Shown here: one piece after another, positions 1 through 64,000 of the stretch
How the letters are laid out: each line of letters begins with the position of its first letter
Numbering within the stretch: position 1 is the first letter of the stretch
DNA from: Massilia sp. CF038
GTDB taxonomy: Bacteria > Pseudomonadota > Gammaproteobacteria > Burkholderiales > Burkholderiaceae_D
DNA length: 64,000 nucleotides
Reading direction: 5' to 3'
Assembly (NCBI RefSeq): GCF_900129765.1
Contig: NZ_FQWU01000002.1
Span: 372,001-436,000, forward strand
Translations under genes and position numbers: made by a program
Notes under the pieces: generated by a model
The model's database searches: none
Seen by the model: the letters and a program-made list of their open reading frames with translations, nothing else
Told to the model about the DNA's origin: nothing

Positions 1-1
1 C

Positions 2-439
2 TTCTACTTTGCACCGTTGCGCCTGCTCGGATTGTTACCCGTGTACCTGATCTGGGCGCTGCCAACCATCGGCTGGTTGATGATGGTGTCGGCGTGGGCG
101 CGCTCCAAAGTCTTTTTGTGGGCGGTGGGCACACCTGTGATCCTGGTGGTGATCGTCAAGTGGGCGGAATATATTCTTAAGACCGGTGTCAATATCGACT
201 GGTTGGTGGAAAACGTGATTGCCCGCGGTCTGGTTGGCCTGTTCCCGGGCAACTGGTTCCCATTGACCGATGCCAGCCCCGAACAGATGGTGAACGAGCA
301 CAGCCTGACTGTTGCCGGCGACATGTTCAGCCAGTCCTGGATGACGCTTGCCACCCCGCACGCCTGGTTCGGTGCTGCCATTGGTGCCGCCATGATCTAC
401 GCTGCGATCCGTCTGCGCCGCTGGAAAGACGAAGGATGA
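2..439 (+). CDS. ABC-2 type permease, C-terminal part (partial)
   Basis: The reading frame is already open at the window edge, so the 5' end of the gene is missing; only about 146 residues are visible. It shows hydrophobic segments beginning LRLLGLLPVYLIWALP and AVGTPVILVVIVKWAEYI, a loop, and a last membrane helix followed by a short basic tail (RLRRWKDEG). This is the usual ending of the large permease subunit of ABC-2 type exporters. The assignment rests on topology and general resemblance, since no ATP-binding gene is visible. Its stop overlaps the next start (ATGA at 436-439), so the two are probably translated together. Confidence 0.6.
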   Translation, partial: FYFAPLRLLGLLPVYLIWALPTIGWLMMVSAWARSKVFLWAVGTPVILVVIVKWAEYILKTGVNIDWLVENVIARGLVGLFPGNWFPLTDASPEQMVNEHSLTVAGDMFSQSWMTLATPHAWFGAAIGAAMIYAAIRLRRWKDEG

Positions 440-1197
440 GCCTGCGCTTGATGCAAGGCGCCGCTCTGGTCCTGGTCTGCGGCAGCTTGTTCAGTGCCGC
501 AGCCCTGGCCCAGGAACCACCGAAGGCGGTCGAGATCAAAGGCATGAAGGACCCGGAGTTGCGCTTGTTCCGCAGTGTCACTACCGGGCTCGACACGTTT
601 GACGAATACCGCGAGCTGGCGCCTGCGGTCGGCACACTGCGCTTTCGTCTGAAGGCGCGCGAAAGCACGCTGGATAAGTCAACCGACACGATTACGCTCA
701 AAATTGTTGGAGACAGTCCGGCGATCCCGGTGGCAATCGAAGCAGACGGTGGCTTTACGATAGCGCGCAACCAGAGCGCTTACGACGAGAACGCCGAACT
801 GGTGTTCAATCGCAAGCGCCGCCAGTTCATGTCAATTGCCGACATCCGCACGCCTGGCGTGCCCGCCAACGCACGCCGGCTGGGCGACTTGCGGCTCGAG
901 TGCCTGGTTAACATTGCCATCATCAAGACCGAAATCCCGTTCCTGGTCCGGGCCACCATCAACACCTTTTTGCTGACAACAGACTGGTGCAGGAAGCTCC
1001 CGATCTATATGTCGCTGCCGCCCACCCAGCACATCAGCAAAGCAACGCTGATTTATGGCGAGCGACGGCGGGAATTGACGCACGATGAGTTCAGCAACGG
1101 CTTCGAATCGCCATTGCTGGACCCGGCATGGCCGGACGATACGCTACTGGAAATGCAATTGGCGCCCGAAATGCCGGCGCCTGTCGCGGCAAGCTAG
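436..1197 (+). CDS. Putative periplasmic protein of unknown function
   Basis: A 253-residue protein with a clear Sec signal peptide: a hydrophobic stretch at about residues 7-23 ends in ALAQ, giving probable cleavage near residue 25. The mature part is mixed alpha/beta with no motif I recognise and no further membrane segment. The ATG overlaps the stop of the preceding permease gene by four bases, so it is likely co-translated with it. It may be an accessory protein of that transporter, but this rests on position only. It ends three bases before the convergent gene at 1201. Confidence 0.65.
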   Translation: MSLRLMQGAALVLVCGSLFSAAALAQEPPKAVEIKGMKDPELRLFRSVTTGLDTFDEYRELAPAVGTLRFRLKARESTLDKSTDTITLKIVGDSPAIPVAIEADGGFTIARNQSAYDENAELVFNRKRRQFMSIADIRTPGVPANARRLGDLRLECLVNIAIIKTEIPFLVRATINTFLLTTDWCRKLPIYMSLPPTQHISKATLIYGERRRELTHDEFSNGFESPLLDPAWPDDTLLEMQLAPEMPAPVAAS

Positions 1198-1200
1198 GGT

Positions 1201-1671
1201 TCAGGCAGACAGCGCAGGCGGCATGGGAATCCGCCTGCGCAATTCGATGAGCTGCGCGATACTGACCATGATCAGGACCAGCCAGGCTGCAATAGCAAGC
1301 CCGCCGCCGATCATCACGTGGTTCGGAATTGCGATCACCCAATAAAACAGGAAGTAGCCGGCAAAGCCCGATGCAGCCAGCAACAGCAAGGGTTCCCAGA
1401 AACGCCTGGCAGCCAGCGTCGCGACTGGCGCCAGAAAAACCGTGAGCACAATCAGAAAAAAACCAAGGTCGCGGGTGCTACCTGTTGCCAGATCTTCGAC
1501 CGAAGATTGGATCAATTCGCTGCCGTAAAAAACCTTGTCCGGGTCTTGCTTGCCTGTTGCCAGATTTGTTTCGCCATCGCACTTGGAGAGCGGCAAAAAT
1601 ATGCAAACCAGCAGAAGCAGCGAAGCAATCCGTTTGATCGCGCCGAGATGCTTGAAGAAGAGCCCGACCAT
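1201..1671 (-). CDS. Small integral membrane protein, unknown function
   Basis: A 156-residue protein with about four predicted membrane helices (roughly residues 13-28, 69-86, 92-112 and 120-140). A 40-residue hydrophilic loop after the first helix contains the single Cys of LPLSKCDGE. I recognise no family. The start ATG lies directly after the TGA of the YceH-family gene (TGAATG), so the two are almost certainly co-transcribed and translationally linked. A role cannot be assigned from sequence. Confidence 0.6.
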   Translation of the reverse strand: MVGLFFKHLGAIKRIASLLLLVCIFLPLSKCDGETNLATGKQDPDKVFYGSELIQSSVEDLATGSTRDLGFFLIVLTVFLAPVATLAARRFWEPLLLLAASGFAGYFLFYWVIAIPNHVMIGGGLAIAAWLVLIMVSIAQLIELRRRIPMPPALSA

Positions 1672-2343
1672 TCAGTCGAACTGCTTCTTGAATTCGTCAA
1701 ACTGCGCCTTGAGCGATGCAACCTCGCTGCGCAAGGCCGCCACTTCCTGCTCCAGCTGCCCTACCCGGCTGCCTTGCGCCGATGGCGAGGCGCTACCGAA
1801 GGAGGATTCCTGCTGCGCCAGTGCCGCATCGCCGCCGAGTAATTGCCCGTAACGGGGTTCCTTGGTGCCAGGTGCCAGTGCCAGACGCGCCACGATGGGC
1901 GGATATTTGTCGATCAAAAACTGCAGGCAGGCTTCCACATCGGCCACGGATTTGAATTCGTGCAGGCGACCGCTGCGGGTGCGAATCTCGCCGGCAGTTT
2001 GCAAGCCGCGCAGCATCAGAATGGTCAGCACGGCCAGCTTGTCTTGCTCGAGCGACCATTTGACGCGCATGCGATGCTCGTATTTGGTCACGCGCGCGCC
2101 CGCCTGGGTGATGCCGTTCACATATTTGCGTTGCATCAGGCTTTGCAGCACTTCCTGCACGGTCTCGTCCGACAGCTGCATCACCGGGTCGCGGCTGGAC
2201 AGTTGATTGCAGCCATTGGTGATGGCGTTCAGGGACATCGGATAGTTGTCCGGCGTGAGCGCTTCTTTTTCGGCCAGTACGGCCAGTACGCGAATCTCGA
2301 ACGGATCCAGTACGGCAGCGCCGTCCGTTGTTTCTTGGGTCAT
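1672..2343 (-). CDS. yceH: YceH family protein (UPF0502/DUF480)
   Basis: A 223-residue protein of the YceH family, which folds as two winged-helix domains. The family signature is visible near the N-terminus: RVLAVLAEKEALTPDNYP, then SLNAITNGCNQ and SSRDPV. A C-terminal coiled segment of about 35 residues (QLEQEVAALRSEVASLKAQF) is longer than the core family and may mediate self-association. Its biochemical function is not established; proposed roles include DNA binding. It lies 11 bases downstream of cysE on the same strand and abuts the small membrane-protein gene. Confidence 0.88.
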   Translation of the reverse strand: MTQETTDGAAVLDPFEIRVLAVLAEKEALTPDNYPMSLNAITNGCNQLSSRDPVMQLSDETVQEVLQSLMQRKYVNGITQAGARVTKYEHRMRVKWSLEQDKLAVLTILMLRGLQTAGEIRTRSGRLHEFKSVADVEACLQFLIDKYPPIVARLALAPGTKEPRYGQLLGGDAALAQQESSFGSASPSAQGSRVGQLEQEVAALRSEVASLKAQFDEFKKQFD

Positions 2344-2354
2344 GCGCAGGTTCC

Positions 2355-3092
2355 TTACTCGACGAGTTTGTTCAGCTCTACCGAGTTCAATTTATCACAT
2401 TCAGGCATGCTCGAGCAGGCGATGCCGGAGGACTTCATCAGTGCGGTCAGGCGTTCGATTTGTTCATCCTGGCGGGCGGCGTGGTTGATCAGGCCATGCA
2501 GTGCTTTCGACAGCGGATCGTCGCCGTTGGGTGTGACGCCGTAGGCCGAAAACAGGTTGGCGCTACGTGCGTCAACGTCTTTTTGAACGATATGCGCCGG
2601 ATTGCCGACCGCGGTGGCGCCGGCAGGCACGGGCTTGATGACGACGGCGTTCGAGCCGACCTTGGCATATTCGCCCACCGTGAACGAACCCAGCACCTTG
2701 GCGCCGGCGCCAATGATGACGCCGCGTTCGAGCGTGGGATGACGCTTGGTGCCGCTGTTGAGCGAGGTGCCGCCCAGGGTCACGCCCTGGTAGATGGTGC
2801 AGTCGTCACCCACGTTGGCGGTTTCGCCAATGACCACGCCGAAGCCATGGTCAATGAAGACGCGCCGGCCGATGGTGGCGCCAGGGTGGATTTCTATGCC
2901 GGTAATGATGCGGGCAAGATAGGAGATGAAGCGGCCGATCCATTTCAGACCTGAAACCCAGCAAGCGTGCGCCCAGCGATGCATCATGATCGCTTGAAAG
3001 CCTGGATAACAAGTGAAAACTTCCCATCCGTTACGGGCCGCAGGGTCGCGTTCAATGATGCTCTTGATATCTTCGCGCAGGTTGGAGAACAT
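2355..3092 (-). CDS. cysE: Serine O-acetyltransferase
   Basis: This 245-residue cytoplasmic enzyme transfers acetyl from acetyl-CoA to L-serine, the first step of cysteine synthesis. The N-terminal helical domain (MFSNLREDIKSIIERDPAAR) is followed by left-handed beta-helix hexapeptide repeats. The family motif DHGFGVVIGETANVGDD at residues 81-97 holds the catalytic Asp-His pair (D81, H82), followed by YQGVTLGGTS. The start at 3092 fits the family; an in-frame extension to 3143 has an untypical basic leader. The C-terminal tail of about 70 residues ends in KLVE rather than the usual Ile, so the classic contact with cysteine synthase may be altered. Confidence 0.93.
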   Translation of the reverse strand: MFSNLREDIKSIIERDPAARNGWEVFTCYPGFQAIMMHRWAHACWVSGLKWIGRFISYLARIITGIEIHPGATIGRRVFIDHGFGVVIGETANVGDDCTIYQGVTLGGTSLNSGTKRHPTLERGVIIGAGAKVLGSFTVGEYAKVGSNAVVIKPVPAGATAVGNPAHIVQKDVDARSANLFSAYGVTPNGDDPLSKALHGLINHAARQDEQIERLTALMKSSGIACSSMPECDKLNSVELNKLVE

Positions 3093-3244
3093 AGGATGGA
3101 AGGTAAAAGCTGTTGCAATACGAACATGGTAGCGCATTCGCACCAGGCTTGCTTGGCTGGTCGCAAGGGGCTACTTCGGGGTACGGGAACTCACCACGCA
3201 GCGACACAAACCACGACATCGCACAGGGGAAGCATGCGTTCCAA

Positions 3245-3332
3245 TACATCGCCCTCGCGAAGGCGGGGGCCTATCCCACGTTACCGAATTCGGCAGCGTG
3301 CTATGGGCCCCCGCCTTCGCGAGGGCGATGTA
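3245..3332. repeat. 88-bp palindromic element, copy 1
   Basis: Two nearly perfect 30-base inverted arms (3245-3274 and 3303-3332, core CCTCGCGAAGGCGGGGGCC) flank a 28-base asymmetric centre. A second copy lies at 61473-61560 with the centre in reverse orientation. The element sits between cysE and rlmB, whose intergenic region (3093-3374) otherwise shows no gene. It resembles REP/MITE-type dispersed repeats and could fold into a strong hairpin in RNA. Confidence 0.8.
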
Positions 3333-3374
3333 GTGGTGAGCCTGCTCCAGGTGCTACGTAGTAGTGGCGGTCGA

Positions 3375-4118
3375 TCAGCCTTCTTTGGCCAAGCGCTGAC
3401 GGCGTGCTTCGTACAGGCACACACCCGACGCCACCGAAACGTTCAGACTTTCAACAGATCCGAACATCGGAATACCAACCAGCAAATCGCACGTTTCGCG
3501 CGTGAGGCGGCGCATGCCCTCGCCTTCCGAGCCCATCACCAGCGCGGTCGGGCCGGTGAAATCGGCTTCGTACAAGCCTTTATCAGCATCGTCACTGGTG
3601 CCGATCAGCCAGATACCGCGATCCTTCAAGTCGCGCATGGTGCGCGCCAGATTGGTCACGGTGATATATGGAACAGTTTCCGCAGCACCGCTGGCCACTT
3701 TGGCCGCAGTAGCGTTCAAGCCCACTGCACGGTCCTTCGGCACGATCACCGCATGCGCACCGACACCATCTGCTACGCGCAGGCAGGCACCCAGATTGTG
3801 CGGATCGGTGATGCCGTCAAGGATCAACAGCATCGGCGGGCCTTCAATTGCATCGAGCAATTCATCCAGGTTGCGTGCCAGCGACAACTGGCTGGCAAAC
3901 GCGATCACGCCCTGGTGACGGCGGGTGCCGACGATCTTGTCCAAGCGGGCCGATTCCACCGGCATCACGCGCACACCGGCAGCCTTGGCGCCGGCGATCA
4001 GGTCGCTCATGCGGCGGTCATTGCGCGTGGCATCGACAAAGATCTCTTCCACCGAAGCGGCCTCATGACGCAAACGCGAGGTCACTGCGTGGAACCCGAA
4101 AATCATTTTATTCTTCAT
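3375..4118 (-). CDS. rlmB: 23S rRNA (guanosine-2'-O-)-methyltransferase RlmB
   Basis: This 247-residue SPOUT (TrmH-type) methyltransferase methylates the 2'-O of a conserved guanosine (G2251 in E. coli numbering) of 23S rRNA. The N-terminal substrate-binding domain begins [13 protein letters not shown]. The SpoU core shows the three family motifs: [17 protein letters not shown], then [13 protein letters not shown], then [17 protein letters not shown], which forms the trefoil-knot SAM site. The length is typical. It lies six bases after rnr, the usual rnr-rlmB operon of this bacterial group. Confidence 0.95.
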
Positions 4119-4124
4119 TACTTC

Positions 4125-6590
4125 TTATCGCTTATTCTTGTTGGACTTACTCGTTTTTGCCGCCGTTTTGGATGTGCGCGATACCGGCTTTTTGGCCGCG
4201 CCGCCAGTGGCCTTGCTGCGCCGCGGCTTGGTCTCGGCTTCGCCCGTGTCCAAGTCGTAGCGCCCTGCCGTGTTGACTTTCGGCTCGCGCGACTTGCCCG
4301 GCTTGGCGTCCAGCGCCTTGTGGGCGGCGCTTTTCGGCTTGCCCGCACCGGTGTCGGCTGCAACGCTGCTGCCCGCGAGCACCAAGTCGATCTTGCGTGC
4401 TTCCAGATCCACCTTGGCCACCTGCACCGTGACGCGGTCGGTGAGCTGGTAGCGTTTGCCGGTGCGCTCGCCGCGCAGTTCGTGGCGCGCATCGTCGTAC
4501 TGGAAGAAGTCGGTACCCAATTCGGTGATGTGCACCAAGCCTTCCACATACAGCGCATCGAGCTGCACGAAGATGCCGAAGGTGGTCACACCCGACACCA
4601 CACCGGTAAATTCTTCACCAAGTTTGTCTTTGATGAAGTAGCACTTGAGCCAGGCTTCGACATCGCGCGAGGCTTCGTCGGCACGGCGTTCGTTGGCCGA
4701 ACAGTGCACACCCAGGGCATCCCAGATGGTCAGGTCTTTTTCGTTTTTCTGCTTGCCTTCGGCCTTGTCCTTGGCCTGCTGCTTGCGCGTGGCGTTGGAG
4801 ACGGTCGTGTTCAGGCCGGACAGTTCGATGCCTTTCGGCTCGTACTTTTTACCCAGCAAGATGGCCTTGATGGCGCGGTGGGTCAGCAAGTCGGGATAGC
4901 GGCGAATCGGGCTGGTGAAGTGGGCATACGCCTCGTACGCCAGACCGAAGTGGCCGATATTGTCCGGGCTGTAGACTGCCTGCTGCATGGAGCGCAGCAG
5001 CATGGTCTGCAGCAAGGACGCGTCGGGACGCTCCTTGATCTGCTTCATCAGTTCGGCGTAATCGCCCGCGGTCGGCTTGTCGCCGCCATTCAGGTTCAGA
5101 CCCACCTGCTTCAGGAAAGTGCGCACCTGGGTGAGCTTTTCCTTGGTTGGCGAAGCGTGAATGCGATAGGTACCAGGATGCTTGTTGCGAATCAGCAGGT
5201 CAGCTGCGCAGACGTTGGCGGCCAGCATGCATTCCTCGATCACCTTGTGCGCATCGTTGCGGGTGCGCGGGATGATCTTTTCGATCTTGCCCAGGGCATT
5301 GCAGACGATGTAGGTTTCGGTGGTTTCGAAGTCGATCGCACCACGTTCCAGACGCGCTTTTTGCAGCGCGTGATACACGTCGTACAGATTGAGCAGATGC
5401 GGCACGATGGCTGGACGGCGCTGCGCTTCAGGACCGGCGGTGTTGCCCAGGATCTCGGCTACTTCGTTGTAGGTCAGGCGCGCGGCAGAATGGATGACGG
5501 CCGGATAGAACTGGTAGGCCTTGATCTCGCCCTTGTCGGAAATGACGGCGTCGCACACGAGCGTCAGACGGTCGACCGCGGGGTTCAGCGAGCACAAGCC
5601 GTTCGACAATTTTTCCGGCAGCATGGGAATCACGCGGCGCGGGAAGTAGACCGAGGTGCTGCGCTCGAGCGCATCGACATCAAGCGCGTCGTTCGGTTTG
5701 ACGTAATGGCTGACGTCGGCAATGGCCACGATCAGACGGAAGCAGTTGGCGCGGCCGATCTTGACCGGTTCGCAGTAGACGGCATCGTCAAAGTCGCGCG
5801 CGTCTTCACCGTCGATGGTGACCAGCGGCACGTCGCGCAAATCGACCCGGTCGGCCAGGTCCGACTCGCGCACTTCGGCGGGCAGCTTGGCGGCGGACTT
5901 GAGGGCGGCGGCCGAGAAGATGTGCGGCACGCCAAACTTGCGTACGGCAATTTCGATTTCCATGCCAGGGTCGTCCAGGTCGCCCAGGACTTCGACCACA
6001 GTGCCGGCCGGCTGCTTGAAGCGCGAGGGCTGCTCGATCAGCTCGACGCTGACGATCTGCCCTGCCTTGGCTTTGCCGGGCGAGCCGGAGACCAGGATGT
6101 CCTGGCCGATGCGCTTGTCTTCCGGCGCCACGATCCAGACGCCGTTTTCGTTCAGCAAGCGGCCGATCACATGGGTATTTGCGCGAGAGACGACTTCGAC
6201 AATGGTGCCTTCCTGACGTCCACGGCGGTCAGTGCCGGTGACTTTGGCCAGCACGCGGTCGCCATGCAGCACTTTCTGCATTTCTTTGTCGTTCAGGAAC
6301 AGGTCTTCGCCCGGCTCATCCGGGATCACGAAGCCGAAGCCGTCGCGGTGGGCGCTGACTTTACCGGCAATGAAGCCGGAATGGTCGGCCAGCGCGTAGT
6401 GACCGGTGGAATCAGCGCGGATCTGGCCGTCGCGTTCCATCGCATTCAAACGCCGCGTGAGGACTTCGATCGCTGCTGGCTTGACCTTGAGCGTACGCGC
6501 TAGTGCGTGCACGTCGAGCGGTGCAGCGGCGGTACGGAAGATGCCGAGAATGTCCTCGCGGCTGGGAATGGTGTGAGTAATTTGGTTCAA
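4125..6590 (-). CDS. rnr: Ribonuclease R (3'-5' exoribonuclease)
   Basis: This 821-residue processive exoribonuclease of the RNB/RNase II family degrades structured RNA. Domain order is an N-terminal winged-helix region (residues about 5-70), cold-shock/OB domains (FGFVIPDEPGEDLFL), the RNB catalytic domain with the Asp cluster in IDGEDARDFDDAVY, an S1 domain (EFTGVVSGVTTFGIFVQLD), and a Lys/Ser/Ala-rich basic tail of about 90 residues. The tail is typical of RNase R rather than RNase II. rlmB follows directly. On the opposite strand a 1178-codon open frame covers the gene; it is a codon-bias shadow. Confidence 0.96.
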   Translation of the reverse strand: MNQITHTIPSREDILGIFRTAAAPLDVHALARTLKVKPAAIEVLTRRLNAMERDGQIRADSTGHYALADHSGFIAGKVSAHRDGFGFVIPDEPGEDLFLNDKEMQKVLHGDRVLAKVTGTDRRGRQEGTIVEVVSRANTHVIGRLLNENGVWIVAPEDKRIGQDILVSGSPGKAKAGQIVSVELIEQPSRFKQPAGTVVEVLGDLDDPGMEIEIAVRKFGVPHIFSAAALKSAAKLPAEVRESDLADRVDLRDVPLVTIDGEDARDFDDAVYCEPVKIGRANCFRLIVAIADVSHYVKPNDALDVDALERSTSVYFPRRVIPMLPEKLSNGLCSLNPAVDRLTLVCDAVISDKGEIKAYQFYPAVIHSAARLTYNEVAEILGNTAGPEAQRRPAIVPHLLNLYDVYHALQKARLERGAIDFETTETYIVCNALGKIEKIIPRTRNDAHKVIEECMLAANVCAADLLIRNKHPGTYRIHASPTKEKLTQVRTFLKQVGLNLNGGDKPTAGDYAELMKQIKERPDASLLQTMLLRSMQQAVYSPDNIGHFGLAYEAYAHFTSPIRRYPDLLTHRAIKAILLGKKYEPKGIELSGLNTTVSNATRKQQAKDKAEGKQKNEKDLTIWDALGVHCSANERRADEASRDVEAWLKCYFIKDKLGEEFTGVVSGVTTFGIFVQLDALYVEGLVHITELGTDFFQYDDARHELRGERTGKRYQLTDRVTVQVAKVDLEARKIDLVLAGSSVAADTGAGKPKSAAHKALDAKPGKSREPKVNTAGRYDLDTGEAETKPRRSKATGGAAKKPVSRTSKTAAKTSKSNKNKR

Positions 6591-6921
6591 TGGTTCTCTA
6601 TATTTGTTTTTGTTGGTGACGGTGGATTGCCACTGTCGCGACTAAGATTGACACCGCGATACGCGTAGTGTAACGGAGGTACATGCAAATCGCCTAACGC
6701 AGCGTGGCGTGAAGTTTCTGTTGACGGGGCTTTGACATTTCAAAATGTTCCGCTATAATTTTGGTCTTTCGCGAAGACCTCAAGTCAAAGCGGAAGAAAA
6801 TGCAGCAGATTAGTCGGAGAAATGGCAGCGCGGGTAACGAAAGTTAGTCTGGCGCAAAACTTCAAAGGCTAGTATGATAGCAGAAGTCAGCGGCAACGCT
6901 GGCGCAGCAAGCAGCAACAGT
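6591..6921. other. Intergenic region between rnr and the tRNA-Leu genes
   Basis: This 331-base stretch has no convincing gene. It contains the leftward rnr start region and, at 6732-6759, a strong rightward promoter for the tRNA-Leu genes. The transcript would carry a leader of about 155 bases before the first tRNA. Short frames through the tRNA are spurious. Confidence 0.6.
6732..6759 (+). promoter_or_regulatory. Sigma-70 promoter for the tRNA-Leu pair
   Basis: A perfect -35 box TTGACA (6732-6737) and a perfect -10 box TATAAT (6754-6759) are separated by 16 bases. It points toward the tRNA-Leu genes, with a predicted start near 6766. No coding sequence lies between it and the first tRNA. 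Confidence 0.85.
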
Positions 6922-7006
6922 GCCCACGTGGCGGAATTGGTAGACGCGCATGGTTCAGGTCCATGTGCCGCAAGGTGTGGGGGTTCGAGTCCCTCCGTGG
7001 GCACCA
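6922..7006 (+). tRNA. tRNA-Leu (anticodon CAG), copy 1
   Basis: An 85-nt class II tRNA including an encoded CCA. The seven-base acceptor stem GCCCACG pairs with CGTGGGC. The anticodon arm is CATGG-TTCAGGT-CCATG with anticodon CAG, which reads the very common CTG codon. A long variable arm (TGCCGCAAGGTG region) and the T-loop GGTTCGAGTCC are present. It is identical to copy 2. Confidence 0.96.
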
Positions 7007-7048
7007 CTCTACCGGATTGTTTTCCGCGAAAGCAGTACCGTAACGATG

Positions 7049-7078
7049 CGCCGTAATCGTTCATGATTGCGGCGTTTT
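7049..7078 (+). terminator. Terminator after tRNA-Leu copy 1
   Basis: The arms CGCCGTAATC (7049-7058) and GATTGCGGCG (7065-7074) form a hairpin, followed by TTTT at 7075-7078. It lies between the two tRNA copies, so copy 2 may depend on read-through or on its own weak promoter. Confidence 0.7.
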
Positions 7079-7110
7079 AGTTTGAAGCAGTAGCGTTTTG
7101 TTGTATCAGT

Positions 7111-7195
7111 GCCCACGTGGCGGAATTGGTAGACGCGCATGGTTCAGGTCCATGTGCCGCAAGGTGTGGGGGTTCGAGTCCCTCCGTGGGCACCA
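7111..7195 (+). tRNA. tRNA-Leu (anticodon CAG), copy 2
   Basis: This 85-nt tRNA is identical in sequence to copy 1, including the encoded CCA. It lies 104 bases downstream of copy 1 and has its own downstream terminator. The flanking sequence differs from that of copy 1, so the duplication covers little more than the tRNA itself. Confidence 0.96.
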
Positions 7196-7231
7196 TCTAC
7201 CGGGTTAGTCCATTCCCGCAGAATTCGTTGA

Positions 7232-7267
7232 ACGCCGCAGTCCTTGCAAAAGGCTGCGGCGTTTTGC
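7232..7267 (+). terminator. Terminator after tRNA-Leu copy 2
   Basis: The arms ACGCCGCAG (7232-7240) and CTGCGGCGT (7254-7262) are followed by TTTTG. It ends the tRNA transcript about 70 bases before the histidine-kinase gene. Confidence 0.75.
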
Positions 7268-7335
7268 GTTGGGCGACACAATTTGCCCCGATGATGTTAA
7301 ATGGTCTACACTGAAACTCTTCGCTTTTGCCGGGG

Positions 7336-9099
7336 ATGTGCGTGCCAGACAGCCAAGCACTGACGGTGGACTACCGGGTCATGATGGAATCGTCGCCCGA
7401 TGCCGTCATCCTGCTCGATCTCGATGCCGGGCAGCTTGCCCACGCCAACGGCAAGGCCGCCGCCCTGTTCGGCATGCCGGTCGAAGCGCTCCTGGGCGGT
7501 TCCCTGAGCGATCTGTCTCCACCTCAACAGCCCGACGGCACTTGCTCGCACACCCTGTTTGCGCACCAGATTGGGCGCGTGCTTGCCGGCGCCATTGTCG
7601 GCTTTGATGCCACCTTGCGGCATGCCAGCGCCCGCCCCATCGCCTGCGAAGTGCGCATGATCCGGCTGGCCATGGCCACGCGGCGCCTGGTGCATATCCG
7701 CTTTGTCGATATCACCGAGCGCAATCGCGCCGATCAGTTGCGTGTCGGCCAGGGGCGGATGCTGGAAATGGTCGCCCGCGGCGCGCCACTGGGCGACACG
7801 CTCGACCAGCTGATGCGCCTGATCGAAAGCCAGTCCGATGGCGTGCTGTGTTCCGTTCTGCTGCTGGCCGACGACGGCGTCACCATGCGTTCCGCTTCCG
7901 CCCCAAGCCTGCCTGCAGCCTATATGGCTGCTCTGGATGGCGTGGCCATCGGTCCCGGCGTGGGCTCTTGTGGCACTGCCATGTTCCGCAAGCAAACCGT
8001 CATCGTGGCCGATATTGCCAGCGACCCGCTGTGGGCACCGTACAAAGATCTGGTGGCGCCCTACGGCTTGCGCGCCTGCTGGTCCACGCCCATCTACCTG
8101 GACCGCGACCAGGTGCTTGGCACGTTTGCCATGTATTACCGCGAAGTGCGCAGTCCCACCGACGATGACATGCGTTTGATCGCTGTTGCCACCCACCTGG
8201 CCGGGATCGCCATTGAACGCACGCGGCGCGAACGGGAACTAACTTTGCACCGCGCCCACCTGGAAGATCTGGTGGCCGTGCGCACAGCCGAGTTGACGGC
8301 CGCGCTTGATACCTTGTCGCTGACGCAGGAGGAACTGGTGCGGCGCGACAAGCTGGCGGCGCTCGGCACCCTGGTCGCGGGCGTTGCGCACGAGCTCAAC
8401 ACGCCCCTGGGCAATAGCTTGATGGTGGCAAGCACCATGGCCGAACATGCCCAGGCGCTGGCTGACGACATGGCGCAAGGATTGCGGCGCTCCGGGCTCC
8501 AGCGTTATCTGGACCAGGCCGATGAGGCAAACACGATTTTGATGCGTAATCTGCAGCGCGCCGCGGCCCTGGTGGCCAGCTTCAAACAGCTGGCGGTCGA
8601 TCACAGTCTGTCGCAGCGGCGGTCGTTTTCCTTGAGCGCGCTGATGGACGACCTGGCGACGCAACTGCGCATCAATATCGGCACCCGTCCGCTTACGCTG
8701 GAGATCGCCATCGAACGTGCGCTGGTGATGGACAGCTATCCTGGCGCGCTGGCGCAGGCCTGCAATCATCTTTTTGATAACTGCCTTATCCATGCGTTCG
8801 CCCCTGATGCCAGCGGCACGATTGCACTGACCGTGCGTGCCGGCGCGCGCGACTTGCTCGCCATCGCCGTTGGCGATACTGGCAGCGGCATGGCGCCGGA
8901 GCTTGCAGCGCGGGTGTACGATCCTTTCTTCACCACGCGGCTTGGCTCCGGCGGCTCCGGCCTGGGTCTGCACGTGACCCACAATATCGTGACCGGTATT
9001 CTGGGCGGGCGCATCGAACTGCATACCGAAACGGGCCATGGTTCCGTGTTTACCCTGCTGTTGCCGGCGGTGGCGCCGGGCTTCACCCTGCCCGCTTAA
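7336..9099 (+). CDS. PAS-GAF hybrid sensor histidine kinase
   Basis: A 587-residue soluble sensor kinase with no membrane helix. The order is PAS (about 12-128), GAF (about 145-295, with the typical GPGVGSCGTA motif), a coiled linker, a HisKA dimerisation domain with the phospho-acceptor in GVAHELNTP (H352), and a HATPase_c domain with a DTGSGM G1 box, DPFFTT, and GGSGLGL. It would respond to a cytoplasmic ligand. No response-regulator gene is adjacent, so it is an orphan kinase. The start is uncertain: ATG 7336 is used, TTG 7327 and ATG 7381 are possible, and none has a strong ribosome-binding site. Confidence 0.88.
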   Translation: MCVPDSQALTVDYRVMMESSPDAVILLDLDAGQLAHANGKAAALFGMPVEALLGGSLSDLSPPQQPDGTCSHTLFAHQIGRVLAGAIVGFDATLRHASARPIACEVRMIRLAMATRRLVHIRFVDITERNRADQLRVGQGRMLEMVARGAPLGDTLDQLMRLIESQSDGVLCSVLLLADDGVTMRSASAPSLPAAYMAALDGVAIGPGVGSCGTAMFRKQTVIVADIASDPLWAPYKDLVAPYGLRACWSTPIYLDRDQVLGTFAMYYREVRSPTDDDMRLIAVATHLAGIAIERTRRERELTLHRAHLEDLVAVRTAELTAALDTLSLTQEELVRRDKLAALGTLVAGVAHELNTPLGNSLMVASTMAEHAQALADDMAQGLRRSGLQRYLDQADEANTILMRNLQRAAALVASFKQLAVDHSLSQRRSFSLSALMDDLATQLRINIGTRPLTLEIAIERALVMDSYPGALAQACNHLFDNCLIHAFAPDASGTIALTVRAGARDLLAIAVGDTGSGMAPELAARVYDPFFTTRLGSGGSGLGLHVTHNIVTGILGGRIELHTETGHGSVFTLLLPAVAPGFTLPA

Positions 9100-9148
9100 G
9101 TGTATCGGGCTTGACATGGCCCGTTAACCGGCTATGCTCGGCAATAAG

Positions 9149-9358
9149 ATGAAAAAGATTCCAGCAATTGCACTCATCACCCTCGTGGCATGCACCTGCG
9201 CAGCTGCTGTGGCTGGCCCTGCGCCCTGGTTCAAATGGCGCAGCAAGCTCAATGGCAAGCAAGTCTGCTCGCAAACCCCGCTCGGCCCCGGCTGGGAAAA
9301 AGCCAGCGACGCCTTCAAAGATCCGCATTGCAGCAAACCTGCCCCCTCACCCCGTTAA
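9149..9358 (+). CDS. Small secreted protein of unknown function
   Basis: A 69-residue protein with a clean signal peptide: MKK, then the hydrophobic stretch IPAIALITLVACTCAAAVA, with cleavage likely before GPAPW. The mature peptide of about 48 residues is basic and has two cysteines (KQVCSQ and PHCSK) that could form one disulfide. An in-frame ATG at 9134 would add five residues; the MKK start is chosen because it gives a standard signal peptide. I recognise no family. Confidence 0.55.
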   Translation: MKKIPAIALITLVACTCAAAVAGPAPWFKWRSKLNGKQVCSQTPLGPGWEKASDAFKDPHCSKPAPSPR

Positions 9359-9411
9359 AGGAGATTGTTTCAGTCGCTCGCAGCACCCATTCCAATACTC
9401 AGGAGACGCCC

Positions 9412-9957
9412 ATGTTTACAAATCCCGAACAATTTGCATCCGCCACCAAGACACTTTTTGAACTTCAAATGATGACCTTCAGCGCGTTGACCAGCAAAGC
9501 GGTTGATGGCGTAGAGCAAGTGGTCGCGTTGAATATGGCGACGGCAAAAAATTCGGTCGAAGGATCGATGGCGGCCGGTAAGGAAATCAGCAAGGCGAAA
9601 GATCCCAAAGCCGCCATGGCGATTGCCGCGGCGCAGGCGCAACCGGGCATGGCAGCGACCGTGGAATACGGCGAGCAGCTCAAGGTCATCATCGACGACA
9701 TCCACACCGAATTTACCAACGCGGCAGATGCGCACATCGCCGAAGCCAAAAGTACCTTGTCGGCGCTGATCTACGACGTGACCAAAAACGTCAAGCCGGG
9801 TTCGGAAAACGCGGTGGAAATTATTAAGACAGCGATCGACAATGCCTTCCAGGGCTACGAACAAGTCACGCAGGCCACGCGCCAGGCGGTGCAAGTTGTG
9901 GAGGCCCAGATCGCCAAGGCAACCGAGCAGGTGGTCGCCAGCAAAAAAGCGCGGTAA
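9412..9957 (+). CDS. Phasin family protein
   Basis: A 181-residue helical, Ala/Lys/Gln-rich protein of the phasin family, which coats polyhydroxyalkanoate granules. Family features are the start MFTNPEQFASATK, the segment FELQMMTFSALTSKAVDGVEQ near residue 20, and long amphipathic helices ending in KKAR. The start has a good ribosome-binding site (CAGGAGACGCC ATG); in-frame upstream extensions are not credible. No PHA synthase is nearby, which is common because phasin genes are often scattered. Confidence 0.9.
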   Translation: MFTNPEQFASATKTLFELQMMTFSALTSKAVDGVEQVVALNMATAKNSVEGSMAAGKEISKAKDPKAAMAIAAAQAQPGMAATVEYGEQLKVIIDDIHTEFTNAADAHIAEAKSTLSALIYDVTKNVKPGSENAVEIIKTAIDNAFQGYEQVTQATRQAVQVVEAQIAKATEQVVASKKAR

Positions 9958-9966
9958 GACACGGGT

Positions 9967-10086
9967 TCAGGCCAGCGCAACGCCGCTGGCCAGCGCGCCC
10001 GCACAAATCACGGCCAGCAACATCAGGGCCGTTATCCGCTTGCGCGCATGCAAGCCGGCTACGAAACATTGTTTCGGTACGTTCAT
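9967..10086 (-). CDS. Very small membrane protein (39 aa)
   Basis: A 39-codon frame with a good ribosome-binding site (AGGAG, six bases before ATG). It begins 9 bases after the stop of the lipoprotein gene. The peptide starts MNVPKQCFVAGLHARKR and ends with one hydrophobic segment, ITALMLLAVICAGALASGVA. Basic residues before the helix predict an N-in orientation. The tight spacing and ribosome-binding site make it a credible second gene of the lipoprotein operon, but no homologue is recognised. Confidence 0.5.
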   Translation of the reverse strand: MNVPKQCFVAGLHARKRITALMLLAVICAGALASGVALA

Positions 10087-10095
10087 GTGATTCTC

Positions 10096-10596
10096 CTATT
10101 TCATGGCTTCGATGGTGGCCGGCTTTGCCTTGGGCGCCGGCAGGATGATGTCGCCGCCAATGCTGGCGCGCAGCAGCTTGGCCAAGTCCTGGGCTTCGGC
10201 ACGCACGCTGCCGGTGAGATGGTTCTTGATGGTCAGATCGGACAGGGCCTTGCTTGACACCCGCAAGCCGCTCACGGCAACCAGGCTGTGCGCCAGCATG
10301 TCATCTGGATCGCGCTCCAGAACTTGCTGGGCGCTGGCGATGGTCTCGCCGTAGTTGTGGCATTCAAACTGGATTTGCGCGATGCGCATGAAGGCGGCTT
10401 TGTTGCGCGGATAAGCAAGGCTGGCGCCGTGAAAAATGGCAAGTGCCTGCTGCTGGTGCCCGTTCTTGAGCGCGGCTTCCGCGTCTTGCAGCAGGGCGCC
10501 CAGAGTCGGTGGCGCTTTGGCTGGCTCGGGCGCCGTGGCGCAGCCGGCAAGCAGAATCAAGGTAGCCAGACAGCACAGCAAACGGGTGGGGTTCAT
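10096..10596 (-). CDS. TPR-like outer-membrane lipoprotein
   Basis: A 166-residue lipoprotein. The start at 10596 gives a classic signal, MNPTRLLCCLATLILLAGC, with an LAGC lipobox (acylated Cys at residue 19) and an AAAGG ribosome-binding site. A Pro-rich spacer follows. Residues about 30-100 look like two tetratricopeptide-type helical pairs (LLQDAEAALKNGHQQQALAIF and so on). A more upstream start at 10629 would spoil the signal peptide. Such proteins often scaffold envelope complexes, but the partner is unknown. A 39-residue membrane peptide gene follows. Confidence 0.7.
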   Translation of the reverse strand: MNPTRLLCCLATLILLAGCATAPEPAKAPPTLGALLQDAEAALKNGHQQQALAIFHGASLAYPRNKAAFMRIAQIQFECHNYGETIASAQQVLERDPDDMLAHSLVAVSGLRVSSKALSDLTIKNHLTGSVRAEAQDLAKLLRASIGGDIILPAPKAKPATIEAMK

Positions 10597-10754
10597 GGCG
10601 GGCCTTTGAAAGAAATTCCAAAAACCCATTATTGAGAGTGGGGAGGCTTCGCTAGTTGTGACGAATCAATGAATTGCTCTAGCGCGACTTAGATCAGTAC
10701 GGCCTGGCGCGAAATGTTTCAACTTAGGAACAGTTTCCCGAACAGGAGCATGCC

Positions 10755-11360
10755 GTGTCCCCCACCGACGACCATACGCTCACCGCCCCCAGCAAAAAGC
10801 CGGCGCGACGCAGCATCAGCGCCAGTGATTTCAGCCTGCCTAAACCCTACCGCCGGAAAATTAAAAGCGACCAGCCGCGCACCAGCGCGCGCTTTCGCAT
10901 CTCCTTGCTGGTCTTGAGCATCGTACCCATTGCCGCCCTGCTGGCCGCGCTGGCGCTGATCGTGCACGAGAACGTGACCACCCCGCGTCCCTTGCCGGTC
11001 GCAGCAGTCAGCCGCGAAGAACCGCCTGCGGTGCCGCCTAAAAAGAGCAGAATGGCAACCCGTCCGGGGGCCAAACCGGCGGCCAGCGCTGTGCTTGCTG
11101 CTGTCTCCGATGCGCCGCCTACGCCCAAAGCGTCGGGGACGCCGGGCAAGCTCAGGGATCCCCTTGGCATGCCCATTCCTTTTCAAGCCGCTGCGCGACA
11201 CGCCGATGCCATGCCGGACGGCGCCCATCTGCCCGCCCCGGACCCGGATGTGGACCTGATTGCGTCCATCTTGCTGCTGACACCGGCGCGCCAGTTGGCC
11301 GCACCCTGCTCGGCGCTGGTTGACGAGGCATGCCGCGAACTGCCGCAGCTGGAACCCTGA
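10755..11360 (+). CDS. Single-pass membrane protein, unknown function
   Basis: A 201-residue protein starting with GTG behind an AGGAG ribosome-binding site. A basic cytoplasmic N-terminus of about 48 residues precedes one membrane helix (ISLLVLSIVPIAALLAALAL, residues about 49-68). A Pro/Ala-rich region of low complexity follows, with a short C-terminal segment containing two cysteines. The N-in single helix plus Pro-rich stalk recalls TonB- or FtsN-like architectures, but no C-terminal domain is recognisable. Function unknown. Confidence 0.6.
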   Translation: MSPTDDHTLTAPSKKPARRSISASDFSLPKPYRRKIKSDQPRTSARFRISLLVLSIVPIAALLAALALIVHENVTTPRPLPVAAVSREEPPAVPPKKSRMATRPGAKPAASAVLAAVSDAPPTPKASGTPGKLRDPLGMPIPFQAAARHADAMPDGAHLPAPDPDVDLIASILLLTPARQLAAPCSALVDEACRELPQLEP

Positions 11361-11407
11361 AAAACCACGGCACGGGGAATTTTCTGGGCATCGCCGGGGT
11401 CAGACGC

Positions 11408-11429
11408 TATACTGTACATAATCACAGTT
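11408..11429 (+). promoter_or_regulatory. LexA-type SOS box overlapping a -10 element
   Basis: Bases 11410-11429 read TACTGT-ACATAATC-ACAGTT, the CTGT-N8-ACAG palindrome bound by LexA in beta- and gammaproteobacteria. It overlaps a -10-like TATACT (11408-11413); the -35 is weak. The start codon of the FAN1-like gene is 24 bases downstream. The position over the promoter fits repression by LexA. Confidence 0.75.
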
Positions 11430-11453
11430 AGTCGAGAAGTCCGGCAGTACACG

Positions 11454-13103
11454 ATGCGCAAGGTACTTGAGAACGAATTCTATTACCTGGACAATTTCCA
11501 CCGGGTATTGGAATGGATCAGCGAGCGCTACGGCGATCTGCTATCCCCGCAGGAGCATGCCTTTATTGGCACCTTCTGCGCTTTGCCGCGCCCGTCCCGC
11601 GCCCTGTTCGTGCGCATGGTCATGCGCAAGGGCACACACTTCCGCGCCAGCAAACTCAATTACGCCGAGATTGGCTGTCCGGTCGAAGCGGCGCGGCATC
11701 TCTTGCCCACCGGCTGGCTGGCGCAGGACCCTGTCATCACGCTCGACGAACTGTTCGACTTGCTGCTCAAACCCGAAATTGGCAGCATTTTTCGCCTTTC
11801 CCTGCACGAAAAAGGCGCGCGCAAGGGGGAGCAACTGGCCGCGCTGCGCGCCGACTTTGGCGACCCACGGCCGTTTTCCAACTGGTACCGCGATTCGGGC
11901 GATGCGGTCTACAGCATCCTGGTCAAGCCGCTGTGCGAGCGCCTGCGCCTGATTTTCTTTGGCAATCTGCGCCAGGACTGGACCGAATTCGTCCTGTCCG
12001 ATCTGGGCGTTTTCAAATACGAGCAGGTCGAATTTTCCAGCGCGGCGCGCGGCTTTCGCGACCGCCAGGACGTGGACGACTATCTCGCACTGCACGCGTG
12101 CAAGCAGCGCTTCGAAGCTGGCGAGGACTTGTCCAGCGTGCTGGAGGCATTGCCGCGCGACGTGTTTGACAATGACTGGATCAACAGCCGGCGCGAGCGC
12201 TTGCTGTTCCAGATCGCCCAGCACGTTGAAAAATGCAAGGACTGGGACAATGCCTACGCCCTGTACGCGCGCTGCCGCTTCCCTGGCGCCCGTGGTCGGG
12301 CCATCCGGGTGCTCGAAAAAGACGGCCAGTACCAGCAAGCGCACGCGCTGCTCAAGCAGGCGGCCCAGGCGCCCGAGAGCGATGCCGAGCGGCAGCAGAT
12401 TGCCCGCATCGGGCCGCGACTGGCGCGCAAGCTGGGGCTGGAGAACAGCCGCTCGCGCCGCCCGCGTCCACCGCAGCGGCTCGACCTGAGTTTGCCCATG
12501 CCGCAGCAGGACTGGTGGGTCGAAGGCGTGGTACGCGACCATCTGATGCGCGCCGAAGCGCCCGTGTTCTACGTCGAGAACGCGCTGATCAACGCGCTGT
12601 TTGGTTTGCTGTGCTGGCGTGCGATCTTCAGCGCCATTCCGGGTGCGTTTTTCCATCCCTTCCACCGCGCCCCGGCCGACCTGCACAGCGCCGACTTTGC
12701 CGCCCGCCGCGACGCGGCCTTCCGCGCCTGCTTCGCCGAGCTGGACACCGATGCCTACCGCGCCACCATCCTGCGCACGTATGCAGAAAAGGCAGGCATT
12801 CAGTCACCCTTCCTGATCTGGGAAGCGCTCAGCGAGGAGCTGATTGTTCTGGCGCTCGACTGCATTCCCGCGGCCCACCTTAAAAAATGGTTCGAGCGGA
12901 TTCTGCTCGATGTCAAAAACAACCGCAGCGGTTTTCCTGACCTGATTCAGTTCTGGCCGGCCGAGCGGCGTTACAACATGATTGAAGTGAAGGGACCGGG
13001 CGACCGACTGCAGGACAACCAGCTGCGCTGGATCGACTACTGCGCCGCCCATGACATGCCGGTTTCGGTCTGCTATCTGCAATGGTCGGAGACGCGCGCT
13101 TGA
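11454..13103 (+). CDS. FAN1-like VRR-NUC structure-specific nuclease
   Basis: A 549-residue protein of the FAN1 family, nucleases that cut 5' flaps and unhook interstrand cross-links. The C-terminal VRR-NUC domain has the motifs GFPDL (493-497) and EVKGPGD with the E-x-K pair (E511, K513), followed by RLQDNQLRW; these are the PD-(D/E)XK metal-binding residues. The N-terminal and middle parts are helical, matching the SAP-like and TPR-like regions of bacterial FAN1. A LexA-type box precedes it, and its stop overlaps the TTG start of an XPD-type helicase gene, so the two likely form an SOS-regulated unit. Confidence 0.88.
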   Translation: MRKVLENEFYYLDNFHRVLEWISERYGDLLSPQEHAFIGTFCALPRPSRALFVRMVMRKGTHFRASKLNYAEIGCPVEAARHLLPTGWLAQDPVITLDELFDLLLKPEIGSIFRLSLHEKGARKGEQLAALRADFGDPRPFSNWYRDSGDAVYSILVKPLCERLRLIFFGNLRQDWTEFVLSDLGVFKYEQVEFSSAARGFRDRQDVDDYLALHACKQRFEAGEDLSSVLEALPRDVFDNDWINSRRERLLFQIAQHVEKCKDWDNAYALYARCRFPGARGRAIRVLEKDGQYQQAHALLKQAAQAPESDAERQQIARIGPRLARKLGLENSRSRRPRPPQRLDLSLPMPQQDWWVEGVVRDHLMRAEAPVFYVENALINALFGLLCWRAIFSAIPGAFFHPFHRAPADLHSADFAARRDAAFRACFAELDTDAYRATILRTYAEKAGIQSPFLIWEALSEELIVLALDCIPAAHLKKWFERILLDVKNNRSGFPDLIQFWPAERRYNMIEVKGPGDRLQDNQLRWIDYCAAHDMPVSVCYLQWSETRA

Positions 13104-15382
13104 GTTACGTTGTCGCGGTTCGCGCGCTATGCGATTTCACCGCCAGGCAGGGCGATCTCGACCTGCGCTTCACGCCCTCGCCTACTGCCCAGGAAGGCAT
13201 CGCAGGCCACACCGAAGTGACCAGCCGGCGCGGCCCCGGCTACCAGACCGAGCTCAGTCTGAGTGGCAGCCATGGACCGCTGCTGGTGCGCGGCCGCGCC
13301 GATGGCTACGACCCCGAGCAGCAACTGCTCGAAGAAATCAAGACCTTCCGCGGCGACCTTGACCGCATGCCGGCCAACCATCGCCATTTGCACTGGGCGC
13401 AGCTGCGCGTGTACGGCCATTTACTGTGCCAGACCCTGGGTCTGGCGCAGGTTAACCTGGCGCTGGTCTACTTTGATATTGGCCGGCAGACGGAAACCGT
13501 GCTGCGCGAGGTGCAAAGCGCAACCGACCTTGCGGCCATGTTTGCCGACCAGTGCCAGCGCTTCGTGGCCTGGGCCGAGCAAGAGCTGGCGCACCGCGCC
13601 GCGCGCGATGCGGCGCTGGCCGCACTGCGCTTCCCGCACGCCGATTTCCGCCCTGGCCAGCGCGATCTGGCCGAGACCATATTCAAGGCCAGCAGCAGCG
13701 CGCGCTGCGTGATGGCGCAGGCGCCGACCGGCATTGGCAAAACCATCGGCACACTGTTCCCGGTCCTGAAAGCGGCGCCGCAGCACCAGCTCGACAAGGT
13801 TTTTTTTCTGGCCGCAAAAACGCCCGGCCGGCGCCTGGCACTCGATGCTGCCGGTGCCATCACCCGCAGCGCGCCCGACTTGCGCCTGCGCGTGCTGGAG
13901 CTGGTGGCGCGCGACAAGGCATGCGAGCATCCGGACAAGGCCTGCAATGGCGACTCCTGCCCGCTTGCCAAAGGCTTTTACGACCGCCTGCCGGCCGCGC
14001 GTGCGTCAGCGGCCAGCAGCGGCGTGCTCGATCGTGCAGGTTTGCGCCAGGTGGCACTGGCGCACGACATCTGCCCCTATTACCTGGGCAGCGAAATGGC
14101 AAAATGGTCGGACCTGATTGTCGGCGACTACAACTACTACTTCGACCTGGGCGCGATGCTGTATGGCCTGACCTTGTCCAACCAGTGGAAGGTCAGCGTG
14201 CTGGTGGACGAGGCCCACAACATGGTGCAGCGCGCGCGCCAGATGTATTCCGCCGAACTGGAACGGGGCGCCCTGCGCGCCGCGCGTGCCGCGGCGCCAG
14301 CGTATCTGCGGCCGGTACTCGACAAGATCAGCCGCAGCTGGCCCGCGCCGGGGGTGTCGCCGTACGAGGTGGCTGACGCGCCGTCCGACAAGCTGCTTGA
14401 GGCCTTGCGCGGGGCCGCTGCCTCGATCACCGACTACCTGGCCGAACATCCTGCCCCCATCGATCCGGCATTGCAGCGCTTTTATTTTGACGCCCTGCAT
14501 TTTGCGCGCATGGCCGAACTGTTTGGCGAGCATTCGCTATATGACATCACGCGCAGTGGCGCCAAGGACTCGACGCTGTGCCTGCGCAATATCGTCCCTG
14601 CGCCATTTTTGCGGCCACGTTTTGCGATGAGCCACTCCACCGCGCTGTTCTCGGCCACGCTCAGTCCCTGGAATTATTATGCTGACCTGCTCGGACTGCC
14701 CGACAACACGCCCTGGGTGGACATTGCCTCCCCTTTCGTGGCCGAGCAGTTGACAGTGCATGTGGCAGCCGGCATTTCAACCCGCTTTCAGCACCGCGCC
14801 GCGTCCGCGGTCCCGATTGCGACCCTGATCGCGCGCCAGTTCCAGGAAACGCCGGGCAATTACCTGGCCTTTTTCAGCAGCTTCGATTATCTCGACCAGG
14901 TGGCCGATCTGTTCGAGCAGCTCTACCCCGAAGTCACGGTATGGCGCCAGCCGCGCCGCATGGCCGAAGCCGAACGCGAGCAGTTTCTTGATCGATTCAC
15001 GCTCGATAGCAGTGGCATCGGCTTTGCCGTTCTGGGTGGCTCGTTCGGGGAAGGCATCGACCTGCCGGGCGCGCGTTTGATCGGCGCCTTCATCGCCACA
15101 CTGGGCCTGCCGCAAATGAACCCGGTCAATGAAGAAATCCGCAAGCGCATGCAGGTCCTGTTTGGCGCGGGCTACGATTACACCTATCTGTATCCTGGCA
15201 TGCAAAAGGTGGTGCAAGCGGCGGGCCGCGTGATTCGCACCGAGAGCGACCAGGGCGTGGTGTACCTGATTGACGACCGCTTCGGGCAGCAGCAAGTGCG
15301 CGAGCTGTTGCCGCGCTGGTGGCATGTGGACCAGCTGGGCCCACCTCAGCGCACGTCTGCAGGCGACGGCTCAGCCGACTAG
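13100..15382 (+). CDS. PD-(D/E)XK nuclease / XPD-DinG type Fe-S helicase
   Basis: A 760-residue fusion. Residues 1-170 look like a Cas4/AddB-type nuclease domain: RADGY (D68), EEIKTF (E79, K81) and QLRVY. Residues about 175-760 form a superfamily 2 helicase with Walker A APTGIGKT (209-216), DEAH (370-373), a C-terminal QAAGRVIRTESD motif VI, and four cysteines (275, 282, 287, 325) placed as in the Fe-S domain of XPD and DinG. TTG at 13100 is chosen as start: it has GGAG eight bases upstream, overlaps the previous stop, and gives a SYVVAVRALCDF N-terminus; ATG 13082 has no ribosome-binding site. It probably unwinds DNA for the upstream nuclease. Confidence 0.85.
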   Translation: MSYVVAVRALCDFTARQGDLDLRFTPSPTAQEGIAGHTEVTSRRGPGYQTELSLSGSHGPLLVRGRADGYDPEQQLLEEIKTFRGDLDRMPANHRHLHWAQLRVYGHLLCQTLGLAQVNLALVYFDIGRQTETVLREVQSATDLAAMFADQCQRFVAWAEQELAHRAARDAALAALRFPHADFRPGQRDLAETIFKASSSARCVMAQAPTGIGKTIGTLFPVLKAAPQHQLDKVFFLAAKTPGRRLALDAAGAITRSAPDLRLRVLELVARDKACEHPDKACNGDSCPLAKGFYDRLPAARASAASSGVLDRAGLRQVALAHDICPYYLGSEMAKWSDLIVGDYNYYFDLGAMLYGLTLSNQWKVSVLVDEAHNMVQRARQMYSAELERGALRAARAAAPAYLRPVLDKISRSWPAPGVSPYEVADAPSDKLLEALRGAAASITDYLAEHPAPIDPALQRFYFDALHFARMAELFGEHSLYDITRSGAKDSTLCLRNIVPAPFLRPRFAMSHSTALFSATLSPWNYYADLLGLPDNTPWVDIASPFVAEQLTVHVAAGISTRFQHRAASAVPIATLIARQFQETPGNYLAFFSSFDYLDQVADLFEQLYPEVTVWRQPRRMAEAEREQFLDRFTLDSSGIGFAVLGGSFGEGIDLPGARLIGAFIATLGLPQMNPVNEEIRKRMQVLFGAGYDYTYLYPGMQKVVQAAGRVIRTESDQGVVYLIDDRFGQQQVRELLPRWWHVDQLGPPQRTSAGDGSAD

Positions 15383-16096
15383 ATTCTTCACCTTCTGATA
15401 GCCGCTGCGGCTGATCGGCACGCGGGCACCGTCATGCAAAATGGCCGTGTGCGTGTCCTTGCCCTGCTCGATCCGGCTCACACTGCCAATATTGACAATG
15501 TAGGAGCGGTGCACGCGCACGAATACATCCGGGTCAAGTTGGCTTTCGAGGTCGGCCAGGCGCTGGTTCTTCAAGTACCCCTTGCCTTCGGAATTGATCT
15601 GCACGTAGTCGTCCTGCGCCTCGATGAAGTCGATCTTGTCGACACCAATCACGTGCACGCGGGCGCCGTCGCGAATCAGAATGCGGCCCAGCGGCTTGTT
15701 GCGCAATGCTGCATCCGCCACCACCGCATCGACGCCCTGGCCTGCCCGCAGACTGGCCCGGGCGTGCGCCAGGGCTTCGTCGAAACGCTGCTGGCTGTAG
15801 GGCTTGAGCAGATAGTCGACCGCATGCACCTCGAAAGCCTTGAGTGCGTACTGGTCGTAGGCAGTCACAAAGATATAGTGCGTTTTGCGTCCTGCCAGCT
15901 CGACCACCTCGAAGCCATCGAGCTTGGGCATTTGGATATCCAGGAACACCAGGTCGGGCACCAGCTCGGTAATTGCCTTGACGGCATCGAACCCATTGGC
16001 GCATTCAGCCACGATGTCAATGTCGGCATGAGCAGCCAAAAACTCGCGTACCAGGCCACGGGCCAGGTCTTCGTCGTCCACGATAATCACACGCAT
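15371..16096 (-). CDS. LytTR-family response regulator
   Basis: A 241-residue regulator with an N-terminal receiver domain (acidic pair D7-D8, phospho-acceptor D53 in LVFLDIQMP, T78, K98 in YLLKPY) and a C-terminal LytTR DNA-binding domain (about 135-241: FIEAQDDYVQI, FVRVHRSYIVN, VPISRSGYQKVK). It is the LytR/AlgR type that binds DNA through beta strands. It lies four bases downstream of its histidine kinase gene, and its 3' end overlaps the convergent helicase gene by 12 bases. Confidence 0.93.
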   Translation of the reverse strand: MRVIIVDDEDLARGLVREFLAAHADIDIVAECANGFDAVKAITELVPDLVFLDIQMPKLDGFEVVELAGRKTHYIFVTAYDQYALKAFEVHAVDYLLKPYSQQRFDEALAHARASLRAGQGVDAVVADAALRNKPLGRILIRDGARVHVIGVDKIDFIEAQDDYVQINSEGKGYLKNQRLADLESQLDPDVFVRVHRSYIVNIGSVSRIEQGKDTHTAILHDGARVPISRSGYQKVKNLVG

Positions 16097-16100
16097 ATTG

Positions 16101-17150
16101 CTACTCCGTTGTCTCTGCGGGCAGCGCCACGGCCACCCGGAATGTATGTTGTTCGCGCGTCCAGTTCACACTGGCCTGGTGGCCGTACAGGGTGGCGAGA
16201 CGCTGGCGCACATTGGCCAGGCCGATACCGCGGCCCGGTCGCTGATCCAGGTCGGTATCGACATCGTTTTCGACCACAACATGCAGGATCGAGCCGGCCC
16301 GTTGCGCCGTGATGCGGATCGTGCCGCCCTGCGCCAGATTGCCAATGCCGTGCTTGACGGCGTTTTCCACCAGTGGCTGCAGAAGCATCGGCGGCAGCAG
16401 ACAGTCCCTGGCATCGTCAGCCACCATCTGCTGCACCTGCAAACGGGCGCCGAAGCGCACGGTTTCGATGGCCAGAAAATGCGTCACCAGGCGAATCTCC
16501 GCTTCCAGCGGCACCTTGCGGTGCGCCTCCAAGCCCAGCGTGTGGCGAAAAAATTCGGCCAGCTGCAGCGTCATTTCACGTGCGCCTTTCGGGTTTTGCG
16601 AAGTCAGCGCACTGATCGAATTGAGGCTGTTGAACAAAAAATGCGGGTCGATCTGGGTACGCAGCATGCGCAGTTCGGCTTCTTGTGCCATCAGCTTCGA
16701 TTCCAGTTCGCGCCGCTCGGCGTTGCGCGCACGCTGGAATTCGATGGTTAGATAGTGCGCGATGGCCGACAGGCCGTACAGCACCACGCCCAGTCCGAAC
16801 ACGGTTGCTTTCAATGCCGCGCTGAGGGGCACGCCCAGTTCCAGCCACAGGCTGTTCCACAAGATGCAGAAGCCAGTCCACAACAGGGCTGAAATCATGG
16901 CGCTGAAACCAAACACCACCAGGATGGCGCCGATCCGCTTATCGTCCAGCGGATAGGCACGGCACAGGTAGTATGAGGAAAAGCCCGCAGCGCAGCCGTA
17001 CACCAGCGTGACCGGCAATGCAAACAGCAGCCCGTTGAGCCAGCCCGCCCCGGTTGCGCTGATCAGCGATCCGGCAAACACCAGACCGAGCAGCAGCCAT
17101 ACCATCAGATACAGGGCTGCGCCGCGGCGACTGGAAAACAAGCCTTGCAT
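16101..17150 (-). CDS. LytS/AlgZ-type sensor histidine kinase
   Basis: A 349-residue membrane kinase with about four N-terminal helices (residues 12-135), a short coiled segment, then the His_kinase domain with the phospho-acceptor in QIDPHFLFNSLNS (H170) and a HATPase_c domain (PLVENAVKHG, GRGIGLANVRQRL). This is the standard partner of LytTR regulators. No extracellular sensor domain is visible, so the signal may be sensed within the membrane. Its start overlaps the stop of the LiaF-like gene; all four genes from 18215 down to 15371 form one probable operon. Confidence 0.92.
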   Translation of the reverse strand: MQGLFSSRRGAALYLMVWLLLGLVFAGSLISATGAGWLNGLLFALPVTLVYGCAAGFSSYYLCRAYPLDDKRIGAILVVFGFSAMISALLWTGFCILWNSLWLELGVPLSAALKATVFGLGVVLYGLSAIAHYLTIEFQRARNAERRELESKLMAQEAELRMLRTQIDPHFLFNSLNSISALTSQNPKGAREMTLQLAEFFRHTLGLEAHRKVPLEAEIRLVTHFLAIETVRFGARLQVQQMVADDARDCLLPPMLLQPLVENAVKHGIGNLAQGGTIRITAQRAGSILHVVVENDVDTDLDQRPGRGIGLANVRQRLATLYGHQASVNWTREQHTFRVAVALPAETTE

Positions 17151-17851
17151 CAGTTGCGCACTTCCACGCCGCCCATGATGGCGTACCCTTTGATGATCAG
17201 GCGTTTCAGATTGTGCGGCGGCGTGATCGTTTTCTCGTCAAAGCCCCCCATGATGGGCGTACCGTGCAAGATCACCGTCCAGTCGGGCGGCACCTTGAGC
17301 GTGATGCCGCCCATCGCCACAAAGACGTTGACCACCGCTTCGCCTTCGATCGACGAGTTGCGCAGATCGAGTTCACAGCCGCCCATGATCGCGGTGACCT
17401 CGCCGCCACGGAAACTCTGGCTGGTGACGCGCCGCTCAAAGCCACCAAGTACCGCCGTCACTTCCACCACTGAATCGCTGCCCTCGTCCACTTTCATGGC
17501 CGATTCAATGGTACGGCGCCCGGTCAGGGAGCGAAACACCATCACGGCGCCGGCGCCAATGGCCAGCAAGGGCATGATCATGCGCCAGTCAAAATTGATG
17601 TAGCCCAGCCGATTGAGCGTCAAGCCGATGCCAAGCGCCGTAAATACGCAGCCGAGCAACACACCATTCGGCGAGCGCGTATCGAGCAGTTTGACGACGC
17701 CAATCAGAATGAACACGGCGGGCCAGAACGAGACGGCGCGGTGGAAGTCGAAGATGTTCAGGTTATCGAGCAAGAACAGAATGCCGATGCCGATGATGAA
17801 CACCCCCAGGATTACCTGGCCAGGTACGCTTTTGCGGAGTTCATTTTTCAT
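17150..17851 (-). CDS. LiaF-like membrane protein
   Basis: A 233-residue protein with an N-terminal block of about four membrane helices and a C-terminal beta-rich domain with repeated MGG motifs (ITAIMGGCELDLRNS-type, VAMGGITLKVPPDW, PIMGGFDEKT). This is typical of LiaF-type and cell-wall-active antibiotic response proteins. Members modulate LiaRS-type sensing of envelope stress in Firmicutes. The start at 17851 has GAGG six bases upstream. Position next to a LytS/LytTR pair suggests the same role here, as an inference. Confidence 0.85.
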   Translation of the reverse strand: MKNELRKSVPGQVILGVFIIGIGILFLLDNLNIFDFHRAVSFWPAVFILIGVVKLLDTRSPNGVLLGCVFTALGIGLTLNRLGYINFDWRMIMPLLAIGAGAVMVFRSLTGRRTIESAMKVDEGSDSVVEVTAVLGGFERRVTSQSFRGGEVTAIMGGCELDLRNSSIEGEAVVNVFVAMGGITLKVPPDWTVILHGTPIMGGFDEKTITPPHNLKRLIIKGYAIMGGVEVRN

Positions 17852-18215
17852 TGCGGACCTCTTCGTTTGGTGCAAAACGCTTGCGTATCAATGGTTCCAG
17901 GACCATGGTGATGCCGCACACGATAATTGGGAACGGCCAGCTGTTGCGGAACGTCAGGCCAAACTCGTTTTCAAATACCGCAAACAACCACAAACCGATC
18001 AGCATGGTCCACAAGCCATCCGTGAAATGCTTGGCGGTCGGGTAACCGATCATTTTGTTGATACCGAGGATGACCATGAGCAGCGGCCAATAGTGCCACA
18101 GTTGTTGCACCTCGATGATCTCCATCTGGTCCAGCAAAAAAGTGACGCCCACAGCGATCAGGACCAGACCCCACAAGAGCTGTTTGCGCCATTCGTAGGA
18201 ATTGTCAGTGTTCAC
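17841..18215 (-). CDS. LiaF N-terminal-domain-like membrane protein
   Basis: A 124-residue protein with about four membrane helices and no soluble domain. It resembles the membrane half of LiaF (LLWGLVLIAVGVTFLLDQ, then WHYWPLLMVILGINKMI). The GTG start at 18215 is chosen for its excellent ribosome-binding site (GGAGG, five bases upstream); the longer frame to 18257 has none. It is the first gene of the operon and overlaps the next LiaF-like gene by 11 bases. Confidence 0.75.
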   Translation of the reverse strand: MNTDNSYEWRKQLLWGLVLIAVGVTFLLDQMEIIEVQQLWHYWPLLMVILGINKMIGYPTAKHFTDGLWTMLIGLWLFAVFENEFGLTFRNSWPFPIIVCGITMVLEPLIRKRFAPNEEVRNEK

Positions 18216-18332
18216 ATTGCCCTCCGTTGAAAGAATAGGGTGACAATACATGGACACAAACGCAAGGAAAACCGGATTTCGGTGAATGGCGTGCCGCTAT
18301 CGGTGAACGACGGTGTTTTCTGCCAATAACGC

Positions 18333-18364
18333 AAAAAAGCCCGCATCGGGCGTCCGATACGGGC
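18333..18364 (-). terminator. Terminator after the 58-aa protein gene
   Basis: The arms 18339-18349 (GCCCGCATCGG) and 18354-18364 pair with one mismatch, and six A residues at 18333-18338 give a U-run on the - strand. It lies 22 bases after the stop of the gene at 18386-18562. Confidence 0.75.
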
Positions 18365-18385
18365 TTTATTTGGAAAACTGTGGCG

Positions 18386-18562
18386 TCAGGCGGGTGGCAA
18401 TGCGCCAGCGACGGCAGGTTGATTGCGAACCTGGTTGCGGTATTTGGCCTTGGCCAATGCCTTTTTAATGGCTTCGCGTGCGATGTTGGTGCGCTTGATG
18501 TCCTTTTTTTCTGCCTTGCCGCGCAGCTGTGCTTCGTCTTTGTTGCCGATTCGCTTAGTCAT
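18386..18562 (-). CDS. Small basic protein (58 aa), unknown function
   Basis: A 58-codon frame with a GGAGAG ribosome-binding site and a terminator directly behind it. The protein starts MTKRIGNKDEAQLRGKAEKK and is a single Lys/Arg/Ala-rich amphipathic helix followed by a Pro/Ala tail. Such composition would suit nucleic-acid binding, but no family is recognised. The complete set of ribosome-binding site, frame and terminator makes a real gene likely. Confidence 0.6.
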   Translation of the reverse strand: MTKRIGNKDEAQLRGKAEKKDIKRTNIAREAIKKALAKAKYRNQVRNQPAVAGALPPA

Positions 18563-18598
18563 GGTGCTCTCCTGTTGTCGAACTTTTTTACAAGGAAA

Positions 18599-18757
18599 TC
18601 AGGAACGGTTGTCGGCCAGCTTCATCCCAGCGCCTGCCATGCCCCAGCCCAGCTGACGCCGGATTTCTTCTGGCGTTGGTGGCGGTTTCGGATCGCGTGA
18701 ACGGCGTTCCAGATAAGCGCGCACCACATGTTTGGGCGGGTGGGTAAAGGTAGCCAT
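18599..18757 (-). CDS. Small protein (52 aa), unknown function
   Basis: A 52-codon frame starting MATFTHPPKHVVRAYLERRS behind a strong GGAGG site five bases upstream. The middle is DPKPPPTPEEIRRQLGWGM. It is basic and soluble, with no membrane helix. It lies 36 bases upstream of the 58-aa gene on the same strand and shares its terminator, so the two probably form a mini-operon. The function cannot be read from sequence. Confidence 0.6.
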   Translation of the reverse strand: MATFTHPPKHVVRAYLERRSRDPKPPPTPEEIRRQLGWGMAGAGMKLADNRS

Positions 18758-19099
18758 GACAACCTCCGTTTTTCCAGTTACTGCCACGGTGGCGTGATTA
18801 CCACCGCGGCGAAAATTGGTGCCGATCCTTGAGGCGACCGGCTAACCTGTTGAGGAGCGGCACCGCGGTATTGTTGATTCTTTTCCGCCGGTCCCTCACT
18901 CACACAGCTTCATCATAAGGGCCGCGCTCCCGCTCAACCGTTCGTTGCCGCACACTGCGCTTCGCCCTCTTGGCACTGTCGGAATTTTTTACAATTTCGC
19001 ATACGCCCTGCAACGACGGGCGCGCTTTTATTTATTCACACTCTGAAAACAGGCTCGGCACGCTTCATGCGTCGTAGTCCTACAAGGAGGTGAGAATTT
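18758..19099. other. Intergenic region with no recognised gene
   Basis: These 342 bases lie between divergent genes. The only notable structures are a short GC hairpin, CGCCC/GGGCG at 19004-19022, followed by CGCGCTTTTATTTATT, and a near-perfect Shine-Dalgarno AAGGAGGTGA just before 19100. The hairpin could be a weak terminator or attenuator in the leader of the downstream gene. No RNA gene is recognised. Confidence 0.4.
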
Positions 19100-20458
19100 A
19101 TGGAAGCAATTTTTGGCGGGATTTTGTCACTTGCTCTGGCCCAGGCATTACAGCCGTTCACCGCCCTGCCACCCGCGCAAGACGGGCAACATATTCCATC
19201 GCTCGATATCGACAACAAGAACGTGACATTCGAAGCGCAGCGCGGCGGCCATGTCAGCGGCGCCGCCGGTCGCATCCAGTATGTTCAGGTGGCGCAGGGA
19301 GCACTGGCCATTTACGACAAGCGCAGCGGCGCGCTGCTGCGCCCACCGCTGGCCCTATCCACACTGTTTTACGCCGCTGCGCCATCCCGCGCGCTGCAAA
19401 CCTGCGCGCACTTGCATCAAGGTCCCGTCTCGATGTTGTACGACCATCTGGCAGAGCGATGGATGTTCGCCTACCACGCCAGCCAGGCGCCCTATCTTTG
19501 CTTGCTTGTTTCAGCGGGGGCGAATGCAGCCGGCCGCTATCACGCGCACGCGATCGCACTGCACGGTGCCGATGGTGATCCCGCACTGGCCATGTGGCGC
19601 GACGCAATCCTGCTCACGTTTTCCATTCGCACCGGTGGCACGCGGATTTGCAGCATGAACGCCAGCGCGATGGCGGGGGCGCAGCCGAAGCTGCGCTGCA
19701 GTGAGCTGGCCGCCAGCGGCGTGACGGCTGCCGCGATGGCGCCGAACGCAGCAATCAAGACCGGCACACCCGCCCTTCTGCTCGCGCTGGACTTTGCCGC
19801 AGCCGGCCGCGGTAGTGCGCTCTCGCTATGGCGCTACGATCATGCGAACAATCGCATCGCCGGTCTGGTGAAGATTCCGGTCGCGCCTTTTATCGCCGCT
19901 TGCACGGACATCGACGCAGGCATCTGCATGCCACAGCCGCACGCCGGCGCCCTGCTGCCCGCGCACGCCAACCGGCTGGCGCCGCGCATCATTTACGACG
20001 GCCGCTCGCTGCTGCTCAATCATTCTGTACTGCTGGCGCACGGCCAGATCGGCCTGCGCTGGTACGAGATCAGGGATGCGCTGGGAGCACCGCAGGTCTA
20101 TCAGCAAGGCACGCAGGGCACCGATGGCGACAATCGCTGGATGGGCAGCATCGGCATCGACAAGATGGGCAATATCGCACTTGGCTATGCAGTCGCCTCG
20201 GCCGCGACGGCAGCCACGATTCGTTACACTGGCCGGTTGCACAGCGATCCGCCAGGCCGCATGCAGGGCGAACAAACCGTCGTCAATGGCAGCGGCGTGC
20301 AGTCGACCCGCGTGGGATTGTCGCAACCAGCGGGAATGCTCGCTCTCGATCCCACGGACGGCTGCACTTTCTGGTACACCCAGCAATATATACAAAGTAG
20401 TAGCGCCTCCGCCTGGCAAAGCCGGGTAGTGTCGTTTAAATTCAGACAGTGCGAGTGA
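19100..20458 (+). CDS. Putative secreted protein of unknown function
   Basis: A 452-residue protein behind an almost perfect ribosome-binding site (AAGGAGGTGA), so expression is probably strong. The N-terminus (MEAIFGGILSLALAQALQPF) is a weak signal-like hydrophobic segment. The rest is Ala/Gly-rich with alternating short beta motifs (GDNRWMGSIGIDKMGNIALGY, LALDPTDGCTFWYTQQY) that suggest a beta-propeller-like repeat fold. Several cysteines fit an extracytoplasmic location. I recognise no catalytic motif. It is followed 40 bases later by a DUF1460 gene. Confidence 0.6.
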   Translation: MEAIFGGILSLALAQALQPFTALPPAQDGQHIPSLDIDNKNVTFEAQRGGHVSGAAGRIQYVQVAQGALAIYDKRSGALLRPPLALSTLFYAAAPSRALQTCAHLHQGPVSMLYDHLAERWMFAYHASQAPYLCLLVSAGANAAGRYHAHAIALHGADGDPALAMWRDAILLTFSIRTGGTRICSMNASAMAGAQPKLRCSELAASGVTAAAMAPNAAIKTGTPALLLALDFAAAGRGSALSLWRYDHANNRIAGLVKIPVAPFIAACTDIDAGICMPQPHAGALLPAHANRLAPRIIYDGRSLLLNHSVLLAHGQIGLRWYEIRDALGAPQVYQQGTQGTDGDNRWMGSIGIDKMGNIALGYAVASAATAATIRYTGRLHSDPPGRMQGEQTVVNGSGVQSTRVGLSQPAGMLALDPTDGCTFWYTQQYIQSSSASAWQSRVVSFKFRQCE

Positions 20459-20498
20459 GCTTGGTTGTGCGCGCCGCCACGAAAAGCTACCATGCTGC

Positions 20499-21386
20499 AT
20501 GCGCATCCTACCTGTCCTCGCTTTGTCCGCTCTGTTGTGCGGTTTTGCCAACCCGGCGTCCAAGCCAATTTACCGCATGTCGCCGCCAGAAGCGGGCAAC
20601 TACATCGCTGCCATGCAGCAGGCGCAGCCCGACTTGCGCAAGCGGATTGCAGCCATCGGCCGCCAGAACATCGGCCAGCCTTATGCGCTCAATCTGCTGG
20701 GCGAGTTCCCCTATGAACTGCACGACGCGCTGCCCCTGTACAGCCTTGAAAAAAGCGATTGCGTGGTGTTCGCCGAGCACACCTATGCAATGGCGCTGAG
20801 CCAGTCGTGGGAAGCGTTTTTCTGGACGCTGCAGCGCATCCGCTACAAGGATGGCGTCATCGGCGTGGCAAGCCGCAATCACTACACGGAAGTCGACTGG
20901 AACGTGAACAACCGCTGGCTGCTGACCGAGATCACAGCCGAACTGGCGGGCAAGGATGGCCCCAGTTACGCGATGACGGTGGACCGCGCAGCGTTCCTGA
21001 AAACCCGTCATCAGACCCTGAGCGCCATTCCCGTGCAAACCACCCGCGAACCGTATCTGCCAAAGGACAAGCTGAAAGCCGTGCTGCCCAAGCTGCAGGA
21101 AGGCGACATGGTCAATGTGGTATCCATCATGGACGGGAACTATCTGGTGACGCACGTGGGTCTGATTGTATTGGGTCCGGATGGCGAAAGGCGCTTCCTC
21201 AATTCTGCCGAACCGGCGGTGCGTGAAGAAAGCTTCGACGCCTTCTTTGCGCGCACGGCCGAGCGTGAAGCCCGCAACGGCAAACGTGGCCGCAAGCTGG
21301 CCGGCTTCAAGCTGCTGCGCCTGAATGACAACATTATCATCCCCCCTGCCGCGCCGCAGCCGCGCCCAGGCCCGGTCAAGGGCTGA
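20499..21386 (+). CDS. DUF1460 protein (NlpC/P60-like amidase fold)
   Basis: A 295-residue protein with a signal-like N-terminus (ILPVLALSALLCGFANPA) and the DUF1460 domain, related to N-acetylmuramoyl-L-alanine amidase-like cysteine hydrolases. The probable nucleophile is C88 in EKSDCVVFAEHTYA, and the probable His lies in YLVTHVGLIVL (around residue 222). Conserved DUF1460 stretches such as RYKDGVIGVASRNHYTE and DWNVNNRWLL are present. A periplasmic role in peptidoglycan or muropeptide processing is inferred. Its 3' end overlaps the convergent GH19 gene by 11 bases. Confidence 0.8.
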   Translation: MRILPVLALSALLCGFANPASKPIYRMSPPEAGNYIAAMQQAQPDLRKRIAAIGRQNIGQPYALNLLGEFPYELHDALPLYSLEKSDCVVFAEHTYAMALSQSWEAFFWTLQRIRYKDGVIGVASRNHYTEVDWNVNNRWLLTEITAELAGKDGPSYAMTVDRAAFLKTRHQTLSAIPVQTTREPYLPKDKLKAVLPKLQEGDMVNVVSIMDGNYLVTHVGLIVLGPDGERRFLNSAEPAVREESFDAFFARTAEREARNGKRGRKLAGFKLLRLNDNIIIPPAAPQPRPGPVKG

Positions 21387-22041
21387 ATCCGGGCTCCAGC
21401 GCGGGCCAGACCAGGCGCGTTTTGCCGGTCCAGGCGATCCGCTCGGCCAGCCCGATGCTGCCACCATTGATTAACCGGGTCACCAGCGCCACGTCGTCCA
21501 GATCAGCGGCCTCGTTGCAGCCGCGCGCCTGCCATTCGGCTGCCGCCACCTGAAGACACCACGCGGCCGATACCACGGCATCGGGCTCGCGCGTCAGGTC
21601 CGGTGCCGCGCGCGAGGCCTGGCGTAAGAGTGTGGTCGCATGCGCATAGCCGTCCTTTCCAGTCAGCTGCAGCAATCCGCGACCACGGAAAACATAACCA
21701 TCATTCGGACCCACATTGCCCAGGCGCCCACCGTAGACCGCATTGGCCAGCTTTTGTGGCCGATAGGCGTAGCGCGCCGCGTTGAGCGGACCGCGCGGGC
21801 GAAAGCGCGCGGGCCAGATCTCGCGCAGACGGCGCGCGCTGTAATTGAGGTTTTCAAACTGCAGCGTCAAGGCGCCCGTTTCGTGCAGAATCTGGGCAAA
21901 AAAATGCGCCACCCGCAAGGGCGACTGGGCAATTGCATACTGCGCCAGCACTGGCTGCCCGATCGCGAACGCAGCGCGGTAGGCAGCGCCGCAGTCGGGC
22001 GCGAGCCGGTTTATCTGTTCGAGCGAAACGATCACAGCCAT
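21376..22041 (-). CDS. GH19 family lysozyme/chitinase-like enzyme
   Basis: A 221-residue single-domain enzyme of glycoside hydrolase family 19, of the type found in phage endolysins. The signatures are HFFAQILHETGALTLQFEN, with probable catalytic E54 and second acid E63, then LNYSARRLREIWPARF, and YVFRGRGLLQLTGKDGY. There is no signal peptide, which fits either a cytoplasmic pool released by a holin or a non-classical route. ATG at 22041 has AAGGA eight bases upstream. No other phage genes lie nearby, so it is probably a domesticated lysozyme. Confidence 0.85.
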   Translation of the reverse strand: MAVIVSLEQINRLAPDCGAAYRAAFAIGQPVLAQYAIAQSPLRVAHFFAQILHETGALTLQFENLNYSARRLREIWPARFRPRGPLNAARYAYRPQKLANAVYGGRLGNVGPNDGYVFRGRGLLQLTGKDGYAHATTLLRQASRAAPDLTREPDAVVSAAWCLQVAAAEWQARGCNEAADLDDVALVTRLINGGSIGLAERIAWTGKTRLVWPALEPGFSP

Positions 22042-22148
22042 CTTCAATTCCTTCGGGACGCAACTCCATCGTAGTAATTCCTGCCCGCACGACCTTTACC
22101 GACATCAAATAAGGTCAGGTCAATTCGCCATTTCCGCGCCAAGGCTGC

Positions 22149-22196
22149 GGTTGATGATTGTCAAATCAACCATTCTGACCGACGTTGATAATCAAC
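22149..22196. promoter_or_regulatory. Cluster of GTTGAT/ATCAAC half-sites (putative operator)
   Basis: Two palindromes lie in 48 bases: GGTTGAT-N9-ATCAACC (22149-22171) and GTTGAT-A-ATCAAC (22184-22196). Four copies of one six-base half-site sit 47 bases before the first polysaccharide gene. This is the expected layout of a transcription-factor operator; the factor is unknown. Confidence 0.5.
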
Positions 22197-22242
22197 TTAC
22201 AAAACGCCAAGTCATCCACGTCTACCGAGCAGTTCATCCGCC

Positions 22243-24201
22243 ATGCCGACGCCCTCCCTTCCCTCGCTTGCCACTTGCTGCACTCGTATGGTGTCGATGA
22301 ACCGCACCGCCAAGATCCTGCTGATGGTTGGTGTCGATGTGCTGGCACTGCCGCTGTGTTTTCTGGTTGCCATGACGCTGCGTCTGGGCGATACCGGTTC
22401 CGCCACCCGCTTCGGGATGGCGGCCTACCTGGAAGTCACCCTGGTCACGGTGGCCGCGTTTTCCGTGTCCGATGTGTACCGCGCCGTGATTCGCTTTATC
22501 GACCAGCGCCTGCTCACCGCAACTGGCCTGGCGCTTGGGGGCGCTGTGCTGTGCGTGTATTTTGGCCTGCTCCTGACCAAAGACGAACAGCTGCCGCGCG
22601 GCGCGCTGGCCATTTACTGGTTCATCGCTTTCTCGTACGTGGTGACCTCGCGCATTTCGGTCAGAAATTTCTTACGCAACCATATCAGCGCCCGCCCTGC
22701 CAACGAGCACACGGTGGCCATTTACGGTGCGGGCGAAGCCGGGGCCCAGCTGGCATTGGCCATGCGCAGCAGCAATGAATACCGCCCCGTGTGCTTCTTC
22801 GACGAAAAGCATGTGCTCAATGAGCGCACCATCGACGGCCTGCGGGTATTCCATACCGACCGCCTGAGCGAGATGGTCAGCTCCTTGTGCATCCGCTCGA
22901 TCATCATCGCCATTCCTTCCGTGTCGCCCGAGCGCCTGCGCGACATCATGCAGCGGCTTGCCGCGGCCGGCGTGACCACCAAGATTCTCAGCCGCCTGCT
23001 CGACCTGGCCGATGAACGCGCCCCGATTGAATCGATTCGCGAACTCAAGTTCGAGGATCTATTGGGGCGTGCGCCCGTGCCGCCCCGGATCGACCTGTTT
23101 GCCCGCTGCGTCCACCAAAAGACCGTGCTGGTCACCGGCGCCGGGGGCTCCATCGGCAGCGAACTGTGTCGCCAGATCGTCACGCTTGCGCCGGCCCAGC
23201 TGCATTTGCTGGATCACTCCGAGTTTGCGCTGTATACCATCCGCCAGGAATTGCAGACCCGCTTTCCCGATCTGCCCATCATTGCCCACCTGGGCTCCGT
23301 GTGCAGCAGCGCCCTGGTGGAACGCATCCTGCAAGACGAGCAGGTCGACACGATCTATCACGCGGCTGCATACAAGCATGTGCCGCTGGTTGAAACCAAT
23401 ATCGTCGAAGGCTTGCGCAACAACGTCCTGGGCTCGCAAGTCATCGCCGCCGCTGCCGGCAAATTCAAGGTCGAGACCTGCGTACTCATTTCCAGCGACA
23501 AGGCGGTGCGTCCCTCGAACATCATGGGCGCCAGCAAGCGCATTGCCGAGCTGATTTTCCAGGCCGCCGCGTCGCGCTATTCGGCCGACACCACCTTCTG
23601 CATGGTCCGCTTTGGCAATGTGCTTGGATCGTCCGGATCGGTCATTCCCCTGTTCCAGCGCCAGATCGCACATGGCGGACCGCTGACCATTACCCACCCG
23701 GACGTGGCGCGCTACTTCATGCTCATCTCCGAAGCGGCGCAACTGGTGATTCAGGCAGGCGCCATGGCCAAGGGTGGCGATGTGTTCGTGCTCGACATGG
23801 GCGCGCCGATCAAGATCGTCGATCTGGCACGCAGCATGATTGTGCTGTCCGGGCTGACCGAACGCTCGCCACTGAACCCCGGCGGCGACATCGACATCAA
23901 GTTCGTGGGCCTGTTCCCCGGTGAAAAGCTCAACGAAGAGCTGCTCACCGAGGGCCTGGTCTATCCAAGCGAGCATCCGCGCATCATGCGCATGAAGGAA
24001 AGCGCGCTGCATTCAGGCGTGCTGGAAACGTACATCACCTTCCTGATGATGGCATGCGACACCAACGACCGCGGCATGATCGATTCGATGGTCAAGGCCA
24101 TCGTGGCCGAGTACACGCCGCAAACGCACATGGCGTCGGCGCCGAGCGTCCTGGCTGGTGGCAAACAGACACTCACCAAAATCATCCCGTTTCGGATCTA
24201 G
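22243..24201 (+). CDS. WbpM/FlaA1-like nucleotide-sugar 4,6-dehydratase
   Basis: A 652-residue membrane-anchored enzyme of the WbpM/PglF/CapD group. It converts UDP-GlcNAc to the 4-keto-6-deoxy sugar for surface glycans. Four N-terminal helices (about 24-145) are followed by a first Rossmann motif (IYGAGEAGAQ, 160-169) and the catalytic SDR domain with TGAGGSIGSE (298-307). The catalytic stretch SSDKAVRPSNIMGASKR (417-433) has Met (428) where other SDR enzymes have Tyr, as is normal for large WbpM-type dehydratases. It heads the + strand polysaccharide operon. The exact start among ATG 22243, 22288 and 22297 is uncertain. Confidence 0.92.
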   Translation: MPTPSLPSLATCCTRMVSMNRTAKILLMVGVDVLALPLCFLVAMTLRLGDTGSATRFGMAAYLEVTLVTVAAFSVSDVYRAVIRFIDQRLLTATGLALGGAVLCVYFGLLLTKDEQLPRGALAIYWFIAFSYVVTSRISVRNFLRNHISARPANEHTVAIYGAGEAGAQLALAMRSSNEYRPVCFFDEKHVLNERTIDGLRVFHTDRLSEMVSSLCIRSIIIAIPSVSPERLRDIMQRLAAAGVTTKILSRLLDLADERAPIESIRELKFEDLLGRAPVPPRIDLFARCVHQKTVLVTGAGGSIGSELCRQIVTLAPAQLHLLDHSEFALYTIRQELQTRFPDLPIIAHLGSVCSSALVERILQDEQVDTIYHAAAYKHVPLVETNIVEGLRNNVLGSQVIAAAAGKFKVETCVLISSDKAVRPSNIMGASKRIAELIFQAAASRYSADTTFCMVRFGNVLGSSGSVIPLFQRQIAHGGPLTITHPDVARYFMLISEAAQLVIQAGAMAKGGDVFVLDMGAPIKIVDLARSMIVLSGLTERSPLNPGGDIDIKFVGLFPGEKLNEELLTEGLVYPSEHPRIMRMKESALHSGVLETYITFLMMACDTNDRGMIDSMVKAIVAEYTPQTHMASAPSVLAGGKQTLTKIIPFRI

Positions 24202-24228
24202 ATTCACATTGACCTAGTGGAGAGAGCA

Positions 24229-25557
24229 ATGCGCGACCACCATGCAAGCAGCTATTTGGCCCGACTGATCGACAAGTTCGAGACCCGCAGCGCCCTGATC
24301 GGGATCATCGGCCTCGGCTATGTGGGATTGCCACTGAGTTTGCGGTATGCGCAGGCAGGCTTTCGGGTACTCGGGATCGATATCGATGCATTCAAGGTCA
24401 ATCGGCTCAATCAGGGCAGAAGCTATATCGAACACATTGCCGAAGCTGACATTGGCAGTGCCGTCGCCGCAGGCTTCGAGGCCAGCACCGACTTTGCCAG
24501 GGCGCGCGAAGCCGACGCGCTGATCATCTGCGTGCCCACGCCGCTCAACGACTACCGCGAGCCGGACCTGAGCTTTGTGCTGGCCACGGCCGATGCCTTG
24601 CTTCCCCATCTGCGTGCCGGCCAGGTCATTTCCCTGGAAAGCACCACCTACCCCGGCACCACCGATGAAGAGCTGCGCCCGCGCCTGGAATCGAAAGGCT
24701 TCACGCTGGGCGAAGACATGTTCCTGGTGTTTTCACCGGAACGCGAAGACCCGGGCAACCGCGATTTTGCCACCCGCACCATTCCCAAGGTGTGTGGCGG
24801 CGATACCGAAGCCTGCCTGCAGGCCGGCCTGGCATTGTATGGCGGCGCGATCGACCAGGTGGTGCCGGTCAGTTCCACACGCGCGGCCGAACTGACCAAA
24901 CTGCTGGAGAACATCCACCGCGCCGTCAATATTGGCCTGGTCAACGAGATGAAGATCATTGCCGACAAAATGGATATCAATATCCATGAGGTGATTCGGG
25001 CCGCCGCCACCAAGCCGTTCGGGTTTACCGCCTACTACCCCGGCCCGGGCCTGGGCGGGCATTGCATCCCGATCGATCCATTCTATCTGACCTGGAAGGC
25101 CCGCCAGTACGGGCTGCATACACGCTTTATCGAACTGGCCGGCGAAATCAACAGCGACATGCCGCACTGGGTGATCGGCAAGCTGGCCGATGCCCTCAAT
25201 GAGCGCGGCCGCTCGGTCAAGGGCGCCAACATACTCGTGCTGGGGATCGCCTACAAGAAGGATATCGAGGACATGCGCGAGTCGCCGTCGGTGGAACTGA
25301 TGGAGATCCTGCGTGACAAGGGCGCGCTGGTCTCGTATTCAGACCCGCATGTGCCCTCCTTCCCCACCATGCGAGCGCACAACTTCGAGCTCGACAGCGT
25401 GGCATTGACGCCAGCCTCGATCAGCGCGGCCGATGTGGTGCTGATCGCTACCAGCCACAGTGCCTTTGACTACGCGCTGATCCAGGCGTACGCGCAACTG
25501 ATCGTCGATACCCGTGGCGTGTACCTGGATGCGCCTTCCAATGTCGTCAAGGCCTGA
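24229..25557 (+). CDS. wbpA: UDP-N-acetylglucosamine 6-dehydrogenase (WbpA type)
   Basis: This 442-residue enzyme of the UDP-glucose/GDP-mannose dehydrogenase family oxidises UDP-GlcNAc to UDP-GlcNAcA with two NAD+. The NAD motif GLGYVGLP is at residues 28-35, the central-domain motif is [17 protein letters not shown], and the catalytic Cys lies in [11 protein letters not shown] (C279). The C-terminal UDP-binding part has [18 protein letters not shown] 24229 has a GGAGAGAG ribosome-binding site. The following genes supply the next three steps of the WbpA-B-E-D route. Confidence 0.9.
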
Positions 25558-25573
25558 GGCCGAGGAATCGATC

Positions 25574-26635
25574 ATGCGCTACTTCTCACCTGCCGTCGTG
25601 GACCGCAAAATCCGCTTTGCCCTGGTCGGCTGCGGCCGTATCGCCGCCAATCACTTCAACGCGATCGCGCAGCATGCCGACCGCTGCGAACTGGTGGCCG
25701 TGTGCGACATTGACCCCACGTGCCTGAGCGCCGCGGCCAAATCGACCGGTGCGCGCCCCTATCGCAGCCTGAGCGACCTGCTGGCGCGGTCGGACGCCGA
25801 TGCCGTCATCATCGCCACGCCGTCCGGCCTGCACCCGGAACAGGCGATCCAGATTGCCGCGGCCGGGCGCCACGTCATCACCGAAAAGCCGATGGCAACG
25901 CGCTGGGAAGACGGCAAGCGCATGGTGGGCGCCTGCGACGCCGCTGGCGTGCGCATGTTCGTGGTCAAGCAGAACCGCCGCAACGCGACGCTGCAACTGC
26001 TCAAGCGCGCGGTCGACCAGAAGCGCTTCGGCCGCATTTACATGGTCAACCTGAACGTGTTCTGGACCCGGCCGGCCGATTACTACAACAGCGCCAAATG
26101 GCGCGGCACCTGGGAATACGATGGCGGCGCCTTCATGAACCAGGCCAGCCACTATGTTGACCTGATTGACTGGATCATCGGCCCGGTCGAAAGCCTGCAA
26201 GCGTACACCGCCACCCTGGCGCGCGACATTGAGGTGGAAGACACGGGTGTGATCAGCCTGCGCTGGCGCAACGGCGCGCTCGGCTCCATGAACGTCACCA
26301 TGCTGACCTACCCGCGCAACCTGGAGGGGTCGATCACCATCCTCGGTGAAACCGGCACCGTGCGCATTGGCGGGGTGGCCGTCAACGAAGTGCAGCAATG
26401 GGAATTTGCCGCACCCCACGAAGACGACATGCTGGTGCGCGACGCCAGCTACCAGACCACGTCGGTGTATGGCTATGGCCACCCGCTCTACTACGACAAC
26501 GTGATCAAGGTGCTGCGCGGCGAAGCCGAACCCGAAACCGATGGCCGCGAAGGCCTCAAGTCGCTCGAGGTACTGGTGGCTGCCTATAAATCCGCACGCG
26601 ACGGCAAGCGCGTTGCCCTGCCTTTGGAGTATTGA
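25574..26635 (+). CDS. wbpB: UDP-GlcNAcA 3-dehydrogenase, Gfo/Idh/MocA family (WbpB type)
   Basis: A 353-residue NAD-dependent oxidoreductase. The Rossmann motif [12 protein letters not shown] is at residues 16-27. The family Lys lies in [10 protein letters not shown], and the catalytic region [17 protein letters not shown] carries the conserved His. It oxidises C3 of UDP-GlcNAcA so that the WbpE aminotransferase can add an amino group. The assignment to this substrate comes from the gene order wbpA-wbpB-wbpD-wbpE. The start at 25574 has GAGG upstream; the longer frame from 25514 overlaps wbpA without a ribosome-binding site. Confidence 0.9.
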
Positions 26636-26636
26636 G

Positions 26637-27233
26637 ATGAGTGACCAGCCAATTCACGCCAGTGCCATCGTTGACGCCGGCGCCACGCTCGGGGACGGCA
26701 CCCGGGTCTGGCATTTTTCGCACGTGTGCGGCGGCGCGCGCATCGGCGCCGGCTGTTCGCTGGGACAGAATGTCTTTATCGGAAACGACGTGCTGGTCGG
26801 CGACCGCGTCAAAATCCAGAACAACGTCTCCGTGTACGACGCTGTCACGATCGAAGATGACGTCTTTTGCGGCCCCAGCATGGTGTTTACCAACGTCTGG
26901 AATCCGCGCGCCGCCGTGGTACGCAAGGACCAGTACCGGCGCACCCTGATCCAGCGCGGCGCCACCATTGGCGCCAACGCCACCATCGTATGCGGCGTCA
27001 CGGTCGGCCGCTACGCCTTCATTGCAGCCGGTGCGGTGGTCACGCGCGATGTACCGGCCTTTGCCCTGATGGCAGGCGTGCCGGCGCGCCAGACCGGCTG
27101 GATGAGCCGCCATGGCGAGCGCCTGGCACTGGGCGTGGGCTCGACCGGCAAGGCCGCCTGTCCCCATACCGGCGACATCTACACCGTGCGTGACGGCAGC
27201 TGCACGCTTGACAACGGCCCCGCCCACACCTGA
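26637..27233 (+). CDS. wbpD: UDP-3-amino-GlcNAcA N-acetyltransferase (WbpD type)
   Basis: A 198-residue left-handed beta-helix acetyltransferase. Hexapeptide repeats run from [22 protein letters not shown] to about residue 150. Family stretches are [28 protein letters not shown] (split over residues 60-90) and [15 protein letters not shown]. WbpD-type enzymes acetylate the 3-amino group to give UDP-GlcNAc(3NAc)A. A C-terminal extension of about 35 residues ([20 protein letters not shown]) is ordinary for the family. It starts one base after the wbpB stop. Confidence 0.9.
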
Positions 27234-27252
27234 CCTGACAAGGAGACAGCTC

Positions 27253-28383
27253 ATGGATTTTGTCGACCTCAAATCGCAGTATCAAGCCTTGCGCACGCAT
27301 ATCGACAGCCGCATTCAGGCCGTTCTCGATCACGGCCAGTACATCATGGGCCCGGAAGTGGGGCAGCTCGAGCAGCGCCTGGCCGCCTACACTGGCGCGC
27401 GTCATTGCATCACCGTGTCGTCCGGTACCGAGGCGCTCCTGATTTCACTGATGGCGCTGGGGATCGGCCGCGGCGACGAAGTCATCACAACGCCGTTTTC
27501 GTTCATTGCCACGGCCGAAGCCATCGTGCTGCTGGGCGCCACGCCAGTCTTTGCCGATATCGACCGAGCCACCTGCAATCTCGATCCGGCCCTGGTCGAG
27601 GAGCGGATCACGTCGCGTACGCGGGCCATCATGCCGGTGTCGCTATACGGTCAGCCGGCCGACATGGACGCCATCAATGCCATCGCGTTCCGGCACGGCC
27701 TGCATGTCATCGAAGACGCCGCGCAGAGCTTTGGCGCCACTTACCAGGGTAAGCACAGCTGCAACCTGTCGCACATCGGCTGCACCAGCTTTTTCCCCAG
27801 CAAACCGCTGGGTTGCTACGGCGACGGCGGCGCCATTTTCACCAGCGACGACGCACTGGCCACGGCCATGCGCGAAATCCGCGTGCACGGCCAGTCGCGC
27901 CGCTACGTGCACACCCGGGTCGGTGTGGGCGGGCGCATGGACACGCTGCAGTGTGCAATCGTGCTCGCAAAAATGGAGTGCTTCGACTGGGAGCTGGCCC
28001 GGCGCGCACACATCGCCGCCACCTACGACGCCCTGTTCTCCGGCAAAATCGGCCTGGTCACGCGCATGCGCGAACGCACCAGCGCGCTGGCCCAGTACAC
28101 GGTCGTGCTGGAAGAGCGCGACCGCATCCAGGCTGTCCTGCACGCGGCCGGCATTCCCACCGCCGTGCACTATCCAGTGCCCATGCATATGCAGCCTGCC
28201 TACGCCCACTTGTGTCAGCCGGACGACGCGCCCGTGGCCATGGCCATGGCCGGCAAGGTGTTAAGCCTGCCGCTGGGCCCCTATATGGATCCCGGTTCGG
28301 TCCAGGAAGTGGGCGAAACGCTGCTGCGCGCCGTTGGCGAAAGCGTGCCCGGGTCCGACGAACAGATCATGGCACTGCTGTAG
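27253..28383 (+). CDS. wbpE: UDP-3-keto-GlcNAcA aminotransferase (WbpE type)
   Basis: A 376-residue PLP-dependent enzyme of the DegT/DnrJ/EryC1/StrS family. It begins MDFVDLKSQYQALR and has the PLP lysine in SFFPSKPLGCYGDGGA (K184), the cofactor Asp in HVIEDAAQSFGA, and SSGTEAL at residues 56-62. WbpE-type enzymes transfer an amino group from glutamate to the 3-keto sugar made by WbpB. ATG 27253 has a clear AAGGAG ribosome-binding site. It completes a four-gene pathway; there is no epimerase (wbpI) in the window. Confidence 0.9.
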   Translation: MDFVDLKSQYQALRTHIDSRIQAVLDHGQYIMGPEVGQLEQRLAAYTGARHCITVSSGTEALLISLMALGIGRGDEVITTPFSFIATAEAIVLLGATPVFADIDRATCNLDPALVEERITSRTRAIMPVSLYGQPADMDAINAIAFRHGLHVIEDAAQSFGATYQGKHSCNLSHIGCTSFFPSKPLGCYGDGGAIFTSDDALATAMREIRVHGQSRRYVHTRVGVGGRMDTLQCAIVLAKMECFDWELARRAHIAATYDALFSGKIGLVTRMRERTSALAQYTVVLEERDRIQAVLHAAGIPTAVHYPVPMHMQPAYAHLCQPDDAPVAMAMAGKVLSLPLGPYMDPGSVQEVGETLLRAVGESVPGSDEQIMALL

Positions 28384-28399
28384 TCCACACGGGCGCGTC

Positions 28400-29650
28400 A
28401 TGAGTCTGCATGTGCCGACCTACTGGAAGCACGTCATCACGGTGCTGGGCGGCGCGCTGGGCGCGCAGGCGCTGCCTTTGCTGGCGGCGCCCCTGATCAC
28501 CCGCCTTTGCTCGCCAGCCGAGATGGGCGCCTTCATGGTCTGGTTCGGGATCGTCGCCGTTGCCGCCATTGGCGCGACGCTGCGCCTGGAGGCCGCCATG
28601 ATTCTGGACCATGGCAGCGAACATCAGGCCACCTGCTTCAATGTCGTGGCCTGGTCAGCCACTGTCACCGCCGTGCTGGTGACGCTGGGCGTGATGGTGG
28701 CGCGCGCGTTGGGCTGGCGCATGGTTGCCAGCCTGTCGTGGGGCGCCTTGCTGACACTGGGCCTGGGCACCTGGCTGACTGCCTACATGCAGACCACACT
28801 GGCCTACGCCACGTCGCGCAACGCCTTTGGCACGGCAGCGCGGGCCAAAATTCTGGGCGCGGGCAGCATCGCCCTGTCCCAGGTGGCATTGCTATGGGCC
28901 GGTGCAGGAAGCAACGCGCTGCTGGGCGGGCATCTGGCCGGCCTGACGGTGGGACTGGCTGCAGCGACCGTGCTGCTGCAACCGCCGCGGCCGCGCCTGT
29001 CCCTGCGCCCCACTGCCGCCATGCGCCAGTATTTGCACCGGCACCGCGCCTTCTGGCGCTTCTCGCTGCCCTCCAACCTGCTCAATGTGGTGGTCGGCCA
29101 GCTGCCGCTGCTGATGATTGGCGCGCGCTACGGTGCGCTGGCCGCTGGCCTGTTCGCACTGACCCAGCGGGTGCTGTCGGCACCGGTGGCGCTGCTGGCG
29201 TCGTCGGTGCTGGAAGTGTTCAAGCGCCAGTCGGTGCACGACTTCCAGACCCACGGCAACTGCCGCGAAGCTTACCGCTACACCTTCAAGGCGCTGGCCC
29301 TGCTTGGCATCGGCCCCTCGCTGGTCCTGCTGCTGTTCTCACCGCAGCTGTTTGGCTGGGTGTTCGGTGCCAACTGGCGCGCTGCGGGCGAGATGGCGCA
29401 GATCCTGGCGCCGCTGTACTTCCTGAACTTCATTGCCAGTCCCCTCAGCTATGTCTTCTTCGTGGCGGGCAAGCAGAAAATGGATCTGATCTGGCAGATC
29501 GCGCTGTGCAGCATGACGCTGGGCGTCTTTCTGGCGCCCGGCACCTTGCAGCAAAGCCTGGCCCGCTATGCCATCGGCTACTCGTTGCTGTACCTGGTGT
29601 ACCTGCACATGTCCTGGCAGTGTTCCCAGAACCGGACGGCGGCGGCATGA
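28400..29650 (+). CDS. Wzx-type oligosaccharide flippase
   Basis: A 416-residue polytopic protein with about 12 membrane helices in the pattern of the polysaccharide-transport (PST/Wzx) branch of the MOP superfamily. N-terminal features are GGALGAQALPLLAAPLITRLCSP and MGAFMVWFGIVAVAAIG. It probably moves the undecaprenyl-linked repeat unit across the inner membrane. Sequence alone does not reveal the substrate. It starts 14 bases after wbpE, and its stop overlaps the next ATG (ATGA), so it is co-translated with the Wzy-like gene. Confidence 0.85.
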   Translation: MSLHVPTYWKHVITVLGGALGAQALPLLAAPLITRLCSPAEMGAFMVWFGIVAVAAIGATLRLEAAMILDHGSEHQATCFNVVAWSATVTAVLVTLGVMVARALGWRMVASLSWGALLTLGLGTWLTAYMQTTLAYATSRNAFGTAARAKILGAGSIALSQVALLWAGAGSNALLGGHLAGLTVGLAAATVLLQPPRPRLSLRPTAAMRQYLHRHRAFWRFSLPSNLLNVVVGQLPLLMIGARYGALAAGLFALTQRVLSAPVALLASSVLEVFKRQSVHDFQTHGNCREAYRYTFKALALLGIGPSLVLLLFSPQLFGWVFGANWRAAGEMAQILAPLYFLNFIASPLSYVFFVAGKQKMDLIWQIALCSMTLGVFLAPGTLQQSLARYAIGYSLLYLVYLHMSWQCSQNRTAAA

Positions 29651-30915
29651 AACGCTGGCTGCGCAGCTTTACCTGGTCCGGCCACTCGGTCGGCATGCTG
29701 GCGTTTCTTGCCTTGTTCCCGGGCTTCTTCTTCTATCACACCCTGCTCGGGCTTGGACTGATGAGCGCGGTGCTGGGCGGCTACTTCGCCCCGGCTTCAT
29801 TGCTGTTTGCGCCACCGCTGCTGTTCTTCTACGCCTACACGATACGGCGCCGCGCGGGCCAGCTGGGACGGCCGGACGTGCTGTTCCTGCTTTACATTGC
29901 CTACTTTTCCATCGTGATCGGCATTCACGCCGCAGTTGGCGCCAATCCCGTCATTATTGGCAACCATCTGCTGGGCATCCTGTTTACCGTCAATCTGTTC
30001 CTGATGTTCCGGCTGACGGACTTCGGCAGTGCGGCTTTCCGGGTGATCTGTCTGGCCACCATTGCCGCCATGTCGGCCATCGTGTTTGCGTATTCGGTCG
30101 ATGGCTCGTTTTATCTCGCGCCGCTGGGTACGGCCAAAAATCCCGAGAGCCTGGCGACGTACCAGGGCTTCTCGCGCTCTTACCTGCTCACGTTTATCGT
30201 CGCTGTCTGCTTCAGCCGCGCCTTGGCCCTGCGCGTTCTGCTGTATTGCGTGGCCGCGCCAACCTTGTTCGTCAATACCGCGCGCAGCGAGTTTGTTGCC
30301 ATGCTGTTCGTGGTGCCGATCATCGAACTGTATTACTCCCAACGCAAAGTGCTGATGGCCAGCGTGATCGGCGTGCTGTGCTTGCTCGTGTATATCAACC
30401 TTGACCAGATTCTGGCACTGCTGCCAAGCAACCGGATCCTGGAGCTGCTTGACTTGTCACAATCGACGTCGGCCAACAAGCGCCATCATCTGACGATGTA
30501 CGCAATGAACACCATCGCGCAGTTTCCGGTATTCGGGGATTACGCCAGCTACAACCCGGGGTTCTATTCGCACAATGTGCTGTCGGCGTGGGTGGATACG
30601 GGCTTGTTCGGCTTTCTGTTCGTGCTGGCCATCCTGGTGCTGCCGATTCTGCAGATGCTCTTGCGCGGCTACTTTCTGCCGTCGCACAGCAGCAGCTTCA
30701 TCTTGCCGTTCGTGCTTGCATGCAGCACCTTGCTGCTGTTGGCTACCTCCCACTATTTCACCGACATGGTGATAGGCGCGGCGCTTGGATCGTATTCACG
30801 CTACCGGTATGGAAGAAAACATGCGACGCATCGCTCATCTGACGTCAGCCCACCCGCGCTACGACACGCGCATTTTCATCAAGCAGTGCCAGACGCTCGC
30901 GCAGCAGGACTATGA
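29647..30915 (+). CDS. Wzy-like O-antigen/polysaccharide polymerase
   Basis: A 422-residue protein with about 10-11 membrane helices. A long periplasmic loop (roughly residues 245-300) contains SNRILELLDLSQSTSANKRHH, followed by GFYSHNVLSAWVDTGLFGF. This matches the topology and the His-rich HNxxL-type motif of O-antigen ligase/Wzy-like polymerases. The ATG at 29647 overlaps the flippase stop. An in-frame extension back to 28507 runs antisense-free through the flippase gene but is a shadow. The last 95 bases overlap the following glycosyltransferase gene. Confidence 0.8.
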   Translation: MKRWLRSFTWSGHSVGMLAFLALFPGFFFYHTLLGLGLMSAVLGGYFAPASLLFAPPLLFFYAYTIRRRAGQLGRPDVLFLLYIAYFSIVIGIHAAVGANPVIIGNHLLGILFTVNLFLMFRLTDFGSAAFRVICLATIAAMSAIVFAYSVDGSFYLAPLGTAKNPESLATYQGFSRSYLLTFIVAVCFSRALALRVLLYCVAAPTLFVNTARSEFVAMLFVVPIIELYYSQRKVLMASVIGVLCLLVYINLDQILALLPSNRILELLDLSQSTSANKRHHLTMYAMNTIAQFPVFGDYASYNPGFYSHNVLSAWVDTGLFGFLFVLAILVLPILQMLLRGYFLPSHSSSFILPFVLACSTLLLLATSHYFTDMVIGAALGSYSRYRYGRKHATHRSSDVSPPALRHAHFHQAVPDARAAGL

Positions 30916-31939
30916 CGTCACGCTGGTGGTGGCCGACGGACTGGGCGATGCGCACGAAGCGGGCGTGCGCATCGTCGACGCCGGAAAGCTGGCAGGCCGC
31001 GTGCAGCGCATGGTGCGCAGCACGCGGCGCGTGCTGGCCCAGGCCTGCCAGATTGATGCCAGCATTTACCACCTGCACGACCCGGAGTTGATTCCGGCCG
31101 GCCTGCAGCTCAAGCGCATGGGAAAAACCGTCATTTTCGACGCGCACGAGGACGTGCCGATGCAACTGCTGTCCAAGCCCTATCTGAACCGTCCGCTGCG
31201 CCACCTCGCGTCGCGCGCCTTTACTACCTACGAGGCGTACGCCTGCCGTCAGTTCGACGGCATTATTGCGGCCACGCCTTTCATTGCCGAGAAATTCAGG
31301 CAGATCAACCCGCGCACCGTTGCCGTCAATAATTTTCCGCTGCTCGCTGAATTTGACGCGGCAGCCCCATGGGAAGGCAAGCAGCGCCGTGCCTGCTACG
31401 TTGGCAGCATTGCGGCCGTGCGCGGCATCCGCGAACTGGTGCGTGCATTTGCCTTGCTGCGCTGTGGCGCGCGCCTGGCGCTGGCGGGCCAGTTTTCCGA
31501 GCCCGCGCTGGAAGCGGAGGTGCGCAACTACCATGGCTGGAACAAGGTGGACAGCCTGGGACAGCAGAACCGCGCCGGGGTGCGGGCCGTCATGGCGGGC
31601 GCAATGGCGGGCCTGGTCACGCTGCATCCGGAGCGCAATTATCTCGATGCACTGCCCGTCAAAATGTTCGAATACATGGCCGCCGGCATCCCCGTGATTG
31701 CGTCCGATTTTCCTTTATGGCGCGCCATTGTCGATCGCAGTGGCTGCGGCCTGTGCGTCGACCCGCTCGATCCGGTGGCCATTGCCGGCGCGCTCGATCA
31801 ATTGATCACCCAACCTGAACTGGCGCGCGCAATGGGACAGAACGGACGGCGCGCCATTCTCGACACCTATAACTGGGCGACGGAATCGGTCAAGTTGCTC
31901 GCGTTCTATGCCCAACTGCGCGCGCAGGCGCCTGGCTGA
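30821..31939 (+). CDS. Glycosyltransferase (GT4-like)
   Basis: A 372-residue cytoplasmic GT-B enzyme. The N-terminus reads MRRIAHLTSAHPRYDTRIFIKQ; the family donor-site region is in the C-terminal half (LPVKMFEYMAAGIPVIASDFP, with the E of the EX7E motif, then VDPLDPVAIAGAL). It adds one sugar of the repeat unit; donor and acceptor are not identifiable. The ATG at 30821 has GGAAGA upstream. The overlap of about 95 bases with the polymerase gene suggests translational coupling. Confidence 0.85.
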   Translation: MRRIAHLTSAHPRYDTRIFIKQCQTLAQQDYDVTLVVADGLGDAHEAGVRIVDAGKLAGRVQRMVRSTRRVLAQACQIDASIYHLHDPELIPAGLQLKRMGKTVIFDAHEDVPMQLLSKPYLNRPLRHLASRAFTTYEAYACRQFDGIIAATPFIAEKFRQINPRTVAVNNFPLLAEFDAAAPWEGKQRRACYVGSIAAVRGIRELVRAFALLRCGARLALAGQFSEPALEAEVRNYHGWNKVDSLGQQNRAGVRAVMAGAMAGLVTLHPERNYLDALPVKMFEYMAAGIPVIASDFPLWRAIVDRSGCGLCVDPLDPVAIAGALDQLITQPELARAMGQNGRRAILDTYNWATESVKLLAFYAQLRAQAPG

Positions 31940-32055
31940 TCAAGAACAAGACAAGGCCAATCGCCGGGATCGATTTAAGCAAATTCAATAGCGCCGCAAG
32001 CCACGCCGCTACAGTCAACAGAACCACCCGCGCAAAGCAAGTCCACATTACCGTG

Positions 32056-32760
32056 ATGCCCCACACCATGAACCCATTGCTGCAGCATGTGACAACCCTC
32101 AGAACGCTGCTGCGGATGCCAGCCGCATTCTTGCGTTTCAATGCCGCGATCGAGCCTGTGAATGTCGCCTCCACCTACCGCTACTACACCAAGCCCCATC
32201 CGAAATACAAGCTCATCCAGCACAAAAGCTGGGGCGCAGCACTGATCGATGTGCGCCAGTACTGCTCGCGCGATGGCTATCTCGATTGCATCAAAGGAAA
32301 AAACTGCGGCGCCTACCATGCGCGGCGCGCCCGCAACCGGGGCTATGTCACGGCCCTTATCGACCGCAATGCGCATGTGGACGCCATCCATGCCATCAAT
32401 ACCTCGGTGGGGCAGCGACAGGGCCGGCCGATGGACCGCAGCTACCAGGAAAAGCAGACGCGCTTTGACGTGCTGAGGAACTTCCATTACTACGGCGTGC
32501 TTGATCCGGACGGCAAACTGGTGGCCTACGCCAACATCGGCCGTTACGGCAACTTCAGTGCATTCTCGCATCTGATTGGCTATCGCAACAACGACGGCAT
32601 CATGCACTTGATGGTGTGCGACATCGTCAGCCGCCTGATCGACGAGGGCGAGGTCGACTACGTGATGTACGACACCTTTTTCGGCGCCCTGCCCGGCATG
32701 CGGCAATTCAAAACCATCCTCGGCTTTCAGCCGTATCGCGCGCGTTACAGCATCCAATGA
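32056..32760 (+). CDS. Unknown protein in polysaccharide cluster (possible GNAT-like)
   Basis: A 234-residue soluble protein with the segments YRYYTKPHPKYKLIQHKSWG, GKNCGAYHARRARNRGYV and FHYYGVLDPDGKLVAYANIG. The alternation DPDGKLVAYANI and the later VCDIVSRLIDEGEVDYVMYD suggest an acyl-CoA N-acyltransferase-like core, but I see no clear acetyl-CoA motif, so the fold is a guess. The start is uncertain (GTG 32053, ATG 32056, ATG 32068). It lies 116 bases after the glycosyltransferase, and its stop overlaps the next start (ATGA). Confidence 0.6.
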   Translation: MPHTMNPLLQHVTTLRTLLRMPAAFLRFNAAIEPVNVASTYRYYTKPHPKYKLIQHKSWGAALIDVRQYCSRDGYLDCIKGKNCGAYHARRARNRGYVTALIDRNAHVDAIHAINTSVGQRQGRPMDRSYQEKQTRFDVLRNFHYYGVLDPDGKLVAYANIGRYGNFSAFSHLIGYRNNDGIMHLMVCDIVSRLIDEGEVDYVMYDTFFGALPGMRQFKTILGFQPYRARYSIQ

Positions 32761-33530
32761 AAAAACTGATCAACCGCATGTACAGCGACTACCTCATGCC
32801 GTCCCGGCTCGGTTACTACGACACGCTGGTGCGCACGGCCAAAGAGCGCGGCTACGACCAGCTGTCGCTGCGCGAATTCCTGTGCCCGCCGCCAGCGGAA
32901 GGACGTGGCCTGAGCCTGGTTCACCGGCACGATATCGACAGCGATGTGCGCACGGCCGCCAAGATGTTTGCCATCGAAGTCAGACACGGCATTACAGCCA
33001 GCTACTACTTCCGGCTGTCGACCCTCGATTTCGGCTTGATGCGCGAGATCGACGCCTACGGCAGCGAAGCGAGCTACCACTTTGAAGAAGTCGCCGATTT
33101 TGCCAAGCGCCACCATATTCACGACCCGGATGTCTTGCGCAGCCGCTTTCCGGCCATCCGGGTGCAGTTCCGGCAGAACTTGCAGCGCATCGAGCGCACC
33201 CTCAAGCGCAAGCTGGTCACTGTGGCCAGCCATGGCGATTTTGCCAACCGGCGCCTGGCGGTGATCAACAACGAGATCTTGCTTGACCCCGAATTTCGCG
33301 CGCGTTGCGGCATTGCCTGCGAGGCCTACGACGACGACTTGCTGCGCCAGTTCGATGTGTCCATCAGCGACCGCCCTCACCCGGTCTATTTCCACCCGCT
33401 CGACCCGCTGGCGGCACTGGGCCGCTACCGCAGCATCTGCCTGCTGACCCACCCGGTGCAATGGGAAACCAACTGGCGCGAAAGTACCCGTTGCAATGTC
33501 AGGCGTCTGGTTGAAGGTCTGGCCTGGTAG
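32757..33530 (+). CDS. Polysaccharide deacetylase-like protein
   Basis: A 257-residue protein with a NodB-like flavour. LVHRHDIDSDVRTAAKMFAIE contains a His-Asp...Asp arrangement near residue 56, followed by ITASYYFRLSTLDF, and later ASHGDFANRR and YFHPLDPLAALG with further His residues. Classical NodB motif 1 is TFDD, which is not exact here, so the enzyme may be divergent or inactive. It is translationally coupled (ATGA) to the preceding unknown gene, so they probably act on the same sugar. Confidence 0.6.
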   Translation: MKKLINRMYSDYLMPSRLGYYDTLVRTAKERGYDQLSLREFLCPPPAEGRGLSLVHRHDIDSDVRTAAKMFAIEVRHGITASYYFRLSTLDFGLMREIDAYGSEASYHFEEVADFAKRHHIHDPDVLRSRFPAIRVQFRQNLQRIERTLKRKLVTVASHGDFANRRLAVINNEILLDPEFRARCGIACEAYDDDLLRQFDVSISDRPHPVYFHPLDPLAALGRYRSICLLTHPVQWETNWRESTRCNVRRLVEGLAW

Positions 33531-33554
33531 CGGCGCGCCCAACAAGGAGCCATT

Positions 33555-34784
33555 GTGAACATCCTGCTGATCAACCACTACGCCGGGTCCCTGCGCCATG
33601 GCATGGAATACCGGCCCTTCTATCTGGCCAGGGAATGGGTCAGGCTGGGGCACCGGGTCCGCATCATTGCCTCTGCCCAGTCGCACATCCGTGCCCAGGC
33701 GCCGCACCTGCACGGCAAGGCGCAGCTCGATGAAGTGATCGACGGTGTGGAGTACCAATGGATCGCCACGCCGGCTTATCGCGGCAACGGTGCTGCGCGC
33801 GTGATCAACATGCTGGCGTTTGTGACCCAGTTGTACCGTCAGGCCGGCCAGCTGGCGCAGCAGCTTGGTGCCGATGTGGTGATTGCCTCAAGTACCTACC
33901 CGCTCGACATCTGGCCGGCGCACCGGATCGCGCGCATGAGCGGCGCGCGCCTGCTGTTCGAGCTGCACGACCTGTGGCCCTTGTCCCCCATGGAACTGGG
34001 CGGCTATTCGCGCTGGCATCCGTTCATCATGTTGCTGCAGGCTGCGGAAAATTTTGCTTGCCGCCACGCGGACGCGATTGTGTCGATCTTGCCCAAAGTG
34101 CGCGACCACCTGGAGGCGCACGGCATGGCGCCGCATAAATTGCATATTGTGCCCAACGGCGCCGACCCGGCCGAATGGCTGGCCGACGATGGCCCGTTGC
34201 CGGGCCTGGCTGGCGCGCGGCTGGACGCCCTGCGGCGCCAGGGCAAGTTTATTGTTGGCTATGCGGGCACCCATGGCATTGCCAATGCGCTGGACACCCT
34301 GCTGGGGGCGGCCAGCCTGGTGGGTGATGAGCGGCTGGCCTTTGTGCTGGTGGGCGGCGGCCCCGTGAAAACCGCCTTGCAGCAAATGGCGCGCCATATG
34401 CGCCTGACCAACGTCCACTTCTTTGACCCGGTGCCAAAGCAGCAGGTTCCCGCCCTGCTGCGCAGCTTTGACGTGGCCTACATCGGCTGGCAGCGGCAGC
34501 GCCTGTACCGCTTTGGCATTGCGCCCAACAAACTGATTGATTACATGATGGCGGGCTGCGCCATCCTTCATTCGGTCGATGCCGGCAACGATCCAGTGGC
34601 CGAGGCCGGCTGCGGCCTGACCGTCGCCCCCCAGGATCCCGCCGCCGTGGCGCGCGGTCTGCTGGCCCTGTTCATGTTGTCGCCGCCCGAGCGCGCCGCA
34701 CTCGGTGAACGGGGGCGCAACTACGCCATGACCCATCTGACCTATCCCGTGCTTGGCCGGCGCTTTTTGCAAGCCTGTGCCTGA
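33555..34784 (+). CDS. Glycosyltransferase (GT4, WbuB-like)
   Basis: A 409-residue GT-B glycosyltransferase starting with GTG behind AAGGAG. It begins [20 protein letters not shown] and has [14 protein letters not shown] near residue 140. The C-terminal donor-binding half contains [18 protein letters not shown] and [20 protein letters not shown], which includes the conserved Lys-Asp region of GT4 enzymes. It resembles WbuB-type GlcNAc/FucNAc transferases, but the sugar is not established. It precedes the second aminotransferase gene by 25 bases. Confidence 0.85.
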
Positions 34785-34809
34785 AGACGCGACCACCCAA
34801 GGAGCGATC

Positions 34810-35991
34810 ATGCCCGAAGACAGTACCAAATTGAACGAGGCCGTGCCCTTCCTGCCCTTTGCCTTGCCTGATATTGGCGAGGAAGAAATTGCCGCCGTCG
34901 TCGAGTGCCTGCGCTCGGGCTGGGTCACCACCGGGCCCAAGACGCGCCAGTTCGAGCAGGAATTTGGCGCCTACCTCGGTGCTGGCGTGGAAGCCATTGC
35001 GGTCAACTCCGCCACGGCCGGCCTGCATCTGGCGCTGGAAGCGCTGGGGATCGGGCCGGGCGATGAAGTGATCGTGCCGACGCTGACCTTCACCGCCACG
35101 GCCGAGGTGGTGCGGTATCTGGGCGCGCAACCGGTGTTTGTCGATACCGACGCGGCCACCCTCAATCTCGATCTGGCGGCAGTGGAAGCGGCAATCGGCC
35201 CGCGCACGCGTGCCATCATGCCCGTTCACTATGCCGGGCTGGCCTGCGAAATGGATGGCATCCTTGAACTGGCCAAAATTTACGGCTTGAAGGTCATCGA
35301 AGATGCGGCCCATGCCTTTCCGACCCGCTACAAGGGCAAGCTGGTCGGCACGCTCGACAGTGACGTGACGGTGTTCAGCTTTTACGCGAACAAGACCATG
35401 ACCACCGGCGAAGGCGGCATGATCGTCACGCGCAACGCTGCGGTCGCCAGGCGCGTGCGCCTGATGCGCATCCACGGCATCAGCCAGGATGCCTTTCAGC
35501 GCTACACGGCACGCACGCCAGCCTGGTTCTACGAAGTGGTGGCAGCCGGCTTCAAATACAACCTGACCGACCTGGCCGCCGCTATGGGCATTGCTCAGCT
35601 ATCGAAAATGGCGCGTTTCCTCACGCGCCGCCAATGCCTGGCGGCCGAGTACAACACCGCCCTGCGCGATCTGCCCCTGCGCTTGCCGGCCCTGCCCGTG
35701 GGCGACAGCACGCACGCCTGGCATTTGTACGTGGTGCGCCTGCGCGATGACGCCCCGATCGAGCGCGACGCGCTGATCGCCAGGCTGTCCGAGCGCGGCA
35801 TCGGCACCAGCGTGCACTTCATTCCCCTGCACCGCCAACCCATCTGGCGCGACAGTTGCCAGCTGCGCCCGGAACAATTTCCAGCTGCCGAGGCGGCCTA
35901 TCAGACCATGCTTTCCTTGCCGCTGTACACGAAGATGAGCGATGCGGACCAGCAGCGCACCATTGCCAACCTGAGGGAGTTACTGTTATGA
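34810..35991 (+). CDS. DegT/DnrJ/EryC1/StrS aminotransferase (second)
   Basis: A 393-residue PLP-dependent sugar aminotransferase with the catalytic Lys in [15 protein letters not shown] (K195), the cofactor Asp in VIEDAAHAF, and a [17 protein letters not shown] loop. It is clearly different from the WbpE-type enzyme at 27253. The F-S-F-Y-A-N-K-T form is typical of enzymes that aminate 4-keto-6-deoxy sugars. Coupled with the WbpM-like dehydratase it could give UDP-4-amino-4,6-dideoxy-GlcNAc. ATG 34810 has AAGGAG. Its stop overlaps the sugar-transferase start (ATGA). Confidence 0.88.
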
Positions 35992-36575
35992 ACAAGCGCA
36001 TTTTCGATTTCATTGCCTCCCTGCTTGGGGTCGTCCTGCTCTGCCCGCTGTTTCTGGCAGTGGCGCTGTGGATCAAACTCGATTCGCCGGGCCCGGTCTT
36101 TTTCCGGCAACAACGCGTGGGCAGAGATGGCACGCTCTTTAACATCATCAAGTTTCGCACCATGCAGGACGATGCGCACGAGACCCTGCTCACTGTCGGC
36201 CACGACCGCCGCATCACGCGCGCCGGGCGCTTTCTGCGGCGCCACAAGCTCGATGAGTTTCCGCAACTGTTCAATGTGATTGCCGGCAGCATGAGCCTGG
36301 TAGGGCCGCGCCCGGAAGTGCCGCGCTATGTTGACTGCTATCCAGCCGAGGTGCGCTCGGTCGTGTTGTCGGTGTCGCCGGGCATTACCGACTGGGCATC
36401 CATCTACTATAAAGAAGAAAATTCCTTGCTCGGCCGCGCCGCGGATCCAGAGCAGGCCTACCTCGACACGATTCTCCCTGCCAAGCTCAAGTACAACCTG
36501 CGCTATGTGCACGAGCGCAGTTTCTGGAACGACGTGCGCATCATCTTCACCACCCTCGCCACGCTGGTGCGCTAG
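35988..36575 (+). CDS. Undecaprenyl-phosphate sugar-1-phosphate transferase (PglC-size)
   Basis: A 195-residue monotopic phosphoglycosyl transferase of the bacterial sugar-transferase family. It has one N-terminal membrane hairpin ([20 protein letters not shown]), then the family blocks [36 protein letters not shown] (catalytic Asp-Glu), [14 protein letters not shown] and PGITDWASI. It lacks the extra N-terminal helices of WbaP/WcaJ and so is close in size to PglC. It would load the first sugar phosphate on the lipid carrier and start the repeat unit. It overlaps the aminotransferase stop. Confidence 0.92.
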
Positions 36576-36577
36576 CG

Positions 36578-37180
36578 ATGCTCCCCTGTCGACGCTTGAT
36601 CGAACTGGGCGACCTGAGCCTGACCCTGCCCACCGCCGCTGCCTTGCTGGCCGCCTTGCTGGCATCGCGATCCTGGCGCATGGCGTTTTGCTGGAGCGTG
36701 CTGTTTGCCAGCTGCGTGCTGCTGGTGGGCGCCAGCAAAATCGCGTTCATGGGCTGGGGCGCAGGCTGGCCCGCCGCCTGCTTCAAGGCGCTCAGCGGGC
36801 ATGCTGCCGGTGTCACGGCCGTATTTCCCATGCTGTTTTTCCTGTTGCTGCATCACCAGGGAAGGCGTGCGGGCTGGTTTGGCCTGGCCCTGGGCCTGGT
36901 TCTGGGCGCGGTGGTGGCATGGTGGCTGGTGCAATTGCATGAGCACAGCGCGATGGAGGCAGTGGCTGGCTGGCTGGCGGGCGCACTGGTCAACCTGGGC
37001 GCCCTGCGCCTGGCCGGCGTGCCGCCGCCCCTGCAGCCGCTGCCGAGTGCGGCTGCCTTTCTGGCGGTCTTTCTGACCGGATCATGGCTGATGCAATGGG
37101 CACCAGTGGGTTACTGGATGATCCTGGCCGCCCGCTTCCTGTCCGGGAACCGGCATTTATTCTCGCTCGGCTATTTATAA
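36578..37180 (+). CDS. PAP2-like membrane phosphatase (divergent)
   Basis: A 200-residue membrane protein with about six helices. The segments ALSGHAAGVTAVFPM and HEHSAMEAVAGWLAGALV match the second and third motifs of the PAP2 acid-phosphatase superfamily (SGH and H-x(3)-D), but with Glu in place of the usual Asp and without a clear Ser-Arg pair. If active, it may dephosphorylate undecaprenyl pyrophosphate to recycle the carrier; otherwise it is a degenerate relative. The gene starts two bases after the sugar-transferase stop. Confidence 0.6.
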   Translation: MLPCRRLIELGDLSLTLPTAAALLAALLASRSWRMAFCWSVLFASCVLLVGASKIAFMGWGAGWPAACFKALSGHAAGVTAVFPMLFFLLLHHQGRRAGWFGLALGLVLGAVVAWWLVQLHEHSAMEAVAGWLAGALVNLGALRLAGVPPPLQPLPSAAAFLAVFLTGSWLMQWAPVGYWMILAARFLSGNRHLFSLGYL

Positions 37181-37196
37181 CGACAAGGAGATCGTG

Positions 37197-38363
37197 ATGG
37201 CGTTGCAAGTCCCGCGGCTGCGTGTGATGCCGCATAGCCAATTGAGCGAAGATTCCTACCACTCGCTTCTGATCAGTCTGCTGCGCGGGATGGCCGCGCT
37301 GCAAGTGGCCGCTGCCCACCTGCGCGCGGAATTCATGCCCGGCCTGCGCGGCATGGAGCAGCCCGCCTTGTGGTATCAAGCGCTGGCCTTCGCCACCGGG
37401 TTTGCGCACCAGGCCGTGCTGGTCTTCTTTCTCATAAGCGGCTGGCTGGTGGGCGGCAGTCTGCTCAACAAGCGGGCTCAGGCAGATGCGGTCAAGCTGT
37501 ACGCGATTGATCGCCTGACCCGGCTCTGGACGGTCTTGCTACCCACTTTCTTGCTGATCCTTGCATTCGGCATCCTGACCGGCAAGATCGACCCGCGCCA
37601 GGTCGACTTCGCACGCGAGAATGCCTACTCGGTGACCGCCCTCGCCGGCAATCTGCTGGCGCTGCAAACCATCAGCGTGCCCCAGTTTGGCGGCAACTAT
37701 CCGCTCTGGAGCCTGGCCAACGAAGCCTGGTATTACCTGCTGTTTCCCTTGCTGCTGGCCTGCGCGGGCGGCAAGTACCGCGGCTGGGCCGCGCTGGCTC
37801 TGGCGCTGGCTGCCGTCTTGCTGCCGCTGCAGATCAGCTTGTACTTTTCGATCTGGTTGCTGGGCGCCGCCTGTTCGCGCCTGCGTCTGGTGTGCGGCGC
37901 GGGCACCCGCCTGGTCCTGCTGCTGCTGACCCTCGTTCTATCCGTGCATTTCCGGCTGACGGGTCGCAACGATGGGCTCGAACTCGACTCGTTTGTCCAG
38001 GACCTGACCCTGAGCGTGCCATTCATGCTGTTACTGTGCAGTACAGTGGTCAAGCCCAGTGGGGCCGTGCGCCTGGCGCCCGCGCGCCGTGTTGCCGATT
38101 TCTTTTCCAATTTTTCATTCACCCTGTATGTGGTGCACATACCCGTGCTGGGCCTGCTGGCCTGGCTGGGTGACACCTTGATCGGCCGCAGCCGGATGGA
38201 CGCCAGCCATCCTGTCCAGCTGCTGGTATTTGCTGCCCTGCTCGCTGTGGTCGTGCTGTTTTCGTATGGCTTTTACTGCCTGTTCGAAGCGCGCACCCAT
38301 CAGGTCAGGCGCTGGCTCAAACAGGCGCTGCTGGCGCCTCAGCCGGGCTTGCGTGCCATGTAA
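37197..38363 (+). CDS. Acyltransferase family 3 protein
   Basis: A 388-residue protein with about 10 membrane helices of the acyltransferase-3 (OafA/NolL) family. The N-terminal motif LLRGMAALQVAAAHLRAEFMP matches the conserved R/H region of the first helix. FFLISGWLVGGSLLNKRA and YAIDRLTRLWTVLLPTFLL match the second conserved block. Such enzymes O-acetylate glycans on the periplasmic face. The ATG at 37197 has AAGGAG six bases upstream. Its 3' end overlaps the convergent methyltransferase gene by 25 bases. Confidence 0.85.
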   Translation: MALQVPRLRVMPHSQLSEDSYHSLLISLLRGMAALQVAAAHLRAEFMPGLRGMEQPALWYQALAFATGFAHQAVLVFFLISGWLVGGSLLNKRAQADAVKLYAIDRLTRLWTVLLPTFLLILAFGILTGKIDPRQVDFARENAYSVTALAGNLLALQTISVPQFGGNYPLWSLANEAWYYLLFPLLLACAGGKYRGWAALALALAAVLLPLQISLYFSIWLLGAACSRLRLVCGAGTRLVLLLLTLVLSVHFRLTGRNDGLELDSFVQDLTLSVPFMLLLCSTVVKPSGAVRLAPARRVADFFSNFSFTLYVVHIPVLGLLAWLGDTLIGRSRMDASHPVQLLVFAALLAVVVLFSYGFYCLFEARTHQVRRWLKQALLAPQPGLRAM

Positions 38364-39055
38364 ATAAAATGCGAACGCAGCACTGGGGCAAAGGTGACCA
38401 GAACCTCGCTCAGCAAGCGCGGCGCCCCAGCCAGGCGGCGCGCAATGGGCGGTGCCAGCAGCAGCGTCTGGTGGCGGCTGATTCGGCTGGGCCAGAACGA
38501 TTGCAGCTGGCGCCAGTCCAGGCGCTGCACGTGTGGATTGCGGGGGTTGTTATAGCGGAAATCGAAGACCATGCACCAGCCACCGGGCATGACGGCACGC
38601 CACATTTCCGCCGCCAGGCGCGCGCGCTGCGCCGGCTCAAGAATGGACGAGAACACCGTGTTCGCCACGGCCAGCTCAAAACTATTGTCGGGGGCAAAAT
38701 CAAGGTCGCCCAGGTGCCAGTGGACACCAGGCGCCGTGCGCAAACGCGCCTGGCTCAAGCGCTCCGGCTGGTATTCGGTCCCGGCCAGGCGATGCGGATC
38801 GGCACCCCAGTCGATGAGCTGGCGCAGAAAGCCGCCCGAGCCGCAACCCACATCGACGATCCGTGTTTGACTCAAATCGGGACCGAGGGTGTCGGCCAGC
38901 ATGGCACCGGCCACCCGGTGCCGTGTATTGTCCTGTTCCATGATATCGGGACGGTGCCAAGCATAGGCGGCAATGCGCTCCTGTGCCAGCCAGTTGCGGT
39001 AGACGGCGCGGATGCGCTCCTGTTCCGAGGATGATGGGTCGGGCTGCGGGTCCAT
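38339..39055 (-). CDS. SAM-dependent methyltransferase (class I)
   Basis: A 238-residue Rossmann methyltransferase. Motif I is IVDVGCGSGGFLRQLIDWGA (residues 66-85), the post-I acidic residue is in AGTEYQPERL, and motif IV lies in SFELAVANTVFSSI. A basic C-terminal half (SRISRHQTLLLAPPIARR) may contact a membrane or a nucleic acid. It may methylate a glycan sugar or end cap, an inference from its place in the cluster. It is the last gene of the - strand group that starts with the export genes. Confidence 0.8.
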   Translation of the reverse strand: MDPQPDPSSSEQERIRAVYRNWLAQERIAAYAWHRPDIMEQDNTRHRVAGAMLADTLGPDLSQTRIVDVGCGSGGFLRQLIDWGADPHRLAGTEYQPERLSQARLRTAPGVHWHLGDLDFAPDNSFELAVANTVFSSILEPAQRARLAAEMWRAVMPGGWCMVFDFRYNNPRNPHVQRLDWRQLQSFWPSRISRHQTLLLAPPIARRLAGAPRLLSEVLVTFAPVLRSHFIYMARKPG

Positions 39056-39105
39056 GCATCCATGGTAAAAGCGGCGCGCGCGCGTGCTTTGACTGAGCGC
39101 ATCGC

Positions 39106-40194
39106 TTAGTGTTGGAATGCGCCAATATCCTTTGCTGCGGCGGCACGGCGCCCTTGACCGGCAAAATCGAGCGCTGGCGCATGCATGGGCGCTGCCTTGC
39201 CAATGGCGGGCGAGCCGGCCCGCAGGCGCAAATCCGGGCTGCCGGTCCTGCTGTAGCGAACGAAGCCGGGGTCCGCGCTGACCGAGCCAGTGGGCAGCAG
39301 GCCATTCTGCAAGCGGTAGTCGTCCAGCTCGTTACGGTAGACCAGATTGTTGATGTAACGATTTTCCTTGCCGGTGTCACCCAGTTCTGCAATGCCGGTC
39401 TGGTTGTCGAACACAATATTGTTGGCAACGACGGTGTGGTCGTTGGGTCCGGAGCGGAAGTAGTAATTGCCAGCACCGACGATGATGCCGGTGTGCGAGC
39501 CAGTGACGGTATTGTTGTTGATCGTGACCCGGGTGGCATCGTGCCAGAGATGGATACCCGCAGCGGCCACGCGATACACAATATTGTTGGTCACCGTGCC
39601 TGAAGTGCTCACATAGATGCCTTGCACGTAGGGACAGCCAGCAGGACCAATGTCGTGCACCAGATTGGCCACCACCTTGGCGTCGACGCCACGGTAGTAA
39701 CTGTCGACCCCGATGGCCGAGCCGCCGGCACTGGTACATGGGACGTCGGTTGCAAGATGATGCACCCAATTATGTTGAATCAGGCCGTACGAGCCACCGT
39801 TATAGATGCCATGGGTCCATTTGACGCCGTTCTGTGGCAGGCGTCCGTCGATCTGAAAGCCGATAATATCGACATGGCTGCCACGGTTGTCCCATGCCGT
39901 GTCAGTGCGCGAAACCGGCGGCGGGACGATCTGGGCACCCCATTGCACGGTCGAGACAAAGGCAATGCGCGCCCCGGGCGCACCGCTCTGACTGGTACGA
40001 AATCCGCCAGCATAGCGGCCCGGCGCCACATGGATCGTGCTGCCCGGTCGGGCCAGGCCCCCCGCCCTGGCAATGGACTTGAATGGCGCCTGGCGCGTGC
40101 CGGCGTTGTTGTCGTTGCCTTCGGGGGCAACGTACAGCTGCGCCGGTGCCAGGTTCAGGGCGGCTGCGGCCAGGGCGAATAACAGGGTGGCCAT
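39106..40194 (-). CDS. Right-handed parallel beta-helix protein (polysaccharide-acting)
   Basis: A 362-residue exported protein. A short hydrophobic leader (ATLLFALAAAALNLAPAQ) is followed by a DUF1565-like start (YVAPEGNDNNAGTRQAPFKS). Then come repeated beta-helix coils such as NGGSYGLIQHNWVHHL, SGTVTNNIVYRVAAAGI and HTVVANNIVFDNQTGI. The C-terminal segment ends in KDIGAFQH, the choice-of-anchor Q type ending. Such folds belong to polysaccharide lyases and epimerases. The catalytic residues are not obvious. It follows the co-polymerase gene by 15 bases, so it may trim or modify the polymer. Confidence 0.75.
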   Translation of the reverse strand: MATLLFALAAAALNLAPAQLYVAPEGNDNNAGTRQAPFKSIARAGGLARPGSTIHVAPGRYAGGFRTSQSGAPGARIAFVSTVQWGAQIVPPPVSRTDTAWDNRGSHVDIIGFQIDGRLPQNGVKWTHGIYNGGSYGLIQHNWVHHLATDVPCTSAGGSAIGVDSYYRGVDAKVVANLVHDIGPAGCPYVQGIYVSTSGTVTNNIVYRVAAAGIHLWHDATRVTINNNTVTGSHTGIIVGAGNYYFRSGPNDHTVVANNIVFDNQTGIAELGDTGKENRYINNLVYRNELDDYRLQNGLLPTGSVSADPGFVRYSRTGSPDLRLRAGSPAIGKAAPMHAPALDFAGQGRRAAAAKDIGAFQH

Positions 40195-40209
40195 GATGCT
40201 GGCACCACC

Positions 40210-42498
40210 CTACTCGCGGCTTTCCAGCTGCGGGACATGCCCGTATGAAAATTGATAGGCATAGCCGCCTATGCGCAGGGGCATGTCGTTGAACACCACC
40301 CCTTGCGGGGCGATGCCGGCGTGATTGAGGCGCTTGACGGACTCGGTGATCTCGCCTTCGGTGGTAATGCCGGCGCGCGCCAGGATGAACACCGCCCCCA
40401 CGTGGGCACCGATGATCAGCACATCGGACACCGCCAGAATCGGCGGTGGGTCGATCACCACCATGTCATAGTCCGCGCTGACCGTGTCAAGCAAGTTCGA
40501 GAAGTTGAGATGCTGTAAAAACTCGGCCCGGTTGGGCGGCAAGGCACCGGTGGGAATGAAGTCCAGGTTTTCCAGCACCCGGTGGTGAATGATGTGTTCC
40601 AGCGGCATGGCGCCGGCAATGGCCTTGGTCAGGCCCTGCTCCCGGCTGACCCCGAAATAGCGGTGCAAATGGCCGTTGCGCAAGTCAGCGTCGATCAGCA
40701 GCACGCGTTTGCCGCTGGCGGCAAGCACGGCCGCGAAATTGGCGGCCACGAACGACTTGCCCAGGCCGCGCCCCGGTCCGGCAAACATAATGATGTTGTT
40801 TTTCATGTGCGGCATGGAAAAGAGCAAGGCGGCGCGAAAGCTGCGCAAGCTTTCGATGGCAATGTCTTCGGGGTAGGCTTGCGCCAGCAGGGGCAGATAG
40901 CCGGGAATATGGCGCGCCTTGCGCGCCAGCTTGTCCTGATTACTGCTGTGGGGAATGCTGGCATACACCACGCGCGCGCCCAGCAAGCGTTCGATCTTGT
41001 GCGGGTCGTCGATGCCGCCGGACATGGCCTTGCGTGCAAAGGCAATCAGGGTGCCCATAAACATGCCCGTGACAACTGCCAGGATGACGATCAGGGGCCG
41101 GTTCGGCTTGAGTGCTCGCTCCGGCGCCATGGGCGCGTCGATCAGGCGTACATTGCTGACCCGGCCCACCGAGATCAGGCGCAGTTGCTGCGCCGTATTC
41201 GACAGCGCCGTGTACAGGTCGGTGTTGACCTTGATTTCACGCACCAGGCGGGCCTCGTCCTGCTCCAGAGCCGGCAATGCGCGAATCTTGCTGGCCACAC
41301 TGGCGATCTCGTCTTCCACTTCCTTGCGCTGCCGGTTCAGTCCGATGAGGATGGGGTGGTCCTCGGTGAAGCGGGTCAGCAGTTCGGTGCGTTTCTGGTC
41401 CAGATCGATGCGCCGAATTTGCGCCGAGGCCGCCTGTTGCAGGCTCATGCGCGCCTCTTCGCCCATGTCGATGGTGCCGTGACTGTTGCGGAAATTATTG
41501 TATTTTTCTTCGGACTGTTCGAGTTGGCGCTTCAGAGCCGGCAACTGCTCGTTCAGGAAGGCCAGCGATTTCTCTGCTTCCTCGGTCTTGCGCGCCAGGT
41601 TCTGGCGCATGTATTCGCGGCCGATTTCGGCCAGCATGCTGTTGATGCGCTGCGGATCGTCGCCCTGCAGCCTGACTTCAATGATGCCGGACTGCTTGCC
41701 TTGCTCGGAGATGACCATGGCCGTCTGGATGCGTTCGATTGCCGACAGGCGCGAAGAGCGGCGCAGCTTGAACTGGGCACCGTCGCGGCCATCGAGACGG
41801 TCGACACGCAGTTCGATGTTGCCGCTTTTGGTTACTGCCTTGAGCGTGTTGCCGACCCTGCCCTCATAGATGGCTGGCAGGCCGGCGCCACTGAGGTGGT
41901 AGCGCCCGCCACCGCGCGCGGTGATGGTGAAATCGCGGTTATACCAGCCTTCCGGCACGTCAAACACCGACACATCGGCGCGTTCCGGCCCCCACACATA
42001 GCCACCGTAGCCAAACACGCCCGGCTCGGACAATTCGGCTGCCTGGCGGTCGGCAAACCAGAAACCGACCACGGGGAAATATTTCGGGCGCACGTCGATA
42101 TACAGTTGCAGGTTGTCGACCGCATGCGAGACGACCATGCGTGAACGCAGCAGCTCCATCTCCGCGATTGCCGCTTTTTTGGTTTCGAACAGGGACGACA
42201 CTTCGCTCAAGATATTTTTGGAGGCGTTCGGGCTCTCTTCCTCGACGTGAATCATGAGGTTGGCCTCGTACACCGGGCTGGCAATGAGCGCGTACACGAT
42301 GGCCATGACGGTGACCAGCGCCGTGATGGCGCCAATCAGCCAGCGGCTGTCGTACAGGATATTGAAATAGCCCTTCAGATCGATGTCATGCGCATCGCGC
42401 TCGTATTCCGGCGCACGCGACGGCAGCGGCATGCTCAGAATCGGCACATTGTGCGTGACATTCTGCAGCGGGTGCGGCTCAGCTGGATGGTTCATCAT
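40210..42498 (-). CDS. Wzc/GumC-like polysaccharide co-polymerase with tyrosine-kinase domain
   Basis: A 762-residue inner-membrane protein. The Wzz domain has two helices (residues 53-74 and 468-487) around a large periplasmic coiled region. The cytoplasmic BY-kinase domain has Walker A AGPGRGLGKS (573-582), Walker A' LLIDADLRNG (600-609) and Walker B DMVVIDPPP. The C-terminal tail has only three tyrosines within GGYAYQFSYGHVP, not the usual Tyr-rich cluster. It should control chain length with the Wza-like exporter encoded upstream. Start ATG 42498 or 42495, behind AAGGAAAG. No cognate phosphatase gene is in the window. Confidence 0.93.
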   Translation of the reverse strand: MMNHPAEPHPLQNVTHNVPILSMPLPSRAPEYERDAHDIDLKGYFNILYDSRWLIGAITALVTVMAIVYALIASPVYEANLMIHVEEESPNASKNILSEVSSLFETKKAAIAEMELLRSRMVVSHAVDNLQLYIDVRPKYFPVVGFWFADRQAAELSEPGVFGYGGYVWGPERADVSVFDVPEGWYNRDFTITARGGGRYHLSGAGLPAIYEGRVGNTLKAVTKSGNIELRVDRLDGRDGAQFKLRRSSRLSAIERIQTAMVISEQGKQSGIIEVRLQGDDPQRINSMLAEIGREYMRQNLARKTEEAEKSLAFLNEQLPALKRQLEQSEEKYNNFRNSHGTIDMGEEARMSLQQAASAQIRRIDLDQKRTELLTRFTEDHPILIGLNRQRKEVEDEIASVASKIRALPALEQDEARLVREIKVNTDLYTALSNTAQQLRLISVGRVSNVRLIDAPMAPERALKPNRPLIVILAVVTGMFMGTLIAFARKAMSGGIDDPHKIERLLGARVVYASIPHSSNQDKLARKARHIPGYLPLLAQAYPEDIAIESLRSFRAALLFSMPHMKNNIIMFAGPGRGLGKSFVAANFAAVLAASGKRVLLIDADLRNGHLHRYFGVSREQGLTKAIAGAMPLEHIIHHRVLENLDFIPTGALPPNRAEFLQHLNFSNLLDTVSADYDMVVIDPPPILAVSDVLIIGAHVGAVFILARAGITTEGEITESVKRLNHAGIAPQGVVFNDMPLRIGGYAYQFSYGHVPQLESRE

Positions 42499-42516
42499 CT
42501 TTCCTTCGCTGCAAAA

Positions 42517-43620
42517 TCAAGGCCTGCTTGCGCTGACGGCCTGGGTGAGCGCCCCGGGGAAAATCATGCTGAGATTACGGTGCCAGTTGGCCAGCGACGA
42601 GGCCGCTACATACACCAGATCCTTGGGATGGAGCTCGAACGATTCAGCCATCGCCAGGGCGCCCGCCTGACGCGCATCGAGCTGAAACACGCGCGTGCCT
42701 TCGCTGCTTTTACGCACCACATAAATTTGCCTGGCGTCACCCGTGAGCGGGCTGATGCCGCCCGATTCGCCCAGCGCCTCATTGAGCGTCAGGCGCCCGT
42801 CGTGCATGGTCAGCGCCTTGGGCGCCACCACTTCCCCTGAGACAAAGACCTTGCTCTCGTCGCGCGAATGAACGCGCACCAGGTCGCCATGCGCGAGCAT
42901 CACATTGCCCGGATTGATGCCGCTTGCAACCAGCGCGCGCAAGTCGATCAGGTAGCGCGTGCCGCCACGCTCGAGCGCGATGCGGCTCTGGTCGGCGGTG
43001 GGCAGCACGCCGCCAGCGCGGTTGAGCGCTTCGGTCAGGGTCATGGGAATGTCGTTAATGGCCTGCAAGCCAGGCTGCCTGACTTCGCCATCGATATACA
43101 CGCGCTTGCTGCGGTAGGCCTGCACCCGCAAGGTGACATTGGGCGAAGCAATGTAACGTGCCAGGCGCCGCGTCAGCAGCATGCGCGCCTGCTCTTCGGT
43201 CAGGCCGGCCACGGTCAGCTCGCCTGCAAACGGAAACTGTACCCGCCCTTCGTGATCGACCACGAAGCCGGCCGGCGCCGGTGCCGGGCTCTCCATCGGG
43301 TTGCTTGCAGCGGCAATCCCCTGCCCCGCCAGTTCAGGATGATCCCAGACCACGATGGACAGGAGATCGCCGCTGCCGATCGTATATGGTGGCGGCGTCG
43401 GCACGACCAGGTGCGCGATGTCCTTGTTGATGTGCAGTTCGCGCTGGCGGCGCTCGGCTTCGATCAACTGCTCGGTGATGAGCTGGGTTGCCGGTCCGCC
43501 CGGCTCGGCCGGCAGGCCGGACTGGCGGCTCATGGGCCGGCTGGCACACGCCGTCAGGCAGCACGCCAGGAGGATGAGGGACAGACCGCGCAGGGCGTGC
43601 TCCCGCAATGGAATTTTCAT
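42517..43620 (-). CDS. Wza-like polysaccharide export lipoprotein
   Basis: A 367-residue outer-membrane lipoprotein. The lipobox CCLTAC is at residues 18-23 (acylated Cys 23) after a signal peptide. A Poly_export domain (YTIGSGDLLSIVVWDHPELA, then VDHEGRVQFPFAGELTVAGL) and SLBB repeats (VYIDGEVRQPGLQ, KVFVSGEVVAPKAL) follow, as in Wza/GumB/KpsD. It forms the outer-membrane exit channel for the polymer with the adjacent Wzc-like protein. ATG 43620 gives the normal signal; GTG 43641 would add seven residues. Confidence 0.93.
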   Translation of the reverse strand: MKIPLREHALRGLSLILLACCLTACASRPMSRQSGLPAEPGGPATQLITEQLIEAERRQRELHINKDIAHLVVPTPPPYTIGSGDLLSIVVWDHPELAGQGIAAASNPMESPAPAPAGFVVDHEGRVQFPFAGELTVAGLTEEQARMLLTRRLARYIASPNVTLRVQAYRSKRVYIDGEVRQPGLQAINDIPMTLTEALNRAGGVLPTADQSRIALERGGTRYLIDLRALVASGINPGNVMLAHGDLVRVHSRDESKVFVSGEVVAPKALTMHDGRLTLNEALGESGGISPLTGDARQIYVVRKSSEGTRVFQLDARQAGALAMAESFELHPKDLVYVAASSLANWHRNLSMIFPGALTQAVSASRP

Positions 43621-43800
43621 GATGGTTGCCAAATTAAACACTGTCTGATCCAGAGTAAGGGAGCAGGCATGGCTCGACTTTGGCGTGGATCAAACGCTTG
43701 GCGCGGCGAACTCGAGTGTGAAATGGTCTGATGTGCGCGATGCAAGATGCCGGGTCAGGCTGGCGACCCGGGACCTTCCGCGGGGAATCGAGCGCTGACG

Positions 43801-45714
43801 CTAGCGCAATTCTTCCAGCAGTTTGAGCTTGTCATCGAAGCGCCAGACACGGCGGATCTCGATCACGTCGTAGCGCTGCGCAATTTGCGACGGGAACGGG
43901 GAATAGCGGGCGTTGACCCGCACGATGCGGCGAACCGCCTCGTCCATGTCGGCGCGGCCGCTGGAGATGATGATGGTGACATCTTCCACGGTGCCATCGC
44001 TGCGCACGGCAACACTGACCAGCGGATCGGTCTTGTCTTCATCGGCCCAGGCGCGCGGATAGTTGATGCCACCGTTGCGTTCGATTTTCTGGCGCCAGCT
44101 TTCCACATACATGCGCAACGGCAGATCGCGTTCGTTGGCACCAACGGCGACGCGGCGCCCCTCGCGCAGTGGCGGCGGCGTGCGCGGCGGATCCCCGCGC
44201 AACACGTCGAGTCCTTTGACCAGGTCGCGCGCGCGGTTGGCCGCATCGCTGCCGAGCATATTGCGTGGAATTTGCGGCCCGCCAGTGCCGCCGGCACCGG
44301 GGCCTTTGCCTTCGGTGCCGCTACCGCTGGACGGGGTGCCCGCAGGTGCGGTGCCGCGTGGCTGTCCTGCCTGCTGGGCCGCCTGCTGAGCGGCCTTTTG
44401 TGCAGCCTGGTCAGCGCGCTGCTGGTCCGCTTTCTGCTGATCGGCACGCTGCTGCGCGGCCCTTTCCTGGGCGGCCCTTTCCTGAGCAGCCTTTTCCTGG
44501 GCGGCCCTTTCCTGGGCGGCCCTTTCCTGCTCGATCTTCTGTTGCTCGGCTTTCTGTTGCTCGGCTTTCTGCTGCTCGGCTTTCTGCTGCTCGATCCGCT
44601 GCTGCTCGAGTTTTTGTTGCTCCAGCTTTTGCTGATCGAGTTTTTGCTGATCGAGTTTTTGCTGATCGAGCTTCTGGCGCTCCAGTTTTTGCTGTTCGAG
44701 CTTCTGCTGTTCCAGTTTCTGCTGTTCTTGTTTCTGCTGCTCGAGCTTCTGTTGCTGCAACTTCTGCTGCTCAAGTTGTTGCAGCTCGACTTTCTGTTGC
44801 TCTATCCTTTTTTCGTCGGCCTTTTGCTGATCTGCCTTCGTCTGTTGGAGTCGCTGCTGTTCAAGCTGTTGCTGTGCCAACTTTTCCTGGTCCAGGCGCT
44901 GCTGCGCAAGACGCGCCTGTTCCAGTTTCTGCTGCTCGGCCTTTGCCTGCGCGATCTGTTGTGCAGCGACCAGGTCGGACTGCTTGCGCTCGTCGTCCAA
45001 TTTGGCTTGTTCGGCCAGCGCCAGCTGTTTTTGCAACCTCTCCTGCTCGGCCGCTTTGCGCGCTGCCTCCTGCTCCGCCAGCTTGGCCTCCTCAGCCAGT
45101 TTGCGCGCTTCCGCCTCCTCGGCGGCCTTGATCAAGCCTGCCTTGGCAGCAGCCGCTTCGGCGGCAGCGCTGGTCTCGGCATCGCCGTCGTCTTCGCCAT
45201 GACGTGATTTCGCCAGATCAAGCGTCTTTTCTTCGGCCTCTTCCGGCCGTTCCAGCGGCACAGTAAAGTCGTTGCGCACATTGTCCTGGGTAATGACGCG
45301 CGCAGGTTCGACCACGGTATCGCGTGCAGGCACCGGCGGGCTGATGCGGCGGGCACGGCGCGGTTTGTCTTTCCTGACGGCTGGGCGGGCTTTGGGCGGC
45401 GGCGCAGGGGCAGGCGCCGCTTCCACCACGGGATTGACCAGGCGCATGCCAGTCGTTGCCAATGGCTTCGATGGCAATGGTGCTGGCGTATCGGGCACAG
45501 CGGCGGGAACGGGCTCCGGCACCGGGGCCGCAGGCGGCGCGGGTGCGATGCGCACGGTCAGCGGCGGCGCGGCGCCCTGCAAGCCCAGATTCGTGACCCC
45601 GAACTGCAACAGCAACAGCAAAGCGTGCAGCAGCAGCGACACCAGCAAGCCCCAGGCGAGGCGCCGGTCGGCCTGACTGGCGGATGACGCGCGCTGAACT
45701 GCTGGTGATGCCAT
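43801..45714 (-). CDS. TonB-family protein with long pentapeptide-repeat coil
   Basis: A 637-residue protein with one N-terminal helix (WGLLVSLLLHALLLLLQFGV, residues about 20-39), a Pro-rich part, and a very long Glu/Gln/Lys-rich coil (about 170-440). A C-terminal TonB-like domain follows (INYPRAW, LVSVAVRSDGTVEDVTII, VNARYSPFP, IEIRRVWRF). The coil contains runs of LEQQK, LDQQK, AEQQK and AQERA units encoded by 15-base repeats. It spans the periplasm like TonB or TolA and may energise an outer-membrane partner. It lies 160 bases from the Wza-like gene; a link to polysaccharide export is only inferred. Confidence 0.75.
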   Translation of the reverse strand: MASPAVQRASSASQADRRLAWGLLVSLLLHALLLLLQFGVTNLGLQGAAPPLTVRIAPAPPAAPVPEPVPAAVPDTPAPLPSKPLATTGMRLVNPVVEAAPAPAPPPKARPAVRKDKPRRARRISPPVPARDTVVEPARVITQDNVRNDFTVPLERPEEAEEKTLDLAKSRHGEDDGDAETSAAAEAAAAKAGLIKAAEEAEARKLAEEAKLAEQEAARKAAEQERLQKQLALAEQAKLDDERKQSDLVAAQQIAQAKAEQQKLEQARLAQQRLDQEKLAQQQLEQQRLQQTKADQQKADEKRIEQQKVELQQLEQQKLQQQKLEQQKQEQQKLEQQKLEQQKLERQKLDQQKLDQQKLDQQKLEQQKLEQQRIEQQKAEQQKAEQQKAEQQKIEQERAAQERAAQEKAAQERAAQERAAQQRADQQKADQQRADQAAQKAAQQAAQQAGQPRGTAPAGTPSSGSGTEGKGPGAGGTGGPQIPRNMLGSDAANRARDLVKGLDVLRGDPPRTPPPLREGRRVAVGANERDLPLRMYVESWRQKIERNGGINYPRAWADEDKTDPLVSVAVRSDGTVEDVTIIISSGRADMDEAVRRIVRVNARYSPFPSQIAQRYDVIEIRRVWRFDDKLKLLEELR

Positions 45715-45794
45715 AAAACCTTCTATTGGGGAGATCGCCCCCGAATTCTAAGCGAAAAGATTGCGCACGGTTGAATTTATAGGAGGAAAACTGA

Positions 45795-45836
45795 GTGCGC
45801 CAAGCAATACATGCCCGCGCTATGATGCTGCAATGA
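45795..45836 (+). CDS. Possible 13-aa leader peptide before the solute-binding protein
   Basis: A GTG-started 14-codon frame lies behind a very strong AGGAGG (45781-45786, eight bases upstream), and its TGA overlaps the ATG of the next gene (ATGA). The 13-residue peptide is unremarkable. Without it, the strong Shine-Dalgarno would sit 47 bases too far upstream of the solute-binding protein. Translational coupling is a reasonable reading, but the peptide is not shown to exist. Confidence 0.35.
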   Translation: MRQAIHARAMMLQ

Positions 45837-46564
45837 AGACTGGCTTCCTGTTATTTTCACTTTTGGGCATGTCGGGCCCGGTCTGGGCCGACACGCTGAC
45901 CTTTGCCGTTTCGACTGGCAGCGCCATGCCAATGACGCAATTTCACGGTGAAATGCTGAGCTCGGGATTGCTGAAGGATTTTGGCGATGCTCTGGCGCTG
46001 GAGCTAAAGCTTGAGCCACGTTACCTGAATTTGCCGCGTAAACGGGTCGAGGCCGCATTGCTTGATGGACAAGCGGACTTATTATGCGATTTACGGCCTG
46101 AATGGCTGGACCGCAAGGGCTGGCTGTGGACCGGTACGGTTTTCTCGAACAATATGATCGTTGTCAGCCGTATCGATACCGCGACCTTGCCCGCGCTGTC
46201 CGGCCTGAGCGGGCAACGGGTCGGCACCCTGCTCGGCTACCGTTATCCCGAGATGGAGCAAGCGCTGGGACGCAGTTTTGCGCGCGACGATGCCGCCAGC
46301 GACGATCTGAATACCAGCAAGCTGCTCGGGAAACGCTTCAATTACATGGTGTCGAACTCGCTTTATTTCGACTATCAACGCATGGTCCATCCCCAGAGCG
46401 CCCAGCTCAACCCAGCCGTGCTGACAGTGCGTTCGTTCGACACCTTCTGTGCGCTGCCGCCCCGCGGCAAGCTGCAGTTGGACCGGGTCAACCGCGCCAT
46501 TATTGCGCTTCGTCAGCGCGGTACCATGCGTGCCATTTACGAGCGCTACCGGCCCTCACGCTAG
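45833..46564 (+). CDS. Periplasmic solute-binding protein (family 3-like)
   Basis: A 243-residue secreted protein with a signal peptide (KTGFLLFSLLGMSGPVWA, cleavage near residue 19). A two-lobe substrate-binding fold follows, as in extracellular solute-binding proteins of family 3: LTFAVSTGSAMPMTQF, RVEAALLDGQADLLCDL, LSGQRVGTLLGYRYPEMEQAL and RAIIALRQRGTMRAIYERY. The usual ligand is an amino acid or other small polar solute. No permease or ATPase gene lies beside it, so it is an orphan and may serve a sensory system. The ATG at 45833 is the conventional start. Confidence 0.78.
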   Translation: MKTGFLLFSLLGMSGPVWADTLTFAVSTGSAMPMTQFHGEMLSSGLLKDFGDALALELKLEPRYLNLPRKRVEAALLDGQADLLCDLRPEWLDRKGWLWTGTVFSNNMIVVSRIDTATLPALSGLSGQRVGTLLGYRYPEMEQALGRSFARDDAASDDLNTSKLLGKRFNYMVSNSLYFDYQRMVHPQSAQLNPAVLTVRSFDTFCALPPRGKLQLDRVNRAIIALRQRGTMRAIYERYRPSR

Positions 46565-46688
46565 TGCCCCGGCTTGTCGGGCATCAAGGTCACTCCCAGG
46601 TCCCCAATTAGTATGGATTGATGCTTCGTCAGGCGCCGGGCGTGGGCATTCGGCACGGCCACCTGAAATGCCACCGGACATCGCCGCC

Positions 46689-48041
46689 ATGACCAATCAG
46701 CTCAAGTTCGTCAACCATGCCAGTTTTTATATTGCCAACGGCGAAAGCTTGCTGCTGGTCGATCCCTGGGTGGAAGGGACCGTGTTTAACAACGGTTGGC
46801 GCCTGCTGGACAGCACAACGTCCAACGCGGGCCTGATTGGCGAGCTGGCAGCGCGCAAATGCAATACCTTCATCTGGTTTTCACACGAACATCCCGATCA
46901 CTTTTCCATCACCTTCATCCAGAAACTCAAGCAAGCGTTTCCAGGCAAAGTAACCATGCTGTACCAGCAAACCAGGGACCGCCGGGTACTCGCCTTCCTC
47001 AAGAAAAATGGCTTCGACGTCATTGAATGCGCCCCCGGCATTACCATCACGCTTGACCGCAAGCTGTCCATTACCGTGTATCCCTTTGCCGAAGGCGATT
47101 CGTATTGCCTGATCCAATCGGGCAAACGGTTCATCCTCAATTTGAATGACTGCCCGGTATCGACCCAGGCCTTGTGCCGGAAGGTGCGCACAAGCATCGC
47201 GCCCGTCACCGACAAGATTGATATTCTCTTCACGCAGTTCGGCTATGCCAACTGGGTCGGCAACCCTTTCGAGCCAGGCTTGCGCAGGCGCGCCGCAGCC
47301 GAAAAGCGTGAGCGCATCAGTTTGCAAATGCGCACCCTGGCGCCGGGCCTGACGATTCCGTTTGCCTCGTTCGTGGCATTTTGCAGCATCGAAAACAGCT
47401 ACCTGAACGACTATCAAAACTCGGCTTACACCATTCGGCAGTGGTCCAGTCTGTCGCAAGACACCGAGAACCTGCGGTTCATGAAGCCGGGCGACAGTGT
47501 CGATCTGGATCACGCCACAGCCGGCAATACAGTCCGCATGAGCCAGGCGGCGGTGGCGCATTGGGAGCAGTTAGGATGCATGACACGCCCTTTGTTGCCG
47601 CCTGAACCGAGCGCCAGTCTGGCCGACCTGAAAGCGGCATTTACCCGTTACCGCAAAGTCATCGCCGCCCACCTCCCGCTGCTGCCGCATGCGTTGGAGC
47701 GTCTCGGCCTGATCAAGCCGCTCCGGATTCACTTTCCGGATTTGCGTTTGAGCGTCAGGTTTTCTTACGTGTCGGGCTATATCGCTTTACCGCCAGGTAG
47801 CGCATTTGATATCTCGATGAGTTCAAGCAGCGCCGTGTTCATGTTTACGAACGAATATGGGTTTAACACCACGCACGTCAACGGGCGCTTTCGTACCGCC
47901 AACAACACGGCGCTGTTGCGCTTCTTTCGGTTTTTTATGCCGCAAAATATGGTTCGTCAGGGCTATGGCATCCGCCATCCGCTTGCCACCGCCACCCGCC
48001 TTGCCGGCAACGTGCTGGGACGCCTGCGCGCCGGGGCCTGA
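46689..48041 (+). CDS. MBL-fold metallohydrolase
   Basis: A 450-residue cytoplasmic protein with the metallo-beta-lactamase metal motif FSHEHPDHFS (H66, H68, D70, H71), preceded by ESLLLVDPWVEG. Later His and Asp residues complete the metal site (NLNDCPVS, near residue 157). The C-terminal 250 residues have no family I recognise and include ALPPGSAFDISMSSSSAVFMF. The substrate is unknown. The start at 46689 is the best-fitting ATG; 46668 is in frame but lacks a better site. Confidence 0.75.
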   Translation: MTNQLKFVNHASFYIANGESLLLVDPWVEGTVFNNGWRLLDSTTSNAGLIGELAARKCNTFIWFSHEHPDHFSITFIQKLKQAFPGKVTMLYQQTRDRRVLAFLKKNGFDVIECAPGITITLDRKLSITVYPFAEGDSYCLIQSGKRFILNLNDCPVSTQALCRKVRTSIAPVTDKIDILFTQFGYANWVGNPFEPGLRRRAAAEKRERISLQMRTLAPGLTIPFASFVAFCSIENSYLNDYQNSAYTIRQWSSLSQDTENLRFMKPGDSVDLDHATAGNTVRMSQAAVAHWEQLGCMTRPLLPPEPSASLADLKAAFTRYRKVIAAHLPLLPHALERLGLIKPLRIHFPDLRLSVRFSYVSGYIALPPGSAFDISMSSSSAVFMFTNEYGFNTTHVNGRFRTANNTALLRFFRFFMPQNMVRQGYGIRHPLATATRLAGNVLGRLRAGA

Positions 48042-48073
48042 CGCGCACAAAAAAACGCGGTACGATGACGCAC

Positions 48074-48760
48074 ATGTGCGCCAATTACACTCCCAGCAAA
48101 CGCGAAGCCTTCAGTCACCATTACGGCCTGGAACGTGCGGCATTCGACTTCCCGCCTGAATCGTTCCCTGGTTACGTCGCGCCCGTGTTGCGCGAATCGC
48201 GCGAGGTGGCGGGCGAGATGGAATGCATACCCGCCGTGTTTGGCATGGTACCGCATTGGGCCGACATGAAGCTGGCCCGCCAAACCTATAACGCGCGTAC
48301 CGAAACGGTCGCCACCAAGCCGTCGTTTCGCAATGCATGGAAACGCAATCAGTTCTGCATTGTCCCCGCGGAGAATTTTTATGAGCCGAACTATGCCAGC
48401 GGCAAGGCCGTGCGCTGGCGCATCGAACATGCCGATGCGCAGCCCTTGAGCATTGCGGGGATCTGGGAATGGAAGGCTGAAGGTCCGGACGGCTTACCCG
48501 TACTGTCATTTTCGATGCTGACGATCAATGCAGACAGCCACCCGCTGATGATGCAATTTCACAAGCCTGGTGACGAAAAGCGCATGCTGGTTCTGCTGGA
48601 ACCGGACCAGTATCAAGGGTGGCTTGAGGGCGCGCTTGTCAACGATGATGCGGTCTATCAGCCCTACCCTGCCGAACGACTGGTCGCCTGCGCCGACCCG
48701 TTGCCACCGCGCAGCAAGAGCAAAGATCCACAGGGTTCGCTGGAACTAAAAGCTGCCTGA
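48074..48760 (+). CDS. SRAP-domain protein (HMCES/YedK type)
   Basis: A 228-residue protein of the SRAP family, which cross-links to abasic sites in single-stranded DNA through its N-terminal Cys after Met removal. The sequence starts MCANYTPSKRE, so Cys2 is correctly placed only with the ATG at 48074, not the upstream 48065. Family motifs follow: YNARTETVATKPSFRNAW, CIVPAENFYEP (with the catalytic Glu), and MMQFHKPGDEKRM (with the His). It protects abasic sites during replication. Confidence 0.93.
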   Translation: MCANYTPSKREAFSHHYGLERAAFDFPPESFPGYVAPVLRESREVAGEMECIPAVFGMVPHWADMKLARQTYNARTETVATKPSFRNAWKRNQFCIVPAENFYEPNYASGKAVRWRIEHADAQPLSIAGIWEWKAEGPDGLPVLSFSMLTINADSHPLMMQFHKPGDEKRMLVLLEPDQYQGWLEGALVNDDAVYQPYPAERLVACADPLPPRSKSKDPQGSLELKAA

Positions 48761-48858
48761 ACAAAGGGCCTGTCCTACACGGGAACAAGGTGTGTGCTGA
48801 CGGTGCCCACCTGGGTTTGGCGCGACCATGACGCTTGCTTTTACACTGGAGCGAGATC

Positions 48859-49185
48859 ATGCATGGCGCACACGATACAGGACACGAACAATCGATTGGC
48901 AGCGATAGTCCGCAGGCGGTCGACGGTATTGCTGGTACCCATGCGGGAACGCAGGAACCTGCTGGGGCGCACGTGGATGCGGGTACGCCTTCGCCAGGCA
49001 AGCCGCCAGAAGATCAGGCAGATTCAGCCGAGCCAGGCAAGGCGCGCGCTATTCGAAATACGACCGCTGCCGCAACCGGGTCGATGACGGCGTTCCCCCA
49101 TCAACGTGGCTTTAACGGTTCCGTCATTCGAGGCGGAAAGGCAGTGAGCGTATTCACGGGCTGCGGCTCGATCGGGCGGCGCTGA
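48859..49185 (+). CDS. Doubtful small acidic protein
   Basis: A 108-codon frame with GGAGCGAG seven bases before ATG. The product is of low complexity (Gly, Ala, Glu, Asp, His), hydrophilic, and shows no signal or domain. Its last 85 bases overlap the convergent DUF4386 gene. The ribosome-binding site is its main support; codon use is not clearly that of its neighbours. It may be a chance frame. Confidence 0.3.
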   Translation: MHGAHDTGHEQSIGSDSPQAVDGIAGTHAGTQEPAGAHVDAGTPSPGKPPEDQADSAEPGKARAIRNTTAAATGSMTAFPHQRGFNGSVIRGGKAVSVFTGCGSIGRR

Positions 49186-49880
49186 CTCTGGCGCTGGGCC
49201 CCCATGATGAGCAGCCACAAGCCGATGGCGATCTCGCCCACGGCTGCCGGCATGCTTGCATAGTTGCCCATAAAGCTGTGCTTGTAATTCGCGACAAGCA
49301 CGACGCCGCCCAGATCCACCAGATAAGCGACACAGCCAAACATCAGCAAGATACCTAAAAACTTCGGCAATACCCCCGATTTGAAGACCAGATAGCCGAA
49401 CGGTGCCAGCCACAATCCCCAGAATAACTTGCTCACTAACAAACCGCTGGCATACTGGTCCAGCGCGAGCACAATCTTGGCGCTGAGCTGTCGCGGTGAA
49501 TAGATGTGCAAGAGATTCGCATCATTTAATAACGACAGCACTTCAAACTGATGGCGCAGATTGCTAAGTGCAATCGGAACACTGAGCAAAGCAAACGTCA
49601 CCATCAGCGCGCCAGCATAGCGTCCGTAGCCGGACAATAAACGGTACAGCACGAGTGGCAGGAGGAAAAAAGCCGTGTAGCACAGGACGGACGCCATCAT
49701 GCCCAGGCGGTACAGGGTTTCGTCCTCGTGCAAACTGCGCACGATCTGCAGAGCGTTGCCGCGCAGGCCAAGGCCGGCCGGCACATATACCAGGCTGAAC
49801 AAGCTAGTGATCACCACAATCAGATAAAGCAAACCGGCAAGTCTTGCAGTCTTGTTATTCGGCTGATCAGTGTTTAGCAT
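49101..49880 (-). CDS. DUF4386 family membrane protein
   Basis: A 259-residue protein with about seven membrane helices. It has the DUF4386 pattern: TARLAGLLYLIVVITSLFS at the N-terminus, then ETLYRLGMMASVLCYTAFFLLP, then FWGLWLAPFGYLVFKSG, where the W-L-x-P-x-G motif is typical. No function is known for the family. It is transcribed alone. Confidence 0.85.
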   Translation of the reverse strand: MLNTDQPNNKTARLAGLLYLIVVITSLFSLVYVPAGLGLRGNALQIVRSLHEDETLYRLGMMASVLCYTAFFLLPLVLYRLLSGYGRYAGALMVTFALLSVPIALSNLRHQFEVLSLLNDANLLHIYSPRQLSAKIVLALDQYASGLLVSKLFWGLWLAPFGYLVFKSGVLPKFLGILLMFGCVAYLVDLGGVVLVANYKHSFMGNYASMPAAVGEIAIGLWLLIMGAQRQSQRRPIEPQPVNTLTAFPPRMTEPLKPR

Positions 49881-49971
49881 GGCAATGTAGCTGGCACAAA
49901 CGATAAGATATGTGGTTGAGGTAGCAAGATAAGCCCCCCACTATAGCCGATCTTGGGCAACATCGCTAAAA

Positions 49972-50014
49972 AAATAACAAAGGCCGGAGCCTGCAAGAAA
50001 CAGACTCCGGCCTT
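49972..50014 (-). terminator. Terminator of the chitinase gene
   Basis: A GC-rich hairpin with arms AAGGCCGGAG...CTCCGGCCTT (about 49979-50014) is followed on the - strand by a run of T (AAAAAAATAAC in the + text at about 49966-49977). It lies 26 bases after the chitinase stop. Confidence 0.75.
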
Positions 50015-50039
50015 CCGGCACGGCAAGGTACGCTTTTGC

Positions 50040-51680
50040 TTACGGCAAGGTCTTCAGGGTCGCCTTGACGGGAGCCGAGAAGTTGTAGCCGTCATGCTTG
50101 TCCCAGTTGATCGACCAGGTCATTACGCCGCGGAACTCCGGATAGGCTTTCACCGGTTTGATCGTGCCGCAATTGAGCAATTGTGTCAGACACTTGAGCG
50201 CATTATTCACGTTTGTCGTGGTGGTGAAGCCTGAGCCAGCCGAGCTTGGGCCAGACGGCACACCAAAGCCGACCTGATCCGGACGCAAACCTGCAAAGTT
50301 GTTGCCGCCGTAGGTAAAGCCCTCGATCAGCATCTTGGCCGTGGCCACCAGCTGATCGGTCGAACCAGCGGTGAGCGCACCGCTCGAGTACGGCGTGTAG
50401 ATATTGCCGTTGTTGTAGTACTGCGGGTGCAAGATCGTCAGCTCGTTACGCAAGGCATTGATGATCGGAATGTACGCGCCCCAGATCGAGCCATAACTGG
50501 TGAACCCGCCTTCCACGTAGACCCATTCTGGCGCCATGGACAGATAGAAGCTGGCGCCAACCTTGGCTTTCAAATTCTTGACTGCAATCGGCAAGTAGGT
50601 CTGGATCGCCGCGCCCTGCGAGACGCCGTTTTCGAGATCGAGGTCGATCCCGTCAAAGCCGTACTTGGTGATGATCGCGTACAAGGAATTGGTGAAATTG
50701 GTCGCCTCGGCAGTCGACCCGACAGAGACCGAGCCATTCTGCCCGCCCAGCGAGAGAATCACCTTCTTGCCGGCCGCTTTCTTGGCCTTGATATCGGCAA
50801 TGAACTGGGCTTCACTGCCCGCGTTCGGATCAAGTGTAAAGCTGACGTTACCGTTGCCCGCATTGTCGGCAAACGACACGACGATGACGTCCCAGTCATT
50901 GCTGACCTGTCCAATCGGGTAAGTATTACCAGCCGGATTGGTGAAGTTATGCCAGTAGCCAACCAGCGCGTGCTTGGCCAGACCTGGGGTTGGCGTTGGG
51001 GTTGGGGTTGGCGTCGGCGTCGGGGTCGGCGTTGGGGTCGGGGTCGGCGTTGGCGTTGGCGTTGGCGTTGGCGTTGGTGTAGGCGTCGTGCAATTGCCGC
51101 CGGCACCCCACAAGGTTGGCGAGTCCTTCGGATTCCAATTCGTGCCCACGTACGCGGTATGGGTAACAAGGGCCGTGTACGACACGCCCAGATAGCTGAC
51201 AACTTTGCCAGCCGTGTAGGTAACGCCTTCCGCCCACACGGCGCAGGATGGCGTTGGTGTTGGTGTTGGCGTTGGTGTTGGTGTTGGCGTCGGTGTTGGT
51301 GTTGGTGTTGGTGTTGGTGTCGGGGTCGGCGTTGGCGTTGGCGTTGGCGTCGGGGTTGGGGTCGGTGTTGGCGTCGGGGTCGCGCCGCACGAGGTGCCTA
51401 CAGTCCAAGGCTTCCCACTACCTGCTGCGCCGCTATTGGTCGCAGGATTGTCGCCCTGGGTCCAGTAGGCGGCAGTGTAGTTCACGCCATTGTAGCTAAC
51501 GGTATTGCCGCCAGTGTAGACGGCGCTGCTGCTCCACGCGGCATAGCATACCGTTGTCTCGGCAAGCAATTTAGTTTGTTGATTCGATTGCGACGATTCG
51601 CCGCCGCAAGCCGCCAGTGTCCCGCCCACCAGGCCACAGATGAGGCTATTGATGATAGTCCTGTTCAATTTTGACTCCAT
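50040..51680 (-). CDS. GH18 chitinase lipoprotein with two chitin-binding modules
   Basis: A 546-residue enzyme that hydrolyses chitin beta-1,4 bonds. The signal ends in LAACGG (lipobox, Cys25), suggesting attachment to the outer membrane. Order: CBM5/12-like module (about 40-99, with [19 protein letters not shown] and YWTQGDNP), a Pro-Thr linker, a second module (about 146-198), a second Pro-Thr linker, then GH18 (about 235-546). The GH18 signature [10 protein letters not shown] at residues 341-350 carries catalytic E350. The linkers are encoded by six-base tandem repeats. The intergenic region upstream is AT-rich, so the gene may be part of an acquired segment. Confidence 0.92.
50994..51086. 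repeat. Hexanucleotide tandem repeat, linker 2 of the chitinase
   Basis: About 15 six-base units of GGCGTT and variants (GGGGTT, GGCGTC, GGGGTC), encoding Pro-Thr pairs of the second linker. The units vary only at the third codon positions, which preserves the dipeptide. Confidence 0.8.
51251..51385. repeat. Hexanucleotide tandem repeat, linker 1 of the chitinase
   Basis: About 22 six-base units of GGTGTT/GGCGTT type encoding Pro-Thr pairs of the first linker. It is longer than the second tract and differs in unit composition. Confidence 0.8.
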
Positions 51681-52035
51681 TTTTTAAATGTTATATGACC
51701 GCCAGCAGCGGATGGTTCTACGACCGGTTTACGCGCGAAGCACGATGCAATGTTTCATAGAAAATAAGGTCGCAATACCAATATAACACCAATATGCATA
51801 CATCGCATACCAAATTAGATCAGAGCAATACCAAAATTGCGGACAACAGCCGTTTGAAGAATCGCGCTTGGGCTGCGTCACTCTTGATATGCGGAAGTCC
51901 GGGCGAAACGTTCTCGAAAAAAATTGTGCCGACGCATAAGGCTCTTGATGGCCAGCGCTATTGTTACCTCACCTCTCCGAGAAGAGAGGAAATTCGCGGG
52001 AGGACGATTTTCTCCCACTCATCAAGGAGGATTGT
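51681..52035. other. AT-rich intergenic region before the peptide gene
   Basis: These 355 bases hold no credible gene. They are clearly poorer in GC than the surrounding sequence. Three similar motifs occur at 51772 (GCAATACCAAT), 51805 (GCATACCAAAT) and 51825 (GCAATACCAAA). A small hairpin lies at 51972-51989. The leader ends in AAGGAGG before the peptide start. I found no clear promoter boxes. Confidence 0.5.
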
Positions 52036-52212
52036 ATGCAAGAGCTAAATTTAGATGAGATTGATCAGGTCAGCGGCGCCCGGCGCGGTGCAGGATCGGC
52101 TGTCGCTGCAACACTAGGGTTGATGGCGTTTGCTGCAGCAAGTCCGGTCGTGATCGGGGTCGGATGTGCGGCAATTGTCGGACATTTTGTACTGGAATAT
52201 TTGAATCAATAA
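52036..52212 (+). CDS. Double-glycine-type leader peptide, bacteriocin-like
   Basis: A 58-residue peptide behind a perfect AAGGAGG (five bases upstream). The first 15 residues, MQELNLDEIDQVSGA, match the leader of double-glycine-type class II bacteriocin and microcin precursors (M-x-E-L-x(3)-E-I-x-x-V-S-G-G/A), with SGA at the expected cleavage site. The remaining 43 residues are rich in Gly and Ala and hydrophobic (LGLMAFAAASPVVIGVGC, AAIVGHFVLEYL), with one Cys. Codon use is unlike the neighbours (CTA, TTA). No peptidase-ABC transporter is adjacent; instead a rhomboid protease gene follows 70 bases later. Confidence 0.65.
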   Translation: MQELNLDEIDQVSGARRGAGSAVAATLGLMAFAAASPVVIGVGCAAIVGHFVLEYLNQ

Positions 52213-52233
52213 CGACGATTGAAGACATTCTCT

Positions 52234-52261
52234 GGCCCGGCCGGTAGTAATACACCGGGCC
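52234..52261 (+). terminator. Hairpin between peptide and rhomboid genes
   Basis: The arms GGCCCGG (52234-52240) and CCGGGCC (52255-52261) form a stable seven-pair stem with a 14-base loop. It is followed by CCCTTTC rather than a T-run, so it is more likely an attenuator or RNA-stability element than a full terminator. It would favour the peptide over the protease. Confidence 0.45.
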
Positions 52262-52282
52262 CCCTTTCACAAGGAGGCCAAA

Positions 52283-53302
52283 ATGAATTGGCGATCGACA
52301 TGCCGCTTCCCAATAACCAAGGTCGGCGAATGGCAAGTCAGCAAAACGGGCGCTGCCCAGCCTTCAGCATTGGGTCTTGCGGCAGTCCAAGAAGCAATCG
52401 CCAAGTGGCACCCTCTCTCATCGGTGTTAATTTCATCGCCCCACTCCACTCAACTGCTTCCCCCACTTTGCGTCGAAGAAATCAGCGCACAAGCCCACAC
52501 GAAATTTTTATTCCGCAGTCGACTGAGCATTCAGTTTCTTTTACTCTGCGCATCGATATGTGCTCTGGCAGGGCAAGCGAATGATGCATCAGATGGATGG
52601 CAATTCGCGGCCTTACTGATCGGACTGTCCGCATTTTTGATGTCCGACTACGCCACAGTTTTACGCAAGATCGATGCAACGAAAGAGCGAGCACTATTCG
52701 CCAATTGGGTAAGAACAACATCCCGACCCGATCTTATATTTTGGGGATGCACCATGCTGGGAGCCGGCGCCACTCAGTTTGGGTGTGAATCGTGGCTCGG
52801 CGGCGCAGCACCCTACCTGCATCAATTTGGAACCACGTTCCGGGGTTTGGAACAAGGCGAATATTGGCGCCTGTTGACCGGCCCATTTATTCATCATGAC
52901 CTTGTTCACTGGGCCAGCAATAGCTGTCTCACCGTCCTCGTCGGAATCATTTCGGCGAAGATTTCGCGTCCCGTTTCCGCCCTCACTTTCCTCACTGGAT
53001 CAGCCGCAGGCGCCATCACAACCTGGCTAGTTGGAGATCCACTATTCACAAGTTACGTGGGCGTATCAGCCGGCACACTGGCAATGCTCGGTTTCTGCGC
53101 CGGCACCGCATGGCGCCATCCCGAGCTGTTTCCCAAAAGTTTTGCTTTCACACTTGTCTCATTTGGCGTCATGAACGTATTCGTCTCGTGGATTTATAGT
53201 CAGGACGCTGCAAACGAAGCACATGTAATAGGCATCGTCATTGGCCTACTTGCCGGATACCTCACCAGACCAAACAGAAAATTTTCAATCGAACAGCAAT
53301 AG
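52283..53302 (+). CDS. Rhomboid-family intramembrane serine protease
   Basis: A 339-residue protein with about eight membrane helices. The rhomboid core is in the C-terminal half: GEYWRLLTGPFIHHDLVHWASN (residues 192-213), the catalytic Ser in YVGVSAGTLAM (S262), and the catalytic His in EAHVIGIVIGLLAG (H314). The N-terminal 80 residues are soluble and of unknown type. The ATG at 52283 has AAGGAGG. GC is lower than in the flanks, which suggests transfer. The peptide gene at 52036 shares this strand, so the protease may process, export or confer immunity to it; this is inference. Confidence 0.82.
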   Translation: MNWRSTCRFPITKVGEWQVSKTGAAQPSALGLAAVQEAIAKWHPLSSVLISSPHSTQLLPPLCVEEISAQAHTKFLFRSRLSIQFLLLCASICALAGQANDASDGWQFAALLIGLSAFLMSDYATVLRKIDATKERALFANWVRTTSRPDLIFWGCTMLGAGATQFGCESWLGGAAPYLHQFGTTFRGLEQGEYWRLLTGPFIHHDLVHWASNSCLTVLVGIISAKISRPVSALTFLTGSAAGAITTWLVGDPLFTSYVGVSAGTLAMLGFCAGTAWRHPELFPKSFAFTLVSFGVMNVFVSWIYSQDAANEAHVIGIVIGLLAGYLTRPNRKFSIEQQ

Positions 53303-53310
53303 TTCACAGA

Positions 53311-54438
53311 CTACATTTGCGTCGGCAAGGCCGCGAAATTGCGATAGCGCTGCGGCTGGCGCACGGCAGGCTGCCAGAGACGGCCCAGCGGGGCTTCAAC
53401 AAGGTGGAAAAACAATGCTCCAGCGCCCAGACTGGCACCCCAGGCTACGAGCACGCCTGCGCCTTGCCAGTACGGATCGGTGGGAAAAAAACGCACGAAG
53501 GCTGCATTTACGACCAGACACACCGGGAAGTGCACCAGGAATATCGAATACGAGATCCGGCCAAGCCCATTGATGGATTTGAACACCCGGCTCGATTGCA
53601 GTGGTAAGCGGGCACGACCAAACAAATACAGCACCACCGCGACCGCTACCGCCAGGGCAATTCGTTCACGGAATTCAATCACCAAGGCAAGCAAGGTCGG
53701 CAGCAAGATCATGGCCAGCAACAGCAGCACATTGTGCGTCGGACGCGTGCGCTCGCTGGCCCACCATGCCACGATGCCCAGTCCGTAACTGCCAAAGAAG
53801 TAAGGCGCCCATACGTCCCAGTCGCCATCGAGGTTGAAGTACAACACGGACGCACTGGCACACAGCGCAATGGCAACCGGCATCAGCCATGGCCGTGTCT
53901 CACTGCCGGCAAGCCGTCCCAACAGCCAGAGCATTGCTGCAAACATGGCGTACAACTGGAAATCGATGGCAACATACCAGGCGCCGGCAGAGAGGGATTC
54001 ATAGCCGAGTACGCCGTGCAGAAGAAATGCGTGGGCAAGCATCTGGTCCAGGCTGGCGGGTGGCGAAATCGAGTCGTGATTCATCCAGGTGCGCGCCAGG
54101 GCTGACGCTGCCACGGCCAGCATCATGGCCACCAGAAACGGCGGCACCAGCTTTGCGTAACGCTTCCAAATCGTCTGCAAGGGAGTGGACAAGCCTGCGA
54201 AGCCTTTCGGCGACAATGATTTGGCAGCGAGAAAGCCACCCATCACAAGGAACACCTGCACCGCCAGACGTCCCCAATCCTCCAGCCAGTCCAGCAGGGC
54301 CGGCATGATCGGGCGAGCGTAGTCCGACATGGGACCGTACAAGGCCAGGTGATGCAGAACAATCAATTGAGCCGCAGCTGCTTTCAACAAATTGATCAAG
54401 CCAAATTGCGGTCTGGCGTCTTTCACACCCACCGTCAT
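53311..54438 (-). CDS. Acyltransferase family 3 protein
   Basis: A 375-residue protein with about 10 membrane helices of the acyltransferase-3 family. Visible features are LINLLKAAAAQLIVLHHLALYG near the N-terminus and VQVFLVMGGFLAAKSLSPKG. FSIFLVHFPVCLVVN-type and LVEAPLGRLW segments lie near the C-terminus. It would transfer an acyl group to a periplasmic glycan. The ATG at 54438 is chosen because the family normally begins near here; a frame from 54681 would add 81 residues of unlikely composition. It converges on the rhomboid gene. Confidence 0.78.
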   Translation of the reverse strand: MTVGVKDARPQFGLINLLKAAAAQLIVLHHLALYGPMSDYARPIMPALLDWLEDWGRLAVQVFLVMGGFLAAKSLSPKGFAGLSTPLQTIWKRYAKLVPPFLVAMMLAVAASALARTWMNHDSISPPASLDQMLAHAFLLHGVLGYESLSAGAWYVAIDFQLYAMFAAMLWLLGRLAGSETRPWLMPVAIALCASASVLYFNLDGDWDVWAPYFFGSYGLGIVAWWASERTRPTHNVLLLLAMILLPTLLALVIEFRERIALAVAVAVVLYLFGRARLPLQSSRVFKSINGLGRISYSIFLVHFPVCLVVNAAFVRFFPTDPYWQGAGVLVAWGASLGAGALFFHLVEAPLGRLWQPAVRQPQRYRNFAALPTQM

Positions 54439-54814
54439 CGGGAAAAATTCCAAAGGTACTGCCGCGACATCATCGCCATCTTCATCTTCCTTCTTGAAGG
54501 CACACGCGGGTATAGCCGCGTCCAGTGCCGAAATAGGTAGTGCAGCAAAAGCTGCAGCAAGGTCTGGACCGCGCGCGAGAACTTCAGGCGCAGCGGTGCG
54601 AATTTTTACAGATATGCAACTTGGATAGCAACACCGTTGACGCGTGCAATCGCACCGCACGTGTGCTTGGGGCAGCCACAAGGGCTGTTATCATAATGCC
54701 CACAGCGAAAAGACGCCAGTCTGCCAGAGTTCGGCTGCTCCGCCCTCTGCTTTCGCATTTGGTAACAATTTGTTGCAATAGTCTTTTAAGATAAGCAACT
54801 TTTGATCGAACACT

Positions 54815-55471
54815 TCAAACCGCCCCACCCCATTGATCGGTGTAGACCAGATCGACCAGCGTACGCCGCTGCGCCCAGGCTTCCATCTCCAGCATTGGCT
54901 TGGGATAAAATTTTTCAACGTGGCCCAGGCAGATGATTGCCACCGGCGTCGCGCCGGGCGGAATGGCCAGCAATTGGGCCAGCGCTTGCGGTTCAAATAA
55001 AGACACCCAGCCCATGCCCAGCCCTTCCGCACGCGATGCCAGCCACATGTTTTGAATGGCGCACGCGACTGAGGCAAGGTCCATTTCGGGCATGGTGCGG
55101 CGCCCGAAAATGTGGGCTTCACGCTGCCCCATGAGCGCTACAACGATGACTTCGCCGCACTCGCGCAAGCCCTCGACCTTCAAGCGCAGAAACGCGTCAG
55201 CGCGCTCGCCCAGGGCGCTGGCGGTACAGTCGCGCTCGGCTTCAACAAGTTGCACCATCTGTGCGCGCAGCGCAGCATCCTGAATCCGGATGAAGCGCCA
55301 GGGCTGCATCAGGCCGACACTGGGTGCCAGATGCGCCGCGCCAAGAATACGGGTCAGCACCGTCGGGTCAACGGCATCCGGGACGAAATGGCGCACGTCG
55401 CGCCGCTGAGCCATGACACGATAGATCGCATCGATTTCCTGTTGGGTAAAGTCTGGAATAGCTGTTTTCAT
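54815..55471 (-). CDS. bluB: 5,6-dimethylbenzimidazole synthase
   Basis: This 218-residue flavoprotein of the nitroreductase fold converts reduced FMN to dimethylbenzimidazole, the lower ligand of vitamin B12. Family motifs are QRRDVRHFVPDAVDP, AAHLAPSVGLMQPWRFIRI and GRRTMPEMDLASVACAIQNMW, followed by RAEGLGMGWVSLFEP; the M-P-E-M-D-L motif is specific to BluB. The ATG at 55471 is used; 55477 is possible. No other cobalamin gene is nearby and I found no cobalamin riboswitch upstream. Confidence 0.9.
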   Translation of the reverse strand: MKTAIPDFTQQEIDAIYRVMAQRRDVRHFVPDAVDPTVLTRILGAAHLAPSVGLMQPWRFIRIQDAALRAQMVQLVEAERDCTASALGERADAFLRLKVEGLRECGEVIVVALMGQREAHIFGRRTMPEMDLASVACAIQNMWLASRAEGLGMGWVSLFEPQALAQLLAIPPGATPVAIICLGHVEKFYPKPMLEMEAWAQRRTLVDLVYTDQWGGAV

Positions 55472-55594
55472 ATGCATTCTTTGCCAGGCCGATCGCGTGA
55501 GCGTGGGGCGCGCTGCCGGAAGGCAACCACTTCGAGCCAGCGAGGGCCCGTATTCTACCTAGGAAACACCAGCAGATGAGAGCAAATGAGGTTT

Positions 55595-55671
<77 letters not shown>

Positions 55672-55701
55672 TCTTTGCCACGCAGAAAAGCGTAGCTGAA
55701 A

Positions 55702-55733
55702 TGAAAACGGGCTGTCAATGAATGACAGCCCGT
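55702..55733 (-). terminator. Terminator after tRNA-Pro
   Basis: A perfect 11-pair stem (55707-55717 and 55723-55733, ACGGGCTGTCA) with a five-base loop, then TTTTCAT on the - strand. It separates tRNA-Pro from tRNA-Arg. Confidence 0.85.
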
Positions 55734-55743
55734 CCTTAATACT

Positions 55744-55820
55744 TGGTCGGAGTACAAGGATTCGAACCTTGGACCCCCTGGTCCCAAACCAGGTGCGCTA
55801 CCGGACTGCGCCACACTCCG
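55744..55820 (-). tRNA. tRNA-Pro (anticodon TGG)
   Basis: A 77-nt tRNA with encoded CCA. The acceptor CGGAGTG pairs with TACTCCG (one G-U). The anticodon arm CCTGG-TTTGGGA-CCAGG gives anticodon TGG, which reads CCA. The T-arm CAAGGTTCGAATCCTTG is standard. Confidence 0.95.
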
Positions 55821-55828
55821 AAGGCTGT

Positions 55829-55857
55829 ATTATACGTCGCCGCCGCAAACGCGTCAA
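55829..55857 (-). promoter_or_regulatory. Sigma-70 promoter for tRNA-Pro
   Basis: On the - strand, TTGACG (55857-55852) and a perfect TATAAT (55834-55829) lie 17 bases apart, eight bases before the tRNA-Pro 5' end. The spacing is ideal for a stable-RNA promoter. Confidence 0.85.
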
Positions 55858-55901
55858 CTTCGCGAGGTGACGTATGTGCTAACGGCTATTGCGGACCGGA
55901 A

Positions 55902-57242
55902 TCAGGCTGCGACTTTGTCCGCAATGCGGCGTGCCGATGATTCGGCCAATGCGGCCGACTTGGCTTCCACCATCACCCGGATCAGGGGTTCGGTGCCGGA
56001 AGCACGGATCAGCACGCGGCCAGCGTCGCCAAGTTCTTTCTCGGCAGCTTCTTTTTCAGCGACCATGGCAGGATTCTTGGTCCAGTCGAAGCCGGCTGGC
56101 ACTTTCACATTGATCAGGGTCTGCGGGTACAAGGTCAGCTCGCTGCAGCATTCATCCAGGCCCTTGCCACTGCGCTTTAGCGCCGACAGCACTTGCAGTG
56201 CCGAAACGATACCATCGCCGGTGGTGTGCTTGTCCAATGCCAGCAAGTGGCCCGAGCCTTCCCCGCCAAACAGCCAGCCCTTCTCTTGCATGACTTCCAG
56301 CACGTAACGGTCGCCCACCTTGGCGCGGGCAAAGCCGATGCCCAGTTCCTTGAAGGCCACTTCGAGCGCCATATTGGTCATCAGGGTGCCCACGGCGCCG
56401 GCGACCGGGCCGGTTGACATGCGGTCGCGGACCATGATGTAGAGCAGCTCGTCGCCGTTGTAGACACGGCCCTTGCTGTCGCACATGACCAGGCGGTCGG
56501 CGTCGCCGTCCAGCGCGATGCCCAGGTCGGCGCGGTGCTCGAGCACGGCGTCGGACATGGCTTTTGGTGCGGTAGCGCCAAAGCCGGCGTTGATGTTAAA
56601 GCCGTCCGGCTTGGCGCCGATGGCGATGACTTCGGCGCCCAGTTCGTGGAACACGTGCGGGGCGATATCGTAGGCCGCGCCATGGGCGCAGTCGACCACG
56701 ATGCGCAGACCGCGCAAGTCCAGCTCGTTCGGGAAGGTGCTCTTGCAAAATTCGATGTAGCGGCCCTGCGAGTGTTGCAGGCGCTTGGCGCGGCCCATTT
56801 TTTCGGGCGACACGCACTCCATCGGGACATCAATCATTTCTTCGATTTCCAGCTCGACCGCGTCAGCCAGCTTGGTGCCGTGTTCGGAGAAGAACTTGAT
56901 GCCGTTGTCCTGGTAGGGATTGTGTGAAGCGGAAATGACGACGCCGGCCGACAGACGCAAGGCCCGTGTCAGGTAGGCAACGGCCGGCGTGGGCGTCGGC
57001 CCTGCCAGCAGCACATCGACCCCGGCAGCATTGAAGCCGGCTTCCAGGGCCGATTCCAGCATGTAGCCGGAAATACGGGTGTCTTTGCCAATCAGCACAG
57101 TCGGACGGCCAGTGGCGGAGCTGCTGGACTTGGCCAGGACCTTGCCGGCCGCGTGGCCGAGACGCATCACAAAATCAGGGGTGATTGGCGCCACGCCGAC
57201 CAGACCGCGGACACCATCTGTACCAAAATATTTACGTGCCAT
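55902..57242 (-). CDS. glmM: Phosphoglucosamine mutase
   Basis: This 446-residue enzyme interconverts glucosamine-6-phosphate and glucosamine-1-phosphate, needed for UDP-GlcNAc and so for peptidoglycan, lipopolysaccharide and the polysaccharide locus in this window. The phosphoserine motif [13 protein letters not shown] has Ser106. The metal-binding DGDADR loop is [14 protein letters not shown]. The phosphate-binding loop is [12 protein letters not shown] near the C-terminus. The start [13 protein letters not shown] at 57242 is the family start. It follows folP by 18 bases. Confidence 0.96.
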
Positions 57243-57260
57243 ATGTGCTCTTCTCAAAAA

Positions 57261-58097
57261 TTAATTTTCGGTGGCAAGGTGCCACACGTTCAAGGCATCC
57301 ACCGTTTCGACTACATCATGCACGCGCACGATGCGGGCGCCGTGCGCTACCGCAGCGAGCGCGCCCGCCAGATTGCCTGCCAGACGCCGCTCAACCGGCT
57401 TGCCGGTGGCCGCGCCAATCATCGACTTGCGCGACAAACCAGCCAGCACCGGCAGGCCCAGTTCGCGCTGGATCGTGCCAATGTTGCGCAGCAAGGCAAA
57501 ATTATGCTCCACCGTTTTGCCGAACCCAAATCCCGGATCCACGCAGATGCGTTCGCGTTCGATGCCAGCGCCGACCATCGCTTCCACGCGTTCCTTCAGG
57601 AAACCGATTACTTCATTCACCACGTCTACATAATGCGGGTCGCGCTGCATGTCGTGCGGCTGGCCCTGCATATGCATCACGCATAGGCCACAATCGCTCT
57701 CGGCCACCGCCGCCAGCGCACCAGGTGCACGGAAGGCGTTGACGTCGTTGATCATGTCGGCCCCGGCCAAAATGGCTTCACGCATCACTTCCGGCTTGTA
57801 CGTATCGACCGAGAGTGGCTTGCCCATCTCGCGCAAGGCGTACAGCACGGGCATGATGCGTTCCAGTTCCTGCGCCAGCGGCACACTGGGCGCCCCTGGC
57901 CGGGTGGATTCGCCGCCGATGTCGATCATGTCGACGCCTTCGGCAATCATTTCCTCGGCGCGGGACACGGCAAATTCAAGCGACTGGAACTTGCCCCCAT
58001 CGGAGAACGAATCCGGCGTCACGTTCAAAATCCCCATGACCAATGCCTTGCGCCCCAGGGAAAAGCCAAAACGGCCACATTGCAGATAATGTCGCAT
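57261..58097 (-). CDS. folP: Dihydropteroate synthase
   Basis: This 278-residue TIM-barrel enzyme joins p-aminobenzoate to hydroxymethyl-dihydropterin pyrophosphate in folate synthesis; it is the sulfonamide target. The two family signatures are present: VMGILNVTPDSFSDGGKF and DMIDIGGESTRPGAPSVP. Later blocks include ICVDPGFGFGKTVEHNF and LAGLSRKSMIG. The normal ftsH-folP-glmM order is kept, although an ftsH terminator lies just before it. Confidence 0.96.
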   Translation of the reverse strand: MRHYLQCGRFGFSLGRKALVMGILNVTPDSFSDGGKFQSLEFAVSRAEEMIAEGVDMIDIGGESTRPGAPSVPLAQELERIMPVLYALREMGKPLSVDTYKPEVMREAILAGADMINDVNAFRAPGALAAVAESDCGLCVMHMQGQPHDMQRDPHYVDVVNEVIGFLKERVEAMVGAGIERERICVDPGFGFGKTVEHNFALLRNIGTIQRELGLPVLAGLSRKSMIGAATGKPVERRLAGNLAGALAAVAHGARIVRVHDVVETVDALNVWHLATEN

Positions 58098-58131
58098 TCA
58101 GTTTCTTGATTGGATTGTATTGCAAATCATG

Positions 58132-58168
58132 AAATAAAAATGCCGCTCTGTTGTTGCCAGAGCGGCAT
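58132..58168 (-). terminator. Terminator after ftsH
   Basis: The arms ATGCCGCTCTG and CAGAGCGGCAT (58140-58150 and 58158-58168) form an 11-pair stem, followed on the - strand by TTTTTATTT. It lies about 30 bases after the ftsH stop and about 35 before folP, so some folP transcription may depend on read-through. Confidence 0.85.
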
Positions 58169-58197
58169 TATATACTGCAATTCAGATATGAAACGAA

Positions 58198-60084
58198 TCA
58201 GGCGGGCGCGGTCGCGTTTGGCGAGACGCCGTCCGAACCATTGTCACCCGAAGGTGGACGTTTGGTCAGGATGCCCGACTTGGGCGCACGTGGCTCGTTG
58301 CCTGCCATGATGTCGTTGATCTGGTCAGCGTCGATGGTTTCCCAGTCGAGCAGTGCACGGGTCATTTTTTCGACTTTGTCGCGGTTTTCTTCAAGCAAGC
58401 GGCGCGCCAGGGCGTACTGCTTGTCGAGAATGGCACGAATTTCAGCGTCGACCTTTTGCTGGGTCGCTTCAGAAATGGTCTTCGTGGCACCACCGAAGAA
58501 ACCTTCGTTCTCGCTGTCTTCGTAGACCATGACGCCCATACTGTCGCTCATGCCGAAACGGGTCACCATCGAGCGCGCCAGTTTGGTGGCACGCGAGAAG
58601 TCGTTGGAGGCACCGGTCGACATCTGGCCGACGAAGATTTCTTCGGCAATACGGCCACCGAACAGGATCGAGATCTCTTCCAGCATCTTGTCCTTGTAAC
58701 CGGACAGCGCATCGTGCTCTGGCAACTGCCAGGTCAGGCCCAGTGCATAGCCACGCGGCATGATCGTGACCTTGTGGACAGGATCGGCCTTGGGCAGCAG
58801 CTTGGCGATCACGGCGTGGCCAGACTCGTGGTAAGCAGTGTTGCGGCGCTCTTCTTCGCGCATGACCATCGACTTACGCTCAGGACCCATGTAGATCTTG
58901 TCTTTCGCGTCTTCGAAATCGGTCATTTCCACCAGGCGCTTGCTGCGGCGGGCCGCAAACAGCGCTGCTTCGTTAACCAGATTGGCCAGGTCGGCGCCCG
59001 AGAAACCAGGCGTGCCACGGGCCAGAATGTCGGCCTTGACGTCGGTTGCGATAGGTACCTTGCGCATATGCACGTTCAGGATCTGTTCACGGCCGCGGAT
59101 GTCGGGCAAGCCAACCATGACCTGGCGGTCGAAACGGCCTGGACGCAGCAGTGCCTTGTCCAGCACGTCGGCACGGTTGGTGGCCGCGACGACGATCACG
59201 CCAGAGCTTGCTTCGAAGCCGTCCATCTCAACCAGCAACTGGTTCAGGGTCTGTTCACGTTCGTCATTGCCGCCGCCCATGCCGGCACCACGATGGCGGC
59301 CAACAGCATCAATCTCGTCAATAAAGATGATGCAAGGCGAATGCTTTTTGGCATTCTCGAACATGTCGCGCACGCGGCTGGCGCCCACGCCGACAAACAT
59401 TTCAACAAAGTCGGAACCGGAAATCGAGAAGAACGGCACCTTGGCTTCACCGGCAATGGCGCGCGCCAGCAGAGTCTTACCCGTGCCCGGTGGGCCCACC
59501 ATCAGTACACCGCGGGGAATACGGCCGCCCAGCTTCTGGAACTTGGTTGGGTCTTTCAGGAAATCGACGATTTCGTTGACTTCTTCTTTCGCTTCGTCGC
59601 AACCGGCGACGTCGGCGAAGGTGACGGTATTGTTGGTTTCATCCATCATGCGCGCTTTGGACTTGCCGAAGGAGAAAGCACCGCCCTTGCCGCCGCCCTG
59701 CATCTGGCGCATGAAGAAGATCCATACGCCAATCAACAGCAGCATGGGGAACCACGAAATCAAGATGGTCGACAGGAAGCCTTGCTCTTCAGGCGGCTTG
59801 GTGTCGAAATGGACGTTGTTATTGACCAGGTCACCGATCAGACCACGGTCGAGCTGGGTGGTGGTGGTGGTGACCTTGGAATCATCAGTACGGGTCGCGG
59901 TGATCTGGTTGCCCTGAATCAGGACATCCTTGATGCGGTTCGCTTTGATTTCCCCGAGCAGTTCCGAGTAAGCAATGGTTTTGCTGTTGCCGCTCGTGCC
60001 TGCCCCCTCGAAATTGCGGAACAGCATGAATAACAGCAGGGCTACGACTACCCAGATGGCCGACTTGGAAAACATATTATTCAC
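58198..60084 (-). CDS. ftsH: ATP-dependent zinc metalloprotease FtsH
   Basis: This 628-residue membrane AAA+ protease degrades misfolded membrane proteins and regulators such as LpxC and sigma-32. Two N-terminal helices (residues 9-24 and 105-125) flank a periplasmic domain. The AAA module has Walker A GPPGTGKT (197-204), Walker [10 protein letters not shown], and the second region [20 protein letters not shown]. The zinc site HESGH (419-423) is followed by a distal Asp region. The start is GTG with GGAG five bases upstream. It follows rlmE as in most proteobacteria. Confidence 0.97.
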
Positions 60085-60266
60085 GAAAACTCCTTCGATG
60101 CAGGCGCATCTTCTACCGATTTCAGAACGCCGATTTTACTCGTAATAAGCAGCCGGTGCCACGCGCGCCCCGCTGCGGGGTCGAAAAAACTGGCGAAAAC
60201 CCGCGATTCTTACTCAATTCGCATGCTTTTCGCACTGTTTTCCCGTCTGATGTGCGGCCCAAGTCG

Positions 60267-60953
60267 TCAAATATCAAGGGCTGAATCGTCTTCCAGTGCG
60301 GTGTTGGTGGCAGATGGATTCTTTAATCCTTTGCCAACAAGGAAAATCTCGGAGGATTTGTCCCGGCTCGCCTTCGGTTTGATCTGTTTCACGACCTTGA
60401 ATTCAGCACGGAACTTTTCAACGATCTGGCTAAAACCCATGTCTTTAAAACACTTTACCACCAGCGCGCCCGACGGCTTCATGTGAAACTGCGAAAACTC
60501 GATTGCCAGGTCGATCAAATGCTCCATGCGCGCGGCATCGGCGGTGGGAATACCCGACAAGTTAGGCGCCATGTCCGACAGCACCAGATCGCATTTGCGG
60601 CCAGCCAGAATGGTATCAAGCTGACGCAGGATGCGCGCCTCGCGGAAGTCGCCCAGAATAAAGTGCATATCGGCGATGGGCTCCATCGGCAGCATGTCGA
60701 GCCCGATAATGGTGCCATTGATGCCCCCGCCGTCTTTACCGGCCAGCTTGCGGCGCGTGTACTGGCCCCAGCTGCCCGGCGTGCAGCCAAGGTCGACGAT
60801 GACCTGGCCGGGTTTGATCAGCTTTTCACTCTCGTCAATTTCCTTGAGCTTGTAGGCGGCGCGTGCACGGTAACCCTCTTTCTGCGCCAACTTGACGTAG
60901 GGGTCGTTGATATGGTCGTGCAACCAGTTTTTGTTTAATTTGTTCTTGGCCAT
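60267..60953 (-). CDS. rlmE: 23S rRNA (uridine-2'-O-)-methyltransferase RlmE
   Basis: This 228-residue RrmJ/FtsJ-type enzyme methylates U2552 of 23S rRNA. The K-D-K-E catalytic tetrad and the SAM motif [15 protein letters not shown] are visible, with [13 protein letters not shown] and [12 protein letters not shown]. The start [19 protein letters not shown] is standard. It lies upstream of ftsH, with about 180 bases of intergenic sequence between them. Confidence 0.95.
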
Positions 60954-60993
60954 TCGCGTAGAATACTGCTTTTAAAGGATTATCTAAAATATT

Positions 60994-61461
60994 ATGCAAA
61001 AACTTACACCCGTCGAGCGCAGCGCCCTGCGCGCTGAAGCCCACGGCCTGAAGCCGGTCGTGATCATTGGCGAAGCGGGCTTGACGCCCTCCGTCATGAA
61101 AGAAATCTCGGCCAGCCTCGATTCGCACGGCCTGATCAAGGTCCGCGTGTTCGGCGACGACCGCGAGATGCGCACGGAAATTTACGAAAACATCTGCACC
61201 GAACTGCAAGCCCATCCGGTTCAGCACATCGGCAAGCTGCTGGTGATCTACCGCCCGAAAAAGGAAGTGGTCAAAGAGCGCAGCACCAAGTCCGGCAAGG
61301 GCATGCGCGAAGTGACCATCGTCAAGGCCAGTGCCAGCGGCACCAAGCGTCCAAGCGTGACCAAGGTCATGATCAAGGGAAATGAGCGCGTGACAGAAGG
61401 TGGTTCAATCAAGCGCGCGAAACCGCGTCAGAAGAGCACCAAGAAGAGCGTGCTGGCTTAA
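60994..61461 (+). CDS. yhbY: YhbY family RNA-binding protein
   Basis: A 155-residue protein of the CRS1/YhbY family, which binds pre-50S ribosomal RNA. The domain is the N-terminal 95 residues: LTPVERSALRAEAHGLKPVV, then IGEAGLTPSVMKEI and the GxxG-like SHGLIKVRVFGDD. The C-terminal 55-residue Lys/Ser-rich extension (PRQKSTKKSVLA at the end) is longer than in E. coli YhbY and may add RNA affinity. It is divergent from rlmE (40 bases apart), a common arrangement. Confidence 0.93.
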   Translation: MQKLTPVERSALRAEAHGLKPVVIIGEAGLTPSVMKEISASLDSHGLIKVRVFGDDREMRTEIYENICTELQAHPVQHIGKLLVIYRPKKEVVKERSTKSGKGMREVTIVKASASGTKRPSVTKVMIKGNERVTEGGSIKRAKPRQKSTKKSVLA

Positions 61462-61472
61462 GGTCAGTCACC

Positions 61473-61560
61473 ACATCGCCCTCGCGGAGGCGGGGGCCTA
61501 TAGCATGCTGAACAACTTCGGTAATGTGGCATAGGTCCCCGCCTTCGCGAGGACGATGTT
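61473..61560. repeat. 88-bp palindromic element, copy 2 (inverted)
   Basis: Inverted arms at 61473-61502 and about 61531-61560 (core CCTCGCGGAGGCGGGGGCC) flank a 28-base centre. The centre is the reverse complement of that in copy 1 (3245-3332), with some changes. It lies 12 bases after the yhbY stop and could end that transcript. Confidence 0.8.
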
Positions 61561-61582
61561 GTAGCTAATCTTAATGGGGTGG

Positions 61583-62002
61583 CTACGGGTTCTTGACTAC
61601 CAGTATTACCGCCAGCACCGCCTGCACCAGGTACAGCACCATCGAGACCCCGTGCAGCATGCCGAAGCTGGCTCTGTCCCCTGCTTCGCGCATCGATGCC
61701 ATCACCGGCTGCAGGCCGAAGTGGCTAACCAGAGTGCATACCAACATCCCCACCACGATCAGCACCAGCGTCTTGCGTCGCTGAACCGTCACGTCCTTTG
61801 CGGCGTACAGCAAGCCGATCACGGCGGCCCCACACACCAGCGACAACCACGCCTCCACCCGAAACATGCTGCCAGCAATCGTGCCGGCCAGCGCGCGGTC
61901 TGCCAGCGTGCCGAACAGCGTCGGCGCGACCAGATAGCCGACCGTCCACAGGCTACCCGCCCACAGCGTGATCAGCAGCAGCCGCGCCTTGGCGAGAAGC
62001 AT
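61583..62002 (-). CDS. DUF4149 family membrane protein
   Basis: A 139-residue protein with four membrane helices of the DUF4149 family: LLLITLWAGSLWTVGYLVAPTLF, then AWLSLVCGAAVIGLLYA, LVLIVVGMLVCTLV and GVSMVLYLVQAVLAVIL. The function is unknown. Its start overlaps the last base of the greA stop, and the family is often found beside greA in betaproteobacteria. Confidence 0.88.
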   Translation of the reverse strand: MLLAKARLLLITLWAGSLWTVGYLVAPTLFGTLADRALAGTIAGSMFRVEAWLSLVCGAAVIGLLYAAKDVTVQRRKTLVLIVVGMLVCTLVSHFGLQPVMASMREAGDRASFGMLHGVSMVLYLVQAVLAVILVVKNP

Positions 62003-62481
62003 CAGATGTATTTGACTTCGAGGATTTCGTATTCGCGTGGGCCGGACGGCGCCTGCACTTCCACCACGTCGCCGGCGTACTTGCCGATCAGCGCGCGCGA
62101 AATTGGCGAGGTCACGGAAATCTTGTTCAGCTTGAGATCCGCTTCGTCAAGGCCGACGATCTGGTAGGTCACTTTCTGGCCGTTTTCCAGGTCTTCCAGG
62201 TCGACCGTCGAGGCAAACACCACGCGCCCCTCGGCGTCCAGGGTGGCCGGGTCGATGATCTGGGCGGAACCAAGCTTGCCTTCGAGTTCGGCGATACGGC
62301 CTTCAACGAAGGCCTGGCGCTCCTTGGCAGCGTCGTATTCCGCGTTTTCGGACAGGTCGCCATGCGAGCGCGCTTCTGCGATCGCGTCGATCACGATGCG
62401 GCGTTCCTTGGTCTTGAGCTGGTGCAGCTCTTCCTTGAGCAGTTCGGCGCCGTATTTGGTAAGTGGAACAGTAGTGTTCAT
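62002..62481 (-). CDS. greA: Transcription elongation factor GreA
   Basis: This 159-residue factor rescues backtracked RNA polymerase by stimulating transcript cleavage. The N-terminal coiled coil has [22 protein letters not shown] with the acidic tip [15 protein letters not shown] (conserved Asp and Glu). The C-terminal FKBP-like domain has [20 protein letters not shown] and [18 protein letters not shown]. The length is normal. It lies 90 bases after carB, the usual order. Confidence 0.97.
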
Positions 62482-62503
62482 ATCGTATTAACGTTTCTAC
62501 GCA

Positions 62504-62553
62504 AAAGTGAAAACCACAGAGGCGCGCAGCAATACTGCGCGAGCTCTGTGGTT
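62504..62553 (-). terminator. Hairpin between carB and greA
   Basis: A long stem AACCACAGAG/CTCTGTGGTT (62512-62521 with 62544-62553) encloses a second GCGCAG/CTGCGC pairing, followed on the - strand by TTTTCACTTTTG. It may terminate or attenuate the carB transcript before greA. Confidence 0.55.
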
Positions 62554-62571
62554 AAGGGTACTGCCAACGGC

Positions 62572-64000
62572 TTAGTTTAAGGTTTTATGCAGACCTTGTA
62601 AATCATACACGCGCAACTCGTCGAGATGACGCATGCCTTCGACCGCAGCCTCGGCACCCGCTATTGTAGTGTAAGTCGTCACGCGCGACGCCAAAGCCGA
62701 AATCCGGATGGCGCGCGAGTCGACGATCGCACTGCGTTTCTCTTCCACGGTGTTGATCACCAGGGCGATCTCGTGGTTCTTGATCATGTCGACCACGTGC
62801 GGACGGCCTTCGATCACCTTGTTAACTGCCTGGCAAGGAATGCCGGCGGCGTTGATGACGGCGGCGGTGCCCTTGGTGGCGGCAACCTGGAAGCCCATCT
62901 CGTGCAGGTCACGTGCCACCTTGATGGCGCGCGGCTTGTCCGAGCCTTTCACCGACAGGAACACCTTGCCAGTTTCCGGCAGCTTGACGCCGGCGCCCAT
63001 CTGCGACTTGACGAAGGCTTCACCGAAGGTCATGCCAACGCCCATGACTTCACCGGTCGACTTCATCTCTGGTCCGAGAATGGTGTCGACGCCCGGGAAT
63101 TTCACGAACGGGAACACGGCTTCTTTCACGCTGTAGAACGGCGGGATCACTTCCTTGGTGATGCCCTGCGCCGCCAGGCTCTGGCCGACCATGCAGCGCG
63201 CGGCGATTTTCGCCAGCTGCAGACCGGTGGCCTTGGACACGAATGGCACCGTGCGCGATGCACGCGGGTTCACTTCCAGCACATACACGGTGTCGCGCAT
63301 TTCGCCATCGCGTTCCTGCTTCTGGATCGCGAACTGCACGTTCATCAGGCCAACCACGTTCAGGCCCTTGGCCATCAGCGAGGTCTGGCGCTTGAGTTCT
63401 TCAATCGTCTCGGGCGTAAGCGAATACGGTGGCAGCGAGCAGGCCGAATCGCCCGAGTGCACGCCAGCCTGTTCGATGTGCTCCATCACGCCGCCAATGA
63501 AGGTGGTGTGACCGTCGGAGATACAGTCCACGTCCACTTCAATCGCGTCGTTCAGGAAGCGGTCCAGCAGCACGGGCGAATCGTGCGATACCTTGACCGC
63601 TTCACGCATGTAGCGCTCCAGGTCGCGCTGCTCGTGTACCACTTCCATCGCGCGGCCACCCAGCACGTAGGAAGGACGCACCACCAGCGGGTAGCCGATT
63701 TCCTGGGCCAGTTCGATGGCTTCGGGTTCGGTGCGCGCAGTGCGGTTCGGCGGCTGGCGCAGGCCCAGCGTCTGCAGCATCTGCTGGAAGCGCTCGCGGT
63801 CTTCGGCAGCGTCGATCATGTCCGGCGACGTACCGACGATCGGCACGCCGTTCGCTTCCAGATCCAGTGCCAGTTTCAATGGGGTCTGGCCGCCGTACTG
63901 GACGATCACGCCCACCGGTTTTTCAAGGGCGACGATTTCCAGCACGTCTTCCAGGGTCAGCGATTCGAAGTACAGACGGTCGGAAGTATCGTAGTCGGTC
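62572..64000 (-). CDS. carB: Carbamoyl-phosphate synthase large subunit, C-terminal part (partial)
   Basis: The gene runs off the window, so only about 476 of roughly 1070 residues are visible. It makes carbamoyl phosphate from bicarbonate, ammonia and ATP for arginine and pyrimidine synthesis. The visible part starts in the second half ([19 protein letters not shown]). It includes the second ATP-grasp domain ([21 protein letters not shown], then [16 protein letters not shown], and [17 protein letters not shown]) and the MGS-like allosteric domain near the C-terminus ([21 protein letters not shown]). Confidence 0.97.

Follow-up and report, generated by a model that had tools for sequence, protein, structure and literature searches.

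What does an intramembrane protease do directly behind a gene for a short peptide with a bacteriocin-type leader? This question is raised by two neighbouring genes in the 64,000-nucleotide stretch of DNA analysed here (the window), for which an earlier note had proposed that a rhomboid may mature the peptide, export it or give immunity to it. The features concerned are as follows.

52024..52030, plus strand: ribosome-binding site AAGGAGG of the peptide gene, from the sequence
52036..52212, plus strand: gene of the 58-aa precursor peptide, stop included, from the list of open reading frames (ORFs), with homologues at six other loci
52036..52080, plus strand: double-glycine-type leader MQELNLDEIDQVSGA, last residues GA, from the sequence and peptide comparison
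52081..52209, plus strand: predicted 43-aa hydrophobic core with a single long membrane-type stretch, from hydropathy and an inferred cleavage site
52234..52261, plus strand: intergenic inverted repeat GGCCCGG...CCGGGCC, from the sequence
52271..52277, plus strand: ribosome-binding site AAGGAGG of the rhomboid gene, from the sequence
52283..53302, plus strand: 339-aa rhomboid-family intramembrane serine protease with intact Ser-His motifs
52283..52483, plus strand: soluble N-terminal domain of about 67 residues, from an AlphaFold2 model and family comparison
52724..53278, plus strand: six-helix rhomboid core, residues 148-332, from the model and comparison
53066..53068, plus strand: codon of the catalytic Ser262 (GxSxG; GVSAG), invariant in all eight aligned members
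53222..53224, plus strand: codon of the catalytic His314, invariant in all eight aligned members

The peptide and its rhomboid neighbour

The earlier note had described a 58-aa peptide with this leader, a spacing of 70 bases between the two genes and an AAGGAGG site before each of them, and the sequence agrees on all three points, the gap running from the end of the peptide gene at 52212 to the rhomboid start at 52283. A GA ending is accepted as a double-glycine site in the account given in PMC9746304, and the window peptide is a short precursor whose leader, ending in GG or GA, is of the double-glycine type by which class II microcins are recognised. The 43-residue core is hydrophobic, with small, Gly and Pro residues, and its hydropathy reaches a maximum of 2.14 over 19 residues. 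Against the Microcin V family (PF17508) the peptide scored 20 bits (E 0.001), below the cut-off of 27 bits, and three of the seven peptides of this kind matched that family at E 0.1 or better. When the leader motif was scanned for together with a start codon and a ribosome-binding site, 60 dinucleotide shuffles of the window gave a mean of 0.1 matches and a maximum of 1; the real window gave two, namely the peptide and one apparently spurious ORF on the minus strand. The decisive evidence for a real peptide is conservation, since the peptide beside the homologous rhomboid of Duganella alba is 49% identical to it over 57 residues (E 4e-17).

The second gene encodes a protein that matched the Rhomboid domain PF01694 with 56.2 bits against a curated cut-off of 22.6; all eight aligned family members matched this domain, and for the window protein Pfam returned one weak YtxH match besides. 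Ser262 within GVSAG and His314, both pointed out in the earlier note, are present and, like the HxxxN motif (H209, N213), invariant in 8/8 aligned members, suggesting that catalysis by the rhomboid probably matters. In the AlphaFold2 model (mean pLDDT 82.8) the eight helices of the earlier note are recovered if helix 207-250 is counted as two, and the proposed soluble N-terminus is present too, at about 67 residues and not 80; such a domain is common to most of the family.

Among named rhomboid types, rhombosortase (TIGR03902) was the best NCBIfam match and was matched by 8/8 family members at E 0.01 or better, but the window protein scored 47.3 bits, below the cut-off of 84; the leader of the peptide, moreover, is N-terminal and of C39 type, and inspection by eye showed no GlyGly-CTERM-like tag at the C-terminus of the peptide. 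The GlpG model (TIGR04239) was likewise missed, with 32.9 bits against 250; unlike GlpG of E. coli and H. influenzae, the window rhomboid has two extra N-terminal helices before the core and is linked to a peptide gene.

Both genes lie in a region of lower GC content (52.9% at 52001-53000) than the preceding and the following kilobase (56.6% and 56.5%), as the earlier note had remarked. The inverted repeat between them is possibly a partial terminator or a processing site; the window gap folded no better than shuffled sequences (z -0.72), and four of the five other peptide-rhomboid gaps that were folded gave z values of -2.6 or lower.

Pairing and distribution

Single-sequence searches yielded little. 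With the window rhomboid, no relative was found in the genome contigs collection and weak rhomboids appeared in three records only of the plasmid collection; among 100 relatives, the same query matched 8 genomes, with one full-length foreign match, and the window peptide found nothing convincing (best foreign match E 0.002). The family was opened up by alignments of two and then four rows. Two rhomboids used as a query alignment against 392 genomes of the taxonomic family (threshold 1e-10) matched 11, four of them at full length (the window's own, G034, G233 and G365), and in G233 (Duganella alba, locus L072) and G365 (Massilia sp. ST3, L066) a double-glycine peptide stood immediately upstream of the rhomboid. 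A scan of an 84,980-species collection with four rhomboids, made through a single short residue pattern and hence missing family members that lack it, returned 13 loci. Nine of these (L066-L074), including three from the 392-genome search, belong to the same family, and L075-L078 are different rhomboids. The rhomboid of L074 has a shortened N-terminus, that of L071 is interrupted by one stop in its frame, and L069 has a fragmented rhomboid and a broken peptide frame. L069 (7403-8675) comes from a gammaproteobacterial MAG, and its two genes look as if they were decaying jointly.

A search of genomes for the same two-gene pair, as advised in the earlier note, was carried out on the ten family loci (the window and L066-L074), which were picked by their rhomboid; up to 700 bases upstream were searched with a leave-one-out peptide profile. 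An intact peptide was found directly upstream, at E 7e-6 or better, in 7/10 (the window, L066, L070, L071, L072, L073 and L074), or in 6/9 when the window, as the source of the finding, is set aside, whereas none of 19 other rhomboids had one in the same test (best E 1.6). L069 retains a broken remnant (E 0.032). Rhomboid homologues without any such peptide, named beforehand as a ground for giving up the idea, do exist, in that L067 and L068 have no peptide within 700 bases upstream; at L068, different double-glycine peptides lie further away, at about 0.9-1.1 kb upstream of the rhomboid. A branch supported 99/98 separates the eight intact family members from the 19 others in a tree built from the rhomboid cores. 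Peptide and rhomboid divergence were uncorrelated in six pairs, L071 with its interrupted rhomboid being left aside (rho -0.07; 374 of 720 permutations as high). The peptide-rhomboid gene pair is real and is found in several groups of proteobacteria.

Used by itself at a limit of E 0.01, the peptide profile matched 20 genomes out of 294 in the taxonomic family, strongly only in the window and D. alba. The remaining matches had E values of 8e-5 or weaker, many over the leader only, and among the few weaker ones inspected, L097 and L103 are other double-glycine peptides close to HlyD-like genes. On contigs G329:C76, G271:C17 and G295:C1, which belong to relatives, several short double-glycine leaders occur in tandem, and the profile match covers the leader alone or little beyond it.

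The rhomboid family is rare and patchy. A full-length match was found in 1/399 genomes of the order sample, the window's own (any match at 1e-12 in 5), and a match in 1/369 of the class sample (1e-15), again the window's own genome only; the counts were 1/62 for the genus of Massilia ST3 and 1/74 for Duganella, the family, order, class and genus samples overlapping. None of 16 same-genus genomes had a rhomboid match at 1e-10. A same-genus genome, G006, keeps the chitinase-like and acyltransferase flanks and has between them, on the other strand and in about equal space (L127 3100-4700, G006:C1), a different, frame-broken gene that is hydrolase-like by eye, indicating that the peptide-rhomboid site is variable; this fits an accessory cassette. 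The chitinase-like protein of the window (50040-51680, minus strand; GH18 and CBM5/12) has long (PT)n linkers, and the window also encodes a 637-aa protein with long QQKLEQQKL repeats (43801-45714, minus strand), which presumably resembles TolA-like proteins.

Exporter genes and operon layout

According to the accounts in PMC9746304 and PMC10233263, class II microcins need a double-glycine precursor, a C39-peptidase ABC exporter, a membrane fusion protein and TolC, and their immunity protein is typically encoded adjacent to the precursor. At four of the ten family loci, the pair has genes for an HlyD protein and a C39-peptidase ABC exporter as neighbours, in the order HlyD, C39-ABC, peptide, rhomboid at L070, L072 and L073, and HlyD, peptide, rhomboid, C39-ABC at L074. 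The first order is that of Moraxella mcbABCI, whose fourth gene, after HlyD, C39-ABC and peptide, is described as a demonstrated immunity factor (PMC2761928); at the three loci the fourth place is held by the rhomboid. In a list of same-strand ORFs of at least 30 aa with a ribosome-binding site, no further non-overlapping ORF lies between peptide and rhomboid at the four exporter-bearing loci, and at L070, L072 and L073 there is likewise none from the last transporter gene to the peptide. Past the rhomboid, no gene-like same-strand ORF was found at L072 in the stretch examined. At L073, a hydrophobic 108-aa ORF with a ribosome-binding site (9638-9964, plus strand) starts 588 bases past the Halieaceae rhomboid and could be another immunity candidate, and at L070 a 214-aa same-strand ORF lies 0.9 kb past it; neither recurs. 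A divergent ORF beside the Duganella operon (L064 10330-11304, plus strand) begins with a further leader of the double-glycine type (ELTAAELQEVSGGKPW) and continues with a hydrophilic stretch.

No HlyD or C39-ABC match was found at L066 and L071 in the stretches examined; the contig of L067 is 5.3 kb long and that of L068, with HlyD and no C39, 4.5 kb. That a C39 transporter is lacking, as the earlier note stated, holds for the 64-kb window but not for the genome, whose four C39-domain matches all lie outside it. One belongs to an HlyD and C39-ABC pair encoded on a different contig (G000:C2, near 463 kb) that is 62% (ABC) and 55% (HlyD) identical to the Duganella exporter; its C39 domain has candidate Cys/His/Asp residues by eye, and motif scans found no double-glycine peptide beside the pair. 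The C39-ABC exporter and membrane fusion protein of a class II microcin are thus present in the window's genome, in trans, and on the simplest reading they would serve the window peptide. Given the exporter beside the pair in four loci and its homologue in this genome, trimming and export of the peptide are most likely the work of C39.

A second C39-domain ABC transporter (G000:C10:144000-160000; L048 5885-9659, minus strand) adjoins a radical-SAM-like protein (CxxxCxxC, CNFRCTYC), and by eye this region resembles a modified-peptide cluster.

The likeness to class II microcins such as MccV (cvaABC-cvi) and the Moraxella system lies in the double-glycine leader, in the exporter and HlyD genes beside the pair in four relatives and in the one further gene that adjoins the peptide in the immunity position. 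The differences are that this gene encodes an eight-helix rhomboid of about 340 aa where those systems have a small immunity protein of 51-216 aa, and that the exporter of the window is in trans.

Candidate roles of the rhomboid

Since C39 already accounts for leader removal, the rhomboid would be free for another task. The only gene adjacent to the peptide is the rhomboid gene, and in the compact operons, with no other non-overlapping ORF beside the peptide, it alone occupies the position that the immunity gene takes in class II microcin operons, and immunity is the role we predict for it. This operon place, the trimming of the leader by C39, the invariant catalytic residues and a likely substrate encoded next door favour immunity by cutting. 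The rare and patchy occurrence of the family and the variable site in G006 also speak for a microcin-like unit. We therefore lean, by a little, towards the pair being a class II microcin-like unit whose rhomboid is an immunity protease that cuts the peptide in the producer's inner membrane. Judged from sequence, the chances seem about even that the rhomboid is the dedicated immunity protein of a microcin-type peptide, acting by intramembrane serine proteolysis, a form of bacteriocin immunity that Gram-negative bacteria would have acquired independently of the CPBP metalloproteases. Thus, among the roles offered by the earlier note, immunity is preferred, and maturation of the leader and export would fall to C39.

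In this mechanism, the C39-peptidase ABC exporter would recognise the leader of the precursor and cut after Gly-Ala, and together with its HlyD partner, here encoded on another contig, it would secrete the 43-residue hydrophobic core. The mature peptide would act on the inner membrane of related cells, and the rhomboid, whose active site should face the periplasmic leaflet as in GlpG, would confer self-immunity by cutting peptide that enters the inner membrane of its producer. The hydrophobic peptide is a likely rhomboid substrate. A rhomboid without a peptide, as at L067, is what would be expected of an orphan immunity gene; the lack of an adjacent peptide at L067 and L068 also counts against immunity, as do the uncorrelated divergence of the six pairs, the hydrophobic ORF downstream at L073 as an alternative candidate and an exporter that in the window is available only in trans.

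Intramembrane proteases of bacteriocin loci offer a partial precedent. The primary paper on CPBP/Abi immunity proteases is reportedly Kjos 2010. CPBP/Abi (CAAX-type) proteases have reported immunity roles in Gram-positive class II bacteriocin loci (PMC4517551, PMC9298176) and share with the window protein their place within such a locus, but they are metalloproteases with an EExxxR motif (PMC9298176), unrelated to a serine protease with a rhomboid core; that motif is absent from the window rhomboid, where the sole EE reads EEISAQ, and no Abi-type Pfam domain was found in it. Caseicin class IIa operons likewise contain a rhomboid gene, but they are Gram-positive and, as described in PMC12634818, have a separate immunity gene alongside it, which counts against immunity as the role of the window rhomboid. 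So does the account of PMC10233263, in which the known microcin immunity proteins measure 51-216 aa and are believed to act by contact with the microcin or by blocking it, not by cleavage.

A different task for the same active site would be maturation, in which the peptide, once exported or inserted into the membrane, is cut again to free the active form, C39 having removed the leader. Rhomboid substrates often have small residues and Pro/Gly, a character that the peptide cores would share, and the invariant catalytic residues suit this reading as well. Type I export through C39-ABC and HlyD is a single step across both membranes, which would leave an inner-membrane protease little chance to act, and maturation alone would leave the compact operons with no immunity gene beside the peptide. 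SilX, a CAAX protease of an analogous bacteriocin locus, is required for production, probably for the signal peptide, and not for immunity (PMC9298176), which speaks for maturation and against immunity; on balance we regard maturation as unlikely.

It is also quite improbable, slightly more so, that the peptide serves in signalling or self-lysis and is not toxic to other cells, with the rhomboid controlling how much of it the membrane contains. In Neisseria, bacteriocin-like GG peptides are described as acting in autolysis, with antimicrobial activity undetectable (PMC11798529), and no activity is known for the window peptide; the patchy distribution, the variable site in a same-genus genome and the microcin-like operons, however, suggest competition. 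An ordinary housekeeping protease that follows a small ORF by chance is strongly disfavoured and very improbable: as the sole Rhomboid match in the genome (E 0.001) the protein might cover general duties, but it belongs to a family that is paired with the peptide unlike other rhomboids, and the 16 same-genus genomes searched gave no match at 1e-10.

Immunity by proteolysis is the reading we favour. The earlier note knew of no peptide system with a rhomboid in such a role. Among the papers listed in searches of open-licence literature, no title or abstract opening describes a peptide-rhomboid pair of this kind, and passages of PMC7939560 and PMC8538875 contribute nothing about a rhomboid acting in this way. 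The microcin-like unit is of a known kind; its conserved rhomboid partner is unexpected. The cinful pipeline would pass over the 339-aa rhomboid, since, as PMC9746304 describes it, only proteins of 30-250 aa are taken as immunity candidates. If the rhomboid does give immunity, it would represent a new immunity mechanism for Gram-negative bacteriocins. To our knowledge, the natural partners of bacterial rhomboids have been established in few cases; here the gene of a candidate substrate of 43 residues lies 70 bases from that of the protease, which makes the question of the rhomboid's partner directly testable.
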